DNA from: Dokdonella sp.
Lineage (GTDB): Bacteria; Pseudomonadota; Gammaproteobacteria; Xanthomonadales; Rhodanobacteraceae
Assembly (NCBI GenBank): GCA_023228465.1
Contig: JALOBC010000023.1
Location: forward strand, 1 to 41,639
Direction of reading: 5' to 3'
Length of the DNA: 41,639 nucleotides
Of the stretch, positions 1-41,639 are shown in pieces. Within the stretch, counting starts at the first letter, position 1. Each line of letters begins with the position of its first letter. Under the pieces are notes generated by a model. That model saw only the letters and a program-made list of their open reading frames with translations. It ran no database searches and was not told the DNA's origin. Made by a program: the position numbers and the translations under genes.

Positions 1-35
1 TAGCGTTCGTCCTGGCTCAGGTGCGCGTAGCCCAT
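1..35 (-). CDS. IS30-family transposase, N-terminal fragment at window edge
   Basis: Only eleven full codons are inside the window. They read MGYAHLSQDER, with the next codon beginning TA. This matches the characteristic IS30 transposase N-terminus (M-x-Y-x-H/Q-L-[ST]-x-[ED]-ER-Y), the start of its helix-turn-helix DNA-binding region. The ATG at 35 lies about 90 bp inside the presumed terminal repeat, as expected for this family. The fragment is very short, so the call rests on this motif plus the disrupted neighbour. Sequence left of position 1 would settle it. Confidence 0.6.
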   Translation of the reverse strand, partial: MGYAHLSQDER

Positions 36-124
36 GTGTGGTTCCACTTGGCGGTGAAGCTGCACAGGCTACCGCACCTGCGCCACCTCACAGCGTGAGT
101 GGTGCACTTCAGAATTGAATCCAC
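1..124 (-). mobile_element. Left part of an IS30-family insertion sequence (continues beyond position 1)
   Basis: On the minus strand a terminal-repeat-like sequence begins near 124 (GGTGGATTCAATTCTGAAG) and leads after about 90 bp into an IS30-type transposase start. A short inverted repeat (CTCAC-agc-GTGAG, 87-99) lies in the leader. IS30 elements typically have 20-30 bp terminal inverted repeats close to a single transposase gene, which fits. The outer boundary is inferred from where the neighbouring dehydrogenase stops looking like its family, so it is accurate only to a few bases. The other end and the target duplication are outside the window. Confidence 0.6.
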
Positions 125-991
125 CGGGTCTGGTTCGGGCATGCGTCCCAGCAGGGCAACGGCGACTTCGGAGGGGCGTACGCTGCCTGCAGCGAGCTGA
201 AGCGGTTCCTCGCTGGTCAGGCCCAACTCCCGGAATGCGCGCAGGAGGTCGTCCAGCCCGAGCACGCCACCCTTTTGCGTCACGTTGCGCAGGCCCTCGA
301 TATAGCGCGGAATGGTGACCGGCTCCGGATGCCCGAGGTAATAGACCTCGCATTCACCGAGTACCGGAAAGCGCACCTGCTCGCTGCCCGACATGGCGGG
401 CACCTTCGTCCAGTCGCCATCGAGGTACTGGACGACGTCGCCATGCACAATATGGATGCCGTGCTGCACGGCAGCCGATTGGCTGATGTCGCCTTCGACG
501 TCGCTGCTCGCCACGTTCCAGCGAAAATGCAGGTCCTCCACCTGGTCCAGGCGGTTGGCCGCATCCCTGGCCAGGACATTCAGCGTGCCGGGGCTGACGC
601 CGCAGCCGATGACCGCGACCATACCGGCCTCCTGGGCCTGCTCGTGCAGTTCCAGCATGTCCACGGTCGGTTGGGCATCGTCGCAGATGTCGACATAATG
701 GCAGCCGGCCTCGATGGCGGCTTGCAGAATCGGCACGCCGAAACGGTAGTAGGGGCCGACGAACGTAATGACGACGTCTACTCCCTTCAGGGCCTCGACC
801 AGTTCGGCATGGACGGTGGCATCGACCTGCAGCGTGGACACCTTGTCGCTGCCGATGTCCTTTTTGAGCTGGTTGGCGGCATCGAGATTCAGGTCGCCGA
901 TGACGACGGAATCCACCTGCGCGCTCAGCACCAGGTCCCTGACGGTCCTGCTGCCTTCCTGTCCGGCTCCGCCGAGGGCTAGAAACTTCAT
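17..991 (-). CDS. Saccharopine dehydrogenase-like NAD(P)-binding oxidoreductase, 3' end replaced by IS30
   Basis: The N-terminus MKFLALGGAGQEGSR is a Rossmann dinucleotide-binding motif. It is followed by the family's DVVITFVGPYYRFG and HYVDICDDAQP segments and the CGVSPGTLNVLA motif. These identify the saccharopine dehydrogenase/trans-acting enoyl reductase fold; the substrate cannot be read from sequence. The start is ATG 991, preceded at 8 nt by AGGAG; a GTG at 1000 overlaps that ribosome-binding site and was rejected. After about residue 289 (GRMPEPDPV) the protein stops resembling the family, and its last 35 or so residues are encoded by the terminal region of the IS30 element. Family members usually run to 350-400 residues, so the product (324 aa) is probably truncated and non-functional. 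Confidence 0.8.
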   Translation of the reverse strand: MKFLALGGAGQEGSRTVRDLVLSAQVDSVVIGDLNLDAANQLKKDIGSDKVSTLQVDATVHAELVEALKGVDVVITFVGPYYRFGVPILQAAIEAGCHYVDICDDAQPTVDMLELHEQAQEAGMVAVIGCGVSPGTLNVLARDAANRLDQVEDLHFRWNVASSDVEGDISQSAAVQHGIHIVHGDVVQYLDGDWTKVPAMSGSEQVRFPVLGECEVYYLGHPEPVTIPRYIEGLRNVTQKGGVLGLDDLLRAFRELGLTSEEPLQLAAGSVRPSEVAVALLGRMPEPDPVDSILKCTTHAVRWRRCGSLCSFTAKWNHTWATRT

Positions 992-1911
992 GTGGTTCAC
1001 TCCTGTTGGCGCGGAATTGCGGGGGAAGCCCCCAATCTGCCTGAGGAGGGTTTGCTGGGGGATTTTTGAACCGCGAGTCTAACCAGTGCTCACTGAACCG
1101 CTTCGCGTGACGGCGCCGGGCCTGGTCGCGTCTGCCATGCAAGCAGCGCGCTGCCGGCGCGCGCGCCTGAAAACCGGCGCACGGGCCCTGCATCGGGGAC
1201 CCGGCAGCTGCGCCGGGCGCGATCGGGCGCCATGTAACGCCCAGCGGCACCTCAGGATGGCCCCAACTTCATGGCCTGGGAGCGCGCGCAGCGCGCCGGG
1301 ACCAACGCGGTGGCCTGCCATGGCAGCGATGCGGCAGCCGGAGTGCCTGCCGTGGATGGCGACATCTTCGCCTGCCAGCGGGAGGCGGCGCGGCTCGAAG
1401 CCCGTGAAACCAGCGTGGGACGCGCCGAGATGGCGTCGGGGCGTACGGTTGATTTCCGGGCATGATTTCACCCTGACAGTATCGGTTCACATAAAGGAGA
1501 TACACTGCAGTGGGTAGCTGGCGATAGAGCTTCCATAATTGCCTTCGACCGTTATCCCGCATTTTTCGTGAGCGTTCGCAGCGAATTGGCGCAAGAGCCT
1601 GCCCAATGCTTGATCCGGGTGTGTGACCGGGCCGGCGCAGTAGAAGGCAGGTGAATGAGGCTGGTCAAGCATTCGCGGGTCGATCACGCAAGTGACTTAT
1701 TCGCGGAGCAGGTGGTGCGGCTTTGCCGCGAGTGTGCGATACGTAAAAGTCCAGGACGGACTTTTTCAGCATCCTGGCAGATCAGGTCGCATGCTCGCTT
1801 GCGCGGAGTCTTGCGGATTCGATCATCTTGCATGGCCGCGCATTCGGTTTTCAAGCACGGTGCGAGGTGGCTGACCCTGCTGGGCGCTCACCCCAACCCA
1901 AGGAGTTCCAC
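992..1911. other. Gene-poor stretch of about 0.9 kb
   Basis: Open frames here (for example on the minus strand at 1079-1471 and 1487-1687) show no recognisable domain, no good ribosome-binding site and no coding-like composition. The part from about 1480 to 1850 is visibly less GC-rich than its flanks, which may mark old insertion debris next to the IS30 element. A small GGGGG-aag-CCCCC hairpin lies at 1021-1033. The 3' part must hold the promoter of the CBS-domain gene, but no clear -35/-10 pair stands out. Confidence 0.5.
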
Positions 1912-2784
1912 ATGTCTCTCAAATGGTATGTAAGGCCACGTCTCGTGGCGCTGAAATCCGACACATCCGCATTCGACGCGGCGCGCGCAATCGAGCAGAA
2001 CAACATCGGCGCCATTGTCGTGCAGGACAAGGGGAGCGTCGTGGGCATCCTGACGGACCGTGATCTGGTGATCCGCGTCCTGGGCCGGGGCCGCGATCCA
2101 CGCACGACGACCGTTGGCGAGGTGATGACCTCGGGTGTCGTCTCACTGGCGCCCTCCGACACCCAGGCCAGCGCGATTCGCCTCATGCAAACGCGCAACA
2201 TTCGACGCATTCCGCTGGTGGAGGACGGGCGGTTCGTCGGCATGGTGACGCTCGATGACTTGCTCCTTGACGAGGCGGCACCGATCGATCGCCTGGCGGC
2301 GATCATCGCGGGCCAGATTGGCGAGGGCGGGCCGGAGGCCAGTCCGCGGTCACGAGCAAGAAGGCGCAGCGCTGCCCGTGCCGAAGCCACCTACAGGCGT
2401 TTGCTCAACCAGGTGCGTGCCGACACCGGACTCGAGAACCCGGAACAGGCGGAGACCGCACTCGAGATCGTCCTCGAGGCATTGGTGCAAAGACTCAACC
2501 CCGGCGAGGCTGAAGATCTCATTGCGCAGCTGCCTTCATTGCTGCAGCCCACGCTGTACGGGCTTCCGCTTGGCCCTGACAGGAGCGTCACCCGGGAAAC
2601 CATCGAGCAGGAGCTGGTCAAGCAACTCGGGGTGGACGCGTCCCGTGCCGCAACGTTGCTTGCCGCGATCGGCGCGCTGATCGCGCAGGGTGTCAGTTCC
2701 GGCCAGATGCAGGACGTGCAGGGCCAGCTTCCGACAGCTTTGCGCGAGGTCTTTTCCGCTGCGCCGTCGCCGGCCGTTTCTTGA
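1912..2784 (+). CDS. CBS-pair protein with C-terminal DUF2267 domain
   Basis: The start is ATG 1912 with AAGGAG 8 nt upstream; upstream extensions of the frame are not protein-like. The 290-aa product has two CBS motifs in residues about 8-125 (IGAIVVQDKGSVVGILTDRD; RRIPLVEDGRFVGMVTLDDL), which form a Bateman module that usually binds adenine nucleotides. A basic Arg/Ala-rich linker (about 140-165) follows. Residues about 165-285 match DUF2267, a helical domain of unknown role often found with CBS or stress genes. No signal peptide or membrane segment is visible, so it is probably cytoplasmic. A DksA-type protein follows 190 bp downstream. The function is most likely regulatory or stress-related; this is inference. 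Confidence 0.85.
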   Translation: MSLKWYVRPRLVALKSDTSAFDAARAIEQNNIGAIVVQDKGSVVGILTDRDLVIRVLGRGRDPRTTTVGEVMTSGVVSLAPSDTQASAIRLMQTRNIRRIPLVEDGRFVGMVTLDDLLLDEAAPIDRLAAIIAGQIGEGGPEASPRSRARRRSAARAEATYRRLLNQVRADTGLENPEQAETALEIVLEALVQRLNPGEAEDLIAQLPSLLQPTLYGLPLGPDRSVTRETIEQELVKQLGVDASRAATLLAAIGALIAQGVSSGQMQDVQGQLPTALREVFSAAPSPAVS

Positions 2785-2824
2785 GCGCGGCTTCACGCGC
2801 ACATGCAACCGGGTCAACCCGGGC

Positions 2825-2841
2825 GCCGAGCCGGCCTCGGC
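2825..2841 (+). terminator. Weak stem-loop after the CBS-DUF2267 gene
   Basis: GCCGAG-ccggc-CTCGGC forms a 6-bp GC stem about 40 nt after the stop codon. There is no T-run, so this is only a possible terminator or mRNA-stabilising hairpin. Confidence 0.25.
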
Positions 2842-2974
2842 CGCCTGAACGAACGTGGCTCGCCGTGATGTCTGCCCGCAACGATCCAAGGGAAATCCCG
2901 TGTCACGCAACGAAGCGCATTCCCAATCTCGGAAGCGATTTTTCCACGCACACAGCAGCGCAAGGAGTTGAGCC

Positions 2975-3364
2975 ATGACGACATTGACCAGCAGTGAACG
3001 CGAGCACCTCGCAACTCTGATGAACGAGCGCAAGCCGGTGTTGCTGGATGAAATTCGTACGGGGCTCACGCGCATGCGCGTGGAAGGTTATGAAGAGTTG
3101 CTGTCGAGCACCGCCGATGCGGGCGATGAATCGCTGGCCTCGCTGATAACCGATATCAACAACGCGGAAGTGGTGCGGGACGCAACCGAGTTGCAAGACA
3201 TCTATGCCGCCGAAGCGCGTCTCGCGGCGGGTACGTATGGTGTGTGCATCGATTGCGGACAGCCGGTTCCTTACGCGCGTCTTGTCGCCTATCCCACCGC
3301 CAAGCGCTGCCTTGGCTGTCAGCAGATCCATGAACGCAAGCGCACGCATTCCCGGGAATCGTGA
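2975..3364 (+). CDS. DksA/TraR-type C4 zinc-finger protein
   Basis: The 129-aa product has an acidic helical N-terminal half and a C-terminal zinc finger with paired cysteines (CIDCGQ about 90-95 and CLGC about 111-114), the DksA/TraR arrangement. Family members bind the secondary channel of RNA polymerase or act as small accessory factors. This one is shorter than canonical DksA (about 150 aa) and lacks an obvious DxxDxA coiled-coil tip, so it is a paralogue rather than DksA itself. ATG 2975 has AAGGAG 9 nt upstream. It lies between the CBS protein on the same strand and the convergent LysR gene. Confidence 0.88.
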   Translation: MTTLTSSEREHLATLMNERKPVLLDEIRTGLTRMRVEGYEELLSSTADAGDESLASLITDINNAEVVRDATELQDIYAAEARLAAGTYGVCIDCGQPVPYARLVAYPTAKRCLGCQQIHERKRTHSRES

Positions 3365-3444
3365 ACTCGCCCGTTGGTCGCCCTGCCCGCCGTGGTCGCC
3401 GAGGATCACCCGCTGCGCGGAAGGGCGTCCTGGACGAGGCATGC

Positions 3445-3463
3445 GCCTGCCCGCGTCGCAGGC
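3445..3463. terminator. Small hairpin between convergent genes
   Basis: GCCTGC-ccgcgtc-GCAGGC lies in the 123-bp gap between the DksA-like gene (plus) and the LysR gene (minus). There is no T-tract on either side. It is a weak candidate for a shared terminator. Confidence 0.25.
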
Positions 3464-3487
3464 AACTGGCCGCGCTGATTCCCTCGA

Positions 3488-4378
3488 TCATGCGCCGACC
3501 GCGCGGAAGTGCTCGACGAGAAAATCGCTGAAGGCGCGCACCAGCAGCGATGATTGTCGATGCTGCGGATACACCACATAAGCAGCAAGGCCGGCGGGAC
3601 GAAATTTCTCCAGTACCTCCACCAGTCGTCCGTCCGCCAGCGCGGCGGCGACGATGAAGTCGGGCAGGATGACGAGGCCCAGGCCGGCGATCGCCGCGTC
3701 GCGCAACATCTCGCCATTGTTCGAGCGCATCGGCCCGCTTACCGTCACCTTGCGGCTGCGTGCGCCATTGCGAAAGGCCCACTCGCCACTCCGTGCATGG
3801 CCATAATGAAGGCAGGCATGCGCGGCCAGCTCCTGCGGCTCCTTCGGTACGCCGTGCCGGCGCAGGTAGTCCGGACTTGCGCAGGTGATCAGTTGCACGC
3901 TGGTGATCCGCCGCGCCACCAGACTGGAATCGGCCAGCGCGCCGATGCGCACCGCCATGTCGTAACCCTCGTCGATCAGGTCGACCCTGCGATCGTTGAG
4001 TTCGAGCTCCACCGACACCTCCGGATGACGCTGCATGAAAGCCGGAATCAGCGCTCCCAGGTGCAGGGTGGCGAACGTCATCGGCGCGCTCAACCGCAAC
4101 ACGCCGCGCGGCGTCGCCGTCTGGCTGGTGACCATCTGCTCGGCGGCATCCACCTCCTGCAGGATGCGCCGGACGCGTTCGTGATAGGCCAGTCCCAGAT
4201 CGGTGACACGCAGCTTGCGCGTCGAACGCAGCAGCAGCCGCGCCCCCAGCCGCTTCTCCAGCGCGGCGATGCGCTTGCTGACAAGCTGTTTGGACAGCCC
4301 CAGCCGATCGGCCGCGGCGGTGAAGCTTTGCGCATCCACGGTTTCGGCAAAGATCCGCATGTCCTGCAGCTGGCCCAT
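3488..4378 (-). CDS. LysR-family transcriptional regulator
   Basis: The 296-aa protein begins MGQLQDMRIFAETVDAQS and has a winged helix-turn-helix in residues about 1-60 (SFTAAADRLGLSKQLVSKRI). A LysR substrate-binding domain follows to the C-terminus (LRLSAPMTFA, DLIDEGYDMAVRIG). The DLIDEGYD-AVRIG phrase is typical of the CrgA/DmlR-like subgroup. Start ATG 4378 is chosen because the fold begins exactly there; an upstream extension is possible but not LysR-like. It is transcribed divergently from the pirin/quinone-reductase cluster across a 176-bp gap, the classical position for a LysR protein controlling the neighbouring genes and itself. The effector is unknown; an electrophile, quinone or flavonoid is an inference from the target genes. 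Confidence 0.93.
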   Translation of the reverse strand: MGQLQDMRIFAETVDAQSFTAAADRLGLSKQLVSKRIAALEKRLGARLLLRSTRKLRVTDLGLAYHERVRRILQEVDAAEQMVTSQTATPRGVLRLSAPMTFATLHLGALIPAFMQRHPEVSVELELNDRRVDLIDEGYDMAVRIGALADSSLVARRITSVQLITCASPDYLRRHGVPKEPQELAAHACLHYGHARSGEWAFRNGARSRKVTVSGPMRSNNGEMLRDAAIAGLGLVILPDFIVAAALADGRLVEVLEKFRPAGLAAYVVYPQHRQSSLLVRAFSDFLVEHFRAVGA

Positions 4379-4554
4379 TGTCGCCCTCAGGTGGACAGTG
4401 TTAAGCGTGCCATCATCTTCTTTGCATGGCCTGGCGACTGTAATGTATCGCCAAGGATGCAACAAATTCTGCATGCCCTCCCACTTTGGAGCGCTTTCAC
4501 GAGGCTTTCCGGGGAGGACGGCTCCCCGACACCCCATCAACGAGAGAAAACGCC
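4379..4554. promoter_or_regulatory. Divergent promoter/operator region, LysR gene and pirin cluster
   Basis: Two inverted repeats stand out: GCCAT-N12-ATGGC (4409-4430) and ATGCA-N8-TGCAT (4457-4474). Both have the size and placement expected of LysR half-sites between divergent genes. The AT-richer block 4440-4475 is a likely promoter core, but I cannot assign a confident -35/-10 pair. Confidence 0.45.
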
Positions 4555-5280
4555 ATGACGATGCAGATACGCAAGGCTTCCGAGCGCGGCGTCGCCGAGC
4601 ACGGCTGGTTGAGCTCGCGCCACACGTTTTCGTTCGCCGGCTACCGGGATCCCGAGCAGATCGGCTTCTCCGACCTGCGCGTGATCAACGAGGATCGCGT
4701 GCTGCCGGGCCAGGGCTTCGGCACGCACCCGCACCGCGACATGGAAATCTTTTCCTACGTGCTGGAAGGCGCCCTCGCGCACAGTGACAGCATGGGCACT
4801 GGCTCGCAGATCAGGCCCGGCGACGTGCAACTGATGAGTGCCGGCAGTGGCGTGACCCACAGCGAATTCAACGGCTCGAAGGAGGAGCCGGTGCACTTCC
4901 TGCAGATCTGGATCGTGCCGGACCGCACCGGTGGCAAGCCGGTCTATCAGCAACGGCACTTCAGCGATGCCGACAAGCGTGGACGCCTGCGCCTGATCAT
5001 TTCGCCGGATGGGCGCGAGGGCTCGCTGCGCATCCAGCAGGACACCCGGGTGTACGCCGGCCTGTTCGACGGCGATGAAACGGCCACGCTGACCCTGGAC
5101 AGGAACCGTCATGCCTACGTACATGTCGCCCGCGGCATGATCGAGCTCGATGGCGCGAAGCTGGAGGCCGGCGACGGCGTGCGACTGCGCAGGCCGCAGA
5201 CGCTGACGCTCGGCGCCGGCAAGGATGCCGAGGTCCTGGTGTTCGACCTGCGTGCGAACGAATTGCCGCAAATGCCATGA
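4555..5280 (+). CDS. Pirin family protein (YhaK-like), pirin 1 of 4
   Basis: The 241-aa bicupin keeps the four metal ligands of pirins, His58 and His60 (THPHRDMEIF) and His102 and Glu104 (VTHSEF). Pirins bind Fe or another metal; some bacterial members show quercetin 2,3-dioxygenase activity and others act as redox-sensing partners. The length matches the short YhaK subgroup (about 230 aa). The opening MTMQIRKASERGVAEHGWL is also typical of that subgroup. Start ATG 4555 is where homology begins, with a weak purine-rich site upstream (GAGAGAAAA). It is the first gene of the cluster divergent from the LysR regulator. Confidence 0.92.
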   Translation: MTMQIRKASERGVAEHGWLSSRHTFSFAGYRDPEQIGFSDLRVINEDRVLPGQGFGTHPHRDMEIFSYVLEGALAHSDSMGTGSQIRPGDVQLMSAGSGVTHSEFNGSKEEPVHFLQIWIVPDRTGGKPVYQQRHFSDADKRGRLRLIISPDGREGSLRIQQDTRVYAGLFDGDETATLTLDRNRHAYVHVARGMIELDGAKLEAGDGVRLRRPQTLTLGAGKDAEVLVFDLRANELPQMP

Positions 5281-5289
5281 AGCCTGGCA

Positions 5290-5324
5290 GGTCGTCGGCG
5301 ATGCGGATGGCGCGGCCGACGACC
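5290..5324 (+). promoter_or_regulatory. Perfect 10-bp inverted repeat between pirin 1 and the dehydrogenase
   Basis: GGTCGTCGGC (5290-5299) is followed 15 nt later by its exact complement GCCGACGACC (5315-5324). It ends about 9 nt before the AAGGAA ribosome-binding site of the next gene. As RNA it would be a strong stem-loop with no U-tract. It may protect mRNA ends, attenuate read-through, or act as a DNA operator. Confidence 0.5.
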
Positions 5325-5346
5325 ATCCACACAAGGAACATTCTTC

Positions 5347-6315
5347 ATGAGCAAGATGAAGGTCTGGTATTTCGAGCAATACGGGCCGCCCTCCGCACTC
5401 AGGTTGCAGGAGCGCGAGCTGCCCCGGCCCGGCCCCGGTGAGGTACTAGTCAAGGTCGCTGCCACCGCGATCAATCCCAGCGACGTGAAAAACGTTTCGG
5501 GGCATTTCAAGTCCAGCATGCCGCGGATACCCGGGCGCGACTTTGCCGGCACCATTGTTGCCGGCGACGGGCGCGAAGGTGAGGAAATCTGGGGCAGCGG
5601 CCCCGGCTTCGGTGTGACGCGCGATGGCGCGCATGCCGAGTATTTCGTGATGCCTTCGGCGTGGGTCAGCCGCAAACCGCCACACCTGAGCATGGAGCAG
5701 GCGGCGGCGATCGGCGTACCGTACCTGGCGGCCTGGTCTGCGCTGGTTACCGCCGGGGAAATCCGGGCCGGGGAGACCGTGCTCGTGACCGGCGTTTCCG
5801 GCGCGGTCGGCCGCGCCGCTACGCAGATTGCACACTGGAAGAAGGCACGGGTCATCGGTGCGTCGCGATCGTCGGACAACCCTTCCGGCGCCGATGCCAT
5901 CATCGACACCACCCAACAGGACCTCGTCGCCGAGGTTCGCGCCCTGACCGATGGCAAGGGCGCGGATCTCGCGCTGGACGTCGTCGGTGGCGCACTGTTC
6001 GAACCATGTCTCGAAGCGTTGCGCGGTGGCGGCCGCCAGGTGGCCATCGCCAGCAATCCGCAGGTCGTCAGCTTCAACCTGGTCGACTTCTACCATGGGC
6101 GCAAACGTCTGCTTGGCGTTGATACCATGGGCCTGGGCGGCGCGGATATCGTCGCACTGATGGATCAGATGCGTGCCGGCTTCGAGCAAGGCGTACTGCA
6201 ACCGCCGGACGCCCAGACCTGGTCGTTCGAGCAGGCGGTCGCGGCCTATGCAGCGGTTGCCCAGGGCGGTGCACCGGTCAAGCACGTATTGACGATGCGG
6301 GAGACTCACGCATGA
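5347..6315 (+). CDS. Quinone-oxidoreductase-type medium-chain dehydrogenase
   Basis: The 322-aa product has the GroES-like N-terminal domain (AINPSDVKNVSG, IPGRDFAGTI) and a Rossmann domain with the NADPH-binding motif VTGVSGAVGRAATQ at about residues 146-160. The structural and catalytic zinc cysteines of classical alcohol dehydrogenases are absent, which places it with zinc-independent NADPH:quinone oxidoreductases/enone reductases. AAGGAA lies 9 nt before ATG 5347. Its stop overlaps the start of pirin 2 (ATGA, 6312-6315), indicating translational coupling. In this context it probably reduces quinones or other electrophiles; the substrate is inferred. Confidence 0.9.
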   Translation: MSKMKVWYFEQYGPPSALRLQERELPRPGPGEVLVKVAATAINPSDVKNVSGHFKSSMPRIPGRDFAGTIVAGDGREGEEIWGSGPGFGVTRDGAHAEYFVMPSAWVSRKPPHLSMEQAAAIGVPYLAAWSALVTAGEIRAGETVLVTGVSGAVGRAATQIAHWKKARVIGASRSSDNPSGADAIIDTTQQDLVAEVRALTDGKGADLALDVVGGALFEPCLEALRGGGRQVAIASNPQVVSFNLVDFYHGRKRLLGVDTMGLGGADIVALMDQMRAGFEQGVLQPPDAQTWSFEQAVAAYAAVAQGGAPVKHVLTMRETHA

Positions 6316-7217
6316 CGACGCTGGTCCGCGAACGCATGAAGGGGCAGGAACACGACCTCGGTGGTGGCCTGATGATCCGCCGCGTGTTGCCGCAACCAAG
6401 CGGGCACGCCATCGGTCCGTTCGTCTTCATGGATCATCTGGGGCCTCTGACCTTGGCGGCGACGCAAGCGATGGACGTGCGCCCGCACCCGCACATCGGC
6501 CTGGCCACGGTGACCTACCTGTGGGAAGGTCGCATCGAGCACAAGGATGCACTCGGCAACACGCAGATCATCGAGCCCGGCGCAGTCAACTGGATGACCG
6601 CCGGGCGCGGCATCGTGCATTCCGAACGCACCGCCGCCGCAGACCGCGGCCGCGGACAGACGCTGCACGGCCTGCAATTGTGGGTGGCGCTACCGCTGGA
6701 ACACGAACGTGGTGCGCCGTCGTTCGAGCACACCGCCGCCACGGCGTTGCCGCAATTGAGCGTCGACGGTGCCAGCGTGCGGGTGGTCGCCGGTACCGCC
6801 TACGGCGCGCGCTCGCCGGTAGCGACGCTGAGCAAGTTGTTCTACGTCGATGCGCACGTGCCGCGCGGCAAGACGCTGCGCGTGCCGGACGAGCATGTGC
6901 AACGCGCGGCCTACCTGGTCGAAGGCGGGATGCAAGCCGATGGCGAACCGCTGCAGCCTGGCGAACTGATGGTGTTCGAACCCGGCGCGCAGGTCACGCT
7001 GCGCGCCGGCGCCGACAGCCACGTGGTGTTGCTCGGTGGTGCGCCGCTGGATGCACCGCGCTATCTGTGGTGGAACTATGTCGCCAGCAGCGAGGCGCTG
7101 CTGGCAGAAGCCAGACAGGCATGGCGCGAGCAACGCTACGCCATGGTCGAGGGTGACCCGGAGTTCATCCCGCTGCCGGGTGATGACCGCAAGGCGGTAC
7201 GGTTCGAAGCGGGATGA
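6312..7217 (+). CDS. Pirin family protein, pirin 2 of 4
   Basis: A 301-aa bicupin of the standard pirin length. Metal ligands are in VRPHPHIGLAT (two His) and IVHSERT (His and Glu), separated by the usual spacing with the family phrase NWMTAGRG. The C-terminal cupin contains VLLGGAPLDAPRYLWWNYV, a pirin hallmark. The start overlaps the stop of the dehydrogenase by 4 bp. It is clearly diverged from the other three pirins nearby, so the set is not a recent tandem duplication. Confidence 0.92.
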   Translation: MTTLVRERMKGQEHDLGGGLMIRRVLPQPSGHAIGPFVFMDHLGPLTLAATQAMDVRPHPHIGLATVTYLWEGRIEHKDALGNTQIIEPGAVNWMTAGRGIVHSERTAAADRGRGQTLHGLQLWVALPLEHERGAPSFEHTAATALPQLSVDGASVRVVAGTAYGARSPVATLSKLFYVDAHVPRGKTLRVPDEHVQRAAYLVEGGMQADGEPLQPGELMVFEPGAQVTLRAGADSHVVLLGGAPLDAPRYLWWNYVASSEALLAEARQAWREQRYAMVEGDPEFIPLPGDDRKAVRFEAG

Positions 7218-7236
7218 ACATCAAGGAGAAGCAATC

Positions 7237-7839
7237 ATGAGCAATGTCCGATTGGCGGTGGTGTACTACAGCACCTACGGTACCAACCATGCGATGGCCG
7301 ACGTGGCAGCGGCTGCCGCGAAGGCGGCGGGAGCGGAGGTACGCCTTCGCAAGGTGCATGAAACGGCACCCGCGGAAGTGGTGAAGGCACAGGAAGCCTG
7401 GCTGGGGCACGCCGAAAAGACCGCACACGTTGCGATCGCCAAGCCCGACGATCTCGTATGGGCCAACGCCTTCCTGTTCATCGCACCCACACGCTACGGC
7501 ACGATGGCGAGCCAGATGCGGGCCTTCATCGATACGCTCGGTCCGATCTGGCAGAAGGGAGACCTGGCCAACAAGGCCGCGTCCGCGATGACCAGCGCCA
7601 TGAATCTGCACGGCGGCCAGGAAGGCACGCTGCTTGGCATGTACGCGACGTTCATGCATTGGGGCGCGATCCTGGTTCCGCCCGGCTATACCGATCCGTC
7701 GATCGCCGCCGCCGGCGGCAATCCGTACGGGACGAGTACCGTCGCGGTGCAGGATGGCAAGTTGAGCGATGAAATCCGCGCGGCCGTCGAACACCAGACC
7801 CGCCGCCTTGTGGACTTCGCAGGAAGGATCGCCGCGTGA
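7237..7839 (+). CDS. wrbA: NAD(P)H:quinone oxidoreductase, WrbA family
   Basis: The 200-aa flavodoxin-fold protein has the FMN phosphate-binding start YYSTYGTNHAMA, the WrbA signature PTRYGTMASQMRAF (about residues 84-97) and the HGGQEGTLLGM loop. The length equals E. coli WrbA (198 aa). WrbA enzymes reduce quinones by two electrons and so avoid semiquinone formation. AAGGAG lies 8 nt before ATG 7237, and pirin 2 ends 19 bp upstream, so it is in the same operon. The insertion-loop residues differ from E. coli, so it is best called WrbA-like. Confidence 0.92.
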   Translation: MSNVRLAVVYYSTYGTNHAMADVAAAAAKAAGAEVRLRKVHETAPAEVVKAQEAWLGHAEKTAHVAIAKPDDLVWANAFLFIAPTRYGTMASQMRAFIDTLGPIWQKGDLANKAASAMTSAMNLHGGQEGTLLGMYATFMHWGAILVPPGYTDPSIAAAGGNPYGTSTVAVQDGKLSDEIRAAVEHQTRRLVDFAGRIAA

Positions 7840-7888
7840 CGCCTGCGTGGCACCTGGCCGCCGCGAAGACCCTGGCCGACCGTTGGAA

Positions 7889-8815
7889 ATGACCATGCAG
7901 ATACGACCCGTGAAGCGGCTCTCGAAATCGCGCCCGACACTCGAAGGCGCCGGCGTGCACCTCAATCGCGCCATCGGATTCCGCGGCGCCGACAGCGAGT
8001 TCGATCCGTTCCTGTTGCTGGACGATTTCCGCAGTGACGTGCCCGAGGACTACATCAAGGGGTTCCCGTTTCACCCGCATCGCGGCATGGAAACGATCAC
8101 CTACGTCCTGGCGGGCACCGTCGAACATCAAGACAGCCTCGGCCACCAAGGCGTCATCGGCCCGGGCGACGTGCAGTGGATGACGGCAGGCGGCGGGATC
8201 ATTCATCAGGAGATGCCCAGGGGCAACGAGGCTGGCCAGATGTACGGGTTCCAGTTGTGGGCCAACCTGCCGCGCGAGCTCAAGATGACCGCGCCCCGGT
8301 ATCAGGAGATCCACGCCGGGGACATCCCGGTCGTGCGCGATGCCGACGGCACCCACGTGCGCGTGATCTGTGGCCGGTTCGGCGATACCACCGGGCCGGT
8401 CGATGGCGTCGCGGCCGACCCGATGTATCTGGACATCTCGGTGGCGCCCGGTGCGCAGAAGACCTTCCCGGTACCGGCGGGCCATCACGCGTTCGCGTAC
8501 GTGTTCGATGGCGTCGGCCGCTTCTGCAATGCCGCCACCCCATTGGCGGTACCGACCGAAAGCGTGAAGTGGCTGGACACCACGCCGTATGCGGAAGCCG
8601 ACAATCACACCCTGGTGCTTTTTGGCGACGGCGATGCGGTCGAAGTCCACGCGGGCGATCAGGGCGTCCGGTTCCTGCTGGTGGCGGGCTACCCGCTGCG
8701 TGAGCCCGTCGCGTGGTACGGCCCCATCGTCATGAACAAGCAGGAAGAGCTGCAGCAGGCGTTCGATGAGCTGCAGCGGAACACATTCCTGAAAACCACC
8801 GGCACGGCCCGCTGA
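7889..8815 (+). CDS. Pirin family protein, pirin 3 of 4
   Basis: The 308-aa bicupin begins MTMQIRPVKRLSKSRPTLEG. Ligands are visible in FHPHRGMETITYV (His, His) and GIIHQEMP (His, Glu), with QWMTAGGG between. It is longer than pirin 1 and closer to the classical human-pirin length. ATG 7889 is used; ATG 7895 is an alternative that would remove two residues. The upstream site is weak (TTGGAA). It is separated from wrbA by 49 bp and is probably co-transcribed. The enzymatic role (quercetinase or other) cannot be decided from sequence. Confidence 0.9.
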   Translation: MTMQIRPVKRLSKSRPTLEGAGVHLNRAIGFRGADSEFDPFLLLDDFRSDVPEDYIKGFPFHPHRGMETITYVLAGTVEHQDSLGHQGVIGPGDVQWMTAGGGIIHQEMPRGNEAGQMYGFQLWANLPRELKMTAPRYQEIHAGDIPVVRDADGTHVRVICGRFGDTTGPVDGVAADPMYLDISVAPGAQKTFPVPAGHHAFAYVFDGVGRFCNAATPLAVPTESVKWLDTTPYAEADNHTLVLFGDGDAVEVHAGDQGVRFLLVAGYPLREPVAWYGPIVMNKQEELQQAFDELQRNTFLKTTGTAR

Positions 8816-8881
8816 CGTCATGGCCACGGGATCGATCATGGCAGCGCCCGGTTCGTTCGTCACTCGACTGCAGGCTACACC

Positions 8882-9829
8882 ATGAGCAACTTGCTTCCTC
8901 AAGCCGTCCCCGAGCGCTGCGAATCGCACCCCGCCGCACAGCCTGAAATCGTCCACCTCCCGGAACGCACCGCGGACCTCGGTGCCGGGCTCATCGTGCG
9001 ACGATCACTGCCGACGCGTGGACGCCGCCTGGTCGGGCCGTGGTGTTTCTTCGACCTGTACGGGCCGCTGGAGTTTGCCAACCGCAAGGCCATGGACGTC
9101 GCGCCGCACCCGCACATCGGCCTGCAGACGGTGTCGTGGCTGTTCGCCGGCGAAGCCATCCATCACGACAGCCTGGGCTGCACCGCGACGGCGCGGCCCG
9201 GCGAGCTCAACCTGATGACCGCAGGCCGCGGCATCGCACACTCCGAAGAGACGCCTCCACGGAACTCGGGTCGTCTGCACGGCGTGCAACTGTGGGTCGC
9301 GTTGCCCGATGCCGAGCGCCATCGCGAACCCGGCTTCGACCATTACACGGATCTGCCCGTGCTGGAGCCTGGCGGCGGCCGCGCGCAGGTGTTCATGGGG
9401 AGCCTAGGTACTGCCCAAAGTGGCACCCGTACGTTCTCGCCCATGGTGGGAGCGGACGTCCGCGTGGGCGGGCACGGCGTGCTGCGCCTGCCCCTGGAGG
9501 CGTCGTGGGAACACGCGCTGGTCGTGATCGAGGGCGAAGTCACGCTCGATGGCACGCGCCTGACTCCGGGAGGCCTGCATTACCTTGGTACCTGCCGTGC
9601 TGGCCTGGAGTTGTCGGCGGAGCACCCCGCGCACGTCGTGCTCATTGGCGGTGCGCCGTTGGGCGAATCGATCGTGATGTGGTGGAACTTCGTTGCGCGC
9701 ACGGCGGAGGAAATCCAGCTCGCACGCGAGAACTGGCAGCAACGCCGGGTATTTGGCGAGGTCACGGCTTATCAGGGAACACGGCTGGAGGCGCCGCCGC
9801 TCGAAGGCCGCCCTGTTGCGAGGCGATGA
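8882..9829 (+). CDS. Pirin family protein, pirin 4 of 4
   Basis: The 315-aa protein has a roughly 25-residue N-terminal extension before the bicupin. Metal ligands are in VAPHPHIGLQT and GIAHSEETP; the C-terminal IGGAPLGESIVMWWNFVAR is the family's conserved end of the second cupin. It is most like pirin 2 in motif wording. It lies 66 bp after pirin 3 with no terminator evident between, so it is likely the last gene of the cluster. A hairpin follows at 9834-9868. Confidence 0.9.
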   Translation: MSNLLPQAVPERCESHPAAQPEIVHLPERTADLGAGLIVRRSLPTRGRRLVGPWCFFDLYGPLEFANRKAMDVAPHPHIGLQTVSWLFAGEAIHHDSLGCTATARPGELNLMTAGRGIAHSEETPPRNSGRLHGVQLWVALPDAERHREPGFDHYTDLPVLEPGGGRAQVFMGSLGTAQSGTRTFSPMVGADVRVGGHGVLRLPLEASWEHALVVIEGEVTLDGTRLTPGGLHYLGTCRAGLELSAEHPAHVVLIGGAPLGESIVMWWNFVARTAEEIQLARENWQQRRVFGEVTAYQGTRLEAPPLEGRPVARR

Positions 9830-9833
9830 GTCG

Positions 9834-9868
9834 GCTCACGGCCCGCCACCACCGCGGGGCTCGTGAGC
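9834..9868. terminator. Stem-loop between convergent pirin 4 and beta-helix genes
   Basis: GCTCACG (9834-9840) pairs with CGTGAGC (9862-9868), and the inner GCCC/GGGC extends the stem past one bulge. It sits 5 bp after the pirin 4 stop and 16 bp from the end of the opposing gene. No T-run is present, so it may be a bidirectional 3'-end structure. Confidence 0.45.
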
Positions 9869-9883
9869 GGATGCCGGCAGCGC

Positions 9884-11266
9884 TTACCCGGCCAGGAAGC
9901 CGGTTCGATCCGTAATCTCGCCGCCCGCTTCGCGCAAGGCATTGCCTGCCCTGGCGCTTGCGCGCACGTGGGTCAGCGGCGTCGAACCCTTGTCGGCAAC
10001 CCGTACTGCATCCGAGCCCTCGCCATGCGCGAGCACTTTGCCCTTGATGTCGATCGCGAGCACCCTGCCGCCTTCGACGGCATACGTCGTGACCTTGGCA
10101 CCGTGCGTGACCAGGCTGCCGCCGACACCGAGTTTCTCGACCACGCCTCCGGGCTTCACGCTGAAGGCTTCGGCCGGCAGCAACACGTTCGCTCCCTTGA
10201 CCAGCGTGTTGCCGATCGAACCGTGGGTCGTCACGTCCTCGTCCACCGTGATCGTGCCCACGGGCTTGCTGACCTGGATGCCGATGGAGCCATTGCCAAA
10301 GGTCTCGATGGATTTGAAGCGGGCGCTGCGCACGGTGCCGTCGTACTGGTTGAAGCCGCGCGCACCCAACCCGTAGGTCATGATCTCGGCTTCCGCATGG
10401 AACGTGTCCACGGTGCCGAAATTCACGAAACCGATTCCGCTCGGCCCGTACGACACCACCGGCGCGTGCGCAATCCAGGTATCCACCGTCCCCCAGGTGT
10501 CCAGCACCATGTCGTTGACGCCGTAGGTGACGATGTCGCCAAAGTGTTCGATGCGTTTTGCATGAACACCGTAGACGATGAACACGCCGCCCGTGATCAT
10601 GTCGGCCGTGCCGTAGGGCAGCATGCCGGTGGAGTGGACTTCGCCGGTGGTGAGCGTGTCGAGCTCCACCTGGCCGGCCTGATCGCCGAAGCCGCTGACG
10701 AAGATGCCCGAGCCCAGCACCGGCGCGTTCTTCGCGCCGACGCTGATGTTGGACAGTGACGCGGTGATCCGGGAATCGGCATCACCATTGAAGTTGTAGA
10801 CCGTCAACGCGCCCTGGTACACGTTGACTCCGTACTTTTGCGGCTGCTCGCTGTAGCGGCGTGCGTCGCAAGCGGCGATGTGAAGCCCGTCCACCACGAG
10901 GTTCAACTTGTCGGTGCCCGTGCGGGTGATGATCGACACCTGCCCCGTCACCGCGAGGTTTGCAAGCGCAAGCGTGCCCATGTCGGCGATCCTGGTCTGC
11001 GTGTAGATTGCGCGGGCAGCGGGCGCGGCGATGACGGTGAGGTTCGCGACGCGGTTGTTCGCGGTCAGGCCGATGCCATCGCCGTTGACGAAGCTGAGCA
11101 CGGAACGGTCCTTGTCTGTTCCGACCAGCGAAAATCCCGGTGGCAGGGTGATCGCATGCGGGCAGGCCACCGAAGTCGTGAGCTCGATGGTGCGGGGGCC
11201 CTCGCCGGAAAGCGCCGACATCAGTTCGGTGAGTGAAGCGACGGGAATGCTGGATATCCTGTTCAT
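9884..11266 (-). CDS. Uncharacterised repetitive protein, probable right-handed beta-helix
   Basis: The 460-aa protein is rich in Gly, Thr, Val and Asn, with no Cys-rich or catalytic motif I recognise. From about residue 60 it carries irregular 20-25-residue turns ending in phrases such as IVTYG, VVSYG, IMTYG, IETFG and VTTHG, the periodicity of parallel beta-helices (pectate-lyase or adhesin-passenger type). No signal peptide or autotransporter barrel is visible, so secretion is unclear. The start ATG 11266 has AAGG 9 nt upstream. It faces pirin 4 and is followed on its upstream side by a 230-bp gap. The function is unknown. Confidence 0.75.
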   Translation of the reverse strand: MNRISSIPVASLTELMSALSGEGPRTIELTTSVACPHAITLPPGFSLVGTDKDRSVLSFVNGDGIGLTANNRVANLTVIAAPAARAIYTQTRIADMGTLALANLAVTGQVSIITRTGTDKLNLVVDGLHIAACDARRYSEQPQKYGVNVYQGALTVYNFNGDADSRITASLSNISVGAKNAPVLGSGIFVSGFGDQAGQVELDTLTTGEVHSTGMLPYGTADMITGGVFIVYGVHAKRIEHFGDIVTYGVNDMVLDTWGTVDTWIAHAPVVSYGPSGIGFVNFGTVDTFHAEAEIMTYGLGARGFNQYDGTVRSARFKSIETFGNGSIGIQVSKPVGTITVDEDVTTHGSIGNTLVKGANVLLPAEAFSVKPGGVVEKLGVGGSLVTHGAKVTTYAVEGGRVLAIDIKGKVLAHGEGSDAVRVADKGSTPLTHVRASARAGNALREAGGEITDRTGFLAG

Positions 11267-11350
11267 GGTGATTGCCCTTGGTGATTCGCAGAAGCCGATT
11301 CACGACCAGCTGGCGCACGAGTCAGGCAGCAGCGTAGCCGTTCGCCTCGA

Positions 11351-11450
11351 ACGAGATGCTACGCCACAGACCTCGGCCGGTACGCGGTCTGCCTGCACGA
11401 CACGCCGCAACAGGCGCTGTTGGCCGATCCGCTGCGCGCGTGGCAGGGGC
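11351..11450 (+). pseudogene. Possible remnant of an L,D-transpeptidase C-terminal segment
   Basis: In the gap between the beta-helix and GTPase genes, the plus strand reads GRYAVCLHDTPQQALLADP then LRAW. This resembles the YxVYLHDTP...LF...RA segment of YcbB/LdtD-type L,D-transpeptidases. The catalytic SHGCIR sequence that should follow is missing, and there is no start codon or ribosome-binding site. It is probably a decayed fragment or chance similarity. Confidence 0.22.
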
Positions 11451-11498
11451 TTCAGTCCCGATACACCCGGCACGAGCAGAACCAGGGCGGCGGGTCGA

Positions 11499-12893
11499 TC
11501 AGTCCCGTGCCCGCTCGCGCAGGCGCTTGAGAATCTCGCTGCGGGCTTCGCGCAGGATGGAATCGCGATCCAGGCTGGCGACGATGTCGGCCACCGCGCG
11601 CTTGGGGCCGAGGTCGCCCCAGGACTTGCCGCCGACCAGGTACTTCTCCGCCGCGCGCCCCACCAGTTCGGTCGCATACCAGGCCAGTGCGCCCTGGGCC
11701 CCGGCAGTGACCACGGTCGACAGGCCGGCACTGAGGCCCTTGAGGGCCGAGGCGACCAGGTGCACGCCCCAGATCGCACCCATCAATGCGGCAAGCTGGG
11801 CAAAGATCACCGCGATCAGGCTGCCGGCTTCCTTCTTCGTCAGCGGCAGGCCATAGACGCGCCCGAGGTGCATGACCAGCGCGGCGTCCAGCGCACCGGC
11901 GGCGAGCAGATCGGCCACCGGTACCGGATTGAGTGCGACCGCGACCGCCTTGGCCAGGCAATACTGCCGGATCAGCTTGCCGGCCAGCTCGCGGCGCGCC
12001 GCGGCGATGCGCGTGGCGACCTGGTCGGACACGCGGCCGGCAAACAGGCTGGCGTTGAGCGCGGCCAGGGTCCTGCCTTCGCGTTCGAGCACCGCCGTCA
12101 GGCGCTCGCGCAGGGTATCGAGATCCGGCATGCGTTCGACCAGTTCGGCCTGCTCGATGCCGTCGGCATCCACGCGCAGGCGCTTCAGTGGCGCCGGCTG
12201 CGCGCTGATGGCGACGACGTCTTCGGGCTGTACATGGCCGGCAGCGTGTTCGCGCAGGCGCTGCAGCAGGCGCTCGCGTTCGTCCTCGCCATAGCGGTCG
12301 GCCTTGTTGAGCGCCAGCAGCAGCGGGCGGTCGGTCTGACCCAGCGTGACCAGCGCATCGCGTTCGCGCTGGGTCATGTCGCCATCGACGACGAAGATCA
12401 CCAGGTCGCTGACCTCGGCCACTTCGAAGGCCAGCCGTTCGCGCGCCTCGCCATCCAGCTCGTCGATGCCGGGCGTGTCGATCAGGTGGACGCCGCTGCC
12501 GGCGACCTCGCGCCAGCTGCGCTCGCTGGCTTCGCGCGTGGTGCCGTGCAGCACGCCGACGGCGAAGGCATCCTCGCCCAGCAGGGCGTTGGCCAGCGCC
12601 GACTTGCCCACGCTGACGCGACCGAACACGGCGATGTGCAGCTCGCCGCGTTCGAGCCGTGCAAGCATCGATTCGAGCCGCGCGAAATCCGCGGCCAGGC
12701 CGCTGCGCACCGCGGCCGGGATCGAGGCATCGTCGAGCAGCGCGCGCAGGCTGGCGGTGGCGAGGTTGGTGTGGGCGTCACCTGCGGAAGCGGGGCTGGC
12801 GGCCTGGCCACGTCCGTCCAGGCCACGGCGCAGCCGCTGCCAGAGGGCGCGCATGCCGCGCGCGGGTTCATGCGGGCGCGACCCGCCATTCAT
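11499..12893 (-). CDS. Dynamin/Era-like GTPase with C-terminal DUF697 membrane domain
   Basis: The roughly 464-aa protein contains a TRAFAC GTPase domain: P-loop FGRVSVGKSALAN (about residues 90-102), switch II DTPGIDEL and the guanine-specificity motif LNKADRYGEDE. The C-terminal part is the DUF697 region with hydrophobic helices (KAVAVALNPVPVADLLAAGA; IAVIFAQLAALMG). DUF697 GTPases are inner-membrane-associated; their role is unknown, possibly envelope stress or lipid homeostasis. Start is uncertain: ATG 12893 is used, ATG 12854 (MRALWQRLRR) is equally possible, and neither has a good ribosome-binding site. It is a paralogue of the GTPase at 14883-16379 and is downstream in the same strand run as yceI/cytochrome b561. 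Confidence 0.85.
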   Translation of the reverse strand: MNGGSRPHEPARGMRALWQRLRRGLDGRGQAASPASAGDAHTNLATASLRALLDDASIPAAVRSGLAADFARLESMLARLERGELHIAVFGRVSVGKSALANALLGEDAFAVGVLHGTTREASERSWREVAGSGVHLIDTPGIDELDGEARERLAFEVAEVSDLVIFVVDGDMTQRERDALVTLGQTDRPLLLALNKADRYGEDERERLLQRLREHAAGHVQPEDVVAISAQPAPLKRLRVDADGIEQAELVERMPDLDTLRERLTAVLEREGRTLAALNASLFAGRVSDQVATRIAAARRELAGKLIRQYCLAKAVAVALNPVPVADLLAAGALDAALVMHLGRVYGLPLTKKEAGSLIAVIFAQLAALMGAIWGVHLVASALKGLSAGLSTVVTAGAQGALAWYATELVGRAAEKYLVGGKSWGDLGPKRAVADIVASLDRDSILREARSEILKRLRERARD

Positions 12894-12961
12894 GGGGCGT
12901 GGCGTCCCGGGCTTGCCCGCGCCGCGATCGCCGGCAGCCGGCAAGGCGGCCCGGCGTGGTG

Positions 12962-12987
12962 GCCGATGCGCTGCGGACGCATCGCCC
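12962..12987. other. Inverted repeat between yceI-1 and GTPase
   Basis: CGATGCG-ctgcgga-CGCATCG (7-bp stem, with flanking G:C pairs past one mismatch) lies just after the yceI-1 stop. It could end or stabilise the upstream message; no T-tract follows. Confidence 0.3.
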
Positions 12988-12992
12988 GCCGC

Positions 12993-13535
12993 CTACCTTG
13001 CATGCAGCAACAGATGGCCGTGCACGGCAATCTCGGCACTGATGTCGTTCCAGTCGCTGTCCGTGCCCAGGCCGAAGGCGCTGCGTTCGAGGCTGGTGGT
13101 GACATCCAGCGTCGCGTCGTCGCCGCGTGGCGTGAACGTCACCTTCAGCGTGACCGGTTGGGTGTGCCCGCGCAGCGTCAGCTTGCCGTGAGCAGTGACC
13201 GAACCGTCAGGGGCCTGCGCAAATGACTCGGTGACGAAGTGCGCCGTGGGGAAGCGGTCGGTGGCGAAGAAGTCGCCGGCCTTGAGGGTGTCGTCACGCT
13301 CGGCGCTGGCCGTGTCCACGCTGGCCAGGTCGATGGAGACGTCGAACTTCGCCTGCGCGAGGTCGGCGGGATCATAGGCGATGGTGGCCTGGAAGGACTT
13401 GAAACGACCCTCGAAGACCTCGCCCTGATAACTGCCCTGGAAGGTCAGGGTGCTCCTGGCCGCATCCACCTGCCAGTCGCGTGCGAAGGCGACGGCGGGC
13501 AGCAGGCACAGGATGAGCATCAGCATGCGCAGCAT
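12993..13535 (-). CDS. Periplasmic YceI-family protein 1
   Basis: The 180-aa protein has a cleavable signal peptide (MLRMLMLILCLLPAVAFA, cut before RDW) and a YceI lipocalin-like domain. Visible signatures are FEGRFKSF, YDPADL, SIDLASVDT, RDDTLKAGDFF and the TLRGHTQPVTLKV strand. YceI proteins bind isoprenoid or polyprenyl-quinone-like lipids in a beta-barrel. GAGGAG lies 9 nt before ATG 13535, and cytochrome b561 ends 12 bp upstream. This is the usual b561-yceI pairing, which suggests a role in quinone or lipid-linked electron transfer. Confidence 0.93.
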   Translation of the reverse strand: MLRMLMLILCLLPAVAFARDWQVDAARSTLTFQGSYQGEVFEGRFKSFQATIAYDPADLAQAKFDVSIDLASVDTASAERDDTLKAGDFFATDRFPTAHFVTESFAQAPDGSVTAHGKLTLRGHTQPVTLKVTFTPRGDDATLDVTTSLERSAFGLGTDSDWNDISAEIAVHGHLLLHAR

Positions 13536-13547
13536 CGGGAATACTCC

Positions 13548-14120
13548 TCAGTGGCTGGATTCTGGGGTGGCGCGGCGGCCCGGCAACATCCGGCGCAGCA
13601 CGTCGTCACGGCTGACGAAATGGTGGAAGATGGCGACCGCGGCATGTGCCAGTGCCACGCTCGCGAGCGCCCAGAACAGGCTCTCATGCAGCAGTTGCGC
13701 AGTCTGTGCGAAGGCCTTGTCGGCGTGGGTGAGGGCCGGCATCTTCACCAGGTGCCACCAGTAGAGCGGGCGCAGGCTGCTCGCCGAATCGAACAGCCAG
13801 CCCGACAGCGGTACGGCGAACAGCAGTCCGTACAGCAGGGCGTGGCCGAGCTTCGCGCCGGCCACCTGCCAGGCCGGCATCGCCGCCGGCATCCGCGGGC
13901 GCGCGTCGACCGCGCGCCACAGCAGGCGCAACACGGCCAGCAGCAGGATGGTGAGGCCCAGCGACTTGTGGAAGGTGTAGTAGGGGATGATGCTCGGGCG
14001 CTTGGGCAGGCTCACCATGTACAGGCCGAGCGTCGCTTGCGCGAGGATCAGCACCACGATGAGCCAGTGGAAGGTCTTGGCCAGGCTGCCCCACTGGTAC
14101 GTGTCACTTTTCAATTGCAT
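13548..14120 (-). CDS. Cytochrome b561 (CybB-type, di-haem membrane protein)
   Basis: The 190-aa protein has four predicted membrane helices (about residues 14-34, 47-66, 90-110, 145-165). Conserved histidines are in KTFHWLIVV, YTFHKSLGL, LGHALLYG and HAAVAIFHHF, the positions expected for b-type haem ligands of the prokaryotic b561 family. These proteins accept electrons from quinol, and some act as superoxide:ubiquinone oxidoreductases. Start ATG 14120 (MQLKSDTYQWGSLAKTFHW) overlaps the end of the upstream yceI gene by 17 bp. Flanking yceI genes on both sides strengthen the call. Confidence 0.94.
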   Translation of the reverse strand: MQLKSDTYQWGSLAKTFHWLIVVLILAQATLGLYMVSLPKRPSIIPYYTFHKSLGLTILLLAVLRLLWRAVDARPRMPAAMPAWQVAGAKLGHALLYGLLFAVPLSGWLFDSASSLRPLYWWHLVKMPALTHADKAFAQTAQLLHESLFWALASVALAHAAVAIFHHFVSRDDVLRRMLPGRRATPESSH

Positions 14121-14814
14121 GGCTGCGGGCTCCTGGTGGTCCGGCTGCGGGTGGCTGATTCGTGCCTGCGGACCGGTCGCGCACGGCCTCGACTTCGATG
14201 CGCAGATCGACTCGGTCACCCACCACTTCGGCAAAGCGGCGCATGCCGAAGGCGCGCCGCGAGAGGCTGGCCCGCGCGGAAAATCCGGCCTTTTCGCGCG
14301 AGGGCAGGGTATAGGGATCGCGCGCGATGCGGTTCAGGGTAAAGGTGATGTCCAACGGCAGGGTGTGGCCGTGCAGCGTGAGTTCGCCATGGATCACGCC
14401 CTGGCGCGCATTGGTCTGGCTGACGCTGCGAGCGGTGAAATGCGCGGTGGGCCAGCGTTTGGCGTCGAGGAACTGCGCCGAGGTCACCGCCTGGTTCCAG
14501 TCGGCGTCGCCCAGATCCACCGAACCGGTGGCCACGCTGACTTCGAGCGTGCTTGCGGCCCAGTCGTCTGGATCGAAGCGCAACCAGCCTTCGCTGATGT
14601 GCAGGCGCCCCTGCGGAAAGGAAAACTGCTGGTGGTCCACCGTGAACCACACTTGCGAGTGTACCGTATCGATACGCCAGGTCGCGGCCAGGCCGAGCGT
14701 GGGCAGCAGGCCGCCGAGCATCAGCAGCGCAGCCGCCGAACGCAGCCACGGGCGTGGCCATCGGCGCGCGACGCCGCGGCGTTCCGGAGTGCAGCACTGG
14801 CGCGATGCAAGCAT
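14104..14814 (-). CDS. YceI-family protein 2 with signal peptide
   Basis: The 236-aa product has a basic N-terminus followed by a hydrophobic core (SAAALLMLGGLLPTLGLA) and a YceI domain starting WRIDTVHSQVWFTVDH. FDPDDW, SVATGSVDLGD, FLDAKRWPTAHF and ELTLHGHTLPLDI are family signatures. The long Arg-rich n-region is unusual. ATG 14814 is chosen; a GTG at 14856 would add 14 residues. The C-terminal tail after about 215 is Pro/Ala-rich and probably disordered. Its 3' end overlaps the cytochrome b561 start, so translation is probably coupled. Confidence 0.9.
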   Translation of the reverse strand: MLASRQCCTPERRGVARRWPRPWLRSAAALLMLGGLLPTLGLAATWRIDTVHSQVWFTVDHQQFSFPQGRLHISEGWLRFDPDDWAASTLEVSVATGSVDLGDADWNQAVTSAQFLDAKRWPTAHFTARSVSQTNARQGVIHGELTLHGHTLPLDITFTLNRIARDPYTLPSREKAGFSARASLSRRAFGMRRFAEVVGDRVDLRIEVEAVRDRSAGTNQPPAAGPPGARSHAIEK

Positions 14815-14882
14815 GCGCCCAGCTTGGCAAAAAGCGCCGCCGCCCGCCAGCGCCACGGGGTGAACGCTGTGTTGCCCGGGGC

Positions 14883-16379
14883 TCAGCCGGGGTCGCCGCG
14901 CAGACGTTCGCGACCCGCTTCGAGCGCGATGCGCGCGACCCGTTCCACCCGATCGCGGGTCGGCGCGGCGAGCAGGGCGCGCACGCGCGCTTCCACGTCG
15001 CCGGCATCCAGGGCCTTGCGTTCGGCCAGGGTGGCGGCCAGCGCGTGACCGAGGCTGTCGAACACCAGGCCGTAGGCGATCGCATGCAGGACGCCGCCAC
15101 CCAGGGTGCCCAGGCCGGGAAAGGCCTTCAGCGCATTGCCGGCGATTGCCAGCACGATGGCGGTGGTATTGCGCACGGTCAGACCCACGCGTGCCAGCAG
15201 CGCCTCGACGTCGAGCTCGCGCACGGCCACGCCGTGGATGCGCGCCAGCTCGCGCACCAGCGCCGTGCCGAGCACGCCCTGGATCAGGATGTCGCTGCCC
15301 GGCGCCACCGCCGCGAGCGCGCCGACCACGGCGCGGCGGGTGTACTTGCCGACCGCCTGCTCGGCTTCGCGCACGGCGGTGGCGCGTGCCAGCGCGTCGC
15401 TGCGGCGGCCCACTTCGGCCAGCACGGCCGCCTCGCGTGCCGGCTCCAGCGCCGCGGCCCCCGGCGCAGTCAGGTGTTCGAGGGCGTCCAGCAGGGGCGC
15501 GATGTCGGCCACGCGTTCGCGCTCGACCGATTCGCGACGGCCATCGGCGAGTTGGCGCTCGAAGCGCTCGCGCCCGCCGGCGCTGATGGCGACGATGGCA
15601 CGGGCCTGCGCGCCGTAACGCGCGTGAAAGCGCGCCAGCAGGGCGGCGCGTTCGTCCTCGTCGTAGAGATCGGCCTTGTTGAGGGCCAGTACCAGCGGCT
15701 TGCCAAAACGCACCAGCCAGACAAACTCGGCATCCTGCGCTCGACTGAGGTCGCCGGCCGCGAGATGCACCACGACATGCGCGCGCAGGGCCTCGTCGCG
15801 GGCCAGCTGTTCGCGCGCCGCGCCATCCACCTCACCGCTGCCAGGCACGTCGGCCAGTACCAGCGTGCGGCCATCGGGCAGTCGGCCGCGGTGCTGCATG
15901 ACCGTGTGCGTGGTGCCGCCGCGCACGTCGATGGGACTGTCGGCTGCAGGCGCGAGCGCACGGATCAGGCTGGACTTGCCGCTGGAAATCTCGCCGAACA
16001 GGGCCACGTGCACCTCGCCACCGGCGCGCCGGCGATCGAGTTCGACCAGTTCGGCCTCGAGCGCGCGCGTTTCCACCTGGCGTTCGCGCAAGGCTGCCAC
16101 GCGCGCATCGACCTCGGCGCGCGATACCGGGATCGGGGCATCCAGCGGCGTGACGCGCGCCGGCCGCGCCAGGCGCCAGAACAGCCAGGCCAGGCCCGCC
16201 AGCACCGCTGCGGCCAGGATGACCAGGGGCGCGCGCAGCCACAGGGGCAGTTCGGCCAGGCGCTGATAGAACTCCAGCACACTGTTCACCGTGGCGACCA
16301 GCAGGCCGAGCACCAGCGCTGCGGCGACCGCCAGGGCGACCAGCAGGATCAGGCGAAGGGGCAGGCGCGGTGAAGGCAT
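14883..16379 (-). CDS. Membrane-anchored GTPase with DUF697 domain
   Basis: The 498-aa protein starts with two membrane helices (about residues 8-30 and 50-70). A helical linker and a GTPase domain follow: P-loop FGEISSGKSSL at about 128-138, switch II ADVPGSGEV and LNKADLYDEDE. The C-terminal DUF697 region is around 330-440. In the switch II motif the usual DTPG is DVPG. It resembles the GTPase at 11499-12893 in order and wording, but only the present protein has the N-terminal membrane pair. Start ATG 16379 has no Shine-Dalgarno sequence but lies 6 nt after a TAGAAT box, so the message may be leaderless. It heads the yceI/b561 gene run. Confidence 0.87.
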   Translation of the reverse strand: MPSPRLPLRLILLVALAVAAALVLGLLVATVNSVLEFYQRLAELPLWLRAPLVILAAAVLAGLAWLFWRLARPARVTPLDAPIPVSRAEVDARVAALRERQVETRALEAELVELDRRRAGGEVHVALFGEISSGKSSLIRALAPAADSPIDVRGGTTHTVMQHRGRLPDGRTLVLADVPGSGEVDGAAREQLARDEALRAHVVVHLAAGDLSRAQDAEFVWLVRFGKPLVLALNKADLYDEDERAALLARFHARYGAQARAIVAISAGGRERFERQLADGRRESVERERVADIAPLLDALEHLTAPGAAALEPAREAAVLAEVGRRSDALARATAVREAEQAVGKYTRRAVVGALAAVAPGSDILIQGVLGTALVRELARIHGVAVRELDVEALLARVGLTVRNTTAIVLAIAGNALKAFPGLGTLGGGVLHAIAYGLVFDSLGHALAATLAERKALDAGDVEARVRALLAAPTRDRVERVARIALEAGRERLRGDPG

Positions 16380-16664
16380 GGGCGGATTCTAGCCGCCTGC
16401 CCGGCACCCATACCGCCCCGCGAACGGTTTCAGCCGCGAATGCTTCCGGTCAGCCTTCGTCCGCGCGTCGCATTGCGCCGGGCACACGCCCCGCGGGGTG
16501 TGCTTGCGCGCCGTGCCCGGTGACCGGAGCCCTGCTGCCACGGCCGGCCAGGGCCGATTCCAGGCCCGGGTGTCGCTCGGCCCGGGCCGCGGGTGGCAAT
16601 TGCCCGAAGGGATGCAGCGCAGCCGCCGACATGGCACCATCCCCCCGGGGACAGGGAGATGGGC
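16380..16664. other. Divergent intergenic region, GTPase gene and hybrid sensor
   Basis: It is 285 bp long. Besides the TAGAAT box it holds a palindrome-like stretch at 16482-16503 (GCACA ... CCCCGCGGGG ... TGTGC), a possible operator for the sensor gene. No coding frame is convincing. Confidence 0.4.
16386..16391 (-). promoter_or_regulatory. -10-like TAGAAT box directly before the GTPase start
   Basis: On the minus strand GGCGG-CTAGAAT-CCGCC places TAGAAT inside a small inverted repeat, with only 6 nt between the hexamer and ATG 16379. A transcript from it would start at or near the A of the ATG. Confidence 0.45.
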
Positions 16665-19600
16665 ATGCGACGATTGCTTGCGCTGCCGTTGCTTGGGGCT
16701 TTCGTGGCACTGGCGGCACCGCCGCCGGCAGCCCCGCAGTTCATGCAACTGGGGGTTGAGGACGGTTTGCCGTCCAGCGTGGCCTACAAGGTCGTGCAGG
16801 ATCACGAGGGCTTCCTCTGGTTCGGCACCCAGGACGGCCTGGCGCGCTACGACGGCACTGGATTCCGCATCTTCCGGCATGAACCGGCCAATCCGGCATC
16901 GCTGGCCTCCAACGACGTGTCTTCCATCCTGATCGACCGCGACGGGCGCCTGTGGTGCGGTGGCGAGACCTCCGGGCTCAACCGCCTGGAAGCCGACGGA
17001 GAATCGTTCACCCACTGGCGCCACCGCGCGGGCGAGCTGGGCACACTCGGCAGCGACGATGTGTTCGCGCTGGCCCAGGATGCCGATGGCGCGATCTGGG
17101 TGGGCACCTATCTGGGTGGACTCAATCGCCTGCAACCGGATGGCAGCTTCCTGCACGTGGACCATGACGCCGAGGATCCGGCCAGCCTGCGCTCGAACAC
17201 GGTCTATGCACTGCACGCGGACTCGGGTGGCAGGCTGTGGATCGGCACCGACGCCGGCCTCGACGTGCGCGAACCCGATGGGCGCATCGTGCACGTGGAC
17301 CTGCCGCCGTTCGCCGCCCGCGCCGGTCCCCCGGTGGTCACCGCCTTCCTGAAGGAAGCCTCCGGAAGCACCCTGGTAGGTACGGCCAAGGGGCTGTTCC
17401 GCGTGGATGGCGATCTCGCCTACAGCGACGAGCTGATGCCGATGACGCCGCCCCTGCGGGTGTCGGCCCTGGCCGTCACCGGGGATGGTGCGCTGTGGGT
17501 GGGCACGCTGCGCGGTGTCTCGCGCCTGGGGCGCTCCGGTCAACTGCAATCCTGGCGTGGCAATCCGGGCCTTCCCGGTGCCTATCCCGGTACCCGCACC
17601 ATGAGCATCCTCGGCGACCACGAAGGCAACACCTGGTTCGCGCTGTTCGATGGGGGTATTGCGCACCTGCCGCCACATTGGCGCAACTTCGCCACGTTCC
17701 GTCACATCCCGGGTGACCCGACCAGCCTCGCCAGTTCGCGCGTGCGTGCCGTTGGCATCGAGGAGACGCGAGCCATCTGGGTGGCGGGTGGCGATGACAG
17801 CCTCGATCGCATCGAGCGCGCCAGCGGCGAAATCACCCACTGGGGGGAGCGCCTGGGTCTGGGCAACAGCCGTCTGGTCGCGGTCCTGCCGGACGGCGAC
17901 GAACACGTGTGGCTCGGTACCCAGACGGCCTTGCGCCGCTATTCGCTGACCGGCGGTGCCGCGCTTGAACTGCCGGTCGACCTGGTACGCGAGGATGCCT
18001 TGCCGCCCGGCATTTTCGACCAGTTGCGCCCCGCCCACGACGGGGGTTTGTGGGTGGCGTCGCGCGGCGGCGGCGTGGCCCGCGTGGGGGGCGAACCGCC
18101 ACGCGTGCTGGCACGCTACCTCCCGGCCAGCGGCACCCTTGCCAACAGCGACATCAGCGACCTGGCGATCGACCCTGCAGGACGGCCGTGGGTCGCTACC
18201 GCGGCTGGCGTCGAGCGCTTCGATCCGGGCGCGAACCGCTTTGCGGCGGTGCCCGGCCTGCCCGAAGATGCGGTGCATGCGCTGGCTTTCGCAGCCGATG
18301 GGCGCTTGTGGCTGCATCGGCTGGGTGCCCTGGAGCGCTGGTGGGTCGAGGGCCCGCTGGTGCGCCTCGAGCAACGCATCGATGCCGCGCAGGGCTGGCC
18401 GGCGATGCGTGCGCTGGCGCTGGCGGTGGCGGCGAACGATACGGTCTGGGTGACCTCGCTGCGCGGTCTGTGGCGGGTGGATGGCATGCTGCGTGAAGTC
18501 CGCCGCTTCGATGCGCGTGATGGCCTGCCCAGCCAGGAGTTCATGCCGGGGGCGTTGCAGATGACGCCCGATGGCACCCTGGTGGCCGGCAGCGTCAGCG
18601 GCGTGGTGGCCTTCGATCCGCTCGTCCTGCGTCTGGATCTGCCACCGCCTCCGCTGCATGTGACGGCGGTGCATGTGCGTCGCGACGGCGAAACGGTGGC
18701 CTTGAATGCGCGCGCGCCGATTCGCCTGGGCCATGCAGATCGTGAGTTCGAGGTCGAGGCGCGCGCCTTGTCCTATGCGAATCCGGCGGCCAACCGCTAC
18801 CGCTTCCGGCTGGACGGGGTGGATGCCGACTGGATCGAAAACGCGCGCGGGGTGCGCCAATGGTCGCGCCTGCCCGCGGGCGACTTCCGCCTGGAAATAC
18901 GCGCCACCAACGCCGGCCGCGACTGGAGCGAGCTGGCCACGCCACTGTCGATCACCGTTGCGCGACCGCCGTGGGCCAGCGTCTGGGCCTTTGCCCTGTA
19001 TGCCCTGGCCCTGCTGCTGGTCGTGACCCAGGCCGTGCGCACCTGGCGCGCGCGCACCCAGCGCCGCCAGGCGCAGGCCCTGGTCGAGGCCAAGTCGGCC
19101 TTCCTGGCAACCATGAGCCACGAGATCCGCACGCCCATGACCGGCGTCCTGGGCATGAGCGAGTTGCTGCTCGGCACCTCGCTCGACCCACGCCAACGCG
19201 GTTACGTGCAGGCGATCCACCAGTCCGGCGAGATGATGCTGCGCCTGATCAACGACAGCCTGGATCTCACCCGCATCGACGCCGGCAAGCTGAGCCTGGA
19301 CGAACAGCCGTTTGCCCCGGCGGCGGTTGCGCGCGAGGTGCTGGAACTGCAAAGGCCGCTGGCCCAGCGCAAGGGACTGGTGCTGGAACTGGAGATCGCC
19401 GAAGGCGTGCCTGCGCAGATGTGGGGCGACGCCCTGCGTGTCAAGCAGGTGTTGCTGAACCTCGTCAACAACGCCATCAAGTTCACCGACCGCGGTCGCG
19501 TCGCGCTGCAGCTGGCCCGGCTGGATGACGAGCGCCTCGGCTGCCGCGTGCTCGATACCGGCCCGGGCATGTCGGCGGAGTTCCGCGCGCGCCTGTTCCG

Positions 19601-20207
19601 ACGCTTCGAGCAGGGCGCCGGCGTGGTGCGGCGGCATGGCGGCAGCGGGCTGGGACTGGCCATCTGCCGTGAGCTGGCCGAACTCATGGGCGGCACGATC
19701 GCGGTGACCAGTGAGCCGGGGCGGGGCAGCACGTTCGACCTGCTGCTGCCGATCCGCGGCAGCGGTCAGGCGGTGGCGGACGCGAGCGTGCCGGGGGACG
19801 CCGCGCCTGCGCCAGCCGAAGCACTCGAGGTCCTGCTCGTGGAAGACGACGCCATCATCGCCGAGGTCGTTGCCGGCTTGCTGGAACGCCAGGGTTGTAC
19901 GGCCACACATGTGGCCAATGGCCTGGATGCCCTTGGCCGCCTGGCGGCCGCCCGCTTCGACATTGCCCTGCTCGATCTGGACCTGCCCGGCATCGATGGC
20001 CTGCAGCTCGCGCGCATGATCCGCCAGGCCGGCTACGCCGACCTGCCGCTGCTGGCGGTCACCGCGCGTGCACGCGGGGACGAGGAGCAGGCCGTGATGG
20101 CGGCCGGCATGGACGGGCTGCTGCGCAAGCCGCCTACCGAACAGCGACTCGCGCAGGCCATCGCGGCGGCCAGGGAACGGCGCCGCGCCGTGGCCGCTTC
20201 GGGTTGA
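16665..20207 (+). CDS. Hybrid two-component sensor: beta-propeller/Y_Y_Y sensor, HisKA, HATPase, receiver
   Basis: The 1180-aa protein begins with a signal peptide ([18 protein letters not shown]). A periplasmic region to about residue 760 has many propeller repeats (for example [37 protein letters not shown]) and ends with a Y_Y_Y domain ([14 protein letters not shown]). One membrane helix (about 766-788) leads to HisKA with His819 ([17 protein letters not shown]), then HATPase_c ([26 protein letters not shown]). The C-terminal receiver has Asp1104 in [11 protein letters not shown]. There is no DNA-binding output. AGGGAG lies 6 nt before ATG 16665; ATG 16659 is too close to it. Such sensors often detect polysaccharide or surface signals; the ligand here is unknown. 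Confidence 0.93.
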
Positions 20208-20240
20208 AGGGGGTGACGGTGCATTGCGCAGCCGGTCGAT

Positions 20241-20810
20241 TCAGCCTGGTCGGCCGGCTTGCAGATGCTGGCGCAGCCAGCCACAGGCTGCGTTCCAGTC
20301 GCGGGCCACGGTGCGTGGACACAGCGCGAGCTCGTGGGCGATCTCGGCGAACTCCAGGCCCTCGAAATGGTGCAGATGAAACACCCGCGCCCGGCGGACA
20401 TGGCGGGTGCCCAACAGCTCGAGTGCATGCAGCAGGTCGAGCCGGTCGCCGCACGAGCGCACCACCGTGATCTGTTCCACGTCCAGGTCGATCCGCATGA
20501 ATCCGCCGCCACGCTTGAGTGCCGCGCTCTGGCGCCGGGCATCGTCGCGCACCTGGTGCATGGTGCGCACGGCCAGCGCGATGAGGTGCGCGCGATCGTG
20601 CAGCGCGAGCTTGCTTTCGGCGAGTCTTATCCAGGTCTCGTGGACGAGCACGGCCGGTGGCATCAGGCCGTGGTCGCCGTGCATGAGCCGGCGGGCGTGC
20701 CGGCACAGGTCGTCGTATGGGAAGGCGAACCAGGCCTGGTGATGCGCGCAGTGCGCGGGTCGACCTTGCAGCGTCGTGGTCGCGCTGGAGAGGTTGTCAG
20801 CCAAGCCCAT
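20241..20810 (-). CDS. ECF-like RNA polymerase sigma factor (SigZ/TIGR02999-type)
   Basis: The 189-aa product matches the ECF-like group by LVHETWIRLAE, DRAHLIALAVRTMHQVRDDARR and KRGGG (region 2), and by ARVFHLHHFEGLEFAEIAHEL with CPRTVARDWNAACGWLR (region 4 helix-turn-helix). The first 35 residues are less typical of the family. ATG 20810 is the first start in frame with a loose GGGGA site upstream. No anti-sigma gene is adjacent. It converges with the hybrid sensor, leaving a 33-bp gap, and lies beside two secreted-protein genes on its own strand that it might control. Confidence 0.85.
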   Translation of the reverse strand: MGLADNLSSATTTLQGRPAHCAHHQAWFAFPYDDLCRHARRLMHGDHGLMPPAVLVHETWIRLAESKLALHDRAHLIALAVRTMHQVRDDARRQSAALKRGGGFMRIDLDVEQITVVRSCGDRLDLLHALELLGTRHVRRARVFHLHHFEGLEFAEIAHELALCPRTVARDWNAACGWLRQHLQAGRPG

Positions 20811-21098
20811 GGCATGGGTCCCCGGGATGTGACCTGGATCTGCATCCGTGGCCGAGCGGCACGCCTAGTATGTGCGTGTTGCGGGTGCGCCGCAACGCAG
20901 CTGCGCGCAGCGCCCGGCAACACGCCGACGGTGCGGTTGGCACTGGAAATCGGGCACCCGGAAAGTCACAGGCGACCGCAGTGGCCCTCGCCAGGCGCGT
21001 GGTCTGCGGCTGGGGCGTCGGCCGTCGGAGCATCGAACAGGCGGAAGCGGCGTCCGGGCCGCGACGCCGGGCGTGCCGGCGTCGCGGATCCGGGGGTA
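20811..21098. other. Intergenic region upstream of the sigma factor
   Basis: It is 288 bp long and contains the strong stem-loop at 21059-21087 plus presumed promoter sequence for the sigma gene. I see no gene here. Confidence 0.4.
21059..21087 (-). terminator. Strong stem-loop after the 107-aa secreted protein gene
   Basis: CCGCGACGCCGG and CCGGCGTCGCGG form a perfect 12-bp stem with a 5-nt loop, 11 bp after the stop of the minus-strand gene. It lacks a U-run but is the strongest hairpin seen in the window and fits a GC-rich terminator. Confidence 0.6.
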
Positions 21099-21422
21099 CT
21101 ACAGCCAGTCGAAGTTGTCGCGGAAAATCGTGTCGCTGTAGCAGACCATCGGCGATACGGCAAGGGTCGCCTTCAGGACATGCCGGCTGCCCAGCTGGTC
21201 GGGTGAATCCGCCGGGACTGCGGATGCGCGGGCCTTGAGGGCGTGCACGCTGCCCTGCTGCACGCCCTGTGCGTAGAACGCATCCTGTACCGGGCTGAGT
21301 CGTGCCTTCAGCGTGAAGTGGCCGGCGGCCTGCAGCGGGGACATCCCCGCGAGTGCCGCCGCGAAGGCCAATCCGCAACACAGGCCGCGTGAGCGGGATC
21401 GGAAATGGAGTGGGCCGGCCAT
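21099..21422 (-). CDS. Small secreted protein with three LKA repeats
   Basis: The 107-aa protein has a signal peptide ending near SPLQA-AGH. The mature part has three short repeats (HFTLKARLS, VHALKARASA, RHVLKATLAV). It ends in CYSDTIFRDNFDWL, which resembles the IFxDGFE-type endings common on secreted Xanthomonadales proteins (my recollection of a recurrent pattern, not a named family). ATG 21422 has GGAG 8 nt upstream. That site overlaps the end of the S74-domain gene, whose stop is 5 bp before the start, so the two are co-translated. The function is unknown. Confidence 0.7.
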   Translation of the reverse strand: MAGPLHFRSRSRGLCCGLAFAAALAGMSPLQAAGHFTLKARLSPVQDAFYAQGVQQGSVHALKARASAVPADSPDQLGSRHVLKATLAVSPMVCYSDTIFRDNFDWL

Positions 21423-21427
21423 GGCAC

Positions 21428-22813
21428 TCACTCCGCGCGGGTCGTCAGGTGCTCGACCTGGGCGGCCAGCTGATCCAGGCGTGCGCGCAGGGCCGCGTTC
21501 TCGGCTTCGAGCTGATCGACCCGGCTGCGTTCGCCGTCGACCTTGCTGTTGAGGCCCTGGATCGCCACCAGCGCCACGCCGTTGGCATCGACGGTGGAGA
21601 TGTGCTGGCTGTCCTTGCCCAGTCCGAAGGCGCTGGCGAAGTCCTCGGCGACCGGGCCCAGATGACGACCTTCGATATCGTCATCAAGGTAGGTCCAGCT
21701 CTGGATGGGCAGCGCCACCAGTCTGGCCAGCACCTCGCCCGCATCGACATTGGCGAACCCCTGCTTGAAGAAGCGGCTGGAGGCATTGGTCCAGGTGCCG
21801 CCGGGCGAGAGATAGGCACCATTGCCGTTGGTCGCATTGGTGCCGACCTTGAACGGCTGGCTGGAGGTGCCAATGGCGTTGAGCAGGCCAAGGGTGTTGT
21901 TGGTGCCAAAGAACATCGCTATGTCGGACGTGCTGGCACTGTGATAGCCGAATGTCATCGCGCTGAAGAAATTGCCGAAATTCCAGCTCTCGTTGCCGGT
22001 AAGCTGCATTGACAGCGATACGGCGCTGCTGCCGTTGGCTGGCGCCAGCGTCAAGGTCTTGTTGAGCGGCGAGCTGCCATCGTCGGCGGTCGAGGTATTG
22101 ATACCCACGCCACCCTTGGCGCCGATGATGAACTGGTCGGGCGCACTGTCCGAATAGGTTCTGGATGAGTCACGGTCGCCCCAGACGAACGAAGCGGTGT
22201 TGTTTGCCAGGCTGTTGTAGCCCCCGGCAAATGAATAATTGCCCTTCGCACCGTTGGACAGGCCAAGCGAAGTCGCATAGAGCCCGGGCGCGGCCGCGCC
22301 GCTCCATGGGTTCAGCTCGACCGCGCCAAAGGCGCCGCGCAGCCGGATTGCAATCTCCGCGTTCTGGCGGATCTGGACTTCCCCGGTGTCGGCCGTGCCC
22401 AGGTAGCTGCCGGGGGGATTGCCGGCGTTGCCATCGAGCGTCCAGCTACCGGGACAGGCACTGCCCGCGGGCGCCACCATGCTGCGACCGTCGAGCGTTT
22501 CCCAGGCGCCGCCGGCGCTGCGCACCGCGACGTCGAGCCAGCCACCTGCCGCGGCGGTGGCCGAAGCGAAGTCCACCCGCGTGCTGAAGTTGCCTTCGTG
22601 CACGTCGACGCCGTACACCTCGACCGGATCGGCGAGCATGCTGCCGCCGCTTTCGGCCGAGTACAGGGTCAGGCGCAGGTCGTAGCGGCCATCCGCCGGG
22701 CCCTCGGCGGTGCTCAGCGAGCCGTGGTAGGTGAAGCTCTCGGCCTGCGCTGGCGGGACGCACAGGCCGGCGAGCGCGATGGCCAGTGCAAGAGGGATCA
22801 GCTGTCTTTTCAT
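21428..22813 (-). CDS. Secreted protein with C-terminal peptidase S74 (intramolecular chaperone) domain
   Basis: The 461-aa protein has a clear signal peptide (MKRQLIPLALAIALAGLCVPPAQA). A beta-rich N-terminal domain (FTYHGSLSTAEGPADGRYDL, residues 27-105) is of the kind seen before tail-fibre-like stalks. The middle is a Gly/Asn/Ser-rich stretch. The S74 domain is at about 350-430 (SSRFFKQGF, LPIQSWTYLDDD, HLGPVAEDFASAFGLG). The end is a short coiled coil (VDQLEAENAALRARLDQL). S74 domains trimerise fibres and often self-cleave, so a trimeric surface or secreted fibre is plausible. Many chromosomal members are not phage genes, and no phage genes are nearby. Confidence 0.88.
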   Translation of the reverse strand: MKRQLIPLALAIALAGLCVPPAQAESFTYHGSLSTAEGPADGRYDLRLTLYSAESGGSMLADPVEVYGVDVHEGNFSTRVDFASATAAAGGWLDVAVRSAGGAWETLDGRSMVAPAGSACPGSWTLDGNAGNPPGSYLGTADTGEVQIRQNAEIAIRLRGAFGAVELNPWSGAAAPGLYATSLGLSNGAKGNYSFAGGYNSLANNTASFVWGDRDSSRTYSDSAPDQFIIGAKGGVGINTSTADDGSSPLNKTLTLAPANGSSAVSLSMQLTGNESWNFGNFFSAMTFGYHSASTSDIAMFFGTNNTLGLLNAIGTSSQPFKVGTNATNGNGAYLSPGGTWTNASSRFFKQGFANVDAGEVLARLVALPIQSWTYLDDDIEGRHLGPVAEDFASAFGLGKDSQHISTVDANGVALVAIQGLNSKVDGERSRVDQLEAENAALRARLDQLAAQVEHLTTRAE

Positions 22814-23018
22814 GCTGTTGGCACTCCATGGGTGGGCGGAACGTCGATCCGCACTACGCTAAACGTAAAATGGAGAGCCCACGCGACATGGGATGCGCGA
22901 CCTGTGGATGACGCGGCATGGCCGGCGATTTGTCGCCTCTGATCGGGGCTGCCGCAAGGTGCACGGCCTGCCACTGCGCCCGCTGCCCGGGCGCTGCGCC
23001 AAGGTTGCGGCGCCGCTT

Positions 23019-23042
23019 CGCGCCGGCAGACCGGCCGGCGCG
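23019..23042 (-). terminator. Stem-loop downstream of hemE
   Basis: CGCGCCGG and CCGGCGCG form a perfect 8-bp stem with an 8-nt loop, about 10 bp after the hemE stop. There is no clear U-tract. Confidence 0.45.
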
Positions 23043-23051
23043 TGCCTGGAT

Positions 23052-24149
23052 TCAGCCCTGCCGGCTGTGTGCGTGCACGGCTTCGACCAGGGCGGCGACG
23101 TGCTCTGGCGGGATGTCCGGGGTAATGCCGTGCCCGAGGTTGAAGACGTGGCCAGGGTACGCTCCGAAGGCATCCAGCACGGCGCGCGCTTCGGCGGCGA
23201 TCACCTGCGGGCTGGCGGCGAGGATGGCCGGATCCAGGTTGCCCTGCAGCGCCACGCGGCTGCCCACGCGCTGGCGGGCCAAGCCGATGTCGATGGTCCA
23301 GTCCACGCCCAGCGCATCGCAGCGCGTGTCGGCCAGTGCTTCCAGATGCCCGTTGGCGCCCTTGGAGAACAGGATCAGCGGCACCTCGCGCGTGGCCGCG
23401 TCGGCCTTGAGCCTGGCGACGATCCCGGTCAGCCAGCGCAGCGAGCATTCATGGAACAGGCGCGGCGCCAGCAGGCCGCCCCAGGTATCGAACACCATCA
23501 GCGCCTGGGCACCGGCTGCGACCTGGGCGGCCAGGTAGACCGCAACGGCCTCGGCCAGCACCTCGAGCAGGCGCTGCATGCTGGCCGGGTCTTCCAGCGC
23601 CAGCGCCTTGGCGCGCGCGAAGCTGGCCGATCCGCCACCCTCGATCATGTAGCAGGCCAGCGTCCAGGGGCTGCCGGAAAAGCCGATCAACGGCACGCGA
23701 TCATTCAGCTCGCGGCGGATCAGGCGCACCGCATCGGTCACATAACCCAGGTCGGCTTGCATGTCCGGCACGCCGAGGCGCTCGATGTCGGCGCGGCTGC
23801 GCAGCGGACGGGCGAACTTCGGACCCTCGCCGTCGACGAAGTGCAGGCCCAGGCCCATCGCGTCGGGGATGGTGAGGATGTCGGAAAAGAGGATCGCCGC
23901 ATCGAGCGGGAAACGCGCCAGTGGCTGCAGGGTGACCTCGCAGGCCAACTCCGGCGTCTGCGCCAAGGCCATGAAGCTGCCGGCGCGGGCACGCGTGGCG
24001 CGGTATTCGGGCAGGTAGCGTCCTGCCTGGCGCATGATCCAGATGGGCGTCTTGTCCACGCTCTGGCGGCGCAGGGCGCGCAGGAAGCGGTGATCGGGGG
24101 CGGCGCCGGGCGCCGCGGGGGAACTGGAATCAACCTGCATGGGGGCCAT
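23052..24149 (-). CDS. hemE: Uroporphyrinogen decarboxylase
   Basis: This cytoplasmic enzyme of haem biosynthesis converts uroporphyrinogen III to coproporphyrinogen III. The 365-aa protein has the signature [16 protein letters not shown] (about 35-50), the catalytic-aspartate segment [14 protein letters not shown] and the FNLGHGI motif near the C-terminus. The length matches the family (about 355). ATG 24149 with AGGGA upstream is chosen; ATG 24140 is an alternative. It overlaps the WGR-domain gene by 20 bp, indicating coupling. Confidence 0.97.
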
Positions 24150-24390
24150 CGAATCCCTGGCTGAACATGACCTGGAAGCCGCGCTTGAGTTGCGTGTCGC
24201 GGGTGTGTTCGAACGCGCTCAGGGCCGCGTCGCGTTCGAGGAAAAGGTCGCGCTTGCTGCTGGCCCGGCTGCCCGGCTGCCCCCATTCACGAAACAGCAG
24301 CCAGCCGCCGAGCAGATCCTGCTCGAGCACGATCTGGTAATAGCGGGGCGGGTCGCTGCCGGATGGCCGGGTCTGCATGAAAACGCGCAT
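24130..24390 (-). CDS. Small WGR-domain protein
   Basis: The 86-aa protein is essentially one WGR domain: [26 protein letters not shown], and a helical end ([18 protein letters not shown]). WGR domains bind nucleic acid in PARPs and occur as small stand-alone proteins in proteobacteria, where the role is unknown. The position between aroB and hemE is, to my knowledge, conserved in Xanthomonadales. ATG 24390 lies 6 nt after a TACAAT box and has no clear ribosome-binding site, so it may be translated from a leaderless transcript. Confidence 0.88.
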
Positions 24391-24396
24391 GGGTCC

Positions 24397-24402
24397 ATTG
24401 TA
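24397..24402 (-). promoter_or_regulatory. -10-like TACAAT box before the WGR-hemE pair
   Basis: On the minus strand GGG-TACAAT-GGACCC-ATG leaves 6 nt between hexamer and start codon. A TGACGC sequence lies 18 nt upstream of the hexamer as a possible -35. This would give WGR-hemE its own leaderless promoter inside the aro operon. Confidence 0.5.
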
Positions 24403-24423
24403 CCCGGGCCCGCCGCGCGAGCG

Positions 24424-25518
24424 TCACGCCGGGCCCGCCAGCGCCTGCTCCAGCACGCTGCGCACCGCCGCGGGAGCGACGCCCGCCACGGTTTCGGCCG
24501 CGCCGATGCCGCGCCACAGCACCAGGCGCAACTGGCCGCCAAGGTTCTTCTTGTCCAGGCGCATCAGTTCGAGCAGGCGGAGTGGGTCGCACGCCGGCGG
24601 GCGGGTCGGCAACTGCAGCGCATCCAGCAAGGCGGCCAGGCGCGCGGCATCGGCGCTGGGCGCGCGTCCCAGCTCGCCGGACAACCGCGCTGCCAGCAGC
24701 ATGCCGATGGCCACCGCCTCGCCGTGCAGCAACTGCTCGTAACCCGTGGCCGCTTCCAGCGCGTGGCCGAAGGTGTGGCCGAAGTTGAGCAGCGCACGTT
24801 CGCCCTGTTCATGCTCGTCGCGCGCGACCACGCCGGCCTTGTGGCGGCAGCTGGATGCGATCGCCTCGACCAGGGCAGCCTCATCACGGCGCAGCAGGGC
24901 ATCGACATGCGCCTCCAGCCAGGCGAAGAATCCGGGGTCGCCGATGGCGCCGTACTTGACCACCTCGGCGAGGCCCGCGCGGTACTCGCGGGCGGGCAGG
25001 CTGGCGAGCGCCGTGGTGTCGGCGATCACCGCGCGCGGCTGGTGGAAGGCGCCGACCAGGTTCTTGCCGGCCGGCAGGTTGACGCCGGTCTTGCCGCCGA
25101 CCGATGAATCGACCATGGCAAGCAGCGTGGTCGGCATCTGCACGAAGTCGATGCCGCGCATCCAGCAGGCCGCGGCGAAGCCGGCCAGGTCGCCGATGAC
25201 GCCGCCGCCCAGGGCGATGAGGGTGGCGTCACGACTGGCGCCGAGCCGTGCCAAGGCCTCGAAGATGCGTTCCGCACTGGCCAGGGTCTTGTGCGCCTCG
25301 CCGTCGGGCAGGATCAGCTCGGCATGCTCGAAACCGGCGAGGCCGGCCGTGACGCGCGCCAGGTACAACGGCGCGATGGTGGCGTTCGTCACCACCAGCA
25401 CGTGGCGCCCCCGCAGGGCCGGACGCCAGAGGGCGGCATCGGCCAGCAACGCGCGGCCGATGCGGATCGGGTAGCTGCGCGCGCCCAGTCCGACTTCCAG
25501 GCAGCGGGATGCATTCAT
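24424..25518 (-). CDS. aroB: 3-Dehydroquinate synthase
   Basis: This is the second step of the shikimate pathway (DAHP to 3-dehydroquinate, NAD and divalent-metal dependent). The 364-aa protein has the NAD-binding [11 protein letters not shown], the [19 protein letters not shown] motif and the metal-binding histidines in [14 protein letters not shown]. The length matches the family. Its start overlaps the end of aroK by 4 bp, so the two are translationally coupled. Confidence 0.97.
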
Positions 25519-26066
25519 GCGGAAGCCTCGATGGGACCGCGCTGCCAGCGCGCTTCGAGCAGGTCCAACAGGTCATGGGCGGCGTGCAAGCTGCTCCCCG
25601 GGCCGCCGCTCGGCACGCGCAGGTCGGCGACCTCGGCGTACAGCGGATTGCGCTCGGCGGCCATGCGCTCCAGGCGCAGGCGCCGGTCCGGCGCCTGCAG
25701 CAGCGGGCGCTGGCGGTCACGTGACAGGCGCGCCAGTTGTGCTTCGACGGGCGTATCGAGCCACACCACGAAGCCGCGCTCGTGCAGCCGACGGCGATTG
25801 TCGGCAGCCAGCACCGCACCGCCCCCGGTCGCAAGCACGCAGCCGCGACGGGCGCTGTGCTCGTCCAGCAGCGCGCTCTCGCGGCGGCGGAAGCCGGCTT
25901 CCCCTTCCAGATCGAAGATCAGGCTGACCGGCGCCCCGGTACGTGCCTCGATTTCCTGATCGAGGTCGAAGAAGGGCAGGCGGTAGAGTTCGGCGACATG
26001 GCGACCGACAGTCGTCTTGCCGGCCCCCATCGGGCCGACCAGGAACAGGTTGGGCGCGGGGTTCAT
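25515..26066 (-). CDS. aroK: Shikimate kinase
   Basis: This enzyme phosphorylates shikimate with ATP. The 183-aa protein has the Walker A motif [12 protein letters not shown] (about 11-22), the shikimate-binding DLDQEIE and FRRRES segments, LATGGGAV, and the lid region RQRPLL. It is first gene of the aroK-aroB-WGR-hemE run. No Shine-Dalgarno is visible before ATG 26066; a TGCTAGCAT extended -10 sits 7 nt upstream. Confidence 0.97.
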
Positions 26067-26073
26067 GGGCGCG

Positions 26074-26082
26074 ATGCTAGCA
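26074..26082 (-). promoter_or_regulatory. Extended -10 TGCTAGCAT before aroK
   Basis: The hexamer TAGCAT with TG-n extension ends 7 nt before the aroK ATG, predicting transcription start at the start codon. The same nonamer precedes pdxH at 35471-35479. Confidence 0.5.
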
Positions 26083-26183
26083 GGCCGGCAGCGGATCAGC
26101 CGCGCTCCTGGTCTTGCTGGACCCTTGATGCTTGCGCGAAGGCTCCCGCGTCGGATGCTTGCCGATCCGGACTGCCGGGTCGC

Positions 26184-26651
26184 CTACGATTTCTGCGCGG
26201 AGCCGGCCTGGGGATGAACGACGACCGAGAGGACGTACACCTGCAGTCCGAAGGACATGAAGTTGGCGGTCGTATTCCCACCGATGTTCATCTGATCCAG
26301 TTGCTTGCCTTCGGCATCCGCCAGCACCAGGGAATAGATCTGGCCAAAACGATCATCCCAGCGGGTTGGCGTGCATTGAACGCGGTAGATCCCGTGCACA
26401 CCCAAGTCGACAGGTTCCGACATCACGCCGGGCGTCAGGTCGAGGATCACCGGTGGTTTGGTCAGGTCGGCCCGAATGGATGCGGTCAGAAATTGCAGTG
26501 TGTCGCTGGAGCCATCCACCTCGCCCTCCCTGGAAGGGCCGATATGCCAGGGTAGCGCGTCGTCTGCATGGGCGCGCGTCGCGATCGCGGCGAACACGGC
26601 CGCGCTTGCTGCCGAAAGGGTGGCCAGAAACGATCTGCGCGATGTGGTCAC
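26184..26651 (-). CDS. Exported protein of unknown function in the radical SAM peptide operon
   Basis: The 155-aa product begins MTTSRRSFLATLSAASAAVF, a Tat-like signal (S-R-R-S-F-L) cut near RAHA-DDA. The mature part is about 125 aa, has only one Cys and no recognised domain. It is rich in beta-type segments (IYSLVLADAEGKQLDQM, FGLQVYVLSVVVHPQ). Start is GTG 26651 with AGGAG 8 nt upstream. It begins 20 bp after the second Cys-rich peptide gene, so it is the last gene of the operon. It might bind, protect or mature the exported peptide, or confer immunity; all of this is inference. Confidence 0.75.
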   Translation of the reverse strand: MTTSRRSFLATLSAASAAVFAAIATRAHADDALPWHIGPSREGEVDGSSDTLQFLTASIRADLTKPPVILDLTPGVMSEPVDLGVHGIYRVQCTPTRWDDRFGQIYSLVLADAEGKQLDQMNIGGNTTANFMSFGLQVYVLSVVVHPQAGSAQKS

Positions 26652-26670
26652 GATAGGTTCTCCTCGGTAT

Positions 26671-26913
26671 TCACTTGATTACGTAGACGCAACGACCGGA
26701 ATTGCTGCATCGCCCCGTGTTGTCCGAACCGCTGCAGTCGCCGGTGTTGCTGCAAGCCATGTTGTTGCCAGAGCAAACCCCGGAGTTCGTCCCGGAACCG
26801 TAGGGTTGAAGAACAGTGTCCAGCTCGTTGAGCTTCGTGCGAAGAGCTTCGTCGTCCACGCGAACCGCGCCATCACTCGATATGGACAACGTGTCCGGAT
26901 CGACTGCGATCAT
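26671..26913 (-). CDS. Cys-rich small protein, candidate RiPP precursor A
   Basis: The 80-aa protein has a Cys-free, acidic leader-like half (residues 1-45) and a C-terminal region with five Cys: VCSGNNMACSNTGDC, then SGSDNTGRC and SNSGRC, ending VYVIK. Cys spacings are x6, x5, x8, x5. The leader contains LSISSDGAVRVDDEALR, matching the other peptide in the operon. AGGAGG lies 6 nt before ATG 26913. The start overlaps the radical SAM stop (ATGA), so it is translationally coupled to the enzyme. No transmembrane or signal segment. It is a likely substrate of the radical SAM enzyme. Confidence 0.8.
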   Translation of the reverse strand: MIAVDPDTLSISSDGAVRVDDEALRTKLNELDTVLQPYGSGTNSGVCSGNNMACSNTGDCSGSDNTGRCSNSGRCVYVIK

Positions 26914-27902
26914 GATGATCCTCCTGTATTCAGCATCGACCAGGGACAGCCAAGCGCCTGTTCGGACATGTCGCGAAACCCTTCGAACCAGGGACGCAGC
27001 TTGTCATCGATGATGGACAGGCTGCCGTCCTCGTTCAATTGCCCGACATCGTTCCTTGAGTCATGCAGCGCAACGGTGCATTTTCCGAGGCGCCCATCGG
27101 CCCGGATGATCAATGAATTCGGCTTGGCTGCGTAACAGATGTAGCTCTGAAGGTGTTCTTCGGATATCGGTACGCCGGGCATGTCACGCGTGCTGTTACG
27201 GTCGGTGATGTAATCGATCGCGTCGAGGTATTCCTTCGTGCCAAGAACGCTTTCGCCAATCCTTTCGGCAGGGTTCAGGTTGGAAATCTTGTGGAAGTAG
27301 ATCCTGAAGCGGGAATCAACCAGCACTTCGTCGTGCAGGCGCTTGTACAGGCGCCGCACGGACTCGATGTTGTCGCGATGAACATGCAACCGCAAGGTGA
27401 TCGCGAAGTGTCCTTCGACGCGTTTGTAGCTCAGAACATTCTTCCAGATGACATTGAAGGTGCCACGGCGGTTGGCCTGGATGCGAGTCTGGTCGTGCCA
27501 CTCCTCGTCGCCATCCAGGGTGATCTGGAACTCATTGTGGTCGATTTCGAGGAGCCTGCAAAACAGATCGTAGGTCAGGAGGTACCCGTTCGTTGTGAAC
27601 CCGGCATTGAATGTCACGCCGTGCTGCCGGGACAACGAGGAAGCGTGCGCCCCGACGTCCATGACGACGGGCAAGGCCAGCAGGGGTTCTCCACCGAACC
27701 ATGAGAGAGTGAGATGGCGCAGGTGAGGGACGCGGTTCCCGATGAGCGCCTTCAGTCCACGGATCGTGGGCGCGCGCATCCGCCCGATCGCAAAGTCCTC
27801 ATAACAATACGTGCATCGGAAGTTGCACTTCTCCGTAGGGAGTACGGTGAGCGAAAGACGCTCTGGGCTCAGGGCCGCGGCAACTGCGGCGTCGGTGAAC
27901 AT
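26910..27902 (-). CDS. Radical SAM enzyme with C-terminal twitch/SPASM-like domain
   Basis: The 330-aa protein has the radical SAM cluster motif C26-x3-C30-x2-C33 (EKCNFRCTYCYED), the SAM-contact LSWFGGEPLL and the TTNGYLL strand. The C-terminal part has C-x13-G-x4-C (beginning CYAAKP, ending GRLGKC) and one more Cys in LGCPWS near the end. Three Cys suggest a twitch domain holding one auxiliary [4Fe-4S] cluster, as in several peptide-modifying enzymes. No RiPP recognition (RRE) domain is fused at the short N-terminus. It is flanked by two Cys-rich small proteins (6-bp gap before, 4-bp overlap after). Peptide thioether or C-C crosslinking is the natural inference; the reaction is not known. 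Confidence 0.88.
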   Translation of the reverse strand: MFTDAAVAAALSPERLSLTVLPTEKCNFRCTYCYEDFAIGRMRAPTIRGLKALIGNRVPHLRHLTLSWFGGEPLLALPVVMDVGAHASSLSRQHGVTFNAGFTTNGYLLTYDLFCRLLEIDHNEFQITLDGDEEWHDQTRIQANRRGTFNVIWKNVLSYKRVEGHFAITLRLHVHRDNIESVRRLYKRLHDEVLVDSRFRIYFHKISNLNPAERIGESVLGTKEYLDAIDYITDRNSTRDMPGVPISEEHLQSYICYAAKPNSLIIRADGRLGKCTVALHDSRNDVGQLNEDGSLSIIDDKLRPWFEGFRDMSEQALGCPWSMLNTGGSS

Positions 27903-27908
27903 CGCCGG

Positions 27909-28163
27909 TCACCAGATAACCTTGCCGCATTGGCCGAGATTGTCCGCGCCGGAACAATCGCCCGTGTTCGCACAGTCAAGATTCGTCCCACTGCACACGC
28001 TGCTGTTGGTGCAGGTCCCATAGTTATCCGCCGCGATCTGGCTTCCTGTATCCGTAGGCGTATCGAGAACAGCCCTTCTCAGCGTGCGGTTGTTGAAAAG
28101 GATGGAACCGTCCGCTTGCACGGTAATCCCGCTGGGATCGATCTTGTCGAATGTCGGATTCAT
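27909..28163 (-). CDS. Cys-rich small protein, candidate RiPP precursor B
   Basis: The 84-aa protein has a Cys-free N-terminal half with ITVQADGSILFNNRTLR, aligning with the leader of precursor A. Its C-terminal half has five Cys: CTNSSVC, SGTNLDC, ANTGDC, SGADNLGQC, ending GKVIW. Spacings are x5, x6, x5, x8, so the x6-x5-x8 core is shared with A, while the extra Cys is N-terminal here and C-terminal in A. ATG 28163 is chosen: it follows the promoter by a sensible leader and a GGGG site. An upstream ATG at 28196 would lie almost on the -10 box. It is first gene of the operon. Confidence 0.8.
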   Translation of the reverse strand: MNPTFDKIDPSGITVQADGSILFNNRTLRRAVLDTPTDTGSQIAADNYGTCTNSSVCSGTNLDCANTGDCSGADNLGQCGKVIW

Positions 28164-28200
28164 CGAGCAGCCCCAAGGATGGTGCGGAACGTACATGGGT

Positions 28201-28230
28201 CATATATCACGAAGTCCTGCTGTGTGTCAA
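28201..28230 (-). promoter_or_regulatory. Near-consensus sigma70 promoter of the peptide operon
   Basis: On the minus strand a perfect -35 TTGACA (28225-28230) is followed by 18 nt and an extended -10 TGA-TATATG (hexamer 28201-28206). Predicted start is near 28194, giving a leader of about 30 nt before ATG 28163. It is the best promoter match noticed in the window. Confidence 0.75.
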
Positions 28231-28564
28231 TGGCTGAATGGGCTTCCGAGTGAATCCTTGCGCTGCAGGTTTGCGGGGGGTCGTGCCTGCAGGCATGTTG
28301 GGCGAAGCCTTGGCACCGGTCATCGGCTGGCCTGTGACCGTGGCCTCGCCCGCGCGGCCTGGTGCGGCGGCACCGGGCAGGCGCCGGGCGTTCACCCGGG
28401 TATTGGTGATGGTGGCGAGCGTTTTCGGGTGCCATGGCGATGCGCAACAGATCGGGACTGTCGACGGGGGTACGTCTGCAGCCTTTGCGGCAGTCCCCGT
28501 GTCGTATGATGGCGGCAGCGGATCGATCGGCGATCCGCGCCGCCGACGACGATTCCCGCGCATC
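28231..28564. other. Intergenic region before the exosortase gene
   Basis: About 330 bp, read through by a long but unconvincing frame. A TATGAT (28505-28510) could be the exosortase -10; no good -35 is at proper distance. Confidence 0.4.
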
Positions 28565-29074
28565 ATGTTTCGTTTCATGCTGGTCTTCATCACCTGCCTG
28601 CTCGGCCTGTTCGTGCTCGAACTCCTGCGCCCGGTCGAGCTGCACGTGATCGAACCCTTCACGGCGGGGATCGCGCACGTTTCCATGTGGATCGTCGACC
28701 TGTTCGACGATACCGCGGTGGCGCACGGCAAGGTGCTGGCGACGGCGGATGGCAGCTTCGCCATTTCCATCGAACGCGGCTGCAACGGCATCGAGGCGGT
28801 CATCATCCTGATCTCGGCGATGCTGGCGTTCCCCGCCTCCTGGAAACATCGGCTGGCCGGCATCGCGGTCGGTTTCGTTGCCATCCAGGCACTCAACCTG
28901 GTGCGCATCATCAGCCTGTTCTACCTGGGTCAATGGAACCAGGTCTGGTTCGAGTGGTTCCACCTGTACTTGTGGCAGGCGTTGATCGTGCTGGATGCGC
29001 TGGTGGTGTTCCTGCTCTGGCTGCGCTGGCTGCCGCGCGGGGACGTGCAGCGATCCATGCCCGCTCCGGCATGA
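28565..29074 (+). CDS. xrtH: Exosortase H (XrtH-type, exosortase/archaeosortase family)
   Basis: The 169-aa integral membrane protein carries the catalytic triad of exosortases: Cys73 in ERGCNGIEA, Arg114 in NLVRIISLFY and His133 in WFHLYLWQ. Its short length, and the absence of extra domains, fit XrtH, which in known genomes processes proteins with an IPTLxxWG-CTERM sorting tail. Several hydrophobic helices are evident. The start is uncertain: ATG 28565 lacks a ribosome-binding site, and GTG 28499 would add an Arg-rich 22-residue N-terminus. No IPTLxxWG sequence lies in the window; the truncated metalloprotease at 38123 is a possible client. Confidence 0.85.
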   Translation: MFRFMLVFITCLLGLFVLELLRPVELHVIEPFTAGIAHVSMWIVDLFDDTAVAHGKVLATADGSFAISIERGCNGIEAVIILISAMLAFPASWKHRLAGIAVGFVAIQALNLVRIISLFYLGQWNQVWFEWFHLYLWQALIVLDALVVFLLWLRWLPRGDVQRSMPAPA

Positions 29075-29113
29075 ATGGCAGATTGCCGCGCTGCGCTGGC
29101 CGCTTCGTGCGTT

Positions 29114-29122
29114 TGCTATAGT
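29114..29122 (+). promoter_or_regulatory. Extended -10 TGCTATAGT before dodecin
   Basis: TG-C-TATAGT lies 32 nt before ATG 29155, leaving a short leader that contains GAGGAG. No clear -35 is present, as is common for extended -10 promoters. Confidence 0.5.
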
Positions 29123-29154
29123 GCCAAGGCAACCCAATCAGAGGAGTGCGCGAC

Positions 29155-29358
29155 ATGTCGGTCACCAAGGTTCTGGAACTCAGCAGCTCGTCCGCCAAGG
29201 GCATCGAGGACGCCGTGCAGCACGGCCTGCACAAGGCGGCGCGCACGGTCAAGAACATCAAGGGTGCCTGGGTCAACGAGATCAAGTGCACGACCCACGA
29301 CGATGGCAGCATCGCCGAGTGGCGTATCAACATGCGGGTCAACTTCCTGGTTGACTGA
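29155..29358 (+). CDS. Dodecin (flavin-binding dodecamer)
   Basis: The 67-aa protein matches dodecins along its whole length: VTKVLELSSSSAKGIEDAV, then VKNIKGAWVNEI with the aromatic Trp that stacks flavins, and IAEWRINMRVNFLVD at the end. Dodecins store or scavenge FMN/FAD or related ligands in the cytoplasm. GAGGAG is 7 nt before ATG 29155. It precedes the two-component module by 30 bp but is probably unrelated to it in function. Confidence 0.94.
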   Translation: MSVTKVLELSSSSAKGIEDAVQHGLHKAARTVKNIKGAWVNEIKCTTHDDGSIAEWRINMRVNFLVD

Positions 29359-29388
29359 ACGCGTGCCAGGCATGGATTGCGGGGTGGC

Positions 29389-30087
29389 ATGAGCAAACGC
29401 GATCAGGTCGTCGGCCTGCTGGAAGACGACCCGGACATGGCGGCGCTGGTTTCGCTGTGGCTCGAGGAGGCCGGGTATGCGGTGCGCTGGTTCCGCAATG
29501 CGCACGAGTTCCGGCGTCGCCAGGGCGCCGAATCGGTGGATCTGCTGCTGCTCGACTGGATGCTGCCCGATGCCACCGGACCGGAGGTCATCAGGGCCAT
29601 CCGATCTTCGGCAAATGCCAGCTTGCCGGTGGTCTTCCTGACCGCGCGCGACAGCGAGGACGACATCGTCGACGGGCTCGATTGCGCGGCCGATGACTAC
29701 GTGGTGAAACCGCCGCGCCAGCGCGAGCTGCTGGCGCGCATCGCCGCCGTGCTGCGTCGCCACGCGCCGGACGGCGGCACCGACGATCTGCTGGAAGTGC
29801 CTCCCTACCGGCTCGACGGGGTGCGCCGGCGCATCAGCCTGCATGGCAACGAGGTCGAACTCACCCAGCGCGAATTCGACCTGGCCAACTTCCTGTTCCG
29901 TCGCCATGGGCGCATCGTCAGCCGTGACGCGTTGCTGCAGAACGTGTGGAACCTCAGTGCGGCGGTTTCCACCCGCACCGTGGACACCCACGTCAGCCGC
30001 TTGCGCAAGAAGCTCGACCTCGGCGGGGCCAACGGCTGGCGCCTGACCGCGGTGTACCAGCACGGCTACCGGCTGGAGCAGGTCTGA
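29389..30087 (+). CDS. OmpR-family response regulator
   Basis: The 232-aa protein has a receiver domain with the acidic pair in LLEDDPDM, phosphoacceptor Asp56 (LLLLDWMLPDATG) and Lys in YVVKPPR. A winged-helix DNA-binding domain follows (ELTQREFDLANFLFRRHGR; TRTVDTHVSRLRKKL). The start is ATG 29389 with a GGGGTGG site upstream. It is the only DNA-binding protein in the 29.4-34.6 kb signalling set. The hybrid kinase at its far end is the obvious partner candidate. Confidence 0.94.
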   Translation: MSKRDQVVGLLEDDPDMAALVSLWLEEAGYAVRWFRNAHEFRRRQGAESVDLLLLDWMLPDATGPEVIRAIRSSANASLPVVFLTARDSEDDIVDGLDCAADDYVVKPPRQRELLARIAAVLRRHAPDGGTDDLLEVPPYRLDGVRRRISLHGNEVELTQREFDLANFLFRRHGRIVSRDALLQNVWNLSAAVSTRTVDTHVSRLRKKLDLGGANGWRLTAVYQHGYRLEQV

Positions 30088-30169
30088 CGCCGCGTGCCGG
30101 TCGCCGGGTGCGCGAATGTGCGCCGGATGCCAGAATGGCAGCCATCAGGTTTCGCATGGGGGTATGGTC

Positions 30170-30802
30170 ATGGCCACGGACAGCTCCGGTGCGCGTCGCA
30201 AGGCACCCCCAGGTCGTGCCCCGGTGAAGCCGCCCAAGCCGAGGAATCCGCAGATGGCAGATGCCAGCAAGCCCGCCGCCGATGGTGCGGCAGACCGCAA
30301 CGTGGATCAGATCCGCGACATCCTGTTCGGCGGCCAGATGCGCGATTACGAGCGCCGCTTCCAGGAGCTCAACCAGCGTCTGGAGGCCGACCTCGCCCGC
30401 CTGCGCGAGAACCAGGAGAAGCGGCTCGCGCAGATCGACAAGCGCATCGACGAGCAGCTCGACAAGCTCGCGCGGCTGGTGCGCCAGGAGGTGTCCGACC
30501 GCACGCGCGCCGTGGACGACCTCGAAACCCGCATGCAGCAGGCCGCGCGCAGCGCACGTGCCGAGGTCAACGAGGCGCTGGACGGCCTGGCCGGTGATCT
30601 GGCCGGCAGTGACGAGCGCCTGCGGGCGGCCCTGGCCGAACTGCAGGCCAGCCTGGAGGCGCGCGCCGGCGAGACCGATTCGGCGCTGGTCCGCGCCGGT
30701 GCCGAACTGCGTGCCGAGAAGGTCGGGCGCGAGGACCTCGCGGCCCTGCTCACCGAATTCGCATTGCGGCTGAAGGGCGACTTCGACCTGCCGGGCGCCT
30801 GA
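30170..30802 (+). CDS. Coiled-coil protein of unknown function in the GTPase/kinase module
   Basis: The 210-aa protein has a Pro/Lys-rich disordered start (about 1-45), then DQIRDILFGGQMRDYERRFQ, which introduces a long charged coiled coil to about residue 200. No signal peptide or membrane helix. GGGGG lies 7 nt before ATG 30170; ATG 30164 overlaps that site. It sits 12 bp upstream of the membrane protein gene. To my knowledge such coiled-coil proteins recur next to bacterial Rab-like GTPases, which suggests a scaffold or effector; this is inference. Confidence 0.8.
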   Translation: MATDSSGARRKAPPGRAPVKPPKPRNPQMADASKPAADGAADRNVDQIRDILFGGQMRDYERRFQELNQRLEADLARLRENQEKRLAQIDKRIDEQLDKLARLVRQEVSDRTRAVDDLETRMQQAARSARAEVNEALDGLAGDLAGSDERLRAALAELQASLEARAGETDSALVRAGAELRAEKVGREDLAALLTEFALRLKGDFDLPGA

Positions 30803-30813
30803 GCACCAGCGCC

Positions 30814-32568
30814 ATGGGCACGTCCGGGTCTGGCCAATCGCCCATCGCACCGGCCGATTCCGTGGCCCGGCCGGCGCCGGATGCCGGCCCTCTCGAGCGC
30901 CTGCGCGAACTGCTGCTGGCGCCGGAAGTGCGTGCGCTTGTCGAGGTGCGCGGGCGCCTTGCCGACCTGGAGGCGAGCCAGCAGGCGCTGGCCCGGCGCC
31001 TGCCCGGCGCGCTCGAGGCGCTGCAGGGCGAGGCCGAAACCCGGCGCATGGCGGCCGCCCTGTCGGCCCCGGTCGCGCAGGCCCTTGGTACGGCGGTGCG
31101 CACGCGGCGCCAGTTGCTGGTGGATGCGCTGTTCCCGGTCATTGGCCCGTTGATCCGCAAGTCCATCGCCGAGGCCCTGCGCAACCTGGTCGCGGATCTG
31201 AATGCCGCGATCGAGAGCAGCTTCACCCTGCGTGGCCTGAAGTGGCGCATCGAGGCCTGGCGCGCCGGTGTGCCCTATGCGGAAGTCGTGCTCAAGCATC
31301 GGCTGGCCTATCGCATCGATCACGTGTTCCTCATCGAACGCGCTTCCGGGCGCGTGCTCTGGCATGCCGCAGCGCCGGAGCTGGCCGCCCTGGATGCCGA
31401 CGCGATCGCCGGCATGCTGACGGCATTGGGCGATTTCGTGCAGGATTCGGTCGGCGCCGGCGAGGGCGGCGGCAACCTCGAATCGGCGACCGTCGGCGAG
31501 CACCTGGTGTGGATCGCGTCGGGTCCGGCGGCCAACCTGGCCTGCTTCATGCGCGGTGCGCCGCCGGAGCGCCTGCGCAGCCGCCTGCAGGAGCGCCTGG
31601 AGGAAGTCCATGCGCGCTGCGCCGATGGCTGGCCGGAGCAGGGCCGGCCGCTGCCCGAATGGGATGGTTTGTTGCAGCCCTCGGCCCTGCTGTCGGCGGG
31701 CGACGCCGCCGCGCCGGCAACACCGCCCGCGCGCCTGTGGCCGTGGATCCTGCTGCTGGGCCTAACGGCCTGCGGCCTGGTTGCCTGGCTGCTGGGCAAC
31801 CACGTGTGGGATACGCGCATCCAGGCGCTGCGCGCGCGCCTGGCGGCGCAGCCGGGGATGATCGTCGGGGCAATCGACAGCCGCCCCTGGCGCAGCCTGA
31901 CCGTGCATGGCCTGATCGACCCGGATGCGCCGCCGCTCGACGCCGGCGTCGTCGCGGCGGGCCTGGGCGGTGTCGTGCCGACGCTGGCGCTGGACGGTTA
32001 CGTTTCCACCGATGATGCCGTGGTCGCGCGCCGCGCCGCACGCTTGCTGGCGCCGCCGGCCACGGTGACGCTCGGTGTGCAGCAGGGCGTTCTGCGCCTG
32101 GAAGGCAGCGCGCCCGGCGCCTGGCTGGCCGCGGCGCGGGAACGCGCGGGCTGGATTGCCGGCGTCGCCCGGGTGGACCTGGCGGTGCAGCCGCAGGCGG
32201 ATCCCGCCGCGGCCGCCCTGCTCGAACTGCGCGGGCTGGCGCGCGAACTGGAGGACATCGAGGTGCCCTTCACGGAAGGGGATGCACCCGGCCCTGGCGC
32301 GGATGCGCAGTTGGCGGCGATCGTGGAGCGCGCCCGGCGCGCCCGCGTGCTGGCCGGGCAAGCCGGGGTCGACCTGGTGCTGGAGAGCGTGGGCAGCAAC
32401 GATGAAACCGGCGGCGTGGAGATCAACCGGCGCGTACGCGCGCAGCGCGCCCAGTGGCTGGCCACGGCGCTGGCCGCGCGCGGCATCGACGGCGTGCGCA
32501 GCACCGATGTCGGCAGTGGCCGCCACCGCAGCGCCTGGCTGCGCCTGGCAATCGGAGACGTGCCGTGA
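30814..32568 (+). CDS. Membrane protein with degenerate OmpA-like C-terminal domain
   Basis: The 584-aa protein has a large cytoplasmic-looking helical N-terminal part (residues 25-300), including DALFPVIGPLIRKSIAEALR. A single membrane helix follows at about 309-332 (LWPWILLLGLTACGLVAWLL). The exported C-terminal part ends in an OmpA-like fold (VSLE-type strand DLVLESVGSNDE, then NRRVRAQRAQWLATALAARG). The canonical peptidoglycan-binding Asp/Arg pattern is partly blurred. It overlaps the GTPase start by 4 bp. A link between envelope and GTPase signalling is likely. Confidence 0.82.
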   Translation: MGTSGSGQSPIAPADSVARPAPDAGPLERLRELLLAPEVRALVEVRGRLADLEASQQALARRLPGALEALQGEAETRRMAAALSAPVAQALGTAVRTRRQLLVDALFPVIGPLIRKSIAEALRNLVADLNAAIESSFTLRGLKWRIEAWRAGVPYAEVVLKHRLAYRIDHVFLIERASGRVLWHAAAPELAALDADAIAGMLTALGDFVQDSVGAGEGGGNLESATVGEHLVWIASGPAANLACFMRGAPPERLRSRLQERLEEVHARCADGWPEQGRPLPEWDGLLQPSALLSAGDAAAPATPPARLWPWILLLGLTACGLVAWLLGNHVWDTRIQALRARLAAQPGMIVGAIDSRPWRSLTVHGLIDPDAPPLDAGVVAAGLGGVVPTLALDGYVSTDDAVVARRAARLLAPPATVTLGVQQGVLRLEGSAPGAWLAAARERAGWIAGVARVDLAVQPQADPAAAALLELRGLARELEDIEVPFTEGDAPGPGADAQLAAIVERARRARVLAGQAGVDLVLESVGSNDETGGVEINRRVRAQRAQWLATALAARGIDGVRSTDVGSGRHRSAWLRLAIGDVP

Positions 32569-33065
32569 GCGGCGCGACCCACAAGCTGTGCCTGCTCGGG
32601 GATTTTGGCGTGGGCAAGACCAGCCTGGTCGCGCGCTTCGTGCATAGCACGTTTTCCGACAAGTACCTGACCACGGTGGGCGTCAAGGTGGACAGCAAGC
32701 AGGTCGCCTTGCCCGGGCGCGCGGCGGTGAAGCTGGTCATCTGGGACATCGCCGGGCGCAACGCGCTCGATGCGCTGGGCCGCAACTACCTGCGCGGCGC
32801 GGCCGCACTGCTGCTGGTCGCCGATGGCACGCGCGAAGACAGCCTGGCCTCGGCGCTGGACCTGCTGATGCAATCGCGCAGCGTGGTCCCGGGCGCCATT
32901 GTCACGCTGGCAGTGAACAAGTTCGACCTGCTCGACGAGTGGGAAGTCGTGCCGCCGGTGCTGGTCGAGCTGCGCCGCAGCCTGCCGGTGTTCGAAACCA
33001 GTGCGCGCACCGGCGAGGGGGTCGAGGCCGCCTTCGCCGATCTGGCCGGACGGCTTGCGTCGTGA
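32565..33065 (+). CDS. Rab/Ras-like small GTPase
   Basis: The 166-aa protein is a compact Ras-superfamily GTPase. G1 is GDFGVGKTS (residues 12-20), G2 Thr is in LTTVGVKV, G3 is WDIAGR (60-65), G4 is NKFD (118-121) and G5 is ETSA (144-147). The catalytic Gln that follows DTAG in Rab/Ras is Arg65 here, so intrinsic hydrolysis may be slow or use another residue. There is no C-terminal prenylation Cys. Start is GTG 32565, overlapping the previous stop (GTGA), and its own stop overlaps the kinase start. It probably acts as a switch between the membrane protein and the kinase. Confidence 0.92.
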   Translation: MSGATHKLCLLGDFGVGKTSLVARFVHSTFSDKYLTTVGVKVDSKQVALPGRAAVKLVIWDIAGRNALDALGRNYLRGAAALLLVADGTREDSLASALDLLMQSRSVVPGAIVTLAVNKFDLLDEWEVVPPVLVELRRSLPVFETSARTGEGVEAAFADLAGRLAS

Positions 33066-34642
33066 GCACTTCGCCGTCCCTGCCGCCGCGCGTCGGTGAG
33101 TACATGCACGCGCTCATGGTCGAACGCCTGCACCCGCTGCTGTTCACCTTCGGTGAGGGCTGGCAGTTGCAGGCCGTGCGTGGGGACGCCGCCTTCCATG
33201 GGGCCGACGCGGACGCGGGCGCGCGCATGGCCGAGATCATGCGCGACCTGTTTACCGGGCTGCCGACCGGGCAGGACCAGGGGCTGCCCTTCGTCGAGTT
33301 CGGCAACGCGCGCGCCGCGCATGTGCACCTGATCGCCGATGGCGAGCGCTTCCATGTGCTATTGCTGGATGCCGAAGACGAACACGCGCGCCAGCAGGTC
33401 CGGCAGCAGCTGGGTAACGAGGCGGCACTGGCCGGCCAGGCCAAGACCCGCGCGATCGATCGCCTGAAGGAGATCCGCGGCGAGCTGGAACGCCAGCGCG
33501 CCAGCCTGGCCGAAGCCAATGCCTTCAAGGGCGCACTCATTGCCACGCTCAGCCACGAATTCCGCACGCCGCTGACCTCGGTGTTCGGCTACCTGCACCT
33601 GCTCGAACGCCAGGTGGGCCCGGGCGCGGAGGCGCTGCCGGCCCTGCAGGCCATCCGCCGCAACGCCACGTACCTGCTGGCGCTGGCCGAGAACCTGCTT
33701 GCCTACGCGCGCGGCGCGGCGGACGCAGTGCCGCTGGATCCCAGCGCGATCGACCTGCTGGCGCTGGCCGCCGACGTGGAGGCGATGTTCCGTCCCCTGG
33801 CCGAGGACAAGGGGCTGGATTTTCGCATCGAATGCGCGCTCGGCGAGGCAACGACGGCGTTCCTGGATGGCGTGCGCCTGCGCCAGGTGCTCATCAACCT
33901 GCTGTCCAATGCGATCCGCTATACCGCCGCCGGCGCGGTCAGCGCCAGCCTGGCCTGGCGCGAGGGCCATTTGCACCTGCGCATCAGTGATACCGGCATC
34001 GGCATTTCCGATGATTTCCGCGAGCGCGTGTTCCAGCCATTCAATCGTGGTGCGCAGGACGGCAGCAAGGGCGCCGGGCTGGGCCTGAGCATCGTGCGCC
34101 GGCTGGTTGCGCAGATGCACGGCAAGCTGGAGCTCGAATCGCGCCTCGGCGCCGGCACCCGTTTCGACATCCAGCTGCCGGCCGAGCGCGCCGCCGCGCC
34201 CCGGCCGGCCGCGGCGCCGGCCCAGCCGGCCCGCGGCTGTCGCGGCGCCAGCGTACTGGTGGTGGATGACGACCCCGACATCGCGCAATTGCTCGAAGCC
34301 TTGCTGAGCGACCTTGGATGCCGGGTACGCCTGGCGAGCGACGCGGCCGGCGCCATCGACGAGGTCCTGCGCGAGGCGCCGGACCTGTTGCTGATCGACG
34401 TGCAGATGCCCGGGCTGTCCGGCAATGCCGCCGTATTCCGGCTGCGCAGCCGCGGCTATCGCGGGCGTATCGTGACGCTCTCGGCCACGGCCGCCAGTGC
34501 CGCGCGCGAGGCTGCCTTGCGCGCAGGGGCCGATCACTACCTCACCAAGCCGCTGGACATCGAGGCCTTCATCGGAGTGATGCAGCGCCTGCTGGGCGAG
34601 CGCGGCGCGACCCGCTCCGACGCGCCGCAGGTCAGGGCCTGA
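33062..34642 (+). CDS. Soluble hybrid histidine kinase with C-terminal receiver
   Basis: The 526-aa protein has an N-terminal domain (about 1-115) that I do not recognise and no membrane helix. A short coiled coil leads to HisKA with His165 (LSHEFRTPLTSVFGYLHLL), then HATPase_c (NLLSNAIRYT, DTGIGIS, GAGLGLSIV) and an Ala/Pro-rich linker. The receiver has Asp446 in LLLIDVQMPGLSG. Start is GTG 33062, inside the GTPase stop (GTGA). With the adjacent GTPase, the N-terminal domain may be where the GTPase acts. Its 3' end overlaps the convergent kinase gene by 11 bp. Confidence 0.92.
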   Translation: MSTSPSLPPRVGEYMHALMVERLHPLLFTFGEGWQLQAVRGDAAFHGADADAGARMAEIMRDLFTGLPTGQDQGLPFVEFGNARAAHVHLIADGERFHVLLLDAEDEHARQQVRQQLGNEAALAGQAKTRAIDRLKEIRGELERQRASLAEANAFKGALIATLSHEFRTPLTSVFGYLHLLERQVGPGAEALPALQAIRRNATYLLALAENLLAYARGAADAVPLDPSAIDLLALAADVEAMFRPLAEDKGLDFRIECALGEATTAFLDGVRLRQVLINLLSNAIRYTAAGAVSASLAWREGHLHLRISDTGIGISDDFRERVFQPFNRGAQDGSKGAGLGLSIVRRLVAQMHGKLELESRLGAGTRFDIQLPAERAAAPRPAAAPAQPARGCRGASVLVVDDDPDIAQLLEALLSDLGCRVRLASDAAGAIDEVLREAPDLLLIDVQMPGLSGNAAVFRLRSRGYRGRIVTLSATAASAAREAALRAGADHYLTKPLDIEAFIGVMQRLLGERGATRSDAPQVRA

Positions 34643-35489
34643 AGCGCGGGCCGCGGCGCAGCGCTCGCACTTCGCGTGCCGGCCCCAGCTCGAGGCACAG
34701 GTCGGCCCGCTCCGGCAGGCTGGCCAGGGCGTGGCGGCTGAGGCGCTCGTAATGCATCAGGAAGCGGCGCAGCGCGGCGTCATCGAGCGCCCGCGGCGCG
34801 TGGCGCGCGCGCAGCGCCTGTTCCTGTTCGGTACGCCAGCGGGCCACCACCTCGAAGTTGGGCGCGGCCAGCACGATCAAGTGCTCGAGCCGTCGCCACA
34901 GGCGCGCATACGGCCCGGCCAGCGCGGCATTGACTGCGCGTCGCCAGCGACCCTCTGCATCTTCGTCGCGTTCCAGTGCATTGATCGGCTGCATCAGCGC
35001 CGCCCGCGCCTGCGCCGGCACGCCTGCGCACCAGCCTTCCAGCACGATGAGATCCGGCGGCGCGCTCACCCGGCGCCAGCGCGAGGGTGGCCGGCGGGTG
35101 TCGCGGCCCTTGTCGAAACGCGGCAGGGCCAGCGGCTGCACGGGACGGACGCGCGGCAAGGCATCCAGCGCGTGCCGGAGCAGGTCGGTGTCATGCGTAC
35201 CCGGCACGCCCCGGGTGGCGAACAGCGGATGCAGAGTGCGGGCCAGCTCCGCGCGCTCGCGGCGCCCGAGATAGAAGTCATCCAGTGACAACACCTGCAC
35301 GCGCACGCCGCGCCGCGCCAGGGCGCGTCGAAGCTGCCCGGCAAGCCGCGTCTTGCCGCTGCCCTGCAGGCCGCTCACGCCGATGCACGGCGGCCGCTGC
35401 GCAGCGGCCATGGCTTCGAGCAGAAAGTCGCCCACGGCAGCGACGGTCGCGCGGTCCCAGCCGGGCTGCGTGCTAGCATCCTGTCGCAT
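34632..35489 (-). CDS. P-loop kinase, D-glycerate 3-kinase-like (COG4240)
   Basis: The 285-aa product has Walker A GVSGLQGSGKT at about 38-48, LSLDDFYLGRRER, the strongly conserved HPLFATRGVPGTHD and LPRFDKGRDTRRPP. These define the plant-type glycerate kinase/COG4240 group. Activity on D-glycerate is likely but not proven. ATG 35489 is chosen because the N-terminal helix WDRATVAAVGDFL precedes the P-loop. GTG 35435 or ATG 35411 are internal alternatives. The chosen start codon shares the palindrome CATG with the divergent pdxH start. Confidence 0.86.
   Translation of the reverse strand: MRQDASTQPGWDRATVAAVGDFLLEAMAAAQRPPCIGVSGLQGSGKTRLAGQLRRALARRGVRVQVLSLDDFYLGRRERAELARTLHPLFATRGVPGTHDTDLLRHALDALPRVRPVQPLALPRFDKGRDTRRPPSRWRRVSAPPDLIVLEGWCAGVPAQARAALMQPINALERDEDAEGRWRRAVNAALAGPYARLWRRLEHLIVLAAPNFEVVARWRTEQEQALRARHAPRALDDAALRRFLMHYERLSRHALASLPERADLCLELGPAREVRALRRGPRFRP
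35471..35479 (+). promoter_or_regulatory. Extended -10 TGCTAGCAT before pdxH
   Basis: TAGCAT ends 8 nt before the pdxH ATG at 35488, and no Shine-Dalgarno is present, so the transcript is probably leaderless. The element lies inside the first codons of the divergent kinase gene. Confidence 0.5.
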
Positions 35490-36105
35490 GACCCACCCTG
35501 CCACGGCGGCATCCTCCGCACTCTATCAGGAAGCCCTCACGCGCTTTGCCGCGCTGCTCGAACAGGCCCGCGCGGCGGGTGATCCGGAGCCCACCGCCAT
35601 GACGCTGGCCACCGGCGTGGGCGAGCGCGTCTCGGCACGCGTGGTGCTGCTCAAGGGCGTGGACGAGCGCGGTTTCCGCTTCTTCACCAACTACACCAGC
35701 GACAAGGGCGCGCAGCTTGCCGCGCATCCGCGTGCGGCGCTGTGCTTCCACTGGAAGACCCTGGGCGAAGCAGGCGTGCAGGTGCGCGTGGAAGGCGCTG
35801 TGGAACGGCTGTCTGGCGAGGAATCGGATGCCTATTTCGCCACCCGGCCGCGTGGCAGCCAGTTGGGCGCCTGGGCCTCCCTGCAGTCGCAGCCGCTGCC
35901 CGCGCGTGCCGCCTTCGAGGCGCGCCTGGATGAAGTCGAACGGCGCTACGCCGGTTCGCCGGTGCCGCGACCGCCGCACTGGGGCGGGTTCGTGGTCGTG
36001 CCCGAACGCATCGAGTTCTGGCAGGGCGCCACCTTCCGCCTGCACGAGCGTCACCTGTACCTGTGCGAGGCGGGCGTGTGGCGGCAGGAGATGCTGTATC
36101 CATAG
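35488..36105 (+). CDS. pdxH: Pyridoxamine/pyridoxine 5'-phosphate oxidase
   Basis: This FMN enzyme makes pyridoxal 5'-phosphate. The 205-aa protein has the FMN-binding segments ARVVLLKGVDERGFRFFTNY and SDKGAQLAAHPRAALCFHW, the RPRGSQLGAWAS motif, and the C-terminal PLP/substrate strand WGGFVVVPERIEFWQG with RLHER. The end (VWRQEMLYP) replaces the usual RL-x-P but keeps the Trp. Length is near the E. coli enzyme (218). Confidence 0.96.
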   Translation: MTHPATAASSALYQEALTRFAALLEQARAAGDPEPTAMTLATGVGERVSARVVLLKGVDERGFRFFTNYTSDKGAQLAAHPRAALCFHWKTLGEAGVQVRVEGAVERLSGEESDAYFATRPRGSQLGAWASLQSQPLPARAAFEARLDEVERRYAGSPVPRPPHWGGFVVVPERIEFWQGATFRLHERHLYLCEAGVWRQEMLYP

Positions 36106-36271
36106 CCGCGCGGTGCGCAGGCCGTTGCGGCCCGGCCGAGGACTGCACGCCGCGGCGGGCGGTGCGCGCAGAGTGGATGCCGATCGTCACGTGCGCGGCC
36201 TGTGGCGGCTGCCTGGCACCTGTGCGGGCGCCACGCCGGCCGCGTTGCGTCCGGCCAGTCGGACCCTCGCG

Positions 36272-36850
36272 CTAGCTGCCTTGTGCCAGGCGCATGCCGA
36301 GATCCAGCACCGGTGCGACCAGCAGCACGCGCGCCAGCAGCACGATCAGCCACGCGCCGAGCGGGGACAGGTCCAGGCCACCGATCGGCGGCAGGATGCG
36401 GCGCAGCGGCATCAGCACTGGTTCGGTGAGCTGAAAGACCAGTGGGACGACCGGGTTGGAGCGCTCCAGGCTGACGAAGCTCAGCAGCACGCGCACGAGG
36501 ATCAGGCCAAGGTAGAGCACCAGGACGAAATCGGCGAGGTCGGCGAGCGCCATCACCGCCAGGCCGAGCACGCCCAGGCCCTGGCCGGCGAGCGTGTAAA
36601 GCAGGGCAAGCTTGATCGCGCTGAGCAGCCAGGCCAGCAGGATGCCGGCAAGGTCGAGGTTGCGCCAGGCCGGAATGATCTTGCGCAGCGGCATCAAGAC
36701 CGGATTGGTCAGCTTGTAGAGGAACTGGCAGATCGGGTTGTAGAAGTTGGCGCGTACGCACTGCAGCAGGACGCGCAGGATGACCAGCGCGATCAGCGCA
36801 CCGAAGGTAAAGTCGATCAGGAGCTGACCGGCGTTGGCGAGATAGCTCAT
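36272..36850 (-). CDS. YggT-family integral membrane protein
   Basis: The 192-aa protein contains two YGGT repeats, each with the signature NP-x(3-8)-F-x-LT-x-PVLMPLRKI/RRI-P (about residues 38-62 and 131-156), separated by hydrophobic helices. YggT proteins are inner-membrane proteins linked in other bacteria to osmotic tolerance. Here it follows proC by 72 bp on the same strand, the frequent proC-yggT arrangement. Confidence 0.94.
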   Translation of the reverse strand: MSYLANAGQLLIDFTFGALIALVILRVLLQCVRANFYNPICQFLYKLTNPVLMPLRKIIPAWRNLDLAGILLAWLLSAIKLALLYTLAGQGLGVLGLAVMALADLADFVLVLYLGLILVRVLLSFVSLERSNPVVPLVFQLTEPVLMPLRRILPPIGGLDLSPLGAWLIVLLARVLLVAPVLDLGMRLAQGS

Positions 36851-36922
36851 CGAAGAGGCTCGTCGAATGTGCTGGGCGGGCGTGGGAACGGATGGGCGCA
36901 GTAAGGGTGGTGCGGCCGGTGC

Positions 36923-37774
36923 TCAGGAAAACTGCTCGGACAGTTGCGCGCCGCGTCGGGTGGCGGCGGTGACGGCGTTGGCGACCAGTTCGCGCAGGCC
37001 GCCGTGGATGAACACGTCCAGTGCGGCGGCGGTGGTGCCGCCCGGCGAGGTCACGCGCTGGCGCAGTTCGGCGGGCGGCTCGCCCTCCTCGGTGAGCATG
37101 CGCCCGGCACCAAGGCAGGTCTGCGTGGCGAGCGCCCGTGCGATGTCGCGCGGCAGGCCCTGGGCGACGGCGGCCTCTTCCAGCGCTTCGACCAGCAGGA
37201 AGAAATAGGCCGGCCCGGAACCGGACAGGGCCGTGACGGTATCCATCAGGGCCTCGCGCTCGATCCACACGATGCTGCCGGCGGCGCCGAGCAGGCCGGC
37301 CGCCCGTTCGCGCTGCGCGGGCGTCACCCGGGCATTGGCGATGAGGCCACTGGCACCGGCGCCGATCAGGGCCGGCGTATTCGGCATGACACGCACGATC
37401 GGCAGGTCCGCACCCAGCCAGCTCGCCAGCTGGTCGAGGCGGATACCGGCAGCAATCGAAATCACCAGCGGTTGCGCCGCGACGACGACCGGAGCGATCT
37501 CGGCGCATACGCCCTTCATGATCTGCGGCTTGATCGCCAGCAGCAGGGTGCCCGCGCCTTGCGCGGCTTCCCGCGCGGTCGCATGGGCGGTGATGGCAAA
37601 GTCGCGTACCAGTGCTTCGCGCGTGGTGGCATTGGGCTCGGCGACGCTGATCGACGCTGCTGCGCACCCGCCCCGCAGGGCCGCGGCGACCAGGCTGCGC
37701 GCCATGTTGCCACCGCCGATGAAGGCCAGGCGTTCATCACCGCGAGGCTGGCGGGTTTCGGTGCTGGAAACCAT
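36923..37774 (-). CDS. proC: Pyrroline-5-carboxylate reductase
   Basis: This is the last step of proline synthesis (NAD(P)H dependent). The 283-aa protein has the Rossmann start LAFIGGGNMARSL, LLAIKPQIMKGV, the RVMPNTPALIGAGASGL segment, and the ALSGSGPAYFFL plus SPGGTTAAAL active-site motifs. ATG 37774 with AAGGG upstream fits; the frame's further extension is not family-like. The N-terminus has about 14 extra residues before the first strand. Confidence 0.96.
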   Translation of the reverse strand: MVSSTETRQPRGDERLAFIGGGNMARSLVAAALRGGCAAASISVAEPNATTREALVRDFAITAHATAREAAQGAGTLLLAIKPQIMKGVCAEIAPVVVAAQPLVISIAAGIRLDQLASWLGADLPIVRVMPNTPALIGAGASGLIANARVTPAQRERAAGLLGAAGSIVWIEREALMDTVTALSGSGPAYFFLLVEALEEAAVAQGLPRDIARALATQTCLGAGRMLTEEGEPPAELRQRVTSPGGTTAAALDVFIHGGLRELVANAVTAATRRGAQLSEQFS

Positions 37775-37803
37775 GATCTCACCCTTGGGGAAACACGCCG
37801 GCA

Positions 37804-37812
37804 AGCATAGCA
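37804..37812 (-). promoter_or_regulatory. Extended -10 TGCTATGCT before proC
   Basis: The hexamer TATGCT with TG-n extension lies 29 nt before ATG 37774, leaving about 22 nt of leader that contains the AAGGG ribosome-binding site. Confidence 0.45.
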
Positions 37813-37952
37813 AGGCTGCTGCAGCGCGGCTTGACCCGACCGGCCCATGCATCTAGTTTCGCGCCTTTCGCGTCAAGCGATCCTGGGGACATCATCGTTT
37901 GGGCCATGCCTGCCGGGTCGGCGGCCTGACGTACCGTACGCACGCATCTGGC

Positions 37953-37974
37953 CGCGCGCCCATCGGCGCGCGGA
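37953..37974. other. Perfect hairpin in the proC-metalloprotease intergenic region
   Basis: CCGCGCGCC-catc-GGCGCGCGG is a perfect 9-bp stem with a tetraloop in the 348-bp gap between divergent genes. A short palindrome CGTAC-c-GTACG lies at 37931-37941. These may be operator or 5'-leader structures for the metalloprotease gene. I see no gene in the gap. Confidence 0.4.
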
Positions 37975-38122
37975 TGCGCGCGTGAGGTGGGCAGCAGCGG
38001 CATTCCGCCGAGGACGCCCGGGCAGGACGCCTGTTCGGTTCCGGGGTTGCGGGAGCGCAGCCCAGGGTCGCGCTGCCGGACCGGCGCCTCATTCGTTTGC
38101 AGACAGTCTTGGGGGATTTTCG

Positions 38123-41100
38123 ATGTTCGCATCTTGCAGGAAGGTTCTTGGGTGCCGTCGGCTGGTGGTGCTGGCCCTGGGCGTGATGTTCGCGTGGGCC
38201 GGGTTCGTTCCGCACGCACAAGCCATCCAGCCGGCCGATCCGGGCCAGGGGCCCAGCGGCGTGCTCGCCAGCGGCGCGAGCCCCCTGATGAACGCCGCCG
38301 AACTTGAGGTGGCGCCTTCCTTCGAAGCGCCGCAGGGGCTGCAGGCGATGGCGGCGGGGCATCCGGGCATCGCGCATTTCCTGCAACGCCACCCGGGTTC
38401 GTGGACGGTGACCTGGGACCGCCGCAACGATCGCCCCAACCTGATCCAGGGTAGCGGCATCGCGCTGGTGCCCGGCAGCGGCAATCGCCTGACGATGGCC
38501 TCGCTTGGCCTGGCGCCCGGCGCGACGGTGGATCTGGCGACCGTGGAAACCCTGTTGCGCGATTTCATCACGGCCAACGAGGCCTTCTTACAGGTCCGCG
38601 GACTGGAGTTGCGCCTCGATCCCGAGGCCAGCATTCCGTATGGCGATGGTTCCACGCACTGGTTCATCGAGCTCGAGCAGTATGCGGGTGGCGTGCGCGT
38701 GGATGGCGCGCAGCTCTTCTTCCGCCTCTCGCACGGCAACATCGTGCAGTTCGGCGCAGAGAAGGTCGCGCCGGTGCTGATCGATACGCGCCCTTCGATC
38801 GATCGCCAGGCGGCGTTTCGCAGTGTCTGGACGGAACTTGGCTTCGCGCCCGAGGTACAGATCACCGAGACGCTGGAGCCCGGCGAGCTTATCCTGCTGC
38901 CGGCGGCGCTGGCCGGTGAGCAGCCGGGGCAACCCTACACCGGCATGGCGGGCGCCGGATACGAACATCGCCTGGCCTGGCGCTTCGTGTTCCGCGTGAG
39001 TGGCAGCGACGCCACCTGGGAAGTGCGCTTCGATGCCCACCGCGGCCAGATCATCGGCTTGCGCAACCTGACGGTGAATGCACAGGCGACCGTCACCGGC
39101 GGAATCTATCCGACCACCAACACGGATCCTGAGATCGTCGTGCCGATGCCGTTCCTCGCGGTCAGCAACGGCGGCGCGAAGGTTACCGATGCACTGGGCA
39201 TGTACGACTACACCGGCGGTACGGCAAGCACCGCGCTGGACGGCAAGTACTTCAAGATGAGTGACGGCTGTGGTGGCATCTCGCTGTCCAACGCGATCGA
39301 CGGCAATCTTGCCTTTGGCATCAGCGGGGGTACCGACTGCACCACGCCGGGCGTGGGCGGGGTCGGCAACACGCACGCCTCGCGCACCGGCTTCTACCAC
39401 CTCACCAACATCAACCGGAAGGCGGCGACCTTCCATCCGGGCAATTCCTGGCTGGCCAGCAAGGTCACCGCCAACATGAACATCAACGACCAGTGCAACG
39501 CGAGCTGGGACGGCACGTCGATGAACTTCTTCAAGTCCGGCGGCGGCTGCTCGAACACCGGCGAGCTGGCTGCCGTGTTCCTGCACGAGTGGGGCCACGG
39601 CATGGACACCAACACCGGCGGCGCGGCCAGCGAGAACGGCAGTGGCGAGGCGGTGGGCGACACCTTTGCCTTCCTCGAAACCCGTGACGCCTGCATCGGC
39701 AAGAACTTCAGGCCGGGCGTGCCCTGCTACAACTGCGATGCGAGCTGTACCGGCGTGCGCGATGTCGCCGCCTTCAGCACGCTCGGGGCGGCGGTGGTCG
39801 CCAGGCCATCGACAGTCACCCATGACGGCGGCATCAACTGCGATCGCTTCGCCTGCCCGTACTACCAGAGCGGAATCTGGCCCTACATGGGTCCGATGGG
39901 ATACGAAGGGCACTGCGAGAGCTACATCGCCGGGTCGGCGAACTGGGATCTCGCCCAGTCGCTGGTCGGCGCCTGGGGCACCGAACAGGGCTACGCGCAG
40001 ATGGACAAGATCTGGTACGGCTCCCTGGTGCCGTCCAAGAGCGCCTATCGCGTTGCCTCGGGCGGGCAGTGCAATGCGAGCGCCAGCGTGGACGGCTGCG
40101 GTTCGAACAACTGGTACACCGTGTTCCTTGCTGCCGACGATGACGATGGCAACCTCGCCAACGGTACGCCCAACGCCTGCCGCATCTGGGATGCCTTCAA
40201 CGCGCATGGCATCGCCTGCGGCGCGCGTCCCGCCTGCAGTCCGGTCGCCGCCGGGTTCTTGCTCGAGATCACGCCAGCCAGCGGCGCGGTGTGCGCACCG
40301 GGCAACACCAGTTACACCGTGGCCACGCTGGCGACCGGCCTGCCGCCGCTCAGCAACCCGATCACGCTTTCCGCCAGCGGGCTGCCGGCCGGCGTCACGG
40401 CGAGCTTTGCGCCGAACCCGGTCACGCCCGGGAGCAGCAGCACGCTGACTGTGAACGTCGGCGGCGCGGCTGCGGCGGGGAACTACGCGATCACGGTGAA
40501 TGGCCAGGCCAGCGGAGCCGACAATCAGAGCGCCGGCACCAGCCTGACCGTGTCCAACGGTGTGCCGCCCGCGCCTGCGCTGGCCACGCCGGCCAATGGC
40601 GCCGTGGGCGTGGCGCCCGTGGCTGCGCTGGCGTGGAATGCCAGCAGCGGCGCGTCCTCGTATGCCGTGGAGGTAGCCAGCGATGCCGGCTTCAGCAACG
40701 TCGTTGCCAGCCAGTCCGGCATCGTCGGCACCAGCGCCACATTCAACCTGGGCACCTCCACCACCTATTACTGGCGCGCCCGAGCCGAAAGCCTGTGCGG
40801 TACGAGCCCGGCGTCGGCTGCCTGGAGCTTTACCACCGCGGCAGCGCCGTTCCCCCATCCCTATTGCAGCGTGTCCTTCCCCAGTGCCGTCGAACCCATC
40901 ACGCGGGTCGTGTTTGCCGGCATAGACAACACCAGTCCGGCCGCCGTGAATGGCAGCCCGGCACTGGAAGACTTCACCGCCATCAGCGGCAACGTCATGC
41001 CAGGCGCCACCCTGCCGATCAGCGTCGAGGGCAACACGGCGGGGGACTTCACGACGAAGATCCGCGCCTACATCGACTGGAACCAGGATGGCGACTTCAC

Positions 41101-41639
41101 CGATGCCGGTGAATCCTACGATCTGACCGATCTCAGGAACTCCACGGGTACGGATGGCAAGCAGTCCACCGGCAGCATCGCGGTACCCGCCGGCGCCGCA
41201 CCCGGAACGACGCGCATGCGCGTGCTGAAGAAGTACAGCTCGTTTGGAAATCCCTGCAATTCTTCCGGCTACGGCCAGGCGGAGGATTACACCCTCGTCG
41301 TTGGCAGTGGCACGACGCATGTCGTCACGGCAGCGTCCACCGGCAACGGCAGCATCACGCCGCCGACGCAGACGGTGAACCATGGCGGCACGGCGAACTT
41401 CAGCGTGACCCCGGCGAGCGGCTACCACGTGGCCAGCGTGACCGGCGACACCTGCACGGTGACCGGCAGCGGTGCGAACTGGAGCGCAGCCAACATCCAG
41501 GCCGACTGCGCGGTGACGGCGACGTTTGCGCAGACCAGCTACACCGTTACCGCAAGCTCGGCCGGCAACGGGACCATCACGCCGCCGACGCAGACGGTGA
41601 ACCATGGCGGCACGGCGAACTTCAGCGTGACCCCGGCGA
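38123..41639 (+). CDS. Large secreted zinc metalloprotease with GEVED and InlB-type repeats (truncated by window end)
   Basis: At least 1172 aa. GGGGGA lies 6 nt before ATG 38123. A signal peptide ends near residue 34 (FVPHAQA). A propeptide-like region runs to about 330. The catalytic part has the zinc motif H488-E-W-G-H492 (FLHEWGHGMD) and probable third ligand Glu509 in GSGEAVGD. Many Cys suggest disulfides outside the cell. Ig-like and FN3-like segments follow (about 720-905). Next comes a GEVED domain (AYIDWNQDGDF, GQAEDYTL). From about residue 1068, 74-residue InlB-type repeats start (VTAASTGNGSITPPTQTV, GGTANFSVTPASGY) and run off the end. A C-terminal sorting signal for the exosortase is possible but not visible. 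Confidence 0.9.
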   Translation, partial: MFASCRKVLGCRRLVVLALGVMFAWAGFVPHAQAIQPADPGQGPSGVLASGASPLMNAAELEVAPSFEAPQGLQAMAAGHPGIAHFLQRHPGSWTVTWDRRNDRPNLIQGSGIALVPGSGNRLTMASLGLAPGATVDLATVETLLRDFITANEAFLQVRGLELRLDPEASIPYGDGSTHWFIELEQYAGGVRVDGAQLFFRLSHGNIVQFGAEKVAPVLIDTRPSIDRQAAFRSVWTELGFAPEVQITETLEPGELILLPAALAGEQPGQPYTGMAGAGYEHRLAWRFVFRVSGSDATWEVRFDAHRGQIIGLRNLTVNAQATVTGGIYPTTNTDPEIVVPMPFLAVSNGGAKVTDALGMYDYTGGTASTALDGKYFKMSDGCGGISLSNAIDGNLAFGISGGTDCTTPGVGGVGNTHASRTGFYHLTNINRKAATFHPGNSWLASKVTANMNINDQCNASWDGTSMNFFKSGGGCSNTGELAAVFLHEWGHGMDTNTGGAASENGSGEAVGDTFAFLETRDACIGKNFRPGVPCYNCDASCTGVRDVAAFSTLGAAVVARPSTVTHDGGINCDRFACPYYQSGIWPYMGPMGYEGHCESYIAGSANWDLAQSLVGAWGTEQGYAQMDKIWYGSLVPSKSAYRVASGGQCNASASVDGCGSNNWYTVFLAADDDDGNLANGTPNACRIWDAFNAHGIACGARPACSPVAAGFLLEITPASGAVCAPGNTSYTVATLATGLPPLSNPITLSASGLPAGVTASFAPNPVTPGSSSTLTVNVGGAAAAGNYAITVNGQASGADNQSAGTSLTVSNGVPPAPALATPANGAVGVAPVAALAWNASSGASSYAVEVASDAGFSNVVASQSGIVGTSATFNLGTSTTYYWRARAESLCGTSPASAAWSFTTAAAPFPHPYCSVSFPSAVEPITRVVFAGIDNTSPAAVNGSPALEDFTAISGNVMPGATLPISVEGNTAGDFTTKIRAYIDWNQDGDFTDAGESYDLTDLRNSTGTDGKQSTGSIAVPAGAAPGTTRMRVLKKYSSFGNPCNSSGYGQAEDYTLVVGSGTTHVVTAASTGNGSITPPTQTVNHGGTANFSVTPASGYHVASVTGDTCTVTGSGANWSAANIQADCAVTATFAQTSYTVTASSAGNGTITPPTQTVNHGGTANFSVTPA
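41353..41417 (+). repeat. Tandem repeat copy 1, InlB-type module
   Basis: This stretch is identical over 65 bp to 41575-41639, with a 222-bp (74-codon) period. It encodes ITPPTQTVNHGGTANFSVTP. Confidence 0.9.
41575..41639 (+). repeat. Tandem repeat copy 2, InlB-type module
   Basis: It is identical to copy 1 up to the window end. Identity at synonymous sites indicates recent duplication or gene conversion. Confidence 0.9.

Follow-up and report, generated by a model that had tools for sequence, protein, structure and literature searches.

A conserved, apparently acquired cassette in Dokdonella that most likely makes ranthipeptide-like poly(Asn-Cys) thioether peptides

In the descriptions consulted, NxxcA of Streptococcus has a single C-beta thioether that joins Cys23 to Asn20 (PMC8326336, PMC13361665), and the ranthipeptide freyrasin carries six C-beta Cys-Asp thioethers in a row (PMC8326336). 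PapB, of the freyrasin system, is described there as accepting Cys-Xn-Asp with n = 0-6 (PMC9413430), and an auxiliary cluster of this enzyme as binding the Cys thiol (PMC10470005). Given these precedents, the reaction that we propose below for an operon of Dokdonella sp. is chemically reasonable. The genes in question are very probably a RiPP operon. They form a conserved, apparently acquired cassette whose products, to judge from sequence, would most likely be poly(Asn-Cys) thioether peptides of a ranthipeptide-like kind.

The operon lies in a stretch of 41,639 nucleotides, which we call the window. Four packed genes occupy the minus strand at 26184-28163: first precursor B, then a radical SAM enzyme of 330 aa, precursor A and last an exported protein, with intergenic gaps of 6, -4 and 19 bp; order, strand and spacing agree with the original prediction. 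Extending the region to 28230, as that prediction did, brings in upstream DNA only. The features are as follows.

26090-28563, no strand: inserted segment of ~2.47 kb between the divergent aroK and xrtH
27909-28163, minus strand: precursor peptide B, 84 aa, ATG start; leader includes ...IDPSGITVQADGSILFNNRTL...; core with 5 Cys
27912-28025, minus strand: core of precursor B, five N-x(2,3)-C units by direct reading
26910-27902, minus strand: radical SAM / Twitch-type peptide maturase, 330 aa; C26-x3-C30-x2-C33, then C256, C275 and C319
26671-26913, minus strand: precursor peptide A, 80 aa; 4-bp overlap with the maturase gene
26674-26787, minus strand: core of precursor A, five N-x(2,3)-C units by direct reading
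26184-26651, minus strand: exported partner protein, 155 aa, GTG start; Tat-like signal (SRRSFL) and predicted beta-strand domain

A longer ATG start of precursor B, at 28196, is possible and would bring one extra N-terminal Cys; in the Xanthomonas and Fulvimonas homologues the alignment begins at the position matching 28163, not 28196. Each precursor has five Cys and a Cys-free first half, as had been noted, and neither gave a relevant NCBIfam or Pfam match in a profile search. Every Cys of both cores lies in N-x2-C or, mostly, N-x3-C: the pairs are N47/C51, N53/C57, N61/C64, N66/C70 and N75/C79 in precursor B, and N43/C47, N50 or N51/C54, N56/C60, N65/C69 and N71/C75 in precursor A.

The NxxC RaS-RiPPs (NxxcA/NxxcB) are alike in having an Asn upstream of Cys, at i/i+3, and a radical SAM maturase that acts on the core. 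In contrast, NxxcA as described has one link against 4-10 candidate units per core here, and its i/i+3 spacing differs from that of the window type, in which i/i+4 is commoner (-4 only, n=32; -3 only, n=18; both, n=3). By description, NxxcB has a SPASM domain (PMC8326336), whereas the window enzyme ends Twitch-like. As to the Rgg regulation of NxxC systems, the four genes fill the insert and leave no evident room for an Rgg gene, as far as layout alone tells. Freyrasin (PapA/PapB) would share the row of thioethers and the carbonyl-bearing acceptor, but there Cys comes first (Cys-X3-Asp); at +4 of Cys in the window type, Asp (3/50) and Asn (12/50) showed no enrichment, and the window maturase scored 97.4 bits with the PapB model NF047865, far below its cut-off of 340.

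We asked how far the Asn-Cys spacing holds among related precursors, using shuffles that keep the Cys positions fixed. In 11 precursors of the window type, all 53 Cys have Asn at -3 or -4 (shuffle mean 20.4, maximum 31, n=2000), as do 58/58 when the near-copy from Xanthomonas sp. F10 is included. In a second group of 12 precursors, from a Planctomycetota MAG, Caulobacterales, Massilia and other Proteobacteria, the count is 65/74 (mean 26.0, maximum 36, n=2000), so that the two groups pooled give 118/127; five of the nine second-group exceptions have Asp at -3. Among 28 more distant precursors, 49/71 Cys obey the rule (mean 19.4, maximum 31, n=2000), and with eight further rows added 56/91 do (mean 23.6, maximum 34, n=1000). 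A set of 24 precursors taken up later, and blind only in part, gave 44/75 (mean 19.4, maximum 32, n=1000); there the signal is carried by -3, the sole one of 11 single offsets tried to lie above its shuffle maximum. The rule is thus weaker away from the window type, 35/91 and 31/75 Cys having no Asn at -3 or -4. At least one N-x(2,3)-C unit is present in 11/11, 12/12 and 27/28 precursors of the window-type, second and distant groups, and in 20/24 of the later set, a value within reach of the shuffles (mean 13.5, maximum 21); the rows with zero units are L058, L065, L080 and L087, and also L095, L090 and L023b. Because the rows are related, the effective sample is smaller than these counts. Where the spacing between Cys changes, the Asn shifts along with its Cys in the alignments. 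Asn is also enriched at +2 and +5 relative to Cys, which we read as a by-product of the repeat.

The original prediction had proposed a 23-residue core pattern, C-S-G-x-N-x2-C-x-N-T-G-D-C-S-G-x-D-N-x-G-x-C, belonging to no recognised class. The pattern is exact in both window precursors and occurs in none of the 21 other precursors of the first two groups; what is conserved across precursors is the Asn that precedes each Cys by 3 or 4 residues. The defining motif is thus the N-x(2,3)-C repeat along the core, and it points to a specific chemistry with a single-ring precedent.

Some related cores are larger or more numerous. A Burkholderiales MAG (L034 7225-7632) encodes an 11-Cys precursor with Asn at -3 or -4 of 10 Cys and a C39 protein nearby; the maturase of this locus has a stop codon in the assembly. 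Genome G179 (L136 3820-8782) has four precursors around one maturase, and 15/16 of their Cys follow the Asn rule. Further, different maturases occur in Fulvimonas (L022 6889-9985) and an Oleiagrimonas-like genome (G048, L023 6299-13228), and the small Cys-bearing ORFs near them obey the rule only in part.

From the Asn-Cys rule we infer a thioether to a carbon other than the alpha-carbon. The alternative is that thioethers go to other acceptors, either as alpha-carbon sactionine links or on Thr, Ser or Gly, with Asn kept for turn geometry only. Enrichment in the first two groups is indeed seen for Thr at -5 (36/127, z +5.3) and also for Gly at -2 (38/127, z +4.9), so Asn may serve a turn, and SkfB, a Twitch enzyme, is described in the sources consulted as making alpha-carbon links (PMC6231123, PMC10470005). 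However, Asn alone recurs at a set distance upstream of nearly every Cys in these groups, and the substitution by Asp in most of the exceptions would be expected of an acceptor carbon beside a carbonyl. We regard other acceptors as unlikely, though the least so of the alternatives considered.

The maturase matches Pfam Radical_SAM (8.1e-13) and contains CxxxCxxC followed by putative auxiliary-cluster Cys in the arrangement CX13GX4C-gap-C, as in ranthipeptide-type maturases. Its three C-terminal Cys are kept in 72, 72 and 71 of 72 aligned enzymes, and no other C-terminal column has Cys in more than 15% of these rows; one auxiliary cluster site is predicted. The enzyme had been called radical SAM/twitch, with reference to enzymes that have twitch/SPASM domains; the radical SAM assignment stands, with a C-terminus that is no more than Twitch-type. 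The closest solved fold to its model is the SCIFF maturase CteB (PDB 5WHY/5WGG), which differs in having ~89 more N-terminal residues and a full SPASM domain; nothing in the window enzyme corresponds to the N-terminal, leader-binding domain of CteB, and its score with TIGR03974 was 55 bits against a cut-off of 425. Its best NCBIfam score, 144.9 bits, was with TIGR04463, the family of CefB maturases of Cys-rich RiPPs, again far below the cut-off of 525. The alignment to this profile starts only at its position 80; the window enzyme thus lacks the N-terminal part. In the last 250 residues of the CefA substrate of the one annotated example examined, Cys occurs about every fifth residue, without such Asn-Cys units. 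That CefA peptide (679 aa) is encoded with a TIGR04463 maturase on a Methylomagnum ishizawai plasmid (L122 1615-8574), which also encodes a radical SAM C-methyltransferase and a 2OG-Fe(II) oxygenase. Relatives of the window maturase were also seen in plasmid records H1-H17, some of the plasmids being typed as conjugative (Sinorhizobium, Bradyrhizobium, Acetobacter); a small leader-bearing ORF lies just upstream of the relative in 6/9 records opened. In its combination of upstream Asn, 4-10 units, Twitch-type end and absence of a fused leader-binding domain, the window system is fully matched by none of the NxxcA and freyrasin precedents. A multi-ring Asn-Cys family appears to be undescribed in the open-licence PubMed Central literature; the single-ring chemistry is already known.

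Cys-rich Asn/Thr/Ser/Gly repeats are also known in disulfide-bonded beta-helices, and the Cys of the cores might instead form disulfides or bind metal while the enzyme performs other chemistry (epimerisation, C-C or C-O links, oxidation). A fold match is blind to the type of reaction, and anSME, SuiB and EpeE match the maturase model too. The top match, CteB, nevertheless forms thioethers; the Asn-Cys distance is nearly fixed, whereas the Cys-Cys distance varies; and the odd number of Cys (five) in 9/11 window-type cores is ill-suited to full disulfide pairing. This reading appears distinctly unlikely.

Leader and core are separable in the precursor alignments, and precursors and maturase recur together in a gene order that goes beyond coincidence. 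The order B - enzyme - A - partner is also found in Xanthomonas sp. NCPPB 1128, in Xanthomonas sp. F10 (with precursor B in frame), in Luteimonas endophytica (L026), whose partner is weakly similar, and in X. arboricola pv. populi, where the enzyme frame is broken in the assembly. In the last of these (L027 4855-6982) a DDE transposase lies just upstream. Fulvimonas soli has the same order plus a third precursor, its enzyme being split over two contigs; Fulvimonas belongs to the Rhodanobacteraceae, and this genome (evidently G022) was grouped in the window's own family.

A profile of 11 window-type precursors, run on 233 family genomes, found 8 places at E ≤ 1e-5 in three genomes, every one beside a maturase. 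A second profile, of 19 precursors, run on 398 order-level genomes, found 17 places at E ≤ 0.001 in 8 genomes, the window's two included, and all 17 lie within ~2.5 kb of a maturase or maturase fragment, the linkage looked for in a RiPP system. Precursor homologues lacking a radical SAM gene had been named beforehand as evidence against such a system; no orphan occurred at E ≤ 0.001 in the genomes searched, and the only exceptions to linkage are three weak places (E 0.002-0.007) among the family genomes, with no enzyme in their loci. In a precursor search of 398 phylum genomes, the window genome alone gave a match. The maturase had some match in 14/100 genomes, the window's included, most of them weak; the other genomes of the genus that were searched, 15 in number, gave nothing at E ≤ 0.001.

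In 14/14 sister loci aroK and xrtH are adjacent, and the maturase was found at none of them. The gap between the two genes, measured from match ends, is ~80-310 bp in 13 sister loci and ~0.9 kb in the remaining one (L167), which may hold another insert at the same site. In the closest sister (L157) the gap is 155 bp, and the similarity of the window to this locus ends near 26090 and restarts near 28564. The G+C content of 26184-28163 is 58.5%, against 70.9% and 68.3% in the flanks. The simplest reading of these sequences is that a complete cassette was inserted. The neighbouring xrtH (28559-29074, plus strand), outside the operon, matches the exosortase H model TIGR04177 with 189.7 bits; it was found in 15/16 genomes of the genus, the sixteenth giving no match.

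The partner gene adjoins the operon in 7/7 window-type genomes (G000, G022, G351, G383, G431, G434 and G461). The window protein scored 13.8 bits with TIGR01409, under the cut-off of 16.7; its model has seven strands, confident over about residues 52 to 140, and its five homologues are 24-44% identical to it. Partner homologues also occur in G047 and, at a contig end, in G055, with no close maturase found there, which shows that the link of partner to system is not universal.

For the surroundings of the enzyme, we listed long ORFs in 14 loci and ran chosen ORFs of 12 loci against Pfam. Eight loci (L030-L034, L039, L046 and L047) encode a C39 peptidase protein no more than ~2 kb from the enzyme, and in seven of these it is joined to ABC transporter parts; single ORFs from L028 and L054 gave no Pfam match, and the ORFs from L026 and L027 gave no C39. 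A Gly-Gly precedes the core in 8/12 second-group and 19/28 distant precursors but in 0/11 of the window type, to which the double-Gly/C39 pattern does not extend. There was no C39 match in the window genome, and the C39 genes of the other six window-type genomes either sit on a different contig or are separated by ~50 kb or more, G461 coming nearest. The window cassette contains no protease or transporter gene that would account for leader removal and export. The partner may take the transporter's place in the window type. Two related but different systems, G179 and G025, have no partner gene; G179 has two FtsX/MacB-like permeases beside its four precursors, and G025 two C39 genes 4-7 kb from its enzyme. 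That the small proteins are never secreted, and act as peptide cofactors or structural peptides kept in the cell after maturation, would fit a cassette without transporter or protease in a genome without C39, but is very improbable given the patchy, apparently acquired cassette, the Gly-Gly leaders and C39 proteins of relatives and the exported partner encoded within the operon. Together with the conserved linkage and the CteB-like fold, those leaders and C39 proteins leave a radical SAM peptide-modification system, as originally proposed, well supported.

In the reading that we prefer, each core Asn (occasionally Asp in relatives) would lose a hydrogen at its beta-carbon to the radical SAM/Twitch enzyme, and a bond would then form between this carbon and the thiol of the Cys that follows 3 or 4 residues later. 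Each of the two precursors would come to bear five small thioether rings in series, none overlapping with another. Since only three protein Cys are conserved for the single auxiliary iron-sulfur cluster, its fourth site would be open, and it is presumably there that the Cys thiol binds. The leader would be recognised without a fused leader-binding domain. In the C39-bearing relatives, cleavage of the leader probably takes place behind Gly-Gly, with the C39 transporter carrying the peptide out; the window type may rely instead on its Tat-like exported beta-domain protein, as carrier, receptor or immunity protein. We consider it fairly probable that the window holds such a self-contained four-gene RiPP cassette, with five Asn-Cys C-beta thioether rings per precursor and export as outlined. 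A bolder form, in which the window type is the branch of a cross-phylum multi-ring Asn-Cys thioether family that has no peptidase-transporter and whose folded, cross-linked peptides leave the cell aboard a Tat-exported beta-domain carrier, itself a product of the four-gene mobile cassette, is speculative and rather unlikely.

If the preferred reading is right, a compact enzyme of 330 residues, with no fused leader-binding domain, would place about five thioether staples in each peptide, with up to ten candidate units in one relative. The acceptor residue would be predictable from sequence and so directly testable, and the readable N-x(2,3)-C code would be a handy tool for making stapled peptides in E. 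coli. The Tat-like partner raises the question of a second way to handle such peptides outside the cytoplasm. Finally, the single example of NxxcA would grow into a family whose relatives occur in Proteobacteria, Planctomycetota, Actinobacteria, cyanobacteria and one archaeal MAG.
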